This document shows positions 1-43,447 of a stretch of DNA of 43,447 nucleotides, piece after piece. The DNA is from Desulfobaccales bacterium (GTDB taxonomy: Bacteria > Desulfobacterota > Desulfobaccia > Desulfobaccales > 0-14-0-80-60-11), in NCBI GenBank assembly GCA_037481655.1, contig JBBFLF010000021.1, positions 1 through 43,447 of the forward strand. The letters run 5' to 3'. The notes under the pieces were generated by a model that saw nothing but the letters and a program-made list of their open reading frames with translations, ran no database searches and was not told where the DNA came from. The position numbers and the translations under genes were made by a program. How positions within the stretch are numbered: the stretch's first letter is position 1; every line of letters starts with the position of its first letter.

Positions 1-9
1 CGCCCCCCT

Positions 10-85
10 CCCCAACCCCATAAGGGGTTGGGGGTGGGGTTTGGGGAGGGGGCAGGGGTTGTCAACCCCTGGCCCCCTCCCCAAA
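10..85. repeat. G/C-tract intergenic hairpin repeat, copy 1
   Basis: Two inverted repeats sit back to back ahead of leuC. The first has arms at 10-19 and 24-33 around an ATAA loop. The second has arms at 40-61 and 63-85 that pair completely except for one extra base. The arm pattern TTTGGGGAG-GGGCAGGGG recurs at 5781-5825, so this is a dispersed repeat family and not a one-off terminator. The copy is cut close to the window edge, so its full extent is unknown. Confidence 0.6.
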
Positions 86-105
86 CTTCATCACTGGAGA
101 GAAAC

Positions 106-1377
106 ATGCTCAAACCGCAGACGATCACGCAAAAAATCCTGGCGGCGCATTGCGGCCGGGAGTATGTGGCGCCGGGGGAGTTGATTTTGGCCCAGGTGGA
201 CATTGCCCTGGGGAATGACATTACCGCGCCCATTGCCATTCGGGAGTTTCGGGAGTCGGGGGCGACCCGGGTCTTTGATCCGGAGCGGGTGGTGTTGGTG
301 GCGGATCATTTTGCCCCCAACAAGGACATCCCCTCGGCCATTCAGTGTCAGACGCTGAGGGAGTTCGCCCGGGAGCAGGGCCTGAAGCATTTCTATGACG
401 GCGGCGAGATGGGGGTGGAGCACGCCCTGTTGCCGGAGAAGGGCATTGTGGTGCCGGGGGATGTGATCATCGGGGCGGACAGTCACACTTGCACCTATGG
501 CGCCTTGGGGGCCTTTGCCACCGGGGTGGGCTCCACGGACCTGGCCGCGGCCATGATCACCGGCGAGGCCTGGTTCAAGGTGCCGGAGTCCATCCGGCTG
601 GAGTATGTCGGCGTCTGCTCGCCCTGGGTGACGGGCAAGGACCTGATCCTGCACACCATCGGCGATTTGGGGGTGGACGGGGCCCGCTACATGGCCATGG
701 AGTTTGTGGGCCCGGCCATCGCCGCCCTCAACATGGCGGAGCGCTTCTCCATGGCCAACATGGCAGTGGAGGCGGGGGCCAAAAACGGCATCATGGCGGT
801 GGATGACATCACCCTGGCTTACGTCAAGGAGCGGGCTCTGAGGCCGTATCGGGTATATGAGAGCGATGCCGGGGCGCCGTATGCCCTGAGCCGCACCTAT
901 GACGTCAGCAAGCTGGAGCCCCTGGTGGCCTACCCGCCCTCGCCGGAGAATGTGCATCCGGTCTCCGAGGCCCAGGCCCAGGGCATCCGCATTGACCAGG
1001 CGGTCATCGGCTCCTGCACCAACGGGCGCCTGGAGGATCTCCGGCTGGCGGCCCGGGTGTTGCAGGGGCGGAAGGTGGCCCGGGACGTGCGTCTCATCGT
1101 CATCCCGGCCACCCCCCTCATCTACCGCCAGGCCCTGGAGGAGGGGTTGCTGGCTATTTTCCTGGAGGCCGGGGCGGTCATCAGTCCGCCCACCTGCGGT
1201 CCCTGCCTGGGAGGCCATATGGGCATTCTGGCGCCCGGGGAGGTGGCCATCGCCACCACCAACCGCAACTTCACCGGCCGCATGGGGCATCCCACCTCCC
1301 AGGTCTATCTGGCCAACCCGGCGGTGACCGCGGCCTCGTCGGTGACCGGCCGCATCACCTCGCCTGCCGCCTTGTAG
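106..1377 (+). CDS. leuC: 3-isopropylmalate dehydratase large subunit (aconitase family)
   Basis: Encodes the [4Fe-4S] subunit of isopropylmalate isomerase, which interconverts 2- and 3-isopropylmalate in leucine synthesis; it needs a small LeuD subunit, which is not in this window. The 423-residue length fits the shorter archaeal/thermophile-type LeuC/HacA family. The substrate-loop sequence GADSHTCTYGALGAF is present. The cluster cysteines are Cys304 (in IGSCTNG) and Cys364/Cys367 (in PTCGPC). I chose ATG 106 because GGAGA lies 5 bases upstream and the reading frame before it runs through the hairpin repeat. A homoaconitase-like role (lysine route) cannot be excluded from the large subunit alone. 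No partner gene follows; the next 240 bases are non-coding. Confidence 0.88.
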   Translation: MLKPQTITQKILAAHCGREYVAPGELILAQVDIALGNDITAPIAIREFRESGATRVFDPERVVLVADHFAPNKDIPSAIQCQTLREFAREQGLKHFYDGGEMGVEHALLPEKGIVVPGDVIIGADSHTCTYGALGAFATGVGSTDLAAAMITGEAWFKVPESIRLEYVGVCSPWVTGKDLILHTIGDLGVDGARYMAMEFVGPAIAALNMAERFSMANMAVEAGAKNGIMAVDDITLAYVKERALRPYRVYESDAGAPYALSRTYDVSKLEPLVAYPPSPENVHPVSEAQAQGIRIDQAVIGSCTNGRLEDLRLAARVLQGRKVARDVRLIVIPATPLIYRQALEEGLLAIFLEAGAVISPPTCGPCLGGHMGILAPGEVAIATTNRNFTGRMGHPTSQVYLANPAVTAASSVTGRITSPAAL

Positions 1378-1396
1378 CGCCGGCCCATTTTTTCCT

Positions 1397-1426
1397 TTGG
1401 GGGAAAATTTTTCCCCGTGCTATAAT
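1397..1426 (+). promoter_or_regulatory. promoter of the leader RNA upstream of the small lipoprotein
   Basis: A perfect TATAAT lies at 1421-1426. The best -35 candidate is a poor TTGGGG at 1397-1402 with an 18-base spacer. Transcription would start about 1432, the first bases of the strong hairpin that follows. The -10 is convincing and the -35 is not. Confidence 0.5.
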
Positions 1427-1430
1427 AGGT

Positions 1431-1545
1431 GCCATCGGGAAGGAGGCAAAATCGGCCTCTTTCCCGGGATGGCTGCCACACTGTTCCTTCCCCAATCATG
1501 GCCTGAGCTGGAATCTGCCTGCCGTGCCCCTCAGGGCACGCCTTT
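1431..1545 (+). ncRNA. candidate small RNA or leader RNA with intrinsic terminator
   Basis: It begins at the predicted transcription start. The 5' half folds into a long hairpin: GCCAT 1431-1435 pairs with 1469-1473, and 1436-1447 pairs with 1455-1466 without a mismatch (one G-T), loop AAAATCG. A 22-nt box at 1502-1523 (CCTGAGCTG, six bases, then the last seven GCCTGCC) is shared with the element at 20599-20620. It runs straight into a terminator hairpin, 1523-1529 with 1534-1540, loop CTCA, followed by CCTTTT. CTCAGG inside that hairpin (1530-1535) is the exact complement of CCTGAG in the box (1502-1507), so box-to-loop pairing and the terminator exclude each other. It could be a free sRNA or a riboswitch-like attenuator for the lipoprotein at 1621. 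I do not recognise the family. Confidence 0.42.
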
Positions 1546-1620
1546 TGCTAAAAATGGGGCAACTCTTACCCCGGCCGCACCTTGAGGACTTGAGGGAAGC
1601 CGGAAGCCGGCGAGGCGGGC

Positions 1621-1869
1621 ATGAAGATCCGGGTTCTGTGGGTCATGGCAGCCGTGTGCGCAGTGGTGATGGGAGGATGTGCCGAGCTGGGAGGCACCTC
1701 CTCCGGCACCAATAAACTGCTCACCGGTCATCTCCTGGAAACCACCACTACCTCCGGCCATGTGCTCCGGCTCATGGCCCAGGAGCTGGAAGGCTGGGAC
1801 GACTACGACCGCAATCCCCGCAAAGGGAACGGTGACGCCTGCATCCTCAAGGCCGAAGCCCGGTTCTGA
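1621..1869 (+). CDS. small lipoprotein of unknown function
   Basis: An 82-residue protein with a lipoprotein signal: a basic start (MKIR), a hydrophobic stretch of about 12 residues, and the lipobox MGGC with the acylated cysteine at position 20. The mature part is about 63 residues, begins AELGGTSSG and has no recognised domain. GAGGCGGG lies directly before the ATG and is a tight but usable ribosome site. It lies 75 bases after the terminator of the candidate leader RNA and may be controlled by it. The only other gene in the window preceded by the same RNA box, at 20680, also encodes a small envelope protein. The C-terminal half is polar (EGWDDYDRNPRKGNGD) and does not suggest an enzyme. 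Confidence 0.6.
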   Translation: MKIRVLWVMAAVCAVVMGGCAELGGTSSGTNKLLTGHLLETTTTSGHVLRLMAQELEGWDDYDRNPRKGNGDACILKAEARF

Positions 1870-2262
1870 GCTGCCACCGGAAGTGCAGGGGGGAAAGGGG
1901 GGAGAAGCTCCGGCTTTTCCCCTTCTAGGGCCATCGAGGAATTTTTCTCCTGGGAAACACCAAAGGAGAAATGTCTTTTTCCCGCTTAATACCGAGACCC
2001 TCAGCCCATCGTTCCATGAAAATCCTATCAGAGCACAGGGATGAGTCCCGGGAGGCGAAAGGGGCCTCGACCCTTGGCGCCCATCTTCAAAGCCTGGGTC
2101 CATCTTTCTAGAGTCTAGACTTGCCGTGGAAAAAAGACTCAGAGAGAAATCGCGGGGCGTCGTCGGGCGAAAAGTGATGGGGTCGTGAAGGAAATTACCC
2201 AGGCTTCAGAGCAGCTTTTGCAGTTTGACTGAGAAAGCCTTTGAGGTTCTGCCAACCTATTC
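1870..2262. other. 393-base intergenic stretch between convergent genes
   Basis: No credible gene. A 10-bp hairpin (1899-1908 with 1913-1922, TCCG loop) may end transcription of the lipoprotein, although only TTCT follows it. The remainder (1930-2262) is less GC-rich than its surroundings and carries no promoter, repeat or ORF that I can support on either strand. Confidence 0.5.
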
Positions 2263-3192
2263 TCAGATTAGACACCGCCGGGCCCGCACCACCCGCTGAA
2301 CCCCCTGATAGTCCCGCAAAATGGTGATGGCCTCGTAGGCGCGGGTCTCTGTCAGCAAAGCCCGCACCGCCTCGGCCTGCCCCTGGCCCACCTCCAGGGC
2401 CAGCCAGCCTCCCGGTGCCAGGAAATGATGCGCCTTTTGGCAGAAGGGCCTAAGGAGCGCCAAGCCGTCCTCACCCCCCCACAAAGCCTCCCGGGGCTCA
2501 TATTGCCGCACCTCCACCGGCAGACTCTCCCAATCCTTCGCCGGGATATACGGCAGGTTGGCCGCCACGGCCTGAAAATGGGGGCCGGGCCTGAGGGCCT
2601 GAACTAAATTCCCCTGAAGGAACTGCACCCGCTCCGCCACCCTCAGGCGGCGGGCGTTGGTGCGCGCCACCTTGAGGGCTTCGGCGGAGAGTTCCACCCC
2701 CAGCCAGCGCCAGTGGGGCAGCTCCCGGGCCAAGGCAATGATCACTGCGCCGGAGCCCACCCCCACCTCCAGACCCAGGGGCGGGGCGCCACCTTCAGGG
2801 GGGCCTGCCTCTGGAGCAATGCTGCCCCTGTCCGGCGGCGCCGTGTTTTTCAGCACCTCCAGCAGGCTCTCCACCAGAAGCTCCGTCTCCGGCCGGGGGA
2901 TGAGGGTGGCGGGGCTGACCAGAAAATCCAGGGACCAGAATTCCTTGTGGCCGGTGAGATAGGCGGTGGGCTCGCCCTGCACCCGCCGGCGGATGAGGGC
3001 CTTGTAGGCCGCCAGCTCCTCGGCGGTGAGGGGCTGGTCATGGCGCAGGTAAAGCTCCAGGCGGCTTACGCCCAGGACATGGGCCAGCAACACCTCGGCG
3101 GAGGCCCGGGGCTCGGAGACCCCCTTGTCCTGGAAATAACGGGTGGTCCACTTCAGCACCGCCAGGATGGTCCAGGTGGGGGGCGCCGCCAT
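2263..3192 (-). CDS. prmC: peptide chain release factor N5-glutamine methyltransferase
   Basis: Methylates the glutamine of the GGQ loop in release factors 1 and 2 using S-adenosylmethionine. The 309-residue protein has the helical N-terminal release-factor-binding domain and then a Rossmann methyltransferase domain with the glycine-rich loop LEVGVGSGAVIIALA. The substrate motif, normally NPPY, reads NLPY (Asn212-Tyr215), followed by IPAKDW. An insertion rich in Pro/Gly (around 120-135) lies just before the SAM motif. The ATG follows the prfA TAA stop with no intervening base, so translation is probably coupled to that of its own substrate. This gene pair is conserved across bacteria. Confidence 0.9.
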   Translation of the reverse strand: MAAPPTWTILAVLKWTTRYFQDKGVSEPRASAEVLLAHVLGVSRLELYLRHDQPLTAEELAAYKALIRRRVQGEPTAYLTGHKEFWSLDFLVSPATLIPRPETELLVESLLEVLKNTAPPDRGSIAPEAGPPEGGAPPLGLEVGVGSGAVIIALARELPHWRWLGVELSAEALKVARTNARRLRVAERVQFLQGNLVQALRPGPHFQAVAANLPYIPAKDWESLPVEVRQYEPREALWGGEDGLALLRPFCQKAHHFLAPGGWLALEVGQGQAEAVRALLTETRAYEAITILRDYQGVQRVVRARRCLI

Positions 3193-4260
3193 TTACGCCT
3201 GTTTCAGCGCCTCGGTGCGGTAGTGGGTGATGAGGGCCTGAAGGAGCTCGTCCAGGTCGCCCTCCATGATGTCGGAGAGGCGATATAAGGTGAGGCCGAT
3301 GCGGTGATCCGTGAGGCGCCCCTGGGGGAAGTTGTAGGTGCGGATGCGTTCGCTGCGATCGCCGCTTCCCACCTGGCTTTTGCGCTCCTGGGCGATGCGG
3401 GCCTGCTGCTCCTGCACCTTCAGGTCCAGCAACCGGGCCCGGAGCACCTTCAGGGCCTTGGCCTTGTTTTTGTGCTGGGATTTCTCGTCCTGGCAGGTGA
3501 CCACCAGGCCGGTGGGCAGGTGCGTCACCCGCACCGCCGAGTCCGTGGTGTTCACTGACTGGCCGCCGGGCCCGGAAGAGCGAAAGACGTCAATGCGCAG
3601 CTCCTCGGGGCTGATCTGCACGTCCACCTCTTCCGCCTCCGGCAGGATGGCGACGGTGACCGCGGAGGTGTGGATGCGGCCCTGGGACTCGGTCTCCGGC
3701 ACCCGCTGCACCCGGTGGGTGCCGCTCTCATATTTGAGCTGGCTGTACACCCGGTCCCCGGAGATGGCGGCGATGATTTCCTTGAAGCCCCCGAGACCGG
3801 TGGGGGAATGGCTCAGCACCTCCAGCTTCCAGCCCCGGCGCTCCGCCAGGCGGCTGTACATGCGGAAGAGGTCGGCGGCAAAGAGGCAGGCCTCCTCACC
3901 GCCGGTGCCGGCCCGGATCTCCAGGATGACATTTTTTTCATCGTTGGGATCTTTGGGGAGCAGGAGAAATTTCAGCTCCTCCTCCAGGGCCTGGACCTGC
4001 TCCCGTAAGGTCTGAATCTCCTCCCGGGCCAGGGCCTTGAGCTCCTCGTCGGTCTCCTCCTTGAGGAGGGTCTGGCTGTCGGCCAGCTCCTTCTGCAACT
4101 GGCGGTAGCGCCGGAAGGCCTGCACCAGGGGCGTGAGCTCCGCATGCTCCTTGCTGAGGCGCAGGTATTCCTCCTGCTGGCGCAACACCTCCGGGTCCGC
4201 CAGGCGGGTTTCCAGGCTGAGATATTGCTGTTCCAGGTTTTCCAGTCGGTCAGTCAACAT
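3193..4260 (-). CDS. prfA: peptide chain release factor 1
   Basis: Releases completed peptides at UAA and UAG stop codons. The 355-residue length is typical. The catalytic GGQ is at 232-234, in the setting [16 protein letters not shown]. The stop-codon reading tripeptide of RF1 (P-x-T) is PET at 188-190, and the RF2 motif SPF is absent. The long N-terminal coiled coil (about 1-100) is present. The substrate glutamine is the target of PrmC encoded immediately downstream. The start has no strong Shine-Dalgarno sequence (CTTAAGAT precedes the ATG), but there is no better in-frame start. Confidence 0.94.
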
Positions 4261-4283
4261 ATCTTAAGGGCACTTTTTCCTTT

Positions 4284-4289
4284 ATTTTA
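4284..4289 (-). promoter_or_regulatory. possible -10 element for prfA-prmC
   Basis: On the minus strand TAAAAT lies in an AT-rich island 24 bases before the prfA start, preceded by TGTGC. No good -35 is visible. It is the only promoter-like sequence in the gap between the deacetylase-fold gene and prfA. Confidence 0.3.
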
Positions 4290-4360
4290 GCACAAAAGAA
4301 AGGGAATCACCCAGTCCGGGCGGTTGAAGAATTCGGGAAGGTTGAGATGTGCGTGATTGA

Positions 4361-4375
4361 ATCGCCCAAGGCGAT
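4361..4375 (-). terminator. short hairpin downstream of the deacetylase-fold gene
   Basis: ATCGCC pairs with GGCGAT around a three-base loop, 60 bases past the stop codon at 4435. No T-run follows on the minus strand, so termination is only suggested by position. Confidence 0.22.
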
Positions 4376-4434
4376 GACTGTTGTTTAAGGCAGGGTCATG
4401 AAAGGGGCTCCAGGGAGGCAGCGGGGGCCACCGC

Positions 4435-5283
4435 TCAGTCAGCGGCCAGGCGGCGGATGATGGGAGGAATGGTGGCGGTGGCCAGATGGGGCAGGGAACC
4501 GCCCCCCAGGACCACCTGCAAGGGGAGATTCAGCTCCCGGGCGGTGAAGCACATGAGGTCGGCGATCTCCAGAAAAGCCGCCTCACTTAAGCCCAGGGCG
4601 CCGTAGTCCTCGGCGTGGGTGTCAAAGCCGTAATACCAGACCAAGAGATCGGGCTTGAAGGCGGCGACGCGGGGGAGCTCCCGGCGCACTGCGTCCACAT
4701 AGGCCTTATCCACCCCGGGCTGCCAGGCCAGAGCATACACGTTCACATCCACCTTGGTGCCGTCGGGGCTGACGTAATCTGTGCCGCAGAAGCACACGTG
4801 CAGGACCTCCGGGTCCTCGGTCACCAGCTGGCGGGTGCCGTCGCCGTGGTGGGCGTCGGTGTCGTAAATGGCAAAGCGGCGCCAGGGGCTGATCTCCCTG
4901 ACCCGGGTGAGGGCGATGACCACATCGTTGAAACAGCACGCACCCCAGAAATGCCGGTAGCCGGCATGGTGGCCGCCGGCGCCGATGAAGCAGAAGGCCC
5001 GGTCCAGTTCACCCCTGGCCAGGGCCTCCATGGCCGCCACCACGCCGCCCACGGACTCATAGGCGGTGGCGCACAGACTGTCCCGGGCCACCAGCCGGGG
5101 CATGTCCGGGGCGTGCACCTTGAGGATGAGCTCCTCCGAGGCCCGGGGGCACTGAAAGAGCTGCACCCCGGGGAGTTTCAGGACCTCCTCCAGGGCCTCG
5201 GGGAAGTCCCTGAGACGGTTGCCCACCGTGAGGTAGCTTTTGCGGCTGAAGCTGGGGTGGTAGAAAATGCCGACCCGGGGCAT
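4435..5283 (-). CDS. histone deacetylase-fold (arginase/deacetylase superfamily) protein
   Basis: A 282-residue protein of the zinc amidohydrolase family that includes histone deacetylases, acetoin-utilisation AcuC and acetylpolyamine amidohydrolases. Visible signature elements are GGHHAGY (His105/His106), CCFNDVV, the zinc-binding DTDAHHGDGT (Asp143, His145) and Asp221 in YGFDTH. The C-terminal motif that normally reads EGGY and supplies the transition-state tyrosine reads GGGS here (residues 260-263), so the usual catalytic Tyr is missing. Likely substrates are acetylated or acylated small molecules or lysines, but the Tyr change makes activity uncertain. It starts 8 bases after the upstream membrane-protein gene, with TGAGG as ribosome site, so the two are probably co-transcribed. 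Confidence 0.8.
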   Translation of the reverse strand: MPRVGIFYHPSFSRKSYLTVGNRLRDFPEALEEVLKLPGVQLFQCPRASEELILKVHAPDMPRLVARDSLCATAYESVGGVVAAMEALARGELDRAFCFIGAGGHHAGYRHFWGACCFNDVVIALTRVREISPWRRFAIYDTDAHHGDGTRQLVTEDPEVLHVCFCGTDYVSPDGTKVDVNVYALAWQPGVDKAYVDAVRRELPRVAAFKPDLLVWYYGFDTHAEDYGALGLSEAAFLEIADLMCFTARELNLPLQVVLGGGSLPHLATATIPPIIRRLAAD

Positions 5284-5291
5284 CGTCAGCC

Positions 5292-5765
5292 TCAGGATTT
5301 GGGGTCCGTTTCCGGGGGCCCTTCCCCCAAAATAGCTTCCCAGGTGGAGTACTTGGGGAAATAGACCCAGAAGTAAAGGAGCGAGACGGCAAAGAAGACG
5401 TAAAAATCAAGGGGTTTGCCGGTGAGGAGAAAAAGCATCAGGCCGAAGACGGCCACCAGCTCCGCCAGGGCATAGGCAAAAAACGTGGCAACTGGCAATA
5501 GTTCCCGGTTGCGGGCCACGATGCGGCGCTGCCCGAACATGATAACGAAGTAGATCACTCCGGCGATGCCCAGCAACACGTGGCGGAGAGACTCGGAGAA
5601 CTGGGGGGTGAAATCCCCGAAGCCGGTAAAGGGATCCAGGACCCGCCTAAGCACCTCCACCACCACGGCATAGGCAAAGACCGAGGCGATCATGGCCAGA
5701 CCGATGAAGTTGGCCACCAGATAGCGGGCCTTCAAGGGCGTCAGCGGACCTTTTTCTTTTACCAT
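5292..5765 (-). CDS. four-helix inner-membrane protein of unknown function
   Basis: A 157-residue protein with four hydrophobic segments, at about 14-38, 59-77, 86-113 and 117-134. The N-terminus is basic (MVKEKGPLTPLKARY). The short C-terminal tail is acidic and polar. ATG 5765 was chosen because the frame upstream of it is the translated hairpin repeat; the site before it lacks a clear Shine-Dalgarno sequence. It is followed 8 bases later by the deacetylase-fold gene and lies downstream of the formyltransferase gene, from which it is separated by the repeat at 5781-5905. I do not recognise the family. Confidence 0.6.
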   Translation of the reverse strand: MVKEKGPLTPLKARYLVANFIGLAMIASVFAYAVVVEVLRRVLDPFTGFGDFTPQFSESLRHVLLGIAGVIYFVIMFGQRRIVARNRELLPVATFFAYALAELVAVFGLMLFLLTGKPLDFYVFFAVSLLYFWVYFPKYSTWEAILGEGPPETDPKS

Positions 5766-5780
5766 AATCTTGGAGTTCAA

Positions 5781-5905
5781 TTTGGGGAGAGGGCAGGGGC
5801 CGACGGCCCCTGCCCTCTCCCCAAACCCCTCTCCCAACCCCGTAAAGGGGGTGGGGAGGGGAGCGTGAGGGGAGGGCGGGGGAGCCACTGCTCCCCCGGC
5901 CTTCC
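5781..5905. repeat. G/C-tract intergenic hairpin repeat, copy 2 (best preserved)
   Basis: It has three parts. A 21-bp perfect inverted repeat (5781-5801 with 5805-5825) has a three-base loop. A CCCCAACCCC-GTAAA-GGGGGTGGGG hairpin follows. Last comes a hairpin of GGGGGAG and CTCCCCC around CCACTG. The third part continues almost to the stop codon of the minus-strand gene at 5916. The last two parts align well with 9123-9197, which abuts another minus-strand stop codon in the same way. Confidence 0.75.
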
Positions 5906-5915
5906 CCTCACCGTC

Positions 5916-6839
5916 TCAGTCCCCGAAGCGTTCGCCGGGTTTGGGGTCCAGGGCCTTGATGAACTCCTCGGCCTTGACCTTGCCCAGGGCCTGGGTGCGG
6001 AAGCGGGTGATGCGCACTGCCCCGCCCTGAACCGCCACCGTCACTCCCAGATCCGGGTGCACCTCCAGGATCTCCCCCGGCGGCGACTGGTGTTCCAGGT
6101 CATCCAGAAAGCGGGCATTATACAATTTCACCTTTTCGCCCCGGAAGGTGGTGGTGGCCCCGGGCTGAGGGTCGCAGCCCCGGATGAAGTTGAAGACCTG
6201 GCGGCCGGGTTTGTTCCAGTCCAGGCCGGCCACCCGCTCGTCGCAAGGCGGGTCGTAGGTGGCCTGGGAGTGATCCTGGGGGATGCGGGGGGCATTGCCC
6301 TGGGCGATGAGCTCCACCGCCTCGATGACCGCCTCCACCCCCATAGGATAGAGTTTGTTGAAATAGAGCTCGCCGGTGGTCTCCTGGGGACCGATCTCCA
6401 CCTCTTTCTGGAGGAGGATATCGCCGGTGTCGATGCCTTCATCCACCCAGAAGATGGTGAGGCCGGTTTTGGTCTCACCGTTGATGACCGCCCAGTTGAT
6501 GGCCGAGGCCCCCCGGTATTTGGGGAGGAGGGAGGGATGGTAGCAAATGGCCCCCAGTTTGGGCACCGCCAGCACCCGGCCCGGCACGATATCGGTGACA
6601 AAGGCCAAGACCGCCAGGTCCGGCTGAAGGGAGACCATCTGGTCATAGGCTTCCGGGTCTTTCATGCGCCGGGGCTGAAAGACCGGCAGGTTCTGCTCCA
6701 GGGCGGCGGCCTTGATGGGGTCCGGCTTGCCCCCCTTGTCTGGGGGGCAGAAGACCCCCATCACCTCATGCCCCTTGGCCAGCAATCCCTTCAGGACATC
6801 CGCGCCAAATGCCGCCTGACCGATCAACGCAATGCGCAT
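5916..6839 (-). CDS. formyltransferase resembling the hydrolase domain of 10-formyltetrahydrofolate dehydrogenase
   Basis: A 307-residue protein with the formyltransferase Rossmann domain and a C-terminal Fmt-like barrel. The active site reads ICYHPSLLPKYRGASAINW, with His101, and DEGIDTGDILLQ, with Asp140. Methionyl-tRNA formyltransferase has N-x-H-x-SLLP; here the Asn position is Cys99 and the rest matches the 10-formyl-THF dehydrogenase/hydrolase type (x-Y-H-P-SLLP). It therefore probably acts on 10-formyl-THF, releasing formate or handing the formyl group to an unknown acceptor, in one-carbon metabolism. Automated annotation would likely call it methionyl-tRNA formyltransferase. The start has GGGGAGGG 6-13 bases upstream. 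No aldehyde dehydrogenase domain is attached. Confidence 0.75.
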   Translation of the reverse strand: MRIALIGQAAFGADVLKGLLAKGHEVMGVFCPPDKGGKPDPIKAAALEQNLPVFQPRRMKDPEAYDQMVSLQPDLAVLAFVTDIVPGRVLAVPKLGAICYHPSLLPKYRGASAINWAVINGETKTGLTIFWVDEGIDTGDILLQKEVEIGPQETTGELYFNKLYPMGVEAVIEAVELIAQGNAPRIPQDHSQATYDPPCDERVAGLDWNKPGRQVFNFIRGCDPQPGATTTFRGEKVKLYNARFLDDLEHQSPPGEILEVHPDLGVTVAVQGGAVRITRFRTQALGKVKAEEFIKALDPKPGERFGD

Positions 6840-6949
6840 GACCTGCCCTCCCCTGTGGGGTGATGGTGGCTGGATTCCGGGCCGGAGGCATCACCCCCCA
6901 ACCCGCTGACAGAACAACCTGACAGCCCAAGCCCGCCTCAGCGCCCCAC

Positions 6950-7147
6950 TCAGTGGTGTTCCTCCGGGGGCGGCTCCGGCTGGATCTTGGCGCCCAGCAG
7001 GGCAAAGACGATGCCCATCATGACCGCCCCGGTGGCCAACATGGCGTTGGGGGCCACAAAGGCGGCGGCGATGCAGAGAAACACCAGAAGACACAAGACT
7101 GCCTGCTTTTTGCGGTACTCTTGGTTGTGTTCCACCTTGTGCTCCAT
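6950..7147 (-). CDS. small two-helix membrane protein
   Basis: A 65-residue peptide with a charged N-terminus (MEHKVEHNQEYRKK), two hydrophobic segments (about 16-34 and 37-54) separated by PNAM, and a tail rich in Pro, Glu and His. A GGAGG lies 11 bases before ATG 7147; an in-frame GTG at 7150 or 7168 could also serve. It sits 31 bases downstream of gltX on the same strand and 110 bases before the formyltransferase gene, so it is probably part of the gltX transcript. No family recognised. Confidence 0.55.
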   Translation of the reverse strand: MEHKVEHNQEYRKKQAVLCLLVFLCIAAAFVAPNAMLATGAVMMGIVFALLGAKIQPEPPPEEHH

Positions 7148-7178
7148 CACGCGTCCGTCCTCCGTCACGTTTCAGGTG

Positions 7179-8579
7179 TCAGGCGCCCAGGTGCCTGAGG
7201 GCATGGTCCAGGCGCCGGACGCACTCCTCCCGGCCCAAAATGGGGATGAGCTCCGTCAGACTGGGGCTGGCGGCCTTGCCGGTGAGGGCCACGCGCAGCG
7301 GCTGGGCCACCTCCACCACCTTGACCCCCAGCTTCCCGGCCAGGTCCTTCAGGAGCTGGGTGAGCCCTTCTTCAGTGAGTTCCACCCCGCCGGCCAAGTG
7401 CTCCCGGGCGGCTTTCAGGACCGGGATAGCCGCCGGGGTCAGGTGCTTGCGGGCCGCCTCCTCCTCGTAGGGCCAGGGGTCCAGATAATAGAAGCGGGCC
7501 GCCTGGGCCATCTCCACCAGCGTCTTGGCCCGCTTGTTCAAGGTGACGGCCACGCGGGCCGCCTTGGCCACATCATCAGTGTGAATCCCCTCCTTGGCCA
7601 GGAAAGGCAACAGCAGCCGCCCCAGCTCCTCCGGAGGTGTTTCTTTGAGGTAATGGCTGTTCAGCCACAGGAGCTTGTCGTCATCGTGGATACCCGGGGC
7701 CTTGCCCACGTGCTCCAGGCTGAAATAGCGGATGAGCTCCTCCATGGAGAAGATCTCCTGGTCGCCGTGGGACCAGCCCAGGCGGGCCAGGTAGTTGTTG
7801 AGGGCCTGGGGGAGAATCCCCCGGTCCCGGTAGGCCAAAACCGGCAGGGCGCCATGGCGCTTGGAGAGCTTGGTGCGGTCCTTGCCCAGCATCAGGGGCA
7901 TGTGGGCAAAGAGGGGTGGTGTCTCCCCCAGGGCCTGGTAGATGAGGATCTGGCGGGGGGTGTTGCTGATATGGTCATCCCCCCGGATGACGTGGCTCAC
8001 CCGCATGGTGATGTCATCCACCACCACGGCAAAATTATACGTGGGGATGCCGTCGGCCCGGCGGATCACCAGGTCGTCCAGCTCCTGATTTTCAAAGGCA
8101 ATGTGGCCCTTGATCTGGTCGTGCCAGAAGGTGATGCCGGTCTGGGGGGTCTTGAAGCGCACCGCGGTCGTCGGTCCCAGGGGCAGGCCCCGCTCCCGGC
8201 AGCGGCCGTCGTAACGGGGTTTGTCCCCCCGGGCCAGGGCGGCCTGGCGGCGGGCCTCCAGCTCCTGGGGGTCGCAGTCGCAGCAGTAGGCGGCCCTGGC
8301 TTTCAGCAGGCGCTGGATGAATTCGTCATAGATGGGCAGCCGCTGCGACTGGAAGTACGGGCCTTCGTCCCAGTTCAGGCCCAGCCAGCGCAGGGACTCC
8401 ATGATCTCATCCACAAAATGGGCCTGGGAGCGCTCCAGGTCGGTGTCTTCGATGCGCAGGATGAAAACGCCGTGATGATGCCGGGCGAAGAGCCAATTGA
8501 ACAGGGCGGTGTGGGCCCCGCCCAGATGCAGGGCGCCGGTGGGGCTGGGGGAAAAGCGGGTGCGAACCTGAGTGGCCAT
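7179..8579 (-). CDS. gltX: glutamyl-tRNA synthetase
   Basis: Charges tRNA-Glu (and in lineages with GatCAB also tRNA-Gln). The 466-residue class I synthetase has the HIGH-type motif in SPSPTGALHLGGAHT (residues 10-24) and the KMSKS-type motif KLSKRHGA. The zinc-binding set of the E. coli type is present as Cys100, Cys102, Tyr123 and Cys127. The anticodon-binding helical C-terminus is full length. The ATG at 8579 is preceded by a modest AGGG. Whether the enzyme is discriminating cannot be read from the motifs alone. Confidence 0.94.
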   Translation of the reverse strand: MATQVRTRFSPSPTGALHLGGAHTALFNWLFARHHHGVFILRIEDTDLERSQAHFVDEIMESLRWLGLNWDEGPYFQSQRLPIYDEFIQRLLKARAAYCCDCDPQELEARRQAALARGDKPRYDGRCRERGLPLGPTTAVRFKTPQTGITFWHDQIKGHIAFENQELDDLVIRRADGIPTYNFAVVVDDITMRVSHVIRGDDHISNTPRQILIYQALGETPPLFAHMPLMLGKDRTKLSKRHGALPVLAYRDRGILPQALNNYLARLGWSHGDQEIFSMEELIRYFSLEHVGKAPGIHDDDKLLWLNSHYLKETPPEELGRLLLPFLAKEGIHTDDVAKAARVAVTLNKRAKTLVEMAQAARFYYLDPWPYEEEAARKHLTPAAIPVLKAAREHLAGGVELTEEGLTQLLKDLAGKLGVKVVEVAQPLRVALTGKAASPSLTELIPILGREECVRRLDHALRHLGA

Positions 8580-8666
8580 AACTTTGCCCTAGTTATCACA
8601 AATGCCACGGTTTTACCAGCATTTTTGTATGGGTGCGCGTTGACTTTGGATAATACCCCGGTCCCC

Positions 8667-8696
8667 TTGACAAGCTCCCGGACGATGTCCATTATA
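8667..8696 (+). promoter_or_regulatory. candidate promoter toward the Cys-rich peptide
   Basis: A consensus TTGACA (8667-8672) is followed after 18 bases by ATTATA (8691-8696). The same six bases read TATAAT on the minus strand and could be the -10 of gltX, although the minus strand has no good -35. The rest of the 264-base gap 8580-8843 holds the repeat at 8722-8785 and nothing else that I can support. Confidence 0.4.
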
Positions 8697-8721
8697 TGAA
8701 CAAATGTTAATATATAACTGA

Positions 8722-8785
8722 GGGAGGGGCCAGGAACCACCGGCCCCTGCCCCTCCTCCTGCCCCCTCCCCCAACCCATATGATA
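8722..8785. repeat. degenerate copy of the G/C-tract repeat
   Basis: GAGGGAGGGGCCAGG and the C-rich stretch CCCCTGCCCCTCC form an imperfect inverted repeat resembling the copies at 40-85 and 5781-5825. Extra CCCCCTCCCCCAACCC follows. The similarity is in arm composition and order and was judged by eye. Confidence 0.4.
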
Positions 8786-8843
8786 TGTGGCAAGGGGAGG
8801 CAAGGGGCAGGACGGCACTCAACTCACGCTCTTGGAGGACACA

Positions 8844-9053
8844 ATGCCTCAGAATCGGGAAAGACAGCGTTGTGGCTGCGGCTGCGCCGCCAACCCGGGA
8901 CCCCAGGCGGGGCCGCCGCAGTTCTGCAAATGTCCGGCTTGCGGGGAAAAGGTGCCGCATCAGCGGGGCATCCCCTGCCGGGAGATGACCTGCCCCAAAT
9001 GCGGCGCCACCATGGTGCGGGAGGACGCCCCCGGACCGGGCCCCCGGCCCTGA
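8844..9053 (+). CDS. small Cys-rich zinc-ribbon-like protein
   Basis: A 69-residue protein with cysteines in two groups: an N-terminal CGCGC-like cluster (RCGCGCAAN) and a ribbon CPACG ... CPKCG, with two further cysteines between (QFCKC before it, GIPC inside it). This suggests one zinc ribbon plus a second metal site. The stretch between the CxxC pairs (EKVPHQRGIPCREMT) looks conserved in style, but I cannot name the family. A good ribosome site (GGAGGAC) lies 6 bases before the ATG. It is a single gene between divergent neighbours, possibly driven by the TTGACA promoter 150 bases upstream. Metal carrier or redox protein are both possible. Confidence 0.6.
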   Translation: MPQNRERQRCGCGCAANPGPQAGPPQFCKCPACGEKVPHQRGIPCREMTCPKCGATMVREDAPGPGPRP

Positions 9054-9099
9054 CGCCGGCAGCCGCCTTGGCTGAAAATTAAGATTCCCCATCACCCTG

Positions 9100-9197
9100 T
9101 GGGAGGGGGGCCACGGGTGGCTTACTCTCCCCACATATAGGGGGTGGGGAGGGGAGTCTGAGGGGAGGCGGGGGGCCTGTGGTCCCCCGGCCTCCCT
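9100..9197. repeat. G/C-tract intergenic hairpin repeat, copy abutting the GT9 stop codon
   Basis: From about 9123 it aligns with 5840-5905: the shared core is AGGGGGTGGGGAGGGGAG, then TGAGGGGAGG, a G-run, a short loop and CCCCCGGCCT. Both copies end at the stop codon of a minus-strand gene, so on that strand the hairpin begins directly after translation ends. Confidence 0.65.
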
Positions 9198-10343
9198 TCA
9201 GATACTCTTTGTGACGAAATCGGGGCGGCCCCAGGCGGGCTCCCACCAGTCCCGCACCGTGGCCAGCACCTCGGCCACGCTGATGGCCTGCAGGCAGCGG
9301 TTATCCGGACAGCGGCGCCTCAGGCAGGGCTCCTGGTGGCAAATCCCAGGGTGGTAGATGTACGTGCCCCAGGGCACCTGATAGGGCCCGATGCGGGCCG
9401 GGTGGTCGGCGCCGATGAGGGCGAGGGCCGGCACCCCCAGGGCCAGGGCCATGTGCAGGGGGCCGGAGTCGTTGCCGATGAACAGGCGGGCGTGCTTGAG
9501 GAGCGCGGCGGTGGTGAGGAGGGAATAGCGGCCGCCGGTGACCAAGGTGGGGCCGGGCAGGCGGGCCGCCAGCTCGTCGGCTATCTGGCGGTCAGCGGCG
9601 CCGCTTACCAGGAGCAGGGGGGCCTGATAGCGTTTCCACAGATGCGCCCCCACCTCCGTGAAGCGCTCCTTGGGCCACCACTTGTAGGGGTCGGAGCCGG
9701 TGGGGTGCATGGCCATCAGCCTGTCGGCCAAAGGCCCGAAGTGCTGCGCCAGCAGGGCGGCGGCCCCCTCCTCTTCTCCGGGCGGGAGAAAGATCTCCAT
9801 GTGCCGGGTTGCGGTCTCGGCCCCCAGCAGGCGCACGAAATTGAGGCGATGCTCGATGGCGTGGCGGTACGGGTCCTCTTTGGCCACCCCGGCAGCATAG
9901 ACAAAGGCCAGGGGGCTGTGGGCTGAGCCGATGATGAAGGGGGCGCCGCTGGCCCCGGCCAGGAGGGTGGCCTCGGGGTCGTTGCCATGGAGGATGAGGG
10001 CCAGTCCATAGCGCTGACGTCTGAGCTCCCGGGCCAGCCGGATGAGCCGAAAGCCCCGGCCGGGATAGAGCCAGAGGCGCTCCAGGGCCGGGTGGTGCCG
10101 CACCAGGTCAGCAAAGCGGGGGTGGGCCAGCAGGTCCAGGCGCCAGTGGGGGTAAGTCTCCTTCAGGGCCCGGATGGCCGGGGTGGAGAAGAGAAGGTCT
10201 CCCAGCCCCGTGGCATTGAGGAGCAATACCCGGCCTACCCGGGCTGGGTCCAGCTCCGCCAGGGGACGGGGCGGCCGCCGGCGCAGCCTGCTCTTCAGAT
10301 AGACTTTGGCAGCCCCCAGCCAGAGTTGATGCCACACTGACAA
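9198..10343 (-). CDS. glycosyltransferase family 9 protein (heptosyltransferase-like)
   Basis: A 381-residue GT-B enzyme of the ADP-heptose:LPS heptosyltransferase family, expected at the cytoplasmic face of the inner membrane in lipopolysaccharide core or related glycan synthesis. The N-terminal VLLLNATGLGDLLFSTPAI and the C-terminal nucleotide-sugar motif FIGNDSGPLHMA are typical, as is HPTGSDPYKWWPKERF in the middle. A Cys cluster near the C-terminus (ICHQEPCLRRRCPDNRC) is common in this family. The first codon available with a spaced AGGGA is TTG 10343; GTG 10337 is an alternative. The gene stands alone, so acceptor and donor cannot be assigned. Confidence 0.82.
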   Translation of the reverse strand: MSVWHQLWLGAAKVYLKSRLRRRPPRPLAELDPARVGRVLLLNATGLGDLLFSTPAIRALKETYPHWRLDLLAHPRFADLVRHHPALERLWLYPGRGFRLIRLARELRRQRYGLALILHGNDPEATLLAGASGAPFIIGSAHSPLAFVYAAGVAKEDPYRHAIEHRLNFVRLLGAETATRHMEIFLPPGEEEGAAALLAQHFGPLADRLMAMHPTGSDPYKWWPKERFTEVGAHLWKRYQAPLLLVSGAADRQIADELAARLPGPTLVTGGRYSLLTTAALLKHARLFIGNDSGPLHMALALGVPALALIGADHPARIGPYQVPWGTYIYHPGICHQEPCLRRRCPDNRCLQAISVAEVLATVRDWWEPAWGRPDFVTKSI

Positions 10344-10521
10344 GCGATTTCCCTATGGGCGCGGTCTGCTACGCCTCGCGTTCATGCCTGAGTTTGAATT
10401 TTGGCCTAACTCAGTGAGAGGACTGGAAGAGCGGTAGCCCGCCGCCCCGCCCCTTATCTATTTTAACCCGCCAAGCCCCTCGGGATGGACCGGAAACGGG
10501 CCGGAAATGCGGATAAATTTC

Positions 10522-10549
10522 TTGACACTAGCCCCAGACTTTGTAATAT
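10522..10549 (+). promoter_or_regulatory. sigma-70-type promoter of the aryl-CoA ligase gene
   Basis: TTGACA (10522-10527), a 16-base spacer and TAATAT (10544-10549). This is the closest match to consensus in the window. Transcription would begin near 10556, giving a leader of about 65 bases that ends with AAGGAGGT before the ATG. Confidence 0.72.
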
Positions 10550-10621
10550 GCTTCACATTGGCTTGGTCTATGGCTGGCGCTCCCACCTCAGACACCAAAA
10601 TTTCAAGGAGGTTGCACGTTT

Positions 10622-12301
10622 ATGGGTAAGATTCCTGCTGATTACCTACCCCCCAAGGAACTGTGGCCCGAGTATATCACGCCGCCGGACATTGAGATCC
10701 CGGAGAAGCTCAATCTCGCCGATTTCCTGCTGGACCGCCATATCCGGGAAGGCCGGGGCGACAACGTGGCCATCCTGTTCGGGGATCAGAAGATCACCTA
10801 CAAAGAGGTCCAGACCCAGGCCAACAAATTCGCCAATGTGCTCAAGAGCCTGGGGGTGGAGGAGCAGGACCGGGTGGGCATCCGCATGACCAACGCCCCC
10901 GAGGCCGTGATCATCAATTTCGGCATCATGAAGGTGGGAGCCATTCCGGTGCCGGTATCGCCTTTGTGGGCCAAGGAAGAAATCGCCTTCGTGCTGAACA
11001 ACGCCGAGTTCAAGGCCTTTGCCGTCAGCTTCCCCCTGATGGAGGCGGTGGAAGGCAGCAAGCATGAATGGGAATTCCCCACCAAAGTGGTGGTGGTGGG
11101 CGGCAAACCCGAAGAGGTGGAGGCCAAAGGCTACGTCTCCTATGCCAAGGCCATGGCCACCGCCTCGGACCAGTTTGAGAACGTCATGCTGAGCAAGGAT
11201 GACATCGGCGTCATCCTCTACACCTCCGGCACCACCGGCCAGCCCAAGGGCTGCGTCCACTTCGTGCGGGAAGTGTACGCCGAATCCATCCTGGTGAACA
11301 AATACGTCTGGAAGCTCGGGCCCGGGGACGTCATGGGCGGCTCGGCGCCGGTGTCCTTCGCCGCCGGCTACGGCACCTTCTGCCTCATCCCCTTTGCCGG
11401 GGGCGCGGCCATTTCGCTCCTGCCCAAATTCACCCCGGACGACATGCTGGCCACCATCCAGAAGCACAAGGTGACGGTGGTGACGGGTCTGCCCACCGCC
11501 TACCGCAAGCTTCTGGAGATGCCCAACTTCGATCAGTATGACCTGAGCAGCGTGCGCATGTACACCACCGGCGGCGACGCCCTCACCGGCAAGACCCTGT
11601 CCCAGTGGATGGCCAAGACCGGCAAGCCCATCTGGGAGGGCCTGGGCGGCACCGAGATGCTGCACCTGGTGACCAGCAACGCCGTGGGCGACATCCCCAT
11701 CGCGGATTCCATCGGCAAGGCCATCCCCGGCTTCCAGATCAAGGTAGTGCGGGAGGACGGCACCGACGCCGGCCCGGGCGAAGTGGGCAGCATGCTCATC
11801 AAAGGCCCCACCGGCACCCTGTACTGGAAGCCCTACGTCCAGGATGAGCGCCTCCTCAAGGCCATGAAGAAGGGCGTCAAGGACGGCTGGAACATGCTGG
11901 GCGACGCCGTGGTCATGGACAAGGACGGCTACATCTTCTTCCAGGCCCGGGAAGACGACATGATCAAGTCCTCGGGCTTCCGGCTGGCCCCGCAGGAGAT
12001 CGAGGACGCCATCATGCGCCATCCGGCGGTCCGGGACGTGGCGGTGGTGGGCATCCCCGACGAAATCCTGGGCCAGAAGGTGGTGGCCATGGTGGAGCTG
12101 GAAAGCGGCCACAGCCCCTCCCAGGATCTGGCCAACGACATCATCAAGTCCACCATGGACCTGTTGGCCACCTATAAGCTGCCTCGGGAGGTGGTCTTCC
12201 TGCCTTCCATTCCTCGCACCCCCACCGGGAAGATCATCAAGAAGGACCTCCGGAAGCACTATCCGGAATACACCGTGAAGTTCGTGCCCAAAGTCAAGTA
12301 A
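10622..12301 (+). CDS. benzoate/2-aminobenzoate-type CoA ligase (AMP-forming)
   Basis: A 559-residue ANL-superfamily enzyme that would activate an aromatic or other carboxylic acid with ATP and CoA through an acyl-adenylate. The phosphate loop is YTSGTTGQPKG (200-210). The adenylate-binding GLGGTEM, the hinge region QAREDDMIKSSGFRLAP and the C-terminal catalytic lysine motif PRTPTGKIIKKDLR are all intact. The overall pattern (N-terminal PPKELWPEY, SAPVSFAAGYG) is closest to benzoate-/2-aminobenzoate-CoA ligases, but the substrate cannot be settled from sequence reading. It is monocistronic, with its own near-consensus promoter and a strong ribosome site (AAGGAGGT), which suggests high expression. 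No ring-reduction genes are nearby. Confidence 0.8.
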   Translation: MGKIPADYLPPKELWPEYITPPDIEIPEKLNLADFLLDRHIREGRGDNVAILFGDQKITYKEVQTQANKFANVLKSLGVEEQDRVGIRMTNAPEAVIINFGIMKVGAIPVPVSPLWAKEEIAFVLNNAEFKAFAVSFPLMEAVEGSKHEWEFPTKVVVVGGKPEEVEAKGYVSYAKAMATASDQFENVMLSKDDIGVILYTSGTTGQPKGCVHFVREVYAESILVNKYVWKLGPGDVMGGSAPVSFAAGYGTFCLIPFAGGAAISLLPKFTPDDMLATIQKHKVTVVTGLPTAYRKLLEMPNFDQYDLSSVRMYTTGGDALTGKTLSQWMAKTGKPIWEGLGGTEMLHLVTSNAVGDIPIADSIGKAIPGFQIKVVREDGTDAGPGEVGSMLIKGPTGTLYWKPYVQDERLLKAMKKGVKDGWNMLGDAVVMDKDGYIFFQAREDDMIKSSGFRLAPQEIEDAIMRHPAVRDVAVVGIPDEILGQKVVAMVELESGHSPSQDLANDIIKSTMDLLATYKLPREVVFLPSIPRTPTGKIIKKDLRKHYPEYTVKFVPKVK

Positions 12302-12322
12302 TCCGGACCCTGTAACCTCTGC

Positions 12323-12346
12323 CGGGGGCGGCCTGGGCCGCCCCCG
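12323..12346 (+). terminator. GC hairpin after the aryl-CoA ligase
   Basis: A 10-bp perfect stem (12323-12332 with 12337-12346, loop CTGG) lies 22 bases after the stop. It has no T-run, so it may stop transcription inefficiently or protect the 3' end. Confidence 0.45.
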
Positions 12347-12442
12347 AGTCGCGTCTGGGGCCCGGGCACCCGGAAACTGGGGTAGGCTGACCCGGAGGCC
12401 GGCCTGGTTTTTGGAGGGGAAAGCGCTTGTACTTTTTTTCTT

Positions 12443-13807
<1,365 letters not shown>

Positions 13808-14146
13808 CCCGGGAGAGATCCCAGGCGGGCATCGAGATGGCATACAAAGGCACGGTTAGCAGGGGGAGCGGGCGGCGCTGGCCGCACGTTCCCCGGATCG
13901 CCGGACCTGACCCTGTGGTCTTTCCCCCCACCCCTTTTCCCCTCCTGCCGCTGCCTCTTTCTTTCCTGACAGGCATTCTGACAGACGGGAGGATCCGTTT
14001 GTGGCAGAAGCGGGCAGGCCCCTCGTCCCTCTTGCCGGAGCGAGGGAGGGGAGGAAAGGCCTGAGTTCTGCGGGGTGGCGGCCGGCGGGGCGGAAATCCT
14101 AGCCGGCGCCCCCTCAGGGGCCAACGATCACAAAGGACGAAACACC
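13808..14146 (+). promoter_or_regulatory. long structured 5' leader of the por operon
   Basis: This stretch holds no full gene but much structure. There are small hairpins near 13811-13822 and at the GCGGC/GCCGC near 13870. A C/T-rich tract almost free of G spans about 13920-13968 and resembles a Rho-loading site. A strong ribosome site GGGAGG (13987-13992) lies 8 bases before a GTG that opens a 33-codon frame (14001-14102). A hairpin pairs CCCTC with GAGGG (14027-14046). A GCCCC-CTCA-GGGGC hairpin (around 14108-14121) lies just before the porG ribosome site. Together these suggest control after transcription starts, possibly Rho-dependent attenuation linked to leader translation. No known riboswitch was recognised. 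Confidence 0.4.
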
Positions 14147-14704
14147 ATGCTGGAAATCCGCTTTCACGGACGGGGCGGGCAGGGCGCGGTCACCTCGGTG
14201 GAGCTTCTGGCCCTGGCCGCCATTCACGAAGGGAAGTTCGCCCAGGGCTTCCCCAGCTTCGGGCCCGAGCGCCGGGGGGCGCCGGTGTTGGCCTTCCTGA
14301 GGATCAACGACCGGCCCATCCGGCTGCGTTGCAAGATCTACCACCCGGATGTGGTGCTCATCCTGGACCCCAGCCTCATCCGCATCCAGAAACCCGAGGC
14401 CGACCTGAAGCCCGAGGGCATCATTGTCCTCAATTCCCCCAAGAGCCCGGCGGAGGTGCGCCGGGAATTCGGCTTCACCCACCGCCTTGCCCTGGTGGAC
14501 GCCAACACCATCGCCCGGGAGGTGCTGGGGGTGCCCATCACCAACACCACTATGCTGGGGGCGCTCCTGAAGGCCACCGGGGTGGTCAAGGTGGAGTCCC
14601 TGGAGGAACCCCTCAAAGAGCGTTTCGGGCCACTGGCGGTGAAAAATTTCAATGCCCTGAAAGTTGCCTATGAGCGAACCGTGGTAGAGGAGGCGCGGTC
14701 GTGA
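14147..14704 (+). CDS. porG: pyruvate:ferredoxin oxidoreductase, gamma subunit
   Basis: The 185-residue gamma subunit of a four-subunit 2-oxoacid:ferredoxin oxidoreductase; it contributes to CoA binding at the interface with the alpha/beta core. Motifs include FHGRGGQGAVTSVELLA at the N-terminus, FPSFGPERRGAPV and the C-terminal NTTMLGALLKATG. ATG 14147 has AAAGGA upstream. It overlaps porD by 4 bases (GTGA), indicating coupled translation. The order gamma-delta-alpha-beta is the common arrangement for pyruvate synthases of anaerobes. Confidence 0.9.
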   Translation: MLEIRFHGRGGQGAVTSVELLALAAIHEGKFAQGFPSFGPERRGAPVLAFLRINDRPIRLRCKIYHPDVVLILDPSLIRIQKPEADLKPEGIIVLNSPKSPAEVRREFGFTHRLALVDANTIAREVLGVPITNTTMLGALLKATGVVKVESLEEPLKERFGPLAVKNFNALKVAYERTVVEEARS

Positions 14705-15003
14705 TCAAATACACCAAGCCCCTGGAACAGACCACCTGGCGGGAGACCGAGGTGGGCGGTGTCCTCACCGTCCCCGGCACGGCCCGGGAATACCGCACCG
14801 GCGACTGGCGCAGTCAGCACCCGGTGTGGACCAAGAGCCGCTGCATCCGCTGCGGAGTGTGCTGGACGGTGTGCCCGGAGCCGGCCATCGTGGAGGAGCC
14901 CGGCGGCTATTTCGATATGGACCCCAATTACTGCAAGGGCTGCGGCATCTGCGCCCGGGAGTGCGTCACCGGCTGCATCAGCATGGTGCCGGAGGAGGAG
15001 TGA
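14701..15003 (+). CDS. porD: pyruvate:ferredoxin oxidoreductase, delta (2x[4Fe-4S] ferredoxin) subunit
   Basis: A 100-residue ferredoxin-like subunit that carries electrons away from the beta-subunit cluster. Two complete CxxCxxCxxxC sets are present, Cys48/51/54/58 and Cys78/81/84/88, enough for two [4Fe-4S] clusters. It starts with GTG inside the porG stop region and ends two bases from the porA ATG. The first 45 residues form the docking extension typical of PorD and not of free ferredoxins. Confidence 0.9.
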   Translation: MIKYTKPLEQTTWRETEVGGVLTVPGTAREYRTGDWRSQHPVWTKSRCIRCGVCWTVCPEPAIVEEPGGYFDMDPNYCKGCGICARECVTGCISMVPEEE

Positions 15004-15004
15004 G

Positions 15005-16198
15005 ATGAGCGCCCATCCTGCCAAAGCCCAGCGGGTGGGGATGGAGGTCTCCATCGCCGTGTCCCACGCGGTGCAGATGGCCCGGGCGGAGGCCATTGCC
15101 GCCTATCCCATCACCCCCCAGACCCACATCGTGGAGCACTTAAGCACCCTGGTGGCCAACGGCGAGCTGGAGGCGGAGTTCATCAACGTGGAGTCCGAGC
15201 ATTCGGCGCTCTCCGCCTGCATCGGCATGTCCGCCGCCGGGGCCCGCACCTATACCGCCACCAGCGCCCAGGGTCTGGCCCTGATGCACGAGATCCTGTT
15301 CATCGCCAGCGGCATGCGCTTCCCCATCGTCATGACAGTGGCCAACCGCGCCTTAAGCGCGCCCTTGAGCATCTGGAACGACCACTCGGACATCATGGCG
15401 GCCCGGGACATCGGCTGGATCCAGGTCTTTGTGGAAAACGGCCAGGAGGCCTATGACCACACCATCATGGCCTTCAAGATTGCCGAGCACCCGGAGGTGC
15501 TCCTGCCCACCATCGTCAACCTGGACGGCTTCATCCTGTCCCATGTGGTGGAGGCCCTGGAGTTCATCAGCCAAGAAGATGTGGACGCCTTCCTGCCGCC
15601 CTATCAGCCCAAGTACCGCCTGGATCCCAAAAAGCCCGTCACCATGGGCGCCTTTGCCATGCCGGAAATCTACACCGAGGTGAAATACGCCCACCAGGTG
15701 GCCCTGACCAACTCGTATCACCATATCCTGAAAGTTTGGGACGAGTGGGCCAACCTCACCGGGCGGCGCTACCGGCCGGTGGAGACCTACCTCACCGAGG
15801 ACGCCAAGGTCCTCTTCCTCACCATGGGGAGCCTCACCGAAGTGGCGGAGGTGGCGGTGGAGGAGATGCGGGCCCAGGGCCTGCCGGTGGGGCTGGTGAG
15901 TCTCCGCCTCTGGCGGCCCTTCCCCTTCGACGCCTTACGGGAGGCGGTGAAAGACGCGGAGCTCCTCATCGTCTGCGACCGGGCCCTGTCCGCCGGCGGT
16001 CCCGGCGGCCCGGTGCACTCGGAGGTGCGCAACTGCCTCTATCCCCTGGAGAGCAAACCCGCCACGGTGAACTACATCATTGGCCTGGGGGGCCGGGATG
16101 TGCCGCCGGAGGCCTTTCATGATATCCTCGCCCGGGCTCAGAAAGAGGTGGAGAGCGGGCCCAGCGGGGAATTCTTCCTCTATGGAGTGCGAGGCTGA
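15005..16198 (+). CDS. porA: pyruvate:ferredoxin oxidoreductase, alpha subunit
   Basis: The 397-residue alpha subunit, with the domain I and domain II folds of 2-oxoacid oxidoreductases. It shapes the active site for pyruvate decarboxylation together with the beta subunit. AYPITPQTHIVEHL near residue 35, SEHSALSACIGMSAAGARTYTATSAQGL (split by a variable loop in relatives) and ANRALSAPLSIWNDHSD are characteristic; the last is the pyruvate-type rather than 2-oxoglutarate-type signature as far as I can judge. It begins one base after the porD stop and overlaps the porB start by one base. Confidence 0.9.
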   Translation: MSAHPAKAQRVGMEVSIAVSHAVQMARAEAIAAYPITPQTHIVEHLSTLVANGELEAEFINVESEHSALSACIGMSAAGARTYTATSAQGLALMHEILFIASGMRFPIVMTVANRALSAPLSIWNDHSDIMAARDIGWIQVFVENGQEAYDHTIMAFKIAEHPEVLLPTIVNLDGFILSHVVEALEFISQEDVDAFLPPYQPKYRLDPKKPVTMGAFAMPEIYTEVKYAHQVALTNSYHHILKVWDEWANLTGRRYRPVETYLTEDAKVLFLTMGSLTEVAEVAVEEMRAQGLPVGLVSLRLWRPFPFDALREAVKDAELLIVCDRALSAGGPGGPVHSEVRNCLYPLESKPATVNYIIGLGGRDVPPEAFHDILARAQKEVESGPSGEFFLYGVRG

Positions 16199-17205
16199 TG
16201 GACAAGTTCGGATTCGCCCAGAGCCAGAAATTTGACACTTACGCCTCCCGGCTGCTGCCCCGGGAGGAATACTTCACCTCGGGGCATCGCTCCTGCCAGG
16301 GCTGCGGCGAGGCCCTGGCGGTGCGCTGGGTCTGCAAGGCCATCGGCAAGGACGCCATCATCGCCCACGCCACCGGCTGCATGGAGATCGTTAGCAGCGG
16401 CATGCCCCAGACCTCCTGGATGCACCCCTGGATCCACGTGGCCTTTGAGAACACCGCGGCGGTGGCCGCCGGCATTGAGACCGGCCTCAAGATCCTGGCC
16501 CGCAAGGGCAAGATCCCGGAGCCCCTGCCGGCGGTGGTGGCCATGGGCGGGGACGGCGGCACCTCCGACATCGGCCTCCAGGCCCTCTCCGGCGCCTTAG
16601 AGCGGGGGCACAATTTCACCTACATCTGCTGGGACAACGAAGCCTACATGAACACCGGCATCCAGCGCTCCAGCTCCACGCCCTACGGCGCCATGACCAC
16701 CACCTCGCCGCCGGGGAAGCGCAGCATCGGCCAGGCCACCTGGAAGAAGAACATGGTGGCCATCGCTGTGGCCCACGGCATCCCGTATGTGGCCACCGCC
16801 TCCCCCAGCTACGTCTTTGACCTCTACTTCAAGGTGCGCAAGGCCATCGAAACGCCGGGGCCGGCGTACATCCACGTGCTCAGCGTCTGCCCCACGGGCT
16901 GGCGCTCGGCCACGGACCTGAGCGTCCGCCTGGGCCGCCTGGCGGTGGAGACCGGGGTCTTCCCCTTGTATGAGGTGGTGAATGGCCGCTACCGGCTCAC
17001 CGTGCAGCCCCCCAAGCTCCGGCCGGTGATCGATTACCTGAAGCCCCAGGGCCGCTTCCGGCACCTGAGAAAACCGGAGCTGGACCTCATCCAGCGCCAG
17101 ACCCTGGCGGCCTATGAACTGCTCCTGGCCAAATGCCAGGCCCCCTACCCGGAATTCCCGGTCCTGACCCACGAAGAAGAAGAGACCATCCCTGAGGGTG
17201 CATGA
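16198..17205 (+). CDS. porB: pyruvate:ferredoxin oxidoreductase, beta (TPP-binding) subunit
   Basis: The 335-residue beta subunit binds thiamine pyrophosphate and the proximal [4Fe-4S] cluster. Likely cluster ligands are Cys33, Cys36 (SCQGCGEA), Cys61 (HATGCME) and Cys231 (SVCPTGW). The TPP/Mg motif is GGDGGTSDIG with Asp119, continuing to WDNEAYMNTG. ATG 16198 shares its A with the porA stop. The nuoE-like ATG lies inside the porB stop codon, so the two functional halves of the operon are physically coupled. Confidence 0.92.
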   Translation: MDKFGFAQSQKFDTYASRLLPREEYFTSGHRSCQGCGEALAVRWVCKAIGKDAIIAHATGCMEIVSSGMPQTSWMHPWIHVAFENTAAVAAGIETGLKILARKGKIPEPLPAVVAMGGDGGTSDIGLQALSGALERGHNFTYICWDNEAYMNTGIQRSSSTPYGAMTTTSPPGKRSIGQATWKKNMVAIAVAHGIPYVATASPSYVFDLYFKVRKAIETPGPAYIHVLSVCPTGWRSATDLSVRLGRLAVETGVFPLYEVVNGRYRLTVQPPKLRPVIDYLKPQGRFRHLRKPELDLIQRQTLAAYELLLAKCQAPYPEFPVLTHEEEETIPEGA

Positions 17206-17660
17206 TGGACGCGGCGCGACTGGAAAGCATTCTCTCCCGCTACGAGGGGGAGCCTTACGATCTCATCCCGGTGCTCCAGGAGATCCAGGACACCTATGGC
17301 TATCTCCCCAAGGACGAGGTAAAAGAGGTGGCCCGGCGGCTCAAGGTGCCCCTCACCCAGATTTACAGTGTCGCCACCTTCTACAAGATGTTCAGCCTCA
17401 TCCCCAAGGGCAAGCACCAGGTGAAGGTCTGCCTGGGCACCACCTGCCACCTGAAAGGCGGCCCCCGGCTGGTGGATTCCCTGTGCAGTCGCCTGGGGGT
17501 GGAGGTGGGCTACACCTCCAAGGACGGCCAGTTCTCCCTGGAGACGGTGGGCTGCCTGGGGTCCTGCGCCCAGGCGCCGGTGATGATGGTGGACGACAAG
17601 TATTACGCCCGGGTGACCGTGGACAAGGTCCCCAAGATCCTGAAACTCTATCAGTCCTAA
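17202..17660 (+). CDS. NuoE/HymA-like [2Fe-2S] subunit
   Basis: A 152-residue thioredoxin-fold protein carrying one [2Fe-2S] cluster, bound by Cys77, Cys82, Cys118 and Cys122 (C-x4-C and C-x3-C). It belongs to the 24-kDa subunit family of complex I, also found in NAD-linked hydrogenases and formate dehydrogenases. The start is ATG 17202 (or the adjacent ATG 17205), both within the porB stop region after GAGGGTG. Its overlap with porB is the main evidence that the NADH module is dedicated to the pyruvate oxidoreductase and is not a separate transcription unit. Confidence 0.88.
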   Translation: MMDAARLESILSRYEGEPYDLIPVLQEIQDTYGYLPKDEVKEVARRLKVPLTQIYSVATFYKMFSLIPKGKHQVKVCLGTTCHLKGGPRLVDSLCSRLGVEVGYTSKDGQFSLETVGCLGSCAQAPVMMVDDKYYARVTVDKVPKILKLYQS

Positions 17661-17737
17661 GGCTGCCATGGGCCGCCAGGGGCGCAGGTGCCTCTGTTTT
17701 CAACGAAAGGCGGCCACGGCAGTGAAAGAGATCGCTT

Positions 17738-19591
17738 ATGCCCAAGTTTGAATCCCTCGATCATCTGAATGAATATCGGCGCCAGTTGCGGGCCAAGCGG
17801 GACCCCAAGCAGCCCCAGGTATTGGTGTGCGCCGGCCCGGGCTGTCTGCCGCTGGGAAGCGAAGAGGTGGCCCAGGCCTTCCGGGCCCAGATGGAGGAGA
17901 AGGGCTTAAACGGCAAGGTGGCCCTGAAGACCAGCGGCTGCCATGGCCTCTGCGCCCGGGGGGTGCGGGTTCTTATCCGGCCCCAGGAGATCGCCTACCA
18001 GAAGGTCACCCCGGCGGATGTGCCGGAGATCGTGGAGACCACCCTGGTGGGGGGCGGCGTGGTGGAGCGCCTGCTCCATGAGGAGCCGGAAACCCACGCC
18101 CGCTGCCAGCACAAGGGCGACATCCCCTTCTATCGCGGCCAGCAGTCCATTGTGCTCCGCAAGCTGGACGTCATCGATCCGGAATCCCTGGACGATTACC
18201 TGGCCTTGGGGGGCTACCGCAGCCTGCGCAAGGTCTTCTTTGAGATGACCCCGGATGACGTCATCGACGCCGTGGAGCGCTCAGGGCTTCGGGGCCGGGG
18301 CGGCGGCGGCTTCCCCACCGGCCGCAAATGGCGCATTTGCCGGGACACCGAGGAGCCCATCAAGTTCGTCATCTGCAACGGCGACGAGGGCGACCCCGGG
18401 GCCTTCATGGACCGGGCGGTGATGGAGGGCGACCCCCACGCGGTCATCGAGGGCATGATCATCGGGGCCTACGCCATCGGCGCCCGCCGGGGTTACATCT
18501 ATGTGCGCCACGAATACCCCCTGGCGGTGAAGCGCCTCACCCTGGCCATCCAGCAGGCCCGGGAGGCGGGGTTTCTGGGGAAAAACATCCTGCGCTCCGG
18601 CTTTGACTTTGACCTTCAGATCAGCCAGGGTTCCGGGGCCTTTGTCTGCGGCGAGGAGACCGCCCTCATCGCCAGCATCGAGGGCCACATCGGCGAACCC
18701 ATGCCCCGGCCGCCCTACCCGGCCATCTCCGGGCTCTTTGGCCAGCCCACCATCATCAACAACGTGGAGACCTGGGCCAACGTGCCGGAGATCATCAACA
18801 TGGGGCCGGAGTGGTTCGCCGGCATCGGCACCGAAGGGAGCAAAGGCACCAAGGTCTTCTCCCTGGTGGGGGCCATCCACCACTCCGGGCTGGTGGAAGT
18901 GCCCATGGGCACCACCCTGAGGGAAATCGTCTTCAATCTGGGAGGCGGCATCCCCGGCGGCCGGGCCTTCAAGGCGGTGCAGACCGGCGGGCCCTCGGGG
19001 GGCTGCATCCCGGCGGAATTCCTGGACCTGCCGGTGGATTACGACAGCCTGCAGCAGGTGGGCTCCATCATGGGCTCCGGCGGCCTCATCGTCATGGACG
19101 AGACGAGCTGCATGGTGGACGTGGCCCGCTACTTCATCGGCTTCCTTTATGAGGAGTCCTGCGGCAAATGCACCCCCTGCCGGGAGGGCTTGAAGCAGCT
19201 CAAGAAGATCTACGAGGACATCACCCAGGGCCGGGGCGAGGAGGGCCACATTGCCTTGATGGAGGACCTGTGCGCCGCCATGGCCAGCGCCTCCATCTGC
19301 GGCCTGGGGCAGAGCGCGGTGAATCCGGTGCTCTCCACCCTCAAGTTCTTCCGCCATGAATACGAGGCCCACATCCGGGACAAGAAATGCCCCGCCTTGG
19401 TCTGCCGGCCCCTCCTCAAGTACACCATCGATCCCGAGACCTGCACCGGCTGCCTGGCCTGTGTCCGGGAATGCCCGGTGGGGGCCATCTCCGGGGTGAA
19501 GAAGGAGGCCCAGGAGATCGACCAGGAGCTCTGCATCAAGTGCGGCCTGTGCTTTGAGGTCTGCCAGTTTGATGCGGTGAGGAGGGAGTAA
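17738..19591 (+). CDS. NuoF/HymB/HndC-like NAD(H)- and FMN-binding subunit
   Basis: A 617-residue flavin subunit. In order it has a thioredoxin-like N-terminal domain with a [2Fe-2S] site (Cys31, Cys36, Cys68, Cys72), the FMN/NADH fold with GRGGGGFPTGRKW (about 186-198) and GDEGDPGAFMDR, the N3-type [4Fe-4S] motif CGKCTPC (Cys475/478/481 plus a later Cys in SICGLG), and a C-terminal pair of ferredoxin clusters (Cys569-579 and Cys599-609). This layout is that of the NAD(P)-linked hydrogenase/bifurcating family and not of plain complex I NuoF, which lacks the two ends. It probably exchanges electrons between NAD(H) and the other iron-sulfur subunits. A 77-base gap precedes it and 3 bases follow. 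Confidence 0.9.
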   Translation: MPKFESLDHLNEYRRQLRAKRDPKQPQVLVCAGPGCLPLGSEEVAQAFRAQMEEKGLNGKVALKTSGCHGLCARGVRVLIRPQEIAYQKVTPADVPEIVETTLVGGGVVERLLHEEPETHARCQHKGDIPFYRGQQSIVLRKLDVIDPESLDDYLALGGYRSLRKVFFEMTPDDVIDAVERSGLRGRGGGGFPTGRKWRICRDTEEPIKFVICNGDEGDPGAFMDRAVMEGDPHAVIEGMIIGAYAIGARRGYIYVRHEYPLAVKRLTLAIQQAREAGFLGKNILRSGFDFDLQISQGSGAFVCGEETALIASIEGHIGEPMPRPPYPAISGLFGQPTIINNVETWANVPEIINMGPEWFAGIGTEGSKGTKVFSLVGAIHHSGLVEVPMGTTLREIVFNLGGGIPGGRAFKAVQTGGPSGGCIPAEFLDLPVDYDSLQQVGSIMGSGGLIVMDETSCMVDVARYFIGFLYEESCGKCTPCREGLKQLKKIYEDITQGRGEEGHIALMEDLCAAMASASICGLGQSAVNPVLSTLKFFRHEYEAHIRDKKCPALVCRPLLKYTIDPETCTGCLACVRECPVGAISGVKKEAQEIDQELCIKCGLCFEVCQFDAVRRE

Positions 19592-19594
19592 GCC

Positions 19595-20353
19595 ATGCCC
19601 ATGCGCAAACTTGCCGACCAGGTCACCCCTCGGACCATCGAGGAGGTGGGTTTCTATATCAACGATACCTTTGTCCGGGCGGACACCTCTTGGACCATTC
19701 TGCGCACCGCCCGGGAGATGGGAATTGACATCCCCACCCTGTGCTACCATCCGGACCTGCCCTCCGAGGGCCATTGCCGGCTGTGCGTGGTGGAGATCGG
19801 GGAGCCCCCCCGCACCCGCCTGGTGAACGCCTGCACCTACCCGGTGGAGGCTAACCTCCGGGTGCAGACCCACTCGGAAAAGGTGATGCACGCCCGGCGC
19901 ATGGTGTTGGAGCTGCTCTTGGCCCGGGCCCCCAAGGCCGAGATCATCCGGGAGCTGGCCAAAGCCCACGGCGTCTACGAGACCCGCTTCCACATTGATG
20001 ACCCGGAGGAGCTGTGCATCCTCTGCGGCCTGTGCGTGCGCACTTGCCGGGAGATCGTGGGGGTGTCCGCCATCAGCATGGCGGGGCGCACCCCGGACAA
20101 GCAGGTGGCCACCCCCTTCAAGGAGGCTTCCGAGGCCTGCATCGGCTGCGGCTCCTGCGCCTTCATCTGCCCCACGGGGGTCATCCCCTACACCGAAAAG
20201 GACGGCATCCGCACCATCTGGGGCCGGGACTTCGAGCTGGCCGCCTGCCGGGTGTGCGGCAATTACATCGAACCTCTGGCCCAGCTGGAGCATTGGGCCC
20301 GGATTACCGGTGATCCGGTGGAGACCTTCCTCGTCTGCCGGGACTGCCGTTAA
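19595..20353 (+). CDS. HoxU/NuoG N-terminus-like iron-sulfur subunit
   Basis: A 252-residue subunit with a plant-type [2Fe-2S] domain (Cys50, Cys61, Cys64, Cys79) and two [4Fe-4S] sets (Cys141/144/147/151 and Cys182/185/188/192). In HoxU and NuoG a His-Cys3 cluster motif lies between these parts; here that region reads RAPKAEIIRELAKAHG and has no Cys. The C-terminus adds two CxxC pairs (218/221 and 248/251) that could form a zinc ribbon or another cluster. No hydrogenase subunit follows, so it probably wires the flavin subunit to the pyruvate oxidoreductase. It starts 3 bases after the nuoF-like stop and is the last gene of the operon, before a strong hairpin. Confidence 0.85.
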   Translation: MPMRKLADQVTPRTIEEVGFYINDTFVRADTSWTILRTAREMGIDIPTLCYHPDLPSEGHCRLCVVEIGEPPRTRLVNACTYPVEANLRVQTHSEKVMHARRMVLELLLARAPKAEIIRELAKAHGVYETRFHIDDPEELCILCGLCVRTCREIVGVSAISMAGRTPDKQVATPFKEASEACIGCGSCAFICPTGVIPYTEKDGIRTIWGRDFELAACRVCGNYIEPLAQLEHWARITGDPVETFLVCRDCR

Positions 20354-20363
20354 GCTTCAGGAG

Positions 20364-20396
20364 CCACCGGGGGAGGGCGGGAGCCTCCCCCGGTGG
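20364..20396 (+). terminator. hairpin ending the por-nuoEF-hoxU operon
   Basis: A 13-bp perfect stem (20364-20376 with 20384-20396) with a 7-base loop lies 10 bases after the last stop. A CTTT tract follows only 7 bases later, so it is a strong hairpin with an imperfect tail. Confidence 0.6.
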
Positions 20397-20411
20397 GCCG
20401 CCTTTCCCCCC

Positions 20412-20440
20412 TTGCCGCTTTTTTGCCGCTTTTCTGATAA
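20412..20440 (+). promoter_or_regulatory. promoter of the second leader RNA
   Basis: TTGCCG (20412-20417), a 17-base spacer and TGATAA (20435-20440) within an AT-rich patch; TAAAAT (20438-20443) and AATAAT (20441-20446) are alternative -10 elements. TTGCCG is repeated 11 bases downstream. The exact pair is uncertain, but a promoter here is likely because the upstream operon ends at 20396. Confidence 0.42.
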
Positions 20441-20449
20441 AATAATGGT

Positions 20450-20669
20450 TACCGAAGCTTGTGGGTAAGGCAGGCAACGGCAGCGCCGAGCCCGCAAGTC
20501 CTGTCGGCTATCCCCGCAGGTAGGGAGCGACCCGGTCCGGAAGCAGGCTTGTCCCGTCACCATCTCTGTGCTCAAGCATCCTTCCCTCTCCGCCGATTCC
20601 TGAGCTGAGATCAGCCTGCCATCCTGTGGTGTCTTTCCGCCTCAGGCGGGGGGAGCCGTCCCTGACGGA
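20450..20669 (+). ncRNA. candidate leader RNA sharing a box with the element at 1431-1545
   Basis: An approximately 220-base non-coding stretch before a small membrane-protein gene. The 22-nt box at 20599-20620 (CCTGAGCTG, six bases, then the last seven GCCTGCC) matches the element at 1502-1523 outside the six central bases, and both boxes are preceded by TCCTTCCC. GGCAGGC (20469-20475) is the complement of GCCTGCC in the box and may close a large domain. Downstream is a CCGCC-TCA-GGCGG hairpin (20637-20649). Its CTCAGG is complementary to CCTGAG of the box, giving two exclusive folds. A last hairpin, CCGTC-CCT-GACGG (20656-20668), covers part of the GGAGG ribosome site. This looks like a translational switch. 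No named riboswitch class fitted. Confidence 0.4.
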
Positions 20670-20679
20670 GGTATTAACT

Positions 20680-21003
20680 ATGCAAAGAGCTTTGTGGTTT
20701 TTTCTGTCCCTGATTTTCGGCCTGCTGCTCATCAACATTACCCTGGATCCCAGTCCTTTTCTGCCGCCGGCCAAAGAGACGGTGGCGACGGCTCCCCGGG
20801 ATCCCGGCCAACCCTTAAGCGAAGCGGAATACAAGCGCCTTAAGATGGCCCTGAGCTCCTTTGATCTGGCCAATGGCCTCACCCGTCAGGATTTCGAGCG
20901 CATGCCCGAGGGGCGGGAGCACGCCTTTTACTTCCTGTTGGGGGCCTTCTGGCTGGTCCTGGGGTTGAAGACCCTGGGGAAACCCCGCAGAGTCGGGGAC
21001 TAA
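20680..21003 (+). CDS. small membrane protein of unknown function
   Basis: A 107-residue protein with an N-terminal hydrophobic segment (about 4-22, FFLSLIFGLLLINITL), a polar stretch with LSEAEYKRLKMALSSFDLANGL, and a second hydrophobic segment (about 82-95) before a basic tail. ATG 20680 has GGAGG 8 bases upstream. This start was chosen over the in-frame codon at 20626 because that one falls inside the RNA element. It may be regulated by the leader described above. Family not recognised; the middle portion may be periplasmic. Confidence 0.55.
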   Translation: MQRALWFFLSLIFGLLLINITLDPSPFLPPAKETVATAPRDPGQPLSEAEYKRLKMALSSFDLANGLTRQDFERMPEGREHAFYFLLGAFWLVLGLKTLGKPRRVGD

Positions 21004-21138
21004 CGCCGGGGCCGCGGCGAGGGTCAGAAGAAAGGAAGGGAGAAAGGGGCCGGGCCTGACCTGGCGCCGCCTGGACTGAACCTGCGGCAGCCTGCGCCTG
21101 GGCGCCTTTCGGCCCCCATCTCATGCAAGGAGGTCGCC

Positions 21139-21435
21139 ATGCGCCGTTTGACTGCGCTGGCTGTGACGGTTATCCTGACCCTCATCCTCAGCGGTTCCTC
21201 GGTCTCGGCCAAGGATTTCTCCGGCCGGGTGGAGGCTGTGCCCCCAGGAGGCGTGGGCCCCTGGGTGGTGAGCGGGATGCCGGTGGAAGTGACCCCGGCC
21301 ACGAAGATCAAGGTAAAGGGACCCTTGGCTCCAGGCCGTGCCGTCCGCATCAAGGGCTACTACGCCCCGGACGGTCGCTTTGTGGCCACGGAGATCAAGG
21401 CGAAAAAGGCCAAAAAAGGCAAACGACACTGGTGA
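21139..21435 (+). CDS. secreted small beta-rich protein (DUF5666/OB-like)
   Basis: A 98-residue protein with a Sec signal peptide (MRRL, then a hydrophobic core, cleavage likely after SSVSA near 23). The mature portion of about 75 residues contains the pattern SGRVEAV ... VSGMPVEVTPATKIK ... GRAVRIKGYYAPDGRFVATEIKAKK, typical of small periplasmic OB-like DUF5666 domains. The basic end (KAKKAKKGKRHW) is unusual and may bind nucleic acid or polyanions. AAGGAGGT lies 5 bases before the ATG. It overlaps the mtaB start by 4 bases, so the two genes are coupled although functionally unrelated. A distant relative by fold may be the secreted protein at 40680-41120. Confidence 0.62.
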   Translation: MRRLTALAVTVILTLILSGSSVSAKDFSGRVEAVPPGGVGPWVVSGMPVEVTPATKIKVKGPLAPGRAVRIKGYYAPDGRFVATEIKAKKAKKGKRHW

Positions 21436-22748
21436 GGAGCCAGAATTACCGCATCGTCACCTTCGGCTGCAAGGTGAACCAGCACGACAGCGCCGCTTTG
21501 GCCCAAATCCTGGAGGCCCGTGGCTGGCAGCCGGCGGCGGGGACGTCCCCGGACCTGGTCCTGGTGAACACCTGCACCGTCACCGCCCGGGCCGATCAGG
21601 AAGCCCGCCAGATCATCCGGCGGCTGCATCGTGAGCAAACCCAGGCGGCGCTTGTCGTCACCGGCTGCTACGCCCAGCGGGCACCCGCCGAGGTGGCGGC
21701 CCTCCCAGGGGTCACCGGGGTCTTGGGCAACCAGGAGAAAAGCCGCCTGGGCGAGTTCCTCGATGCCCTGGCAGGCGGCCAGGGCTTTCTGGAGGTGGGG
21801 AGTTTTGCCTCCGGGGGCACTTTTGCCCCCCTTTTCCCCCGGCGTTTCCCCGGCCATACCCGGGCCTTTCTCAAGATTCAGGAGGGCTGCAATCATGGCT
21901 GCGCTTACTGCATCGTGCCCGAGGTCCGGGGCCGAAGCCGCAGCCTCCCGCCTGGGGAAGTGGAGACGGCCCTGGCGGATTTGGCCGCGGCCGGGTTTGC
22001 CGAGGTGGTCCTCACCGGCATCGATCTGGGGCAGTACGGCCGGGACCTGAGGCCGCCGGAGAGCCTGGCCGGTCTCCTCCGGCGGCTGGCGGCGCAGCCC
22101 TTTCCCTGCCGCTTGCGTTTAAGCTCCCTGGAACCCCAGGAGGTGAGCCAGGAGCTGATAAATGCCCTGGAGGCGCTGCCGGAGGTGTGCCCCCACTTTC
22201 ACCTGCCCTTGCAAAGCGGCTCCGCCCGGGTGCTGGCCGCCATGGGCCGGCCATACACGCCGGAACACTTCCGGGAGCTGGCCCGGAAGCTTCTGGCTCG
22301 CTTTCCCGAGGCCGCCTTGGGGCTGGATGTGCTGGTGGGCTTTCCTGGGGAGAGCCCGGAGGACATCGCCGCCACCTATGAGCTGGTGGAGTCCCTGCCA
22401 GTGGCCTATCTGCACGTCTTTCCTTTTTCGCCCCGGCCCGGCACGCCGGCAGCAATGCTCAGGCCCCTCCCTGCCCCGGAGGTGCGTCGCCGGGCGGCGT
22501 GGCTCCGGGAGCTGGGGCGCCGCAAACGGGCTGCCTTCTATCAGGCCCAGGTGGGGAAGGTGGGGGAGGTGCTGGTGGAGCGGCCCGCCGGCCGTCCGGG
22601 GTGGCTTGTGGGCCTGAGCCGCAATTATCTCCGGGTGCTTCTTCCCGGACCGCCCGCCTGGGTGAACCGGCGGCTCCCCGTGCGGTTCCTCAGAATGCAG
22701 GGGGAGCTGATGGAGGGCGAAGTGCTGAAGTCTGAGGGAAAAGGATAG
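21432..22748 (+). CDS. mtaB: tRNA N6-threonylcarbamoyladenosine(37) methylthiotransferase
   Basis: A radical-SAM enzyme that adds a methylthio group to t6A37 of ANN-decoding tRNAs. The 438 residues comprise an N-terminal cluster domain (FGCKVNQHDS, NTCTVTARADQE, TGCYAQR), the radical-SAM core with Cys153, Cys157 and Cys160 in CNHGCAYCIVP, and a C-terminal TRAM domain. TFGCKVNQ distinguishes the MtaB class from MiaB and RimO. The start is GTG 21432, overlapping the preceding stop codon as GTGA; an upstream extension in the same frame runs through the secreted-protein gene and is not real. Confidence 0.88.
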   Translation: MRSQNYRIVTFGCKVNQHDSAALAQILEARGWQPAAGTSPDLVLVNTCTVTARADQEARQIIRRLHREQTQAALVVTGCYAQRAPAEVAALPGVTGVLGNQEKSRLGEFLDALAGGQGFLEVGSFASGGTFAPLFPRRFPGHTRAFLKIQEGCNHGCAYCIVPEVRGRSRSLPPGEVETALADLAAAGFAEVVLTGIDLGQYGRDLRPPESLAGLLRRLAAQPFPCRLRLSSLEPQEVSQELINALEALPEVCPHFHLPLQSGSARVLAAMGRPYTPEHFRELARKLLARFPEAALGLDVLVGFPGESPEDIAATYELVESLPVAYLHVFPFSPRPGTPAAMLRPLPAPEVRRRAAWLRELGRRKRAAFYQAQVGKVGEVLVERPAGRPGWLVGLSRNYLRVLLPGPPAWVNRRLPVRFLRMQGELMEGEVLKSEGKG

Positions 22749-22833
22749 CGAGAAAGGGGCCGGGGGTCGTGGATGTCTGAACCCTTACTAAGCCCCCCTA
22801 AACCAGAAAAGGCAAGGAGTCATCCATTAAAAA

Positions 22834-22860
22834 AAGCCCCCGGTCGGGGGCTTCATTTTT
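22834..22860. terminator. bidirectional intrinsic terminator between mtaB and lpxC
   Basis: AAGCCCCC (22834-22841) pairs with GGGGGCTT (22846-22853). An A-run precedes it and TCATTTTT follows, so it works on both strands: TTTTTTT follows the hairpin on the minus strand. It separates two convergent genes. Confidence 0.8.
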
Positions 22861-22911
22861 ATGTCGGTCCGAGCCAATGCAGGGTTGGACGATTGTACTG
22901 CAGACCTGCAC

Positions 22912-22930
22912 GCCCCTCGGGGGCTTTATT
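22912..22930. terminator. second hairpin downstream of lpxC
   Basis: GCCCC-TCG-GGGGC followed by TTTATT on the plus strand, 20 bases beyond the lpxC stop. On the minus strand it reads AAGCCCCCGAGGGGC, echoing the arm of the terminator 60 bases away. It could back up termination on the plus strand. Confidence 0.4.
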
Positions 22931-22949
22931 CTTGCTTCCGGCCCTGCTC

Positions 22950-23867
22950 TTACGCCGGGGCGCCCTGGAAGGCGGGCATGGCCGCCAGGGGTCGGCGGAA
23001 CTCCCGGTTGTGGGTGGCGGGCACCCACAGCCGCCAGGCCTGCCGCTGCTCCATGAGGTGGCGGATAAAACGCAGGTGAAAGTCGTGGCTGCCCCGGCTC
23101 ACCTCCACCCGGCCCACCAAGGGCACCCCCAAAAGGGCCAGATCGCCCACGGCATCCAGGATCTTGTGGCGCACGAACTCCTCGGGGAAGCGCAGGCCCC
23201 CGGGGTTGAGGACGCCGTCATCGTCCAGCACCAGGGCGTTGTCCAGGGAGCCGCCCAAAGCCAGGCCCTGGGATTGCAGGTACTGGACCTCCTTCAGAAA
23301 GCCGAAGGTGCGGGCCGGGGCGATCTCCCGGCGGAAGGTGTCGCTGGCCAGGGACACGGAGTAGCGCTGCCGCCGGATGAGGGGATGCGGAAAATCGATG
23401 CTGTAAGTGATGCTCAGCCGCCCGGGGCTGACCCGCATCCAGGAGCCGTTTTCCCTGAGTTCCACCGGCCGCTGCACCATGAGGTAAGTGCGGGGCCAGG
23501 GGAGGGAGCGCAGGCCGGCCTCCAAAATGAGCTCGGTGAAGGGCAGGGCGCTGCCATCCAGGATGGGGAGCTCCGGCCCCTCCACCTGCACCAGGGCGTT
23601 GTCCACCCCGAGGCCATGCAGGGCGGCCAGGAGGTGCTCCACGGTGCTGAAGACCGCCTCGCCCTCTCCCAGGGTGGTGGCCCGGGCGGTGGAGAGCACC
23701 CGGCTGAAGTGGGCCGGCACCTGGGGCCGGCCGGGCAGGTCCTCCCGAACGAAACGGATGCCGGTGTTGGCGGCCGCCGGAAAGACAGTGAGGATTACCG
23801 GCTCACCGCGATGCAGGCCGATGCCGCTCACGGTCACCGGCCGGGCCAAGGTCTTTTGCCAGATCAT
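22950..23867 (-). CDS. lpxC: UDP-3-O-acyl-N-acetylglucosamine deacetylase
   Basis: A zinc deacetylase that performs the committed step of lipid A synthesis. The 305-residue protein has zinc ligands His78 (STVEHLLAAL), His234 and Asp238 (FVRHKILDAVGDL), and the general base His261 in GSHDFH. The substrate-binding LDGSALPF is at 103-110. The family N-terminus QKTLARPVTVSGIGLH fixes ATG 23867; an upstream ATG at 23933 would add an unrelated extension. The ribosome site is G-rich (GGGGGG) and lies inside a hairpin. Two palindromic operator-like sites lie 130-180 bases upstream. The gene is transcribed alone, away from the usual cell-division cluster. Confidence 0.92.
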   Translation of the reverse strand: MIWQKTLARPVTVSGIGLHRGEPVILTVFPAAANTGIRFVREDLPGRPQVPAHFSRVLSTARATTLGEGEAVFSTVEHLLAALHGLGVDNALVQVEGPELPILDGSALPFTELILEAGLRSLPWPRTYLMVQRPVELRENGSWMRVSPGRLSITYSIDFPHPLIRRQRYSVSLASDTFRREIAPARTFGFLKEVQYLQSQGLALGGSLDNALVLDDDGVLNPGGLRFPEEFVRHKILDAVGDLALLGVPLVGRVEVSRGSHDFHLRFIRHLMEQRQAWRLWVPATHNREFRRPLAAMPAFQGAPA

Positions 23868-23873
23868 GTCAGT

Positions 23874-23888
23874 CCCCCCGCTCGGGGG
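23874..23888 (-). promoter_or_regulatory. hairpin occluding the lpxC ribosome site
   Basis: On the minus strand CCCCC-GAGC-GGGGG ends 7 bases before the lpxC ATG. The 3' arm is the only purine-rich stretch at Shine-Dalgarno distance, so the fold would hide it. Confidence 0.45.
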
Positions 23889-23945
23889 AGTGCAAGGGCC
23901 ATACCAGCGGGTGACGGAAAAGATGTGATACAAGTTATTGATAAT

Positions 23946-23951
23946 ATTATA
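23946..23951 (-). promoter_or_regulatory. -10 element of lpxC
   Basis: A perfect TATAAT on the minus strand in a 35-base AT-rich island. No recognisable -35 exists at 16-18 bases (ACCCAG at 17), so the promoter may depend on an activator. The transcript would start near 23939, leaving a leader of about 70 bases. Confidence 0.5.
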
Positions 23952-23994
23952 TTTTTAAATTAGTTTACCTGGGTTTCATCATTCTTTTCCGAAA

Positions 23995-24044
23995 GTGTGG
24001 CAAAAATCCCACACACAGGAAGTTTCTGTGGCAGAAATCCCACA
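23995..24044. promoter_or_regulatory. tandem palindromic operator-like sites upstream of lpxC
   Basis: The 18-base sequence TGTGG-CARAAATC-CCACA occurs twice, at 23996-24013 and 24027-24044, differing at one base. Each copy is an inverted repeat with an 8-base centre, and starts are 31 bases apart, close to three helical turns. Relative to the predicted lpxC start the centres are near -65 and -96. This spacing is typical of a dimeric regulator bound twice on one face; the regulator is unknown. Confidence 0.55.
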
Positions 24045-24120
24045 AGCTGAAACCGTTTTGAAAGTGATTTCGGAGAAAAGCGACCCCGAAGGCGGCCGCC
24101 GCCCCTTCACTTAATGGGAT

Positions 24121-24178
24121 ATGGAGAGGGGGCCGGGAGAAGGCTCAGAGGCGTGAAACCCCTGGCCCTTCTCCCGGA
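24121..24178. repeat. inverted repeat downstream of the branching enzyme
   Basis: CCGGGAGAAGG (24133-24143) pairs perfectly with 24167-24177 around a 23-base loop. Purine-rich and pyrimidine-rich arms resemble the G/C-tract repeats, but identity to the best copies is low, so membership is tentative. It may end the GH57 transcript, whose stop is 80 bases away. The remainder of 23868-24259 is described in the neighbouring entries. Confidence 0.4.
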
Positions 24179-24259
24179 GAGTTTCTGCAACGACCTCAGA
24201 AGGGCAGCGGCGAAGGTTCCTGACCACCAGGCGGCCCAAAGACCCAGGCGCCGGCCGCC

Positions 24260-26002
24260 TCAGTCGCCCTCGGGGGCGTAGTCCAGGGCCGCCCACCACC
24301 GGGGCTCAATATCCGGGAAGATGTTGTCCCGTTCCCGGCAGAGGTTAAAGAAGTTCCAGTCCTCCTCCGGCAATGCCCGCTCGGTGGCATAGCGCCGGGT
24401 CATGGCCGCCAGGCGCTTGAAGTCGTCGTGGTGCATCACCAGGCGCAGTTCGGCGTAATCCATGGCGCTCACGGTGCTGATGAGGAACTGCCAGTCGGAG
24501 GCCTCCAACAGGAGCAGGGTGCGGCCGCACTGCTTCAAGAGCTCCTGAAGCCGGGGGTCGGGGTCCTGCCAGTAGTTCTTGGCCAGGTCCTCCATCTCCG
24601 CTTCCGCCGGGTAGATGTGCTTCCAGGTCCAGGCGTTCATGTCGTTGAGCCAGATCCAGTGGTAGCCGCCCTCGCCCCAGGAGCCCTCCGGCAGGCTGAT
24701 GACGGCGCTGGGGTCCACGATCTTTAAGTATTCTCCCCCGGTGACCAGCCGCACCCGCCCTTGGGCGTGGAAGGCGCGGATGACCCGCTCCACCCAGGCG
24801 GGACCTTCAAACCACCAGTGGCCGAAGAGCTCGGTGTCGTAGGGCGCCACCACAATACCCGGCTTGCCGTGGGCCTGGCGGTACTCCTCCAGAATGCCGG
24901 TGACCAGGGAGACGAAGTGCTCCGCCTGGGCCGCCAGGCGCTCCTCCACCCATTCGGGGTGATAGGGGCCCTTGTCCGCCAGGTCGGCCTTGGCGCTGGT
25001 AACCCGCCAGTAGCGTAGGCCCCCGGGGAAGCGTTTCTTGTGGAAATCCAGATAGTTGCCGTCGCCGGGGTAGCCCCATTCGCCGCTCCATACCTGCAGC
25101 CCGGTCTTGGGGTCCCGGGTGAAGGCCGCCACCGGCCGCTTGGTCTCCGGGGCCGAGCTCACCAGATAGGCTTCATAAGGCGATTTTTCCTGGTCTTCCG
25201 GGAGCTCCTGGTATTGGGAGGCAAAGCGCTGCCACAGAGCCTCCAGGGCGTGGAAGCGGTCCTTGTAGACCCCGATGGCCTTGCCGCCCTTGAGGAGATG
25301 GGAGTCAATGAAGAAGTAGGAGAGGCCGTTTTCCGAGAGGAATTCCTCCACCCCCTTGCGCAGGGCGGCTTCGGCGCCGGGCGCAGGCACCGGCGGGGCC
25401 CAGCGGTAGCGGGGGCGGTAGGCGCACTCGGGCAGCCAGCAGCCCTGGGGGTCCCGGCCGAAGTGGCGGCGGTAGGCGGCCACCCCCTGCTTCACCTGGG
25501 CCTGCACCGCGGTGTCCCGGCCCAGCAAGGGCAAATACCCGTGGGTGGCGGCGCAGGTGATGACCTCCAGCACGCCGTCCTCCATCAGCCGACGGGGCGT
25601 GGCCATAAGGTCCTCCCGGAACTCCTCCCGGAAGGACTGCAGCAGCCCGGTGTAATGCTCCTCCCAGAAGCGGGCCACGGTGGCGAAATGCTTTTCGCCC
25701 AGTCGGGTGAAGTCGGCCTGGTCCTGGCGGGCCGCCTGGATCTTGTTCTCTAAGTAATCCACGAATTCCTGTAGGAAGACGGTGGACGCCAGCATCTCCG
25801 CCAGGATGGGGGTGATGCCCAAAGTGACCCCGGTGTGCAGGCCTTGAGCTCCCAGATGCTGAAAGACCCGCCATAAGGGGATGTAGGATTCCGCCGCCGC
25901 CTCGTTGAGCCAGTCCATGCCGTGGGGCCAGCGGCCGTGGCCGATGACGTAGGGGAGATGAGAATGCAGCACCAAGGTGAAATATCCGAGGGGCTCGGTC
26001 AT
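24260..26002 (-). CDS. 1,4-alpha-glucan branching enzyme-like glycoside hydrolase, family GH57
   Basis: A 580-residue GH57 protein expected to introduce alpha-1,6 branches into glycogen-like polymers in the cytoplasm. Region 1 is LVLHSHLPYVIGHGRWPHG (His13, His15). The nucleophile lies in WLPECAYRP (Glu192) and the acid/base in PYDTELFGHWWFEGP (Asp389). The C-terminal helical domain (DUF1957 type) with WIWLNDMNAWTWKHIYPAE is present. The length is slightly above the roughly 520-560 usual for this subfamily. ATG 26002 has AGGAGG 5 bases upstream; a start 6 codons earlier is less likely. Pyruvate kinase is the upstream neighbour on the same strand. Confidence 0.88.
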   Translation of the reverse strand: MTEPLGYFTLVLHSHLPYVIGHGRWPHGMDWLNEAAAESYIPLWRVFQHLGAQGLHTGVTLGITPILAEMLASTVFLQEFVDYLENKIQAARQDQADFTRLGEKHFATVARFWEEHYTGLLQSFREEFREDLMATPRRLMEDGVLEVITCAATHGYLPLLGRDTAVQAQVKQGVAAYRRHFGRDPQGCWLPECAYRPRYRWAPPVPAPGAEAALRKGVEEFLSENGLSYFFIDSHLLKGGKAIGVYKDRFHALEALWQRFASQYQELPEDQEKSPYEAYLVSSAPETKRPVAAFTRDPKTGLQVWSGEWGYPGDGNYLDFHKKRFPGGLRYWRVTSAKADLADKGPYHPEWVEERLAAQAEHFVSLVTGILEEYRQAHGKPGIVVAPYDTELFGHWWFEGPAWVERVIRAFHAQGRVRLVTGGEYLKIVDPSAVISLPEGSWGEGGYHWIWLNDMNAWTWKHIYPAEAEMEDLAKNYWQDPDPRLQELLKQCGRTLLLLEASDWQFLISTVSAMDYAELRLVMHHDDFKRLAAMTRRYATERALPEEDWNFFNLCRERDNIFPDIEPRWWAALDYAPEGD

Positions 26003-26331
26003 AGGTCCTCCTGAAGGCAACTCGCCCCGGCGGGTCGCGACTTCTGCAGTCCGGAGCCCGATAAGGCTATCGCCTTGAAATCACAAGATTATCTGGCCGT
26101 CTCCGAGTCAATTCGTCTTGAGTCTGAAGACCGGCCCAGTGCGAGGGGGCAGGAAGGCCAGGGATCACGGCTCTCTGCCCCTCCTCCCACACCCTTCCCC
26201 CAGCCTTTATGGGGGTGGGAAAAGGGGATATAGAGAGGACAGAGGGCCAAGCTTCGCCGGCACTGCCCTCAAAGATGCATCATACCCGAAATCCGCCTCG
26301 GGAGAAAAGAGCGGAGTGGGGATTGGTGGCC
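26003..26331. other. intergenic stretch with a degenerate G/C-tract repeat
   Basis: No gene. A hairpin AAGGC-TATC-GCCTT is at 26063-26076. The repeat-like part is 26143-26226: GAGGGGGCAG (26143-26152) pairs with CTGCCCCTC (26175-26183), followed by C-rich and G-rich arms around CCTTTAT, matching the order seen at 5781-5870. A TTGACT on the minus strand (26106-26111) has no -10 at proper spacing, so I do not call a promoter for the branching enzyme. Confidence 0.45.
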
Positions 26332-27747
26332 TCAGACCACGTCCGCCTTGAGGAGATTGGTGGTGCCCCGCTGGCCCAGGGGCGTGCCCGCGGTGATGAC
26401 TACCTTGTCTCCCCCTTTCAGCCAGCCGGCCTTGAGGGCCTCCTCCTTCACCACCTGGAACATCTGGTCAGTGTCGGTGAGGTTTTGGGCCATGAGGGGA
26501 AAGACTCCCCAGGAAAGGGCCAGGCGACGCCAGGTTTCCCGGCGGGGGGTGACCGCGATGATGGGGGCCGCAGGCCGGAAGCGGCTGATGAGGCGGGCGG
26601 TGGTGCCGAAATCGGTGCTGGTGAGGATGGCCGCGGCTTGGAGATTCTGGGCCATCACCGCGGCAGCGTAGCTGATGGCGTCGGAGATGTCCCGGCGGGC
26701 CACTTGGGCCCGCTCCCGCAGCCAGGGGGCATGGGGGAAATGGGCTTCAATGGCCCGGCTGATGCGGTCCAGATAACGCACCGCCTCCACCGGGAATTTG
26801 CCGGCCGCGGTCTCCTCGGAGAGCATCACTGCGTCGGTGCCGTCCAGGATGGCGTTGGCCACGTCGGTGACCTCCGCCCGGCTGGGCCGGGAGTGGTCCA
26901 CCATGGACAGGAGCATCTGGGTGGCGGTGATCACCGGTTTGCCGGCCCGGTTGGCGGCGGCGATGACCTGTTTCTGGATGATGGGCACCCGCTCCAGAGG
27001 GAGCTCCAGCCCCAGGTCGCCCCGGGCCACCATGAGGCCGTCGGCCACGGCCAGGATCTCCTCCAGGTTATCCACCGCCTCGTGTTTCTCCACCTTGGCG
27101 ATAAGGGGGGTGTCGGCCCCCAGGCGGTCCAACACGGCCCGGGCCTCCAGGACATCGGCGGCGGAGCGCACATAGGAGAGGGCAATGAAGTCCACCCCCA
27201 TCTCCACCCCGGCGCGGATGTCCTCCTTGTCCTTGTCGGTGAGGGCCGGGATGGAGAGGCTGTGGTGGGGGAAGTTGATGCCGGCATGGGAGCGCAGCAC
27301 CCCGCCGGTGATCACCCGGCAGTGCAGGGTCTCGCCGGTCTTGTCCTCCACCTTGAGCTCGATGTTGCCGTCCGCCAGCAGGATATGGGCGCCCACGGGG
27401 CTGTCGGCCACGATTTCCGGGTAGGCCACACTGACACAGTCCTTCTCCCCCACCCCGCAGACGGCGGTGAGGGTGAACTTCTGGCCCCGCTCCAAGGTGA
27501 TCTGGCCATCGGGGAATTCCCCGATGCGGATCTTGGGGCCGGCCAGGTCCTGGAGGGCGGCCAGGGGCCGGCCCAGATCGGCGGCCAGCTGGCGCACCTC
27601 TTCCAAGCGGCGGGCGTGCTCCGCCGGAGTGGCGTGGGAAAAATTGAGACGCACCACATCCACGCCGGCATGCAGCAGAGCGGGCAGGGTCTTGCCCAGA
27701 CAGGCAGGACCCAGGGTGGCGATAATTTTGGTGCGGCGCCGCGCCAT
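26332..27747 (-). CDS. pyk: pyruvate kinase
   Basis: Transfers phosphate from phosphoenolpyruvate to ADP at the end of glycolysis. The 471-residue length is typical. Visible are RRRTKIIATLGPA at the N-terminus, VRLNFSHA, the B-domain insertion, the active-site stretch PLIAKVEKHEAVDNLEEIL with the catalytic lysine, GDLGLELPLE, and the A-domain TEVTDVANAILDGTDAVMLS pattern (here AEVTDVANAILDG). A C-terminal allosteric domain follows. ATG 27747 has GGAGG upstream; the in-frame extension to 27918 runs through the leader hairpins. The leader carries two strong hairpins and a plausible sigma-70 promoter. Confidence 0.94.
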   Translation of the reverse strand: MARRRTKIIATLGPACLGKTLPALLHAGVDVVRLNFSHATPAEHARRLEEVRQLAADLGRPLAALQDLAGPKIRIGEFPDGQITLERGQKFTLTAVCGVGEKDCVSVAYPEIVADSPVGAHILLADGNIELKVEDKTGETLHCRVITGGVLRSHAGINFPHHSLSIPALTDKDKEDIRAGVEMGVDFIALSYVRSAADVLEARAVLDRLGADTPLIAKVEKHEAVDNLEEILAVADGLMVARGDLGLELPLERVPIIQKQVIAAANRAGKPVITATQMLLSMVDHSRPSRAEVTDVANAILDGTDAVMLSEETAAGKFPVEAVRYLDRISRAIEAHFPHAPWLRERAQVARRDISDAISYAAAVMAQNLQAAAILTSTDFGTTARLISRFRPAAPIIAVTPRRETWRRLALSWGVFPLMAQNLTDTDQMFQVVKEEALKAGWLKGGDKVVITAGTPLGQRGTTNLLKADVV

Positions 27748-27770
27748 GGTTCCTCCGAGGCCTGAGGGAT

Positions 27771-27839
27771 GGGGAATTTCCCCCACCCAGGGTGAGAAAT
27801 TCCCCAGAATATGGGGCGGCCTCCTTTTCCGGCCGCCCG
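27771..27839 (-). promoter_or_regulatory. double-hairpin 5' leader of pyk
   Basis: On the minus strand two perfect hairpins follow each other. GGGCGGCC pairs with GGCCGCCC (outer bounds about 27815-27839) around a 9-base A/G-rich loop. Then GGGGAATTTC pairs with GAAATTCCCC (27796-27805 with 27771-27780), with an inner CACC/GGTG stem. They end 23 bases before the ATG, leaving the ribosome site free. No T-run is present, so they are more likely to affect stability or act as a sensor than to terminate. Confidence 0.5.
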
Positions 27840-27886
27840 CCGGTTCCTGGATATTTTCCCATATCCCGGCAAAATTTGTGAATTTT

Positions 27887-27915
27887 TTATTAAAAACCGC
27901 TCCGGAGCTTGAAAA
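27887..27915 (-). promoter_or_regulatory. promoter of pyk
   Basis: On the minus strand TTTTCA (27915-27910), a 17-base spacer and TAATAA (27892-27887). Its -35 occupies nearly the same bases as the -35 of the divergent promoter for the zinc-ribbon gene. Confidence 0.5.
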
Positions 27916-27937
27916 CATGCAAAGGCATGGTTATTGC
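27909..27937 (+). promoter_or_regulatory. candidate promoter of the zinc-ribbon gene
   Basis: TTGAAA (27909-27914), a 17-base spacer and TATTGC (27932-27937); TATATC a few bases on is an alternative. A small dyad CATGC-AAAG-GCATG (27916-27929) fills the spacer and could bind a regulator of either direction. Confidence 0.4.
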
Positions 27938-27973
27938 ATATATCCATGGCAATCATATAGGGGGAGTGCACTT

Positions 27974-28174
27974 ATGCCGCTTTATGAGTATCAATGCGTG
28001 GACTGTGGAGCAGCCGATCTGAGGGTGGCCGGCCTGGATGATCACACCGCCATCTGCATGGAGTGCGGCGGGCTGATGCTGCGGCTCAATGAGGACATTT
28101 TCCGGCCCTATTTCGAGGAGGAAGCGCCGGCGCCGGCCGCCTCGCGGCACAAGGTCTCCAACAATGGCACCTGA
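27974..28174 (+). CDS. small FmdB-like zinc-ribbon protein
   Basis: A 66-residue protein beginning MPLYEYQCVDCG, the hallmark start of the FmdB-type zinc-ribbon family, with a second pair in CMECGG. The four cysteines (8, 11, 28, 31) would bind one zinc. The C-terminal half is acidic, then Ala/Pro-rich. Members are thought to be regulatory or RNA/DNA-associated, but the function is not established. ATG 27974 follows GGGGGAG by 7 bases. The gene is monocistronic, with its own promoter region and a textbook terminator. Confidence 0.72.
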   Translation: MPLYEYQCVDCGAADLRVAGLDDHTAICMECGGLMLRLNEDIFRPYFEEEAPAPAASRHKVSNNGT

Positions 28175-28201
28175 GCTTTCTCACCGGAGGCTGAGGGGGA
28201 G

Positions 28202-28233
28202 ACGGCGGCAGAGGTGAGGCCGCCGTTTCTTTT
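28202..28233 (+). terminator. intrinsic terminator of the zinc-ribbon gene
   Basis: ACGGCGGC (28202-28209) pairs with GCCGCCGT (28219-28226), followed by TTCTTTT. Confidence 0.85.
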
Positions 28234-28353
28234 GGACCAAGAAGAGGCGCGGACCCAAGCCGGCCGCGGCCTGCGTCAGCGGGACCTGCCCTCAAAATGA
28301 TAATGGGGGGCGGGAGGAGAACGCCCCTTTCTCTCAGGCTAAGAACGGAGGGG

Positions 28354-28866
28354 TCAGTTGACTGCCCGACTTAAGGGGGAGGAGAGCTGGCCACTCCGGA
28401 GAAAGTCCTCCAGAAACTCCTGCAGCAGCCGGGCCAAGGCCTCATAGAGGGGCTCCCAGTCGGACTCTTTCAGCCCGTTCTGGACTTCGCCCCGGGCCTC
28501 CCGACACCATTTGAGGTGCAGGGAGGGACCGAAGGGGCCCAGGGGGGTGGGCTGCCCATCCACAAAAAAGACCTCCAGGCTGAAGGGCCGGCTGCCGGCT
28601 CCCTGGGTCGGGGGGAGGGTGACGATCACCCCGAGGCACGGACCGCCCTCCCAGTTATCTTCCTGCGTGTGCCGCAAGGACACCCCCGCCAAGGAAAGGC
28701 GCACTTCCGCTTCTGTCCGCAAACGCTCCCAATTGAAGGGGGAGGGGTCCCGAGTGGGGGGCGGCGGGGCGATCCAGACCTGCACCCCGCTGGTCCCGGG
28801 GGGCTGGCCGTGGCTGGGCCCCGTCCCAGGGTAGGGAGAGTGGCTCACGTCTCTGATTTTCTTCAC
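28354..28866 (-). CDS. hypothetical protein
   Basis: A 170-residue frame that reads like a real protein from about residue 28 onward: VQVWIAPPPP, alternating hydrophobic strands (EVRLSLAGVSLRH, LGVIVTLPPT, FSLEVFFVDG), and an amphipathic C-terminal helix (PLYEALARLLQEFLEDFLR). GTG 28866 was chosen because AAGGA lies 8 bases upstream; an extension to 28920 is possible. No signal peptide or known motif is seen. The rest of the intergenic space on either side (28234-28353 and 28867-29128) has no feature that I can support. The opposite strand is also open here, so the call is tentative. Confidence 0.45.
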   Translation of the reverse strand: MKKIRDVSHSPYPGTGPSHGQPPGTSGVQVWIAPPPPTRDPSPFNWERLRTEAEVRLSLAGVSLRHTQEDNWEGGPCLGVIVTLPPTQGAGSRPFSLEVFFVDGQPTPLGPFGPSLHLKWCREARGEVQNGLKESDWEPLYEALARLLQEFLEDFLRSGQLSSPLSRAVN

Positions 28867-29128
28867 CGGTCGGTCCTTCCGGAGGCTCACAGGAGGGGGC
28901 GACAGCTCTGTCCGCCCCACTGGCTGGCCCGCTCACTCGCCCCCTTCCGGGCTGAGTTGGCCAATCTGTCCCATTATGCCCCAGGGAGGTGGGGGGGCAA
29001 TCGGGGACGGCCTGATTTCTCTCGGGGAAAACCCTGAAATCCTGGTCGGGAAAGATATGAGATGACCCAAGGCAGGCCGGGGCCGGCGGTCAGGCGGAGC
29101 AGGCCCCCCGGCCCCGAGGAGGGTGGCT

Positions 29129-29782
29129 TTATGGTTCGAGGGAGGTGAGGCCTTCCCGGATGGCGTACTTGGTGAGCTCGGCGATGCTGTGGATTCCCAG
29201 CTTGTGCATGATCTGCTGGCGGTGGGTCTCCACCGTCTTGACGCTGATGTGCAATTGTTCGGCGATCTGGCCGGTGGGCTTGCCCTCGGCCATGAGCTGC
29301 AGCACCTCCCGTTCCCGGGGGGTGAGCATGGTGAAGGCGGAGGAACGGGGCGCGGACAGCCCCTGGACATAGTCCTGGATGACGATGTTGGAGACTCCGG
29401 GGCTCAGGTAGGTCTTGTTGGCCATCACCAGGCGGATGGCGGCGGCCAGCTCCTCAAAGGCGCAGTCCTTGAGGAGATACCCCGAGGAGCCGGCCTTGAG
29501 CATATTGACCACAAAACGGCGGTCGGCATGCATGGAAAGGGCGATGATCTTGGTCTCGGGAAAGGCGGCCAGGACCTGCCGGGTGGCTTCAATGCCGTTG
29601 AGGTCCGGCATGTTGACGTCCATGATGACCACGTCGGGCCTGAGTTCCTTGACGAGCTGCACCACTTCCCGCCCGTTTTCGGCCTCGGCCACCACCTCCA
29701 TATCCGGTTCCTTGGCCAGAAGGGTGGCCAGACCCTGACGGACGATCATGTGGTCATCAGCGATGATGATCCTCGTCTTCAT
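29129..29782 (-). CDS. NarL/FixJ-family response regulator
   Basis: A 217-residue two-domain transcription factor. The receiver domain has the acidic pair Asp9/Asp10, the phosphoacceptor Asp55 in VIMDVNMPDLNG, and the conserved Lys in LLKDCAFEEL. The C-terminal LuxR-type helix-turn-helix is LTPREREVLQLMAEG followed by IAEQLHISVKTVETHR. ATG 29782 has GGAGG upstream. The gene overlaps the 3' end of the kinase gene by 26 bases, so the pair is co-expressed. Its targets are unknown; the divergent neighbour (endonuclease-helicase) is one possibility from position alone. Confidence 0.9.
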   Translation of the reverse strand: MKTRIIIADDHMIVRQGLATLLAKEPDMEVVAEAENGREVVQLVKELRPDVVIMDVNMPDLNGIEATRQVLAAFPETKIIALSMHADRRFVVNMLKAGSSGYLLKDCAFEELAAAIRLVMANKTYLSPGVSNIVIQDYVQGLSAPRSSAFTMLTPREREVLQLMAEGKPTGQIAEQLHISVKTVETHRQQIMHKLGIHSIAELTKYAIREGLTSLEP

Positions 29783-31550
29783 GGTTTCCCTCCGTGGAAT
29801 TCCACCCTTCGGGGAGGGGCGCCCGGATGCGGACCGTGGTCCCTTCCTGCGGCTGGGAGTTGAGGTCGAGGTGCGCCCCCATGTGTTCGAGGCGCTCTCG
29901 GATGCTGAAGAGCCCGAAGCCTGCCATTGTGCCGCTTTTGCTGAGAACGTCTGCCACATCGAAGCCGATTCCATCGTCTTTTATGTCAATGCACAGTTTA
30001 TCTGCCTGTTTGTCAAGGAAAATTTCCACCTGTCGGGCCCGGGAGTGCTTCACCGCATTGGTGAGGAGCTCCTGAATAATACGGAAGAGGAGCACCCGAT
30101 GGGCCTCCGGCAGCGGGGGGAGGGGGGCGCCCCGCGTGACTCTCACCTGAATGTGATGGCGCCGCTCGAACTGCTCCGCCAGCCATTCCACCGCCTCCTC
30201 CCAGTCACCCTCAAAGAGGAGGGGCGGACTCAGTTTGGAGGTCAGCGCCCGGCTGGCGGCAATGGCCTCCTCCAGATAGCTGAGGGCCTCCCGCACCTCC
30301 TGGTCCCGGCCCTCCCAGGCCAGGGCCTCCTTGAGGGCAAAGAGCTTCATCTTGGCCAGGGCCAGGGGCTGACTCACCTGATCATGCAGATCCACCGCCA
30401 GGCTGCGGCGCTCCCGCTCCTCGGTGAGGGAGAGCTCCGCCGCCAGGGAGCGCAGCCGCTCCTGGTAGGACTCCAGCATGGCCTGGGATTCCTTCTGGGG
30501 GGTGATGTCCTCCACCATGCCCACCAACAGGAGAGGGCCGTCCGGGTTGGGGCGGACGGCGGCGGTGTGCACCCGGGCCCACAGGATGGACCCGTCCTGG
30601 CGGATAAAGCGGGCCTCCCGGACATAGCCCTGGCGACGGCCCTCCCGGAGTTCCTGAAACAGGCGCCGACGCTCCGCCACGTCCTCCGGATGCAGCAGGT
30701 CTTCGGTGGCATACCGGCACAGGACGTCACGGGGGTAGCCCAGCATCTGGATCAGCGCCTTATTGACCTCTAGGCCCTTGCCGTCCATCTGCATGAGGCC
30801 GATGCCGATGGGGGCGTTCTCAAAGATGGTCCGGAAGCGGGCCTCGCTCTGCCGCAAGGCCGCCTCCGCCTGGCGGCGGGCGGTGATATCCCGGGCGATG
30901 ACCAGGACTGCCGGACGCCCGTGATAGTACAGGCGCACCGCGGCGGTCTCCACGTCCACCACGCTGCCGTCCAGGCGCAGGAGCTGGAGCTCCTGCCGGG
31001 GCGCTTCGCCATCCCCCTCCAGCACCTGCCGGATGCGCGCCGCGGCCAGCTCCCGGGAGGCCGGCGCCACCACCTCCAGCACCTCCCGGCCCTCCAGCAT
31101 CTCCGGGCTTTCCGCGCCCAACAGGCGGGCGGCGGCGGGATTGAGGAAGACAAAGCGGCCGTCCTGATGCAGGGCGATGGCGTCCGGGGAGAGCTCCACC
31201 AGGCGGCGGTAGCGCTCCTCACAATCCCGGAGGCGCTCCTCCGCCCGGGAACTGGCCGCCTGGAGCCTGAGCCTCTCCTGCCGCAAATGCAGACATTCCT
31301 GGAAGGTGGCATGGTGGCGGTGGAGAAAGTGCATGGACAGCCCCGCCCCCAGAAAAGCCGCGGTCAGCACCGTCACGGCATCGATGCCCAGGAAGGTGAA
31401 GTGAGGACAGAGGAGGTGGTTGAGGAGTTCCGCCAGAGAGAGCGTCGCCAAAAGACCCAGGGCCCACAAGAGTGGTTGCAGCCGAATTCCGGGGGAGATC
31501 GGGGCCGGCCAGTCTCCCCGTGGTCCCCCATCTTCCCAGCGTGTGGCCAT
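29757..31550 (-). CDS. PAS-domain sensor histidine kinase (NarX/DegS class)
   Basis: A 597-residue membrane sensor. Two hydrophobic segments near the N-terminus (about 24-46 and 54-74) are separated by a very short loop, so there is no large periplasmic sensor domain. A short coiled coil (about 80-115) leads into two PAS domains (about 115-235 and 240-370). The HisKA_3 phosphoacceptor is His389 in LAVDLHDQVSQPL. The HATPase domain has ELLTNAVKHS, DDGIGFD and GFGLFSIRERLEHMGA. Sensing is probably intracellular, via the PAS domains. The C-terminus (EGNHEDEDHHR) is encoded in the overlap with the regulator gene. GGAGGT precedes ATG 31550 by 10 bases. Confidence 0.88.
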   Translation of the reverse strand: MATRWEDGGPRGDWPAPISPGIRLQPLLWALGLLATLSLAELLNHLLCPHFTFLGIDAVTVLTAAFLGAGLSMHFLHRHHATFQECLHLRQERLRLQAASSRAEERLRDCEERYRRLVELSPDAIALHQDGRFVFLNPAAARLLGAESPEMLEGREVLEVVAPASRELAAARIRQVLEGDGEAPRQELQLLRLDGSVVDVETAAVRLYYHGRPAVLVIARDITARRQAEAALRQSEARFRTIFENAPIGIGLMQMDGKGLEVNKALIQMLGYPRDVLCRYATEDLLHPEDVAERRRLFQELREGRRQGYVREARFIRQDGSILWARVHTAAVRPNPDGPLLLVGMVEDITPQKESQAMLESYQERLRSLAAELSLTEERERRSLAVDLHDQVSQPLALAKMKLFALKEALAWEGRDQEVREALSYLEEAIAASRALTSKLSPPLLFEGDWEEAVEWLAEQFERRHHIQVRVTRGAPLPPLPEAHRVLLFRIIQELLTNAVKHSRARQVEIFLDKQADKLCIDIKDDGIGFDVADVLSKSGTMAGFGLFSIRERLEHMGAHLDLNSQPQEGTTVRIRAPLPEGWNSTEGNHEDEDHHR

Positions 31551-31879
31551 GGCGGCGCCACCTCCGGCAGGTCTTTAAACCCGGCAAAGGGGTGGAGGCT
31601 CATCCATGAGCGGCAAGCACGGTAAGTATGGCCGTCCCGGCTTGGCCGCCGTCTGAGCCACGCCTGAAGAGGACCTGGACCCCAGGGGAGGCAAGCTCGG
31701 GGGTTCCCTCTTCCCAGACCCTTGTTTGGTGGGTATGAGACGCCGAAAAATACCCGGACTCCTCTCGGGCAGTGCCTGACGGGTCGGCAGATATACTATG
31801 GGTTAACTATGTCATGGGCGGTCTGCCCTGTCAATGGACTAAAGTGCGCCTGCATGATTATCTCGACAGGCGCGGGGAT
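31551..31879. other. intergenic region between divergent kinase and endonuclease-helicase genes
   Basis: No gene on either strand. TATACT at 31792-31797 has no matching -35 in the plus direction. Minus-strand promoter elements for the kinase are not evident. A short inverted repeat is formed by CTCATCC-ATGAG near 31598. Nothing else stands out. Confidence 0.4.
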
Positions 31880-31908
31880 TTGGCGCCCTCGGGGTTTTGT
31901 GCTACAGT
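31880..31908 (+). promoter_or_regulatory. extended -10 promoter giving a near-leaderless transcript
   Basis: TTGGCG (31880-31885), a 17-base spacer ending in TGC, and TACAGT (31903-31908). Transcription would begin at 31914-31916, that is at the ATG at 31915. The absence of any Shine-Dalgarno sequence before that ATG agrees with a leaderless message. Confidence 0.5.
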
Positions 31909-31914
31909 GGCGCC

Positions 31915-34794
31915 ATGGAGATTGTGGCCGACCTGCACCTCCATTCCCGTTATTCCGTGGCCACCGGCCGCCAGGCGGACCTGCCCCACCTGGACCTCTG
32001 GGGTCGCTACAAAGGGGTGCAGGTGGTGGGCACCGGGGACTGCACCCACCCCCAATGGCTGGCGGAGCTGGCGGCCCAGCTTCAGGAAGTGGCGCCGGGA
32101 ACCTACGAGCTCCGCCCCGAGGCCGCCTTGCCCATGGAGCTCTCCGGCCCCCAGTGGGAGGCCGTGCCGTCGGTGCGTTTCCTCATCACCGGCGAAATCA
32201 GCGCCATCTATAAAAAGGGGGGGCGGGTGCGCAAAGTCCACCTCCTCCTGGTGCTCTCGGGGCTGGAGGCGGCCCAGCGCCTGTCGCAACGTCTGGCCCG
32301 CATCGGCAATGTGGCGGCGGACGGCCGGCCCATCCTGGGGCTGGATGCCGCCGCCCTCACGGAGCTCACCCTCGAGCAGGACCCCGAAGCCCTGGTCATT
32401 CCCGCCCATATCTGGACCCCCTGGTTTTCGGTCCTGGGGGCCAAAAGCGGCTTTGACTCTCTGGAAGAGTGCTTCGGGGAGACCCTCAGGCATATTCACG
32501 CCCTGGAGACGGGCCTGTCCTCGGACCCGGCCATGAACTGGCGGGTGAGTGCCCTGGACCGCTTTGTCCTGGTGTCCAATTCCGATGCCCATTCCCCGGA
32601 GAAGCTGGGCCGGGAGGCCAATCTGCTCGCCGTCCCCCCCACCTTTGCGGCCATCAGCCAGGCCCTCCGCACCGGAGAGGGCTTTGTCGGCACCCTGGAG
32701 TTTTTCCCCGAGGAAGGCAAATATCACCTGGACGGCCACCGCAAGTGCGGGCGGCGACTGACACCCCGGGAATCCCAGGCCTCTGGCGGGCGTTGCCCCC
32801 AGTGCGGGCAGCCCCTGACCTTAGGGGTGCTCCACCGGGTCCTGGAGCTGGCCGACCGGGAGGAGGGCGCCCAGCCGCCCTTCGCCCGCCCCTTCACCTC
32901 TCTTATCGGCCTCCCGGAAGTTTTGGCTGAGGTCCTGGAAACGGGTCCCGGCAGCAAAAAGGTGAGGCAGGCCTACTTTCAGCTCCTGGAGCGCCTGGGG
33001 CCGGAACTCCCCCTTCTCCGGCATCTGCCTCTTGACGACGCGGCCCGAGAGGGCGGCCCCCTGCTGGCGGAGGCCCTGGCCCGGATGCGGCGGGGGGAGG
33101 TGCAGATCAGTGCCGGCTATGACGGGCTCTTCGGGGAGGTGCAGCTCTTTACCCCGGAAGAGCGGCGCCGCCTCCGGGGCCAGGGAGCCTTCTGGTCGGT
33201 GACGCCGGCCTCACCCCCGCCCGCGGCGGCACCTGGAGCTGTCAGCTTTGCCGAGGCCACCGTGGCACCCCTGACCATGGTGGCGGAGCCTGCCGCGGCC
33301 CCGGAACGCCTCAATCCCGCCCAGCAGCGGGCCGTGACCCGGGAGAGCGGCGCGGTGGTGGTCCAGGCCGGGCCGGGAACCGGCAAGACCCGGGCCTTGA
33401 GCCATCGGGTGGCCCACCTCCTGGCCTCCGGAGTGCCGCCCCAGCAGATCCTGGCCATCACCTTCACCCGGCAGGCGGCGGAGGAGATGGCCCGCCGGGT
33501 GGCCCAGCTTCTCCCCGGCCACCCCGGGGTGGCGGAGCTCACCATCTCCACCTTCCACGCCCTGGGCCTGCGGCTGCTCAGTGAGGCGGGTCAGGGGCGG
33601 CAGGTGGCGGACGAGGCCACGCGGCGGCAGATCATGCAGGAGGTGGCCCGGCGACACGGCCTGAAGCCCGCCGTCCTGGAGCGGCACCTCTGCCAGGCCA
33701 AGAACCGGCTCGCCTCCCCGGATGGCGACGGCCAGGGGGTGCCCCCCGAGCTTGGGCCCGCCTGCAGGGATTACGAGGCGGCCCTGGCCTGGGCCGGGTT
33801 GTACGATTACGAAGACCTGGTGGCCCGGCCGGTGCGCCTGCTGGAGGACAATCCCCACCTGCGGGCGGCCTGGCAGGGGCGCTGGCGCCATTTTCTGGTG
33901 GATGAGTTTCAGGACCTCAACCTGGCCCAGTATCATTTTCTGCGGGCTCTGGCCGGAGAAACGCCGGCGTCCCTCTTGGCCATCGGCGACCCCAACCAGG
34001 CCATCTATGGCTTCCGGGGCGCCAGTCCGGAGTTTTTCCGGCGCCTGCCCCGGACCTGGCCGGAAGCCCTGGTCATGCACTTTCCCGAGACTTACCGGCT
34101 GTCGCCGCCCCTGCTGGCCGCCTCCCGGCGGGTCCTGCCGCCGGCGGCGCAGACTGGAGCCCCGGAGATCAGCCGGCGGCCGGGGGAGGCCCCGCCTCTG
34201 CTCCTGGAGGCCGCCACCCCTGAAGGGGAGGCCAAAGCCATCGCCGGCGCCATCGAGGCCCTGGTGGGGGGCTTCCGCCATCAGTCTTTGCCTCAGGACA
34301 ACCTCGGCAATGCGGGCGACGTGGGTTTTGGGGACATCGCGGTGCTCTACCGCCTCCATGCCCAGGGCGAGCTGTTGGCGGAGGAGCTCAACCGGGCGGG
34401 CATCCCCTGCCAACTGGTCCGTGAGGGCATAGGCCCCGACTGGGAGGACCTGGACCTGGCGGCGGCCCGGGTGAAGCTCCTCTCTCTCCATGCCGCCAAG
34501 GGTTTGGAATTTGATTATGTCTTCCTGGCCGGCTGCGAGGATGGACTTTTGCCCCTGAAACTGGCCCGGGAGGAGCCACCGGAGCCGGAAGAGGAACGCC
34601 GCCTGTTCTATGTGGGGCTCACCCGGGCCCGGGAGCAGGTCATCCTCACCCGGGCCCGGCGGCGCCGGCTGGCGGGTAATCAGGGCCCCACCCGCCTTAG
34701 CCCCTGGGTGGCGGCGGTGGCGCCGGAGAAGTGGCGGCCGACGGCCCCCGCCCGTCCCCGGGTCCGGCAGCGCTGCCTCTTCCCGGACACCTGA
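31915..34794 (+). CDS. EndoQ-like PHP endonuclease fused to a UvrD-family helicase
   Basis: A 959-residue fusion. The N-terminal part (about 1-420) resembles endonuclease Q (TIGR00375-type), which nicks DNA 5' of deaminated bases. It has DLHLHSRYS with Asp6, His8 and His10, GTGDCTH (Asp42, His45), AHIWTPWFS (His165), SNSDAHS (Asp224, His226) and a zinc finger (Cys278, Cys294, Cys297). After a Pro/Ala-rich linker comes a superfamily 1A helicase: Walker A AGPGTGKT (Lys491), DEFQD (663-667), GDPNQAIYGFRGA (from 691), motif IV Arg813, LHAAKGLEF (from 858) and LFYVGLTRARE. Only about 46 residues separate motif IV from motif V, so the 2B subdomain is essentially missing. Expected role: repair of deaminated DNA, with nicking and unwinding in one protein. 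Confidence 0.85.
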   Translation: MEIVADLHLHSRYSVATGRQADLPHLDLWGRYKGVQVVGTGDCTHPQWLAELAAQLQEVAPGTYELRPEAALPMELSGPQWEAVPSVRFLITGEISAIYKKGGRVRKVHLLLVLSGLEAAQRLSQRLARIGNVAADGRPILGLDAAALTELTLEQDPEALVIPAHIWTPWFSVLGAKSGFDSLEECFGETLRHIHALETGLSSDPAMNWRVSALDRFVLVSNSDAHSPEKLGREANLLAVPPTFAAISQALRTGEGFVGTLEFFPEEGKYHLDGHRKCGRRLTPRESQASGGRCPQCGQPLTLGVLHRVLELADREEGAQPPFARPFTSLIGLPEVLAEVLETGPGSKKVRQAYFQLLERLGPELPLLRHLPLDDAAREGGPLLAEALARMRRGEVQISAGYDGLFGEVQLFTPEERRRLRGQGAFWSVTPASPPPAAAPGAVSFAEATVAPLTMVAEPAAAPERLNPAQQRAVTRESGAVVVQAGPGTGKTRALSHRVAHLLASGVPPQQILAITFTRQAAEEMARRVAQLLPGHPGVAELTISTFHALGLRLLSEAGQGRQVADEATRRQIMQEVARRHGLKPAVLERHLCQAKNRLASPDGDGQGVPPELGPACRDYEAALAWAGLYDYEDLVARPVRLLEDNPHLRAAWQGRWRHFLVDEFQDLNLAQYHFLRALAGETPASLLAIGDPNQAIYGFRGASPEFFRRLPRTWPEALVMHFPETYRLSPPLLAASRRVLPPAAQTGAPEISRRPGEAPPLLLEAATPEGEAKAIAGAIEALVGGFRHQSLPQDNLGNAGDVGFGDIAVLYRLHAQGELLAEELNRAGIPCQLVREGIGPDWEDLDLAAARVKLLSLHAAKGLEFDYVFLAGCEDGLLPLKLAREEPPEPEEERRLFYVGLTRAREQVILTRARRRRLAGNQGPTRLSPWVAAVAPEKWRPTAPARPRVRQRCLFPDT

Positions 34795-34902
34795 GTCTTT
34801 AGCCACCCCTGATGGGGGGTGCAGGGGAAAACTCCATGCAAGAAAGCCACGTCTAGCGTTTTCCCTATGGCCAGGCTCTATTGGTGCAGAAATTCTCCTG
34901 AG

Positions 34903-34931
34903 GGGCATTGACCATGTGGGTCGCCCTTTTT
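34903..34931 (+). terminator. intrinsic terminator after the endonuclease-helicase
   Basis: GGGC-ATT-GACC pairs with GGTC-GCCC (34903-34913 with 34919-34926, a 3-base bulge on the 5' side), followed by TTTTT. A CACCCC-TGAT-GGGG hairpin near 34805 lies closer to the stop but has no T-run. tamA therefore probably has its own promoter, which I could not identify in 34932-35002. Confidence 0.65.
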
Positions 34932-35002
34932 CTCAGAGCAAGCCGTCAGCGGCGCGCCGGCGGCCATCGAAGGGCAGGCCTCCACGGGGCGGGGTGGGCA
35001 GA

Positions 35003-36871
35003 ATGAGGGGAGATGGGCCGGGAAAATCTCCCTTTGCCCCCGCATGGCTGCTGGCGCTGTGGGTGTGGCTGGGGGTCTGGGCCGGGCTCTCCCCGGAGGG
35101 GATGGCGGCGCCGCAGGCCGCTGCGCCCCCTCTCACCCTGGTGGCGCTGGAGATCCGGGGGGCCAAAATCATCCCGGCCGCCCAGGTGAAGGAGCAGTTG
35201 TCCCTGGAGCTTCCCTCCCGCTGGCCGTGGAGGAAACCGCCGGCGTTTCGGCCCGAAGATCTGGAAAATGACCTGGAGCGGCTGAAAATCTTTTATCGCC
35301 GCCAGGGTTTTTATCACACCAGCATCACCTCGCAGCTTAAGGTGGACGAAAAAGGCCGGGTGCGGGTCATCCTCCAGGTGGAGGAGGGGCCTTTCATCCG
35401 GGTGAACCAGATCAAGGTGGAGGTCCGGGACCCGGGGGCGGACCTGGATTACGCCCAGTTGGCCCGGGAACACCCCTTAAAGCCGGGGCAGCGGTTCACC
35501 GAACGGGGCTACGATGAGCTCCGGGCGCAATATGTCACGGCCCTCCAGGACCATGGGCACCCCCGAGGGCAGGTCCAGGGCCGGGTGTATCTCGATGAGC
35601 TGGAGAACCGGGCCGACATCCACCTCACCGTGGAGCCAGGGCCCCGCTGCGTCTTCGGGGAGGTGCGGCTGATCAAGGACGCCACGGTTCCCGATTATCT
35701 CATCCTCCGGAAACTCACCTTCCGGTCCGGGGAGGTCTTTTCCTTCCGGAAGCTGTATGACAGTCAGCGCCAGCTTTACGAGACCGATCTCTTCAAAAGT
35801 GTCAGTCTGACCCCCGCCGAGGTGCCGGAGAGCGAGACGGTCATCCCGGTGGTGGTGGAGGTGCACCGGGGCAAGCGGGGCACCGTCAAGGTGGGGGTGG
35901 GTTATGGCGAAGTGGATCTCTTCCGGGCCCGGCTGGCTCTCCGGTTGCGGAACCTGGGGGGCGGCGGCCGCCTGCTGGACCTGGAGGGGAAATACTCCAT
36001 CCGGGAGAGCCGGGTCACGGGGACCTTCACCAACCCCCAGTTTCTGGCCAGCCGCTGGGATGCGGTGGTGCAGGGGGGCTGGGTGGAATGGGACCTCCCC
36101 GGTTTCCGGGACCGAGCCTTCTTCACCCAGGCCCGTCTGGAGCGGGATCTCCCCTGGCGCCTGCGCTTTTATGTGGGGCATGGCCTGGAGTTTGCCCGCC
36201 CTTTTGGCATTCCCAACGAGACGCTCTTCATCCTGCGGGAGGCCCGGCCGGATAAGCTCTTCACCGCTTCCATGCTCCTCTTCGGCCTGAAGCGGGACAC
36301 CACCGACCGGAGTCTGGACCCGGAGAGCGGCCACATCCTCAGCCTGACCCAGGAGCTGGCCCTGGATTTTCTGGGGGGCAACCTGCAGTTCAGCCGCACC
36401 GTGGCCGAAGCCCGGGGATACCGGAATCTGGGGCGCCCCGGGCTGGTGCTGGCCGGCCGCCTGAAATTCGGGGTCATAGAGCCCATCCAGGGGACCGGGG
36501 AGATCCCCCTGTTCCGGCGTTTCTTCGCGGGCGGCGCCGGGAGCGTGAGGGGCTATCGCTTCAATTACCTGGGCCCCAGAAACGAAGCCGGCACCCCCGT
36601 CGGCGGCGAGGCCATCCTGGAGGGCAATGCGGAGCTGAGGGTGCCGCTCTATAAGGAATTCCAGGGGGTGGTCTTTTTTGACTTCGGCAATGTCTATTTC
36701 CGCACCCAGGAGGTGGACCCGGGGCACCTGAAGTATGCCGCCGGCTGCGGCCTGCGCTACCGCACTCCCATCGGGCCCGTGGGGGTGGATCTGGGGTTTC
36801 CGTTGAATCGCCAGGATCCCCGGCAGGATCCGGCTTTTCGCCTGATTTTCAGCATCGGGCAACAGTTTTAA
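35003..36871 (+). CDS. tamA: Omp85-family outer membrane protein, TamA-like
   Basis: A 622-residue outer-membrane barrel protein that would help insert or translocate envelope material together with TamB. The N-terminal signal is hydrophobic (WLLALWVWLGVWAGL, cleavage likely near AAP around 37-38). Several POTRA domains follow (about 50-330), recognisable by VALEIRGAKIIP, VEEGPFIRVNQIKV and VEPGPRCVFGEVRL. The Omp85 barrel contains the lid motif FFAGGAGSVRGYRF, and the protein ends in Phe (IFSIGQQF), the usual sorting signal. ATG 35003 has only a weak G-rich ribosome site, and GTG 34994 is an alternative. tamB begins 74 bases downstream. Confidence 0.8.
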   Translation: MRGDGPGKSPFAPAWLLALWVWLGVWAGLSPEGMAAPQAAAPPLTLVALEIRGAKIIPAAQVKEQLSLELPSRWPWRKPPAFRPEDLENDLERLKIFYRRQGFYHTSITSQLKVDEKGRVRVILQVEEGPFIRVNQIKVEVRDPGADLDYAQLAREHPLKPGQRFTERGYDELRAQYVTALQDHGHPRGQVQGRVYLDELENRADIHLTVEPGPRCVFGEVRLIKDATVPDYLILRKLTFRSGEVFSFRKLYDSQRQLYETDLFKSVSLTPAEVPESETVIPVVVEVHRGKRGTVKVGVGYGEVDLFRARLALRLRNLGGGGRLLDLEGKYSIRESRVTGTFTNPQFLASRWDAVVQGGWVEWDLPGFRDRAFFTQARLERDLPWRLRFYVGHGLEFARPFGIPNETLFILREARPDKLFTASMLLFGLKRDTTDRSLDPESGHILSLTQELALDFLGGNLQFSRTVAEARGYRNLGRPGLVLAGRLKFGVIEPIQGTGEIPLFRRFFAGGAGSVRGYRFNYLGPRNEAGTPVGGEAILEGNAELRVPLYKEFQGVVFFDFGNVYFRTQEVDPGHLKYAAGCGLRYRTPIGPVGVDLGFPLNRQDPRQDPAFRLIFSIGQQF

Positions 36872-36945
36872 GAAGTTCGGGGTGCAACAGGGGGATAGCC
36901 AGGATTGTTTCTCATAGGGCAAAGGCAGTGTGAGGGGAAAAGGCC

Positions 36946-39900
36946 ATGCGGTGGCTGAAGATGGCGGCCCTGGGTGTGGGGCTGCTGACGGTGCTGGTGG
37001 CCGCGGGTCTGGGACTGGCCCTGCGAAGTGAAGCCATCTGGACCTGGGGTGGGCAGCGGCTAGTGGCCTTAGCCCAGGAGCGGCTGTATCCCAGCCTGAG
37101 CGTGGCCGAGGTTAAGGGGCATCCCCTCACCGGCCTCACCTTCACCGGCATCCGCCTCACCGCTCCGGAAGGGGAGGTCCTCCGGGCCGAGCGGCTGGAA
37201 CTCACATTTTCCCTCTGGTCCTTTGTGCGGCTGCGGCCCATCCTCTCCCGGGTGGCGGTGTATCAGCCCCAGGTGCAACTCTGGTGGGCGCCGGACGGCC
37301 AGGTGAACCTCAGCCGGGTCCTCAAACCCCGGCCGCCGCCGCCTTTCCGTTCCCTGGATTTTCCGGAGGTTGTGGTATCCGGGGGGGAGGTGACCGTCCG
37401 CCGGGACGGGCGGCTTCAGCGGTACGGCCCCGTGGACCTGGAGGCTGCGGTCAGCATTCTCCACCCCAAGCAGCCCCAGCAGAAGGTCCTGGTGCGGCGG
37501 GTCAGTCTTGCCTGGACGGGCCCGCCGGGACGCCTGAAGCTGTCTGGCCGCCTCACCCTGCGGCCCGAGGAGCTCCAGCTTCTGGAGCTGGCCCTAAGAT
37601 TGGACGAGACCCTCCTTCTGAAGGGAAGCGGGCAGGGGTGGAGTGGCGAGGCCCCCGGGGTCCGGCTGGCGATGGAGATGGGGCCGCTGGCCGGGGAGAC
37701 CCTGGCGCGCTTTTGGCCGCAGTGGCCGGCGGCGTGGCCGTTGGCGGGCAGGGTCCAGGTGGAAGGAGGGCTGTCGGGCGGCAGCTTCACCGCGGAGCTC
37801 ACCCTGGCCGGCTCCCCTCTGGCCCTGCAAGGCCGGCTGCTGCGGGAGCCGGGCACCTGGGCCTATGCCCTGGACCTGGCGGCGCCGGCGCTGCCGGTGG
37901 AGTGGCTTGGCCCCTGGCGGCCGGAGTGGGTGGCAAGAGCATCCGACCTGCCGCCCCTCAACCTGCGCCTGGTGGGGAAAGGGGCGGGCTTCACCTGGCC
38001 TCCGGAGAGACTGGATTGGGAGCTCACCCTGGGAGCCGTGGCGTGGCGGGGGGTGAAGGTGGAGGCCGCCCGGGGGACCCTGACGGGGAACAGCCGGGAA
38101 CAGGCCCTGACCATGAGCGGCCGGGGCAGCTTCGGCCGCCTGGCCGCCACCCTCAAGGGCCCTCTCCTGACTGCCTGGCGGGGGGATGTGGACCTGGAGG
38201 CGCAGGATTTGCTGCCGGGGCTCCTGGGTCTGGCGACGCCCCCGGATACCCGGATGAGCGGCCGCTTTCGGGGCACATTTCACCTACCCGAGATGGATGC
38301 ACGACGCCTCACCCTGGCCGGGGACCTGAGGGGCAGCGGCCGCTGGGGGAACTTACCGGTGCAGGAACTCAAGGCCCGGTTGGCCTGGGCCGCCCCGCGG
38401 CTGGAGGTCCGGGAGGCGGCGCTCACGGCCGCGGGCCTGACGGCCACCGGCCAGGGCCGCGTCAGCCCCCAGGAGCTGGAGGCCAAGGTGCAGGGGAGAC
38501 TGCGCGGCCCGGTTTCCTGGCTTCCGGGGCCGCGCTTCTCCCAGGCCGCCTTTGACCTGGCGCTCAGCGGCTCCGTCTCTCAGCCCCGGGCGGTGCTCAC
38601 TGCCCAGGTTCAGGGGCTGACGGGGGGCGGGCTGGCGGCCCGCAGCCTCAACGTGGCCGGCACCCTGAGCGGATGGCCGCCCGCCGCCGGTCAGCTCACC
38701 CTGACGGCCACCGGCCTCACCACGCCCGTGGCCCCCTTCCCCCGGGCCCAGATGCTCCTTAGGGGGGAGAATCACCGCTGGCACCTGGAGGGGACAGCCT
38801 CCGGGGAAGGGAAAAACCGGGTGGAGCTGGCCGGGCTGCTGGAGACGGGGGGCCGCCCCGTGCTCTTCACTCTGAGCCGCTTCGCCTTCAGCCTGGGACA
38901 GCTGACCGGCCGGGCCCAGGACCCGGTCCGGCTGGCGGTCCTGCCCGGCGTGCGCCTGGAGCCGGCCGTCTTTCTCCTCAACGGCGGCCGCCTGGAGGCC
39001 GAAGGACGCTTCACGGAGGGGGCCGTGACGGCCCGGGTGGACGCCCGGGATCTGCCTGCCGGCCTGGTGGGGTTCAAAGGGGTGCCCCTGAAGGGCAAGA
39101 TCCAGCTTAAGGCGGGCCTTGGCGGCACCCCGGCCCGGCCCACCCTCACTGCGGTGGCCTCCCTCAGTGAGGGGGGCTGGGGGAAGCTGGAGGTAAAGCA
39201 GGCCAGGGCCTCCCTCTCCTATGGTGACGGCACCCTCAGCCTGTCCGGGACGCTGGAAGAGGCCCGCCGGGGCTCCCGCCTGAGCCTCGAGGGCCGTCTG
39301 CCGTGGCGCCTGTCCCTGACGCCCTGGGCTGTGGGCCGGGGTGAGGGGGACCTCAGGGTAACCCTCAGCGGGGAGAAATTCAATCTGGCGGTGCTCCCGG
39401 CCTTGACCCGGGAAGTCACCGAAGCCGATCTGCCCCTGGAGTTTCAGGCCCTCTGGGAGGGTCCCGCCGCCCGCCCCCGGGTGCGGGGCAACGTGCGCTG
39501 GGCGGAGGGCTACGTCAATTTCCGCCTCGGGGGCGCCCGCTATCAGGTGAGCCCGGGCAGCGCCCAGCTGGAGGGGAGCACCCTCACGGTGCCGGAGCTG
39601 CTCCTCACCAGCGACGGCACGGCCCGCATCCGGGGCACCCTCGCCCTGGAGGGCTTCTGGCCCGGTCAGGTCAATCTGCGGGGAGAGCTCATCAATTTCA
39701 AGGCCCTCTCCCGGTTGGGGTCCGAAGCCCGGGGGGAGGGCAGCCTCACTGTCACCGGCCCGTTTGAGGCCCTCCTGGTGGCAGGCCGGCTTACTGTCAC
39801 TCAGGCGGTCTTCCGGCCGCTCTTCTTTGAGACGGGGATCTCCGAGGACATCGTGCTGGTGCGCCAGCCCAAAGTGCCGGAAAACGGCCGTCCCCAGGCC

Positions 39901-40632
39901 CCGGCCTTCATCCGCAACGCCCGCATGGACATCACCCTGGATGCCCCCAAAAACATCTGGGTGCGGGACAAGCGGGCCAATCTGGAGCTGGGGGGGCGCC
40001 TGCTGGCCTTCAAGGAGCCGGAGGGCCCGGTGAGGGTGCGGGGCGAAATGCGGGTGCTCACCGGCACCGTGGAGGTGCACGGCAAGCCCTTCGTCGTCAA
40101 GGAGGGCATCATCCATTTACCGGGCCGGCCTCCGGAGCTCATCACCGTGAAAGGCAGGGCGGAGCATCAGATGGAGGAGGTGCTCCTCATCCTGGAGATG
40201 ACCGGGCCCTTGGCCAAACCGGAGATCCGCCTGGCCAGCCTGCCGCCCCTGCCGCCGGCGGACCTCCTCTCGTATATGGCCTTCGGGCAGCGGGCCGCCA
40301 CCCTGACCCGGGAGCAGTACAGCTCCGTAGGGGCCCAGGCCGTGGGGCTCATCGGCGGGCTGACCACCAAAAAACTCCTGGATTTTCTGGGCAAGGATTT
40401 CCCCCTGCTGGGGGACCTCTATTTCACCGGCGGCCCCGAGCGGGTGGGGGTGGGGAAGCCCATCACCCGGGATCTCAGGCTCTCCTTTGAGCGGGTGACT
40501 GATCCCCTGACCCGGAGCGCGGCCGAGAATCAGGTGCGCCTGGAATACCGTCTCGGCCGGCGGGTCAGTGTGGAATCCCAGGTGGGGCGGCGCACCTCCG
40601 GAGTGGATGTGTTCTGGAATTTTGATTTTTAA
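36946..40632 (+). CDS. tamB: TamB-like translocation/lipid-transport protein
   Basis: A 1228-residue AsmA-like protein anchored by one N-terminal helix (about 5-26), with a very long periplasmic beta-rich groove made of repeated strands and a C-terminal TamB (DUF490) domain. The C-terminus (RLEYRLGRRVSVESQVGR ... VDVFWNFDF) is the conserved end that docks to the TamA POTRA domains. Such proteins bridge inner and outer membrane and are implicated in phospholipid transport and barrel assembly. Length is near that of E. coli TamB. The GAGGGG before the ATG is weak but no other start fits. Low Lys content and high Gly/Leu/Arg reflect base composition. Confidence 0.85.
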   Translation: MRWLKMAALGVGLLTVLVAAGLGLALRSEAIWTWGGQRLVALAQERLYPSLSVAEVKGHPLTGLTFTGIRLTAPEGEVLRAERLELTFSLWSFVRLRPILSRVAVYQPQVQLWWAPDGQVNLSRVLKPRPPPPFRSLDFPEVVVSGGEVTVRRDGRLQRYGPVDLEAAVSILHPKQPQQKVLVRRVSLAWTGPPGRLKLSGRLTLRPEELQLLELALRLDETLLLKGSGQGWSGEAPGVRLAMEMGPLAGETLARFWPQWPAAWPLAGRVQVEGGLSGGSFTAELTLAGSPLALQGRLLREPGTWAYALDLAAPALPVEWLGPWRPEWVARASDLPPLNLRLVGKGAGFTWPPERLDWELTLGAVAWRGVKVEAARGTLTGNSREQALTMSGRGSFGRLAATLKGPLLTAWRGDVDLEAQDLLPGLLGLATPPDTRMSGRFRGTFHLPEMDARRLTLAGDLRGSGRWGNLPVQELKARLAWAAPRLEVREAALTAAGLTATGQGRVSPQELEAKVQGRLRGPVSWLPGPRFSQAAFDLALSGSVSQPRAVLTAQVQGLTGGGLAARSLNVAGTLSGWPPAAGQLTLTATGLTTPVAPFPRAQMLLRGENHRWHLEGTASGEGKNRVELAGLLETGGRPVLFTLSRFAFSLGQLTGRAQDPVRLAVLPGVRLEPAVFLLNGGRLEAEGRFTEGAVTARVDARDLPAGLVGFKGVPLKGKIQLKAGLGGTPARPTLTAVASLSEGGWGKLEVKQARASLSYGDGTLSLSGTLEEARRGSRLSLEGRLPWRLSLTPWAVGRGEGDLRVTLSGEKFNLAVLPALTREVTEADLPLEFQALWEGPAARPRVRGNVRWAEGYVNFRLGGARYQVSPGSAQLEGSTLTVPELLLTSDGTARIRGTLALEGFWPGQVNLRGELINFKALSRLGSEARGEGSLTVTGPFEALLVAGRLTVTQAVFRPLFFETGISEDIVLVRQPKVPENGRPQAPAFIRNARMDITLDAPKNIWVRDKRANLELGGRLLAFKEPEGPVRVRGEMRVLTGTVEVHGKPFVVKEGIIHLPGRPPELITVKGRAEHQMEEVLLILEMTGPLAKPEIRLASLPPLPPADLLSYMAFGQRAATLTREQYSSVGAQAVGLIGGLTTKKLLDFLGKDFPLLGDLYFTGGPERVGVGKPITRDLRLSFERVTDPLTRSAAENQVRLEYRLGRRVSVESQVGRRTSGVDVFWNFDF

Positions 40633-40639
40633 GTGGCAG

Positions 40640-40669
40640 GGCCCGGGGGCCATCACTCACCCCCGGGCC
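40640..40669. terminator. symmetrical hairpin between convergent tamB and OB-fold gene
   Basis: GGCCCGGGGG (40640-40649) pairs perfectly with CCCCCGGGCC (40660-40669) around a 10-base loop. It lacks T-runs on both sides but lies exactly between two converging stop codons. Confidence 0.55.
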
Positions 40670-40679
40670 GGTTCGGGAA

Positions 40680-41120
40680 TTACTGGTTCCCGCGGCGGCC
40701 GCCCTGGCCGGCCCAGCGGGGCACCCCCTGGGCATCCCGGAGGGTCATCACCTGCCCGCCCTTTTTCACTTCCCGGGCGATGAGCACCTTGCCGCCCTGG
40801 AAATCCACCCGGGAGCCGGTGATCTCCACCTGATCCCCTTTGCTGAGCTTCACTCCCTGCTGATCCACAAACCAGCTGGGGCCCAGATGCACGGTGAGGG
40901 TCTCCTGCCCGGTCTTCAGGGTGAGATGCACCCCCTGAGCCCGGCGGCCCCAAGCCACCCGGTCCACGCTCACCACCTCGCCGGTCACGGTCTCCACAGT
41001 GGCCGGGTTATACATGCGGCCATAGGCCGCCGGCCCTTTGGCGCCGGGGCCGGCCTGGGACCAGGCGGTGCCGACCGGCAGAAGCACGGTCAGGATAAGA
41101 AGGGGGATAAACTTCCGCAT
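40680..41120 (-). CDS. secreted OB-fold-like protein of unknown function
   Basis: A 146-residue protein with a Sec signal peptide (MRKFIPLLILTVLLPVGTAWSQA, cleavage about 22-24). The mature domain has regularly spaced strands: VETVTGEVVSVDRV, GVHLTLKTGQETLTVHLGP, LSKGDQVEITGSRV and KVLIAREVKKGGQ. This pattern is typical of small periplasmic OB-fold proteins common in deltaproteobacteria. The C-terminus (LRDAQGVPRWAGQGGRRGN) recurs in that group, and an electron-transfer or metal-stress role is sometimes suggested but unproven. ATG 41120 has GGAGGG 8 bases upstream. It converges on tamB and diverges from the nucleoside phosphorylase gene. Confidence 0.68.
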   Translation of the reverse strand: MRKFIPLLILTVLLPVGTAWSQAGPGAKGPAAYGRMYNPATVETVTGEVVSVDRVAWGRRAQGVHLTLKTGQETLTVHLGPSWFVDQQGVKLSKGDQVEITGSRVDFQGGKVLIAREVKKGGQVMTLRDAQGVPRWAGQGGRRGNQ

Positions 41121-41404
41121 GATTTTGCCCTCCTCAGGAAATGTGGGTAGGGGCCGGGTGTGCTCCACTCAGGCGCCGGCACCTACCTTTGCTGTTGTCC
41201 CATAAAACCCTTTTTCTCCCGGAAACCGGCGCGGCAAAATGGCTCTGCCCTCGGGCCAAAGTGGCCAAAGCTCCCGGGAACGGCTATATTGAAACTACCA
41301 TAGCAGTCACGAGTCAAAGTGGGAAGCGGGAACCTTTCCCCCATCTGGACTTCTCAGTAGAGGTGAGAGGTTCCTTAACCCTTCCCCATGAAGGCCTGCC
41401 AACA

Positions 41405-42211
41405 ATGAGCCAGCCATCGCCTTTGCCGGTGAATGCCGCCGGCCGCTATTATCATATCAATTGCGGCCCCGGGGACCTGGCGCCTTACATCCTCACCGCC
41501 GGGGACCCGGCCCGCATCCGGCGGCTGGCCCGGCGGCTGGAGGCGGTGCGGGTGAGACGGGCCAACCGTGAGTTTGTGACCCTCACCGGCACCTATCGGG
41601 GCATCCCGGTGAGCCTCATGGCCACCGGCATCGGGCCGGACAACACCGCCATTGCCATGATTGAGGCCAGCGCCTGTGTGGCCCCGGCCACCTTCATCCG
41701 CCTGGGCACCTCCGGCGGCCTGCAGGAGTTCATCTCCCCCGGGGACCTGGTCATCACCGCCCAGGCCCTGAGGGATGAGCAGACGAGCGCCTACTATGCC
41801 GGCCCGGAGGTGGTGGCCCGGGCCCACCCCCAGGTGCTGGCGGCCCTGACCCAGGCCGCCCGGGAACTGGGGGCGCCCCATCATGTGGGCCTCACCTGCA
41901 CCGCCGCGGATTTCTATGCCGGGCAGGGGCGGGTGGTGCCGGGCTTTCCCTGCCGGGAGCCGGACAAGGTGGCCCGCCTGCAGGCCCAGGGGGTGCTTAA
42001 CTTGGAAATGGAAATGTCAGTCTACCTCACCCTGGCCCAGGTCTCCTCCTTGGGCCTGCGGGCCGGGGGGGTGTGCACGGTGGTGGCCCACCGGCTCACC
42101 GGCCAAGCCCTCTTCGGCGGCCGGCGCCGGGCTCAGGCGGAGGCCCGCCTGCTGGACGTGGGCCTGCGGGCCCTGGAGATCCTCTATCTCCAAGACCGGG
42201 CGGGCGGCTGA
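41405..42211 (+). CDS. uridine phosphorylase-like nucleoside phosphorylase
   Basis: A 268-residue PNP/UDP family enzyme that would split a nucleoside (probably uridine) with phosphate in pyrimidine salvage. Seen are ILTAGDPARIRRLA (phosphate loop), ATGIGPDNTAIAMIE, RLGTSGGLQEFISPGDLVI and NLEMEMSVYLTLA, the last containing the Glu-Met-Glu that holds the ribose. The length is near that of E. coli uridine phosphorylase. ATG 41405 has only GAAGG about 10 bases away; upstream in-frame sequence does not look coding. The base specificity (uridine versus a purine) is inferred from general similarity only. Ten bases separate it from the permease gene. Confidence 0.78.
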   Translation: MSQPSPLPVNAAGRYYHINCGPGDLAPYILTAGDPARIRRLARRLEAVRVRRANREFVTLTGTYRGIPVSLMATGIGPDNTAIAMIEASACVAPATFIRLGTSGGLQEFISPGDLVITAQALRDEQTSAYYAGPEVVARAHPQVLAALTQAARELGAPHHVGLTCTAADFYAGQGRVVPGFPCREPDKVARLQAQGVLNLEMEMSVYLTLAQVSSLGLRAGGVCTVVAHRLTGQALFGGRRRAQAEARLLDVGLRALEILYLQDRAGG

Positions 42212-42221
42212 GGGGAGAGCG

Positions 42222-43373
42222 ATGCTGAAACTCACCTGGCGCAACGCCCTCAGGCACCCCTTGCGGGCCGCCCTCACCGTCCTGGGGATGGCGGTGGCGG
42301 TCCTGGCCTTTTGCCTGCTCCGCACCGTGGTGGCGGCCTGGTATTCCGGGGTCTCCGCCGCCTCCCCCAACCGCCTGGTGACGAGAAACGCCATCTCCCT
42401 GGTCTTCAGGCTGCCCATCGCCTATCTCCCCCGCATCCAGGCCCTGCCCGGCATCAAGAACATCACCTACGGCATGTGGTTCGGGGGGATTTACATCGAC
42501 GAGCGCAACTTCTTCCCCCAGTTCGCCGTGGAACTGCCCCATTATCTGGCCATCTTCCCGGAATACCTCATCCCTGAGGACCAGAAGACGGCTCTCCTCA
42601 GGGACCGGCAAGGCGCCGCGGCGGGCCGCCAGCTGGCCCGGCGTTTCGGCTGGCGGGTGGGGGACGCCATCATCCTTAGGGGCACCATCTATCCCGGGGA
42701 GTACCGCCTCATCATCCGGGCCATCTACACCGGCCGGGACCCCACCACCGACGAGGGGCGTCTCCTTTTCCATTGGGACTATCTCAATGAAAGTCTGAAG
42801 AAGCTCCTCCCCGAGCGGGCCGACCAGGTGGGTTGGTTCATCACCGAGGTGGAGGCCAAGGAGCTGGCCCCTACAGTGGCCGCCAACATCGACGCCCTGT
42901 TCAAAAACTCCCTGGCGGAGACCCTGACCGAGAGCGAAGCCGCCTTCGCTATGGGCTTTGTCTCCATGACCGAGGCCATCCTCCTGGCCATCCAGGTGGT
43001 CTCCTGGCTGGTCATCGGGGTCATCCTGGTGCTTTTGGCCAACACCATGGCCATGAGCGCCAGGGAGCGCCAGGGGGAGTATGCGGTGATGAAGACCTTG
43101 GGCTTTCGGCCCCGGCATCTGGCCGGGATCATCCTGGGGGAGTCCCTGCTTTTGGCCCTGGCCGGGGGCTTCATCGGCCTGTCCCTCACCTTTCCGGGGG
43201 TGCACCTCTTCAAGGTGAAGCTGGGGCAGTATTTTCGAGTCTTCCCCCTGACCTACCACACCCTGGCCCTGGGGCTGGCCACCGCCCTGGTGGTGGGGGT
43301 GCTGGCGGCCCTGCTGCCGGCCTGGCGGGCTGCCCGGGTGGGGATCGCCGAGGCCCTGCGCAAGGTGGGCTGA
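42222..43373 (+). CDS. MacB/LolE-type ABC transporter permease
   Basis: A 383-residue permease with the FtsX/MacB topology: TM1 near the N-terminus (about 18-38), a large periplasmic domain (about 40-255), then three helices (about 258-283, 305-331, 348-372). The start LTWRNALRHPLRAALTVLG and the EALRKVG end are typical of the family. It needs a cytoplasmic ATPase and perhaps a membrane-fusion protein; neither lies within the window. The substrate is unknown (lipoprotein, peptide or glycolipid). GGGGAGA precedes the ATG. The following gene begins 3 bases after its stop and repeats its N-terminal sequence, so the transporter is probably a heterodimer of paralogues. Confidence 0.82.
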   Translation: MLKLTWRNALRHPLRAALTVLGMAVAVLAFCLLRTVVAAWYSGVSAASPNRLVTRNAISLVFRLPIAYLPRIQALPGIKNITYGMWFGGIYIDERNFFPQFAVELPHYLAIFPEYLIPEDQKTALLRDRQGAAAGRQLARRFGWRVGDAIILRGTIYPGEYRLIIRAIYTGRDPTTDEGRLLFHWDYLNESLKKLLPERADQVGWFITEVEAKELAPTVAANIDALFKNSLAETLTESEAAFAMGFVSMTEAILLAIQVVSWLVIGVILVLLANTMAMSARERQGEYAVMKTLGFRPRHLAGIILGESLLLALAGGFIGLSLTFPGVHLFKVKLGQYFRVFPLTYHTLALGLATALVVGVLAALLPAWRAARVGIAEALRKVG

Positions 43374-43376
43374 AAG

Positions 43377-43447
43377 GTGCTCAAACTCACTTGGCGGAAC
43401 ACCTTGAGACACCCCTTAAGGGCCGCCCTCACCGTCCTGGGGCTGGG
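43377..43447 (+). CDS. second ABC permease, truncated by the window end
   Basis: A GTG start 3 bases after the previous stop opens a frame translating as MLKLTWRNTLRHPL-RAALTVLGLG, nearly identical to the first 23 residues of the preceding permease (Ala9 to Thr and Met23 to Leu). The AAAG before GTG is a weak ribosome site, so translation may be coupled. Only about 23 codons are visible. A recent tandem duplication or a gene family with a conserved first helix are both possible. Confidence 0.7.
   Translation, partial: MLKLTWRNTLRHPLRAALTVLGL

Follow-up and report, generated by a model that had tools for sequence, protein, structure and literature searches.

When endonuclease Q (EndoQ) cuts, it leaves a 3′-OH, and the strand downstream of the nick begins with the lesion at its 5′ terminus (PMC4357722, PMC8438529); in PfuEndoQ, E76, H84 and H139 are required for cutting, and G169 and S171 keep out normal bases (PMC8307549). 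A review confines EndoQ to the Euryarchaea and a few bacteria, calls the repair of its nicks still elusive, and already places a helicase, FEN1, a polymerase and a ligase after the nick (PMC8438529). Archaeal EndoQ binds PCNA via a C-terminal PIP box, and a β-clamp motif has already been noted in stand-alone bacterial EndoQ (PMC4858679). In the SF1A helicases UvrD, PcrA and Rep, subdomain 2B autoinhibits the Rep and UvrD monomers and makes the dimer interface, and its removal switches on the Rep monomer (PMC13238157). PcrA^s (MPN340) of Mycoplasma pneumoniae is naturally 2B-less, and is a highly active helicase that forms no stable protein–DNA complexes (PMC3720892). The Gabija system GajAB combines a nuclease with a UvrD-like helicase that has an accessory subdomain unlike 2B (PMC10681800).

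Here we describe a gene in a 43,447-nucleotide stretch of a Desulfobaccales genome (contig JBBFLF010000021.1; the whole stretch is hereafter the window), in which EndoQ and a UvrD-type helicase are joined in one frame; no description of a PHP/EndoQ–UvrD fusion was found in the open-access literature. The encoded protein shares with Endonuclease Q (PfuEndoQ, 5zb8/7k30; the stand-alone enzyme of Bacillus pumilus) the fold, the PHP metals and the Gly/Ser of the base pocket, but differs in carrying an in-frame helicase. With UvrD, PcrA and Rep it has in common subdomains 1A, 1B and 2A and all motifs, whereas it is missing their 2B, the subdomain that carries the GIG motif and the dimer interface. 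It resembles PcrA^s in being an SF1A helicase wholly without 2B; however, PcrA^s is a stand-alone, species-specific extra gene with no nuclease fused, whereas the 2B-less state of the window protein is conserved clade-wide. Gabija, in contrast, comprises two proteins with a nuclease of another family and a defence role, and GajB unwinding has not been detected.

Anatomy of the gene and its EndoQ half

The initial annotation had proposed an EndoQ-like protein followed by a helicase in one frame, and this was borne out by the unbroken 959-aa frame (Table 1) and by phmmer, TIGR00375 and Pfam matches. Residues 3–416 matched PfuEndoQ (5zb8) with a phmmer E-value of 5e-47 (3e-48 in a second phmmer alignment of the EndoQ half), and the TIGR00375 profile matched the EndoQ half with 137.7 bits (E 6.5e-40), which is below the curated NCBIfam cut-off of 326.6 bits, although the relationship is clear. 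The EndoQ fold was confirmed by the AlphaFold model, which aligned with 5zb8 over 387 residues at 2.4 Å (Z 48.3, VIA-align; Foldseek agrees). For the whole fusion, the AlphaFold2 model had a pLDDT of 87 and a pTM of 0.66, and with this pTM and a disordered linker the mutual placement of the EndoQ and helicase halves is uncertain.

Table 1. Features of the fusion gene in the window (all on the + strand)
Feature	Position	Strand	Basis
Complete EndoQ–UvrD fusion gene, 959 aa	31915..34794	+	single open frame, ATG at 31915, stop codon ending at 34794; orthologues share the start Met
EndoQ half, residues 1–420 (PHP catalytic domain, zinc ribbon, C-terminal helical domain)	31915..33174	+	phmmer, VIA-align, TIGR00375
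Zinc ribbon H275-x2-C278 ... C294-x2-C297	32737..32805	+	aligned rows
Disordered linker, residues 425–462	33187..33300	+	model pLDDT <50
UvrD/Rep-type SF1A helicase half, residues 464–935 (1A, 1B, 2A)	33304..34719	+	PF00580, PF13361, structural alignment
Motif I (Walker A) GPGTGKT, residues 486–492	33370..33390	+	90-row alignment
Motif II DEFQD, residues 663–667	33901..33915	+	90-row alignment
Motif IV Arg728 (ETYRLS)	34096..34098	+	invariant in 90/90 rows
Motif IVa Arg813	34351..34353	+	90-row alignment
15-residue loop in place of subdomain 2B, residues about 837–851	34423..34467	+	PcrA alignment, spacing, model
Motif V LSLHAAKGLEF, residues 856–866	34480..34512	+	90-row alignment
Motif VI EERRLFYVGLTRA, residues 893–905	34591..34629	+	90-row alignment
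Putative sliding-clamp-binding motif QRCLF, residues 952–956, disordered C-terminal tail	34768..34782	+	QLxLF-type statistics in fusions

All PHP metal residues and the zinc finger had been claimed to be present, and indeed nine metal residues (D6, H8, H10, D42, E94, H109, H165, D224 and H226) and the four zinc-ribbon positions were found, none of them misassigned. By pairwise alignment, E76/H84/H139/G169/S171 of PfuEndoQ correspond to E94/H109/H165/G200/S202 of the window protein. Among 90 aligned rows, E94, H109 and H165 were kept in every covering row, bar one T at 109, and G200 and S202 of the base pocket as well as the zinc-ribbon cysteines C278, C294 and C297 were unchanged in 90/90. H275 was invariant among 17 diverse EndoQs; the ribbon is of the H-C-C-C type, whereas PfuEndoQ aligns a Cys at the first position. 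With these residues in place, the window protein probably cleaves 5′ of dU, dI and AP sites.

The helicase half and its missing subdomain 2B

In the helicase half, PF00580 (UvrD-helicase) matched residues 466–712 and PF13361 (UvrD_C) residues 848–914, and residues 465–923 aligned with PcrA, UvrD and Rep. The 90-row alignment displayed motifs I, Ia, II, III, IV, IVa, V and VI, so that the helicase motifs are intact as annotated, and the key residues checked from motifs I to V were invariant in 90/90 rows. Arg813 had been assigned to motif IV; in the current motif list this position is motif IVa (PMC13238157), and motif IV is represented by Arg728. Residues 780–800 (34252–34314), which lie between motif IV and motif IVa, form a conserved insert with the family consensus GGxSxxSxDSGR, degenerate in the window protein (GGFRHQSLPQD). 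From its family, the polarity of the helicase is presumably 3′→5′.

The alignment with PcrA fell into two blocks (residues 465–836 with PcrA 11–382, and 852–923 with PcrA 558–629), between which 175 PcrA residues (383–557) have only 15 counterparts in the window protein. Exactly 45 residues separate Arg813 from His859 of motif V, so the short spacing that the initial annotation had put at about 46 residues holds and only its count is corrected; the same interval comprises 147–213 residues in the ordinary stand-alone UvrD/PcrA paralogs of the same and related genomes, and 113–132 residues in three special stand-alone helicases (L202, L204 and L210, see below). The model aligned with Rep (1uaa) over 450 of 633 residues at 2.2 Å (Z 40.1, VIA-align; Foldseek agrees), and the helicase half scored Z of about 40 against Deinococcus radiodurans UvrD as well as Rep, with a range of Z 38–40 across UvrD, PcrA and Rep. 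The folded domains of the model are EndoQ, 1A, 1B and 2A, and only a loop, at about residues 838–852 of the model, stands at the 2B site; a 2B displaced to another position was therefore ruled out, there being no unassigned folded domain. By comparison, the model of L062, a fusion with a reduced 2B, showed a small four-helix bundle at this site, and against DNA-bound UvrD chains L062 aligned 539–540 of 645–646 residues versus 454–458 for the window protein. An identical 45-residue spacing recurred throughout the sequences measured, which came from four families (without exception in the own-order members measured, and in two further families), and this excludes an assembly error, a frameshift or another artefact behind the short 2B. 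Thus, by sequence, model and structural alignment, the four subdomains of SF1A are reduced to three in the window protein, and the absence of 2B, as had been claimed, is real.

Within the aligned set, the IVa–V spacing was bimodal, i.e. 40–49 residues (no 2B) or 103–208 residues (2B present, mostly reduced). The reduced inserts comprise 73–178 residues and are kept by most fusions, indicating that 2B loss is unnecessary for the fusion to work; the description of an EndoQ fused to a helicase missing 2B, true for the window, is therefore not that of most fusions. A GIG-like motif was found in 12 of 69 inserts, one of the 12 being an ordinary paralog. In two Gastranaerophilales-type fusions (L119 and L131), 1B was also short (about 72 aa versus about 114 elsewhere), so that both accessory subdomains are reduced.

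The 2B-less fusions come from the family and order to which the window belongs, from the Desulfarculaceae-type family f16, from family f79, from one further genome (G030, L037) and from one Myxococcota genome (L081); all but the last formed one clade in a tree of both halves (SH-aLRT 94). In this tree the starred branches force three separate 2B changes, while the helicase-only tree forces at least two, with the 2B-less forms nested among 2B-bearing ones and 2B-bearing UvrD paralogs outside, a topology which argues that 2B loss is derived. Complete 2B loss thus appears to have arisen at least two to three times, with one loss basal to the clade that includes the window, the trees being quick ones without bootstrap that do not fix the exact number.

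Distribution, split forms and the putative clamp tag

A survey of phyletic distribution recovered the fusion across many bacterial phyla. Among the 59 genomes closest to the window's, full-length fusions were encoded by most members of the own family and order, and they extended to several further families of the same phylum. Across 84,980 species genomes scanned, at least 588 EndoQ relatives were encoded, and most of the best 80 of these were one-frame fusions of about 976–1287 aa, from Clostridia, Alphaproteobacteria, Planctomycetota, Spirochaetota, Binatota, Gemmatimonadota, Myxococcota, KSB1, Fibrobacterota, Verrucomicrobiota and Actinomycetota (Saccharothrix, Frankia, Micromonospora). With open-frame length as the proxy for ‘fused’ in the phylum surveys, except for sequences actually read, EndoQ was found in 196 of 296 genomes of the own phylum, where 81 of the 150 best matches sit in frames of at least 850 aa, and the fused share of the strong matches was 17/24 for Bacillota, 6/12 for Pseudomonadota and 2/3 for Actinomycetota. 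The fusion is therefore a widespread bacterial architecture and not a one-off. A search of viral contigs yielded no relative and one of plasmids no match to the EndoQ half, on which grounds a mobile or viral gene was rejected.

The gene is dispensable, since one same-order genome is without it and a genus of the window's family (g3; three genomes, L029, L030 and L031) has kept EndoQ but, at this locus, no longer has the helicase half, a natural helicase deletion. Downstream of its EndoQ gene, L030 has the Omp85 gene that also follows the fusion in the window (a neighbour recognised by reading). Both UDG and EndoV are encoded in the window's genome, so the fusion is no stand-in for either; deaminated bases have other handlers and the fusion would be one of several routes.

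Split forms were also found. In L109, EndoQ and helicase genes are adjacent and overlapping, each with a terminal QLxLF motif, and three genomes (G036, G051 and G056) encode EndoQ alone and elsewhere a stand-alone helicase (L202, L204 and L210), with a tail of QLTLF or the looser ECLF/QGSLF. These three and the fusion helicases formed one clade (SH-aLRT 99), apart from the PcrA/UvrD paralogs. In the other lone-EndoQ genomes, no helicase of the fusion clade was present among the matches listed. Such split forms follow the pattern expected of functional partners.

Comparing the neighbours by BLAST among 80 loci (large components, which were antisense ORFs overlapping the gene, being ignored), we found no clearly recurrent neighbour outside the own order except dnaN, and partly gyrB, in some Desulfobacterales; a functional operon with neighbours was rejected, as partners do not clearly recur beyond these. 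In three Desulfobacterales (L073, L089 and L108) the fusion lies near dnaN with two small genes between; these two conserved genes and dnaN are divergent from the fusion, about 0.5–5.0 kb upstream, and one of the small genes is weakly RdgC-like (17.8 bits, below the cut-off). In the window, an Omp85/TamA-like and then a TamB-like gene lie downstream (34802–40632), both of which recur in L052 and L053, and a PAS-PAS histidine kinase and a LuxR-type response regulator lie upstream and divergent (29129–31550, − strand).

The established clamp-binding consensus is QL[S/D]LF, of which positions 1, 4 and 5 matter most (PMC3919608). Nearly all fusions terminate in a sequence of the QLxLF kind. Within the last 25 residues, 85% of 59 named fusions carried a strict Q[LMI]x[LM][FL] and 88% a loose pattern, versus 0.4% (maximum 5%) and 4%, respectively, in shuffled tails, and a QLxLF-type motif was present in none of 20 ordinary UvrD paralogs. 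QRCLF of the window protein fits the consensus at positions 1, 4 and 5 and departs from it at position 2. Elsewhere in the window's order the tail reads QPQLF or QRSLF, the order as a whole matching the loose pattern in 89% and the strict one in 0%, and in at least one member, L007, the tail motif is without Gln; with no strict match, the putative motif is weaker in this order. A C-terminal sliding-clamp tag is a feature of Endonuclease Q too (a PIP box in archaea), and what is new is that in the fusions the predicted tag, with the helicase fused in frame, sits at the helicase end. By its tail the fusion may bind DnaN.

A proposed nick-and-unwind reaction and its alternatives

We favour, with a probability of roughly 0.6, a clamp-tethered nick-and-unwind enzyme that serves an alternative excision repair and whose helicase is freed from 2B autoinhibition. 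The EndoQ half would locate a uracil, hypoxanthine or abasic site and cut the phosphodiester bond 5′ of the lesion, giving a 3′-OH and a downstream strand with the lesion at its 5′ terminus. The UvrD-like half would then load at the nick on the intact strand and travel 3′→5′, assuming SF1A polarity; by this geometry, moving away downstream it would peel off the lesion-bearing strand as a flap tipped by the lesion. A polymerase would extend the 3′-OH, and the flap would be removed and the strand sealed. Through its C-terminal QxxLF tag the enzyme would stay attached to the sliding clamp, as archaeal EndoQ does to PCNA by way of its PIP box, and in the window's clade, where 2B was lost, targeting would be supplied by the EndoQ half and the clamp. 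The domains, residues, 2B loss, tail motif, distribution and split forms are observed, whereas lesion cutting by this protein, its coupling to unwinding, the clamp binding and the constitutive activity are what we infer.

By analogy with the 2B-less helicases described, a permanently active helicase in the window protein is plausible, and it should unwind as a monomer with no activator needed. The fused EndoQ and the clamp tag could compensate for unstable DNA binding of the PcrA^s type. That the nuclease half governs helicase loading, as first suggested, is only part of the answer, since the putative C-terminal clamp motif likely provides a second tether.

It is unlikely, in our estimate, that the helicase half is a translocase clearing SSB, RecA, RNA polymerase or EndoQ from damage rather than an unwinding motor, although UvrD, PcrA and Rep all have the general ability to strip proteins from DNA and the separation-pin aromatics of UvrD are apparently not kept after motif VI (AGNQGPTRLSPW). 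Rep without 2B and PcrA^s do unwind DNA (PMC13238157, PMC3720892), and the 2B of Rep is reported to couple translocation to protein displacement (PMC6158625), so that 2B loss speaks against stripping.

Even less probable is an anti-phage role, in which phage DNA with uracil or inosine would be attacked and the helicase would aid its degradation. Bacillus EndoQ has been proposed for antiviral defence (PMC8307549), and Gabija pairs GajB, a UvrD-like helicase to which the window helicase half shows the expected similarity, with a nuclease partner. However, viral contigs hold no relatives and plasmids no EndoQ half, the gene is present across most of its own family and many others, no defence-like neighbour recurs at the 80 loci, where dnaN and gyrB (in some Desulfobacterales) are the DNA-related genes that recur, and the clamp motif suits repair better than defence. 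Beside the fusion there is no GajA or other defence gene, the neighbours being a histidine kinase and an Omp85 protein. A defence system was rejected as well by PADLOC, for which the matches listed covered the helicase half only and neither of the two neighbours tested.

That the two activities share a chain for co-expression only, cutting and unwinding different substrates uncoupled, would accord with the long disordered linker and with the genus g3, which dropped the helicase and retained EndoQ, but is similarly improbable, given that the fusion persists across many phyla, that split forms keep both partners and that a nick of the kind EndoQ makes is geometrically well suited to a 3′→5′ helicase.

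Extended from the window protein to the family, the clamp-tethered nick-and-unwind reading would make EndoQ–UvrD, fused or split, a widespread undescribed system for deaminated bases, in which several lineages deleted 2B as targeting replaced its control; to this wider claim we give slightly less than even odds. If true, EndoQ–UvrD would answer what follows the EndoQ nick in bacteria. The fusion names the likely next step, i.e. strand displacement at the nick and at the clamp, and as a single protein offers a direct test of it. Moreover, the repeated natural loss of 2B allows the idea of a regulatory and not catalytic 2B (PMC13238157) to be tested by evolution, and where a targeting domain is fused, 2B may be dispensable.
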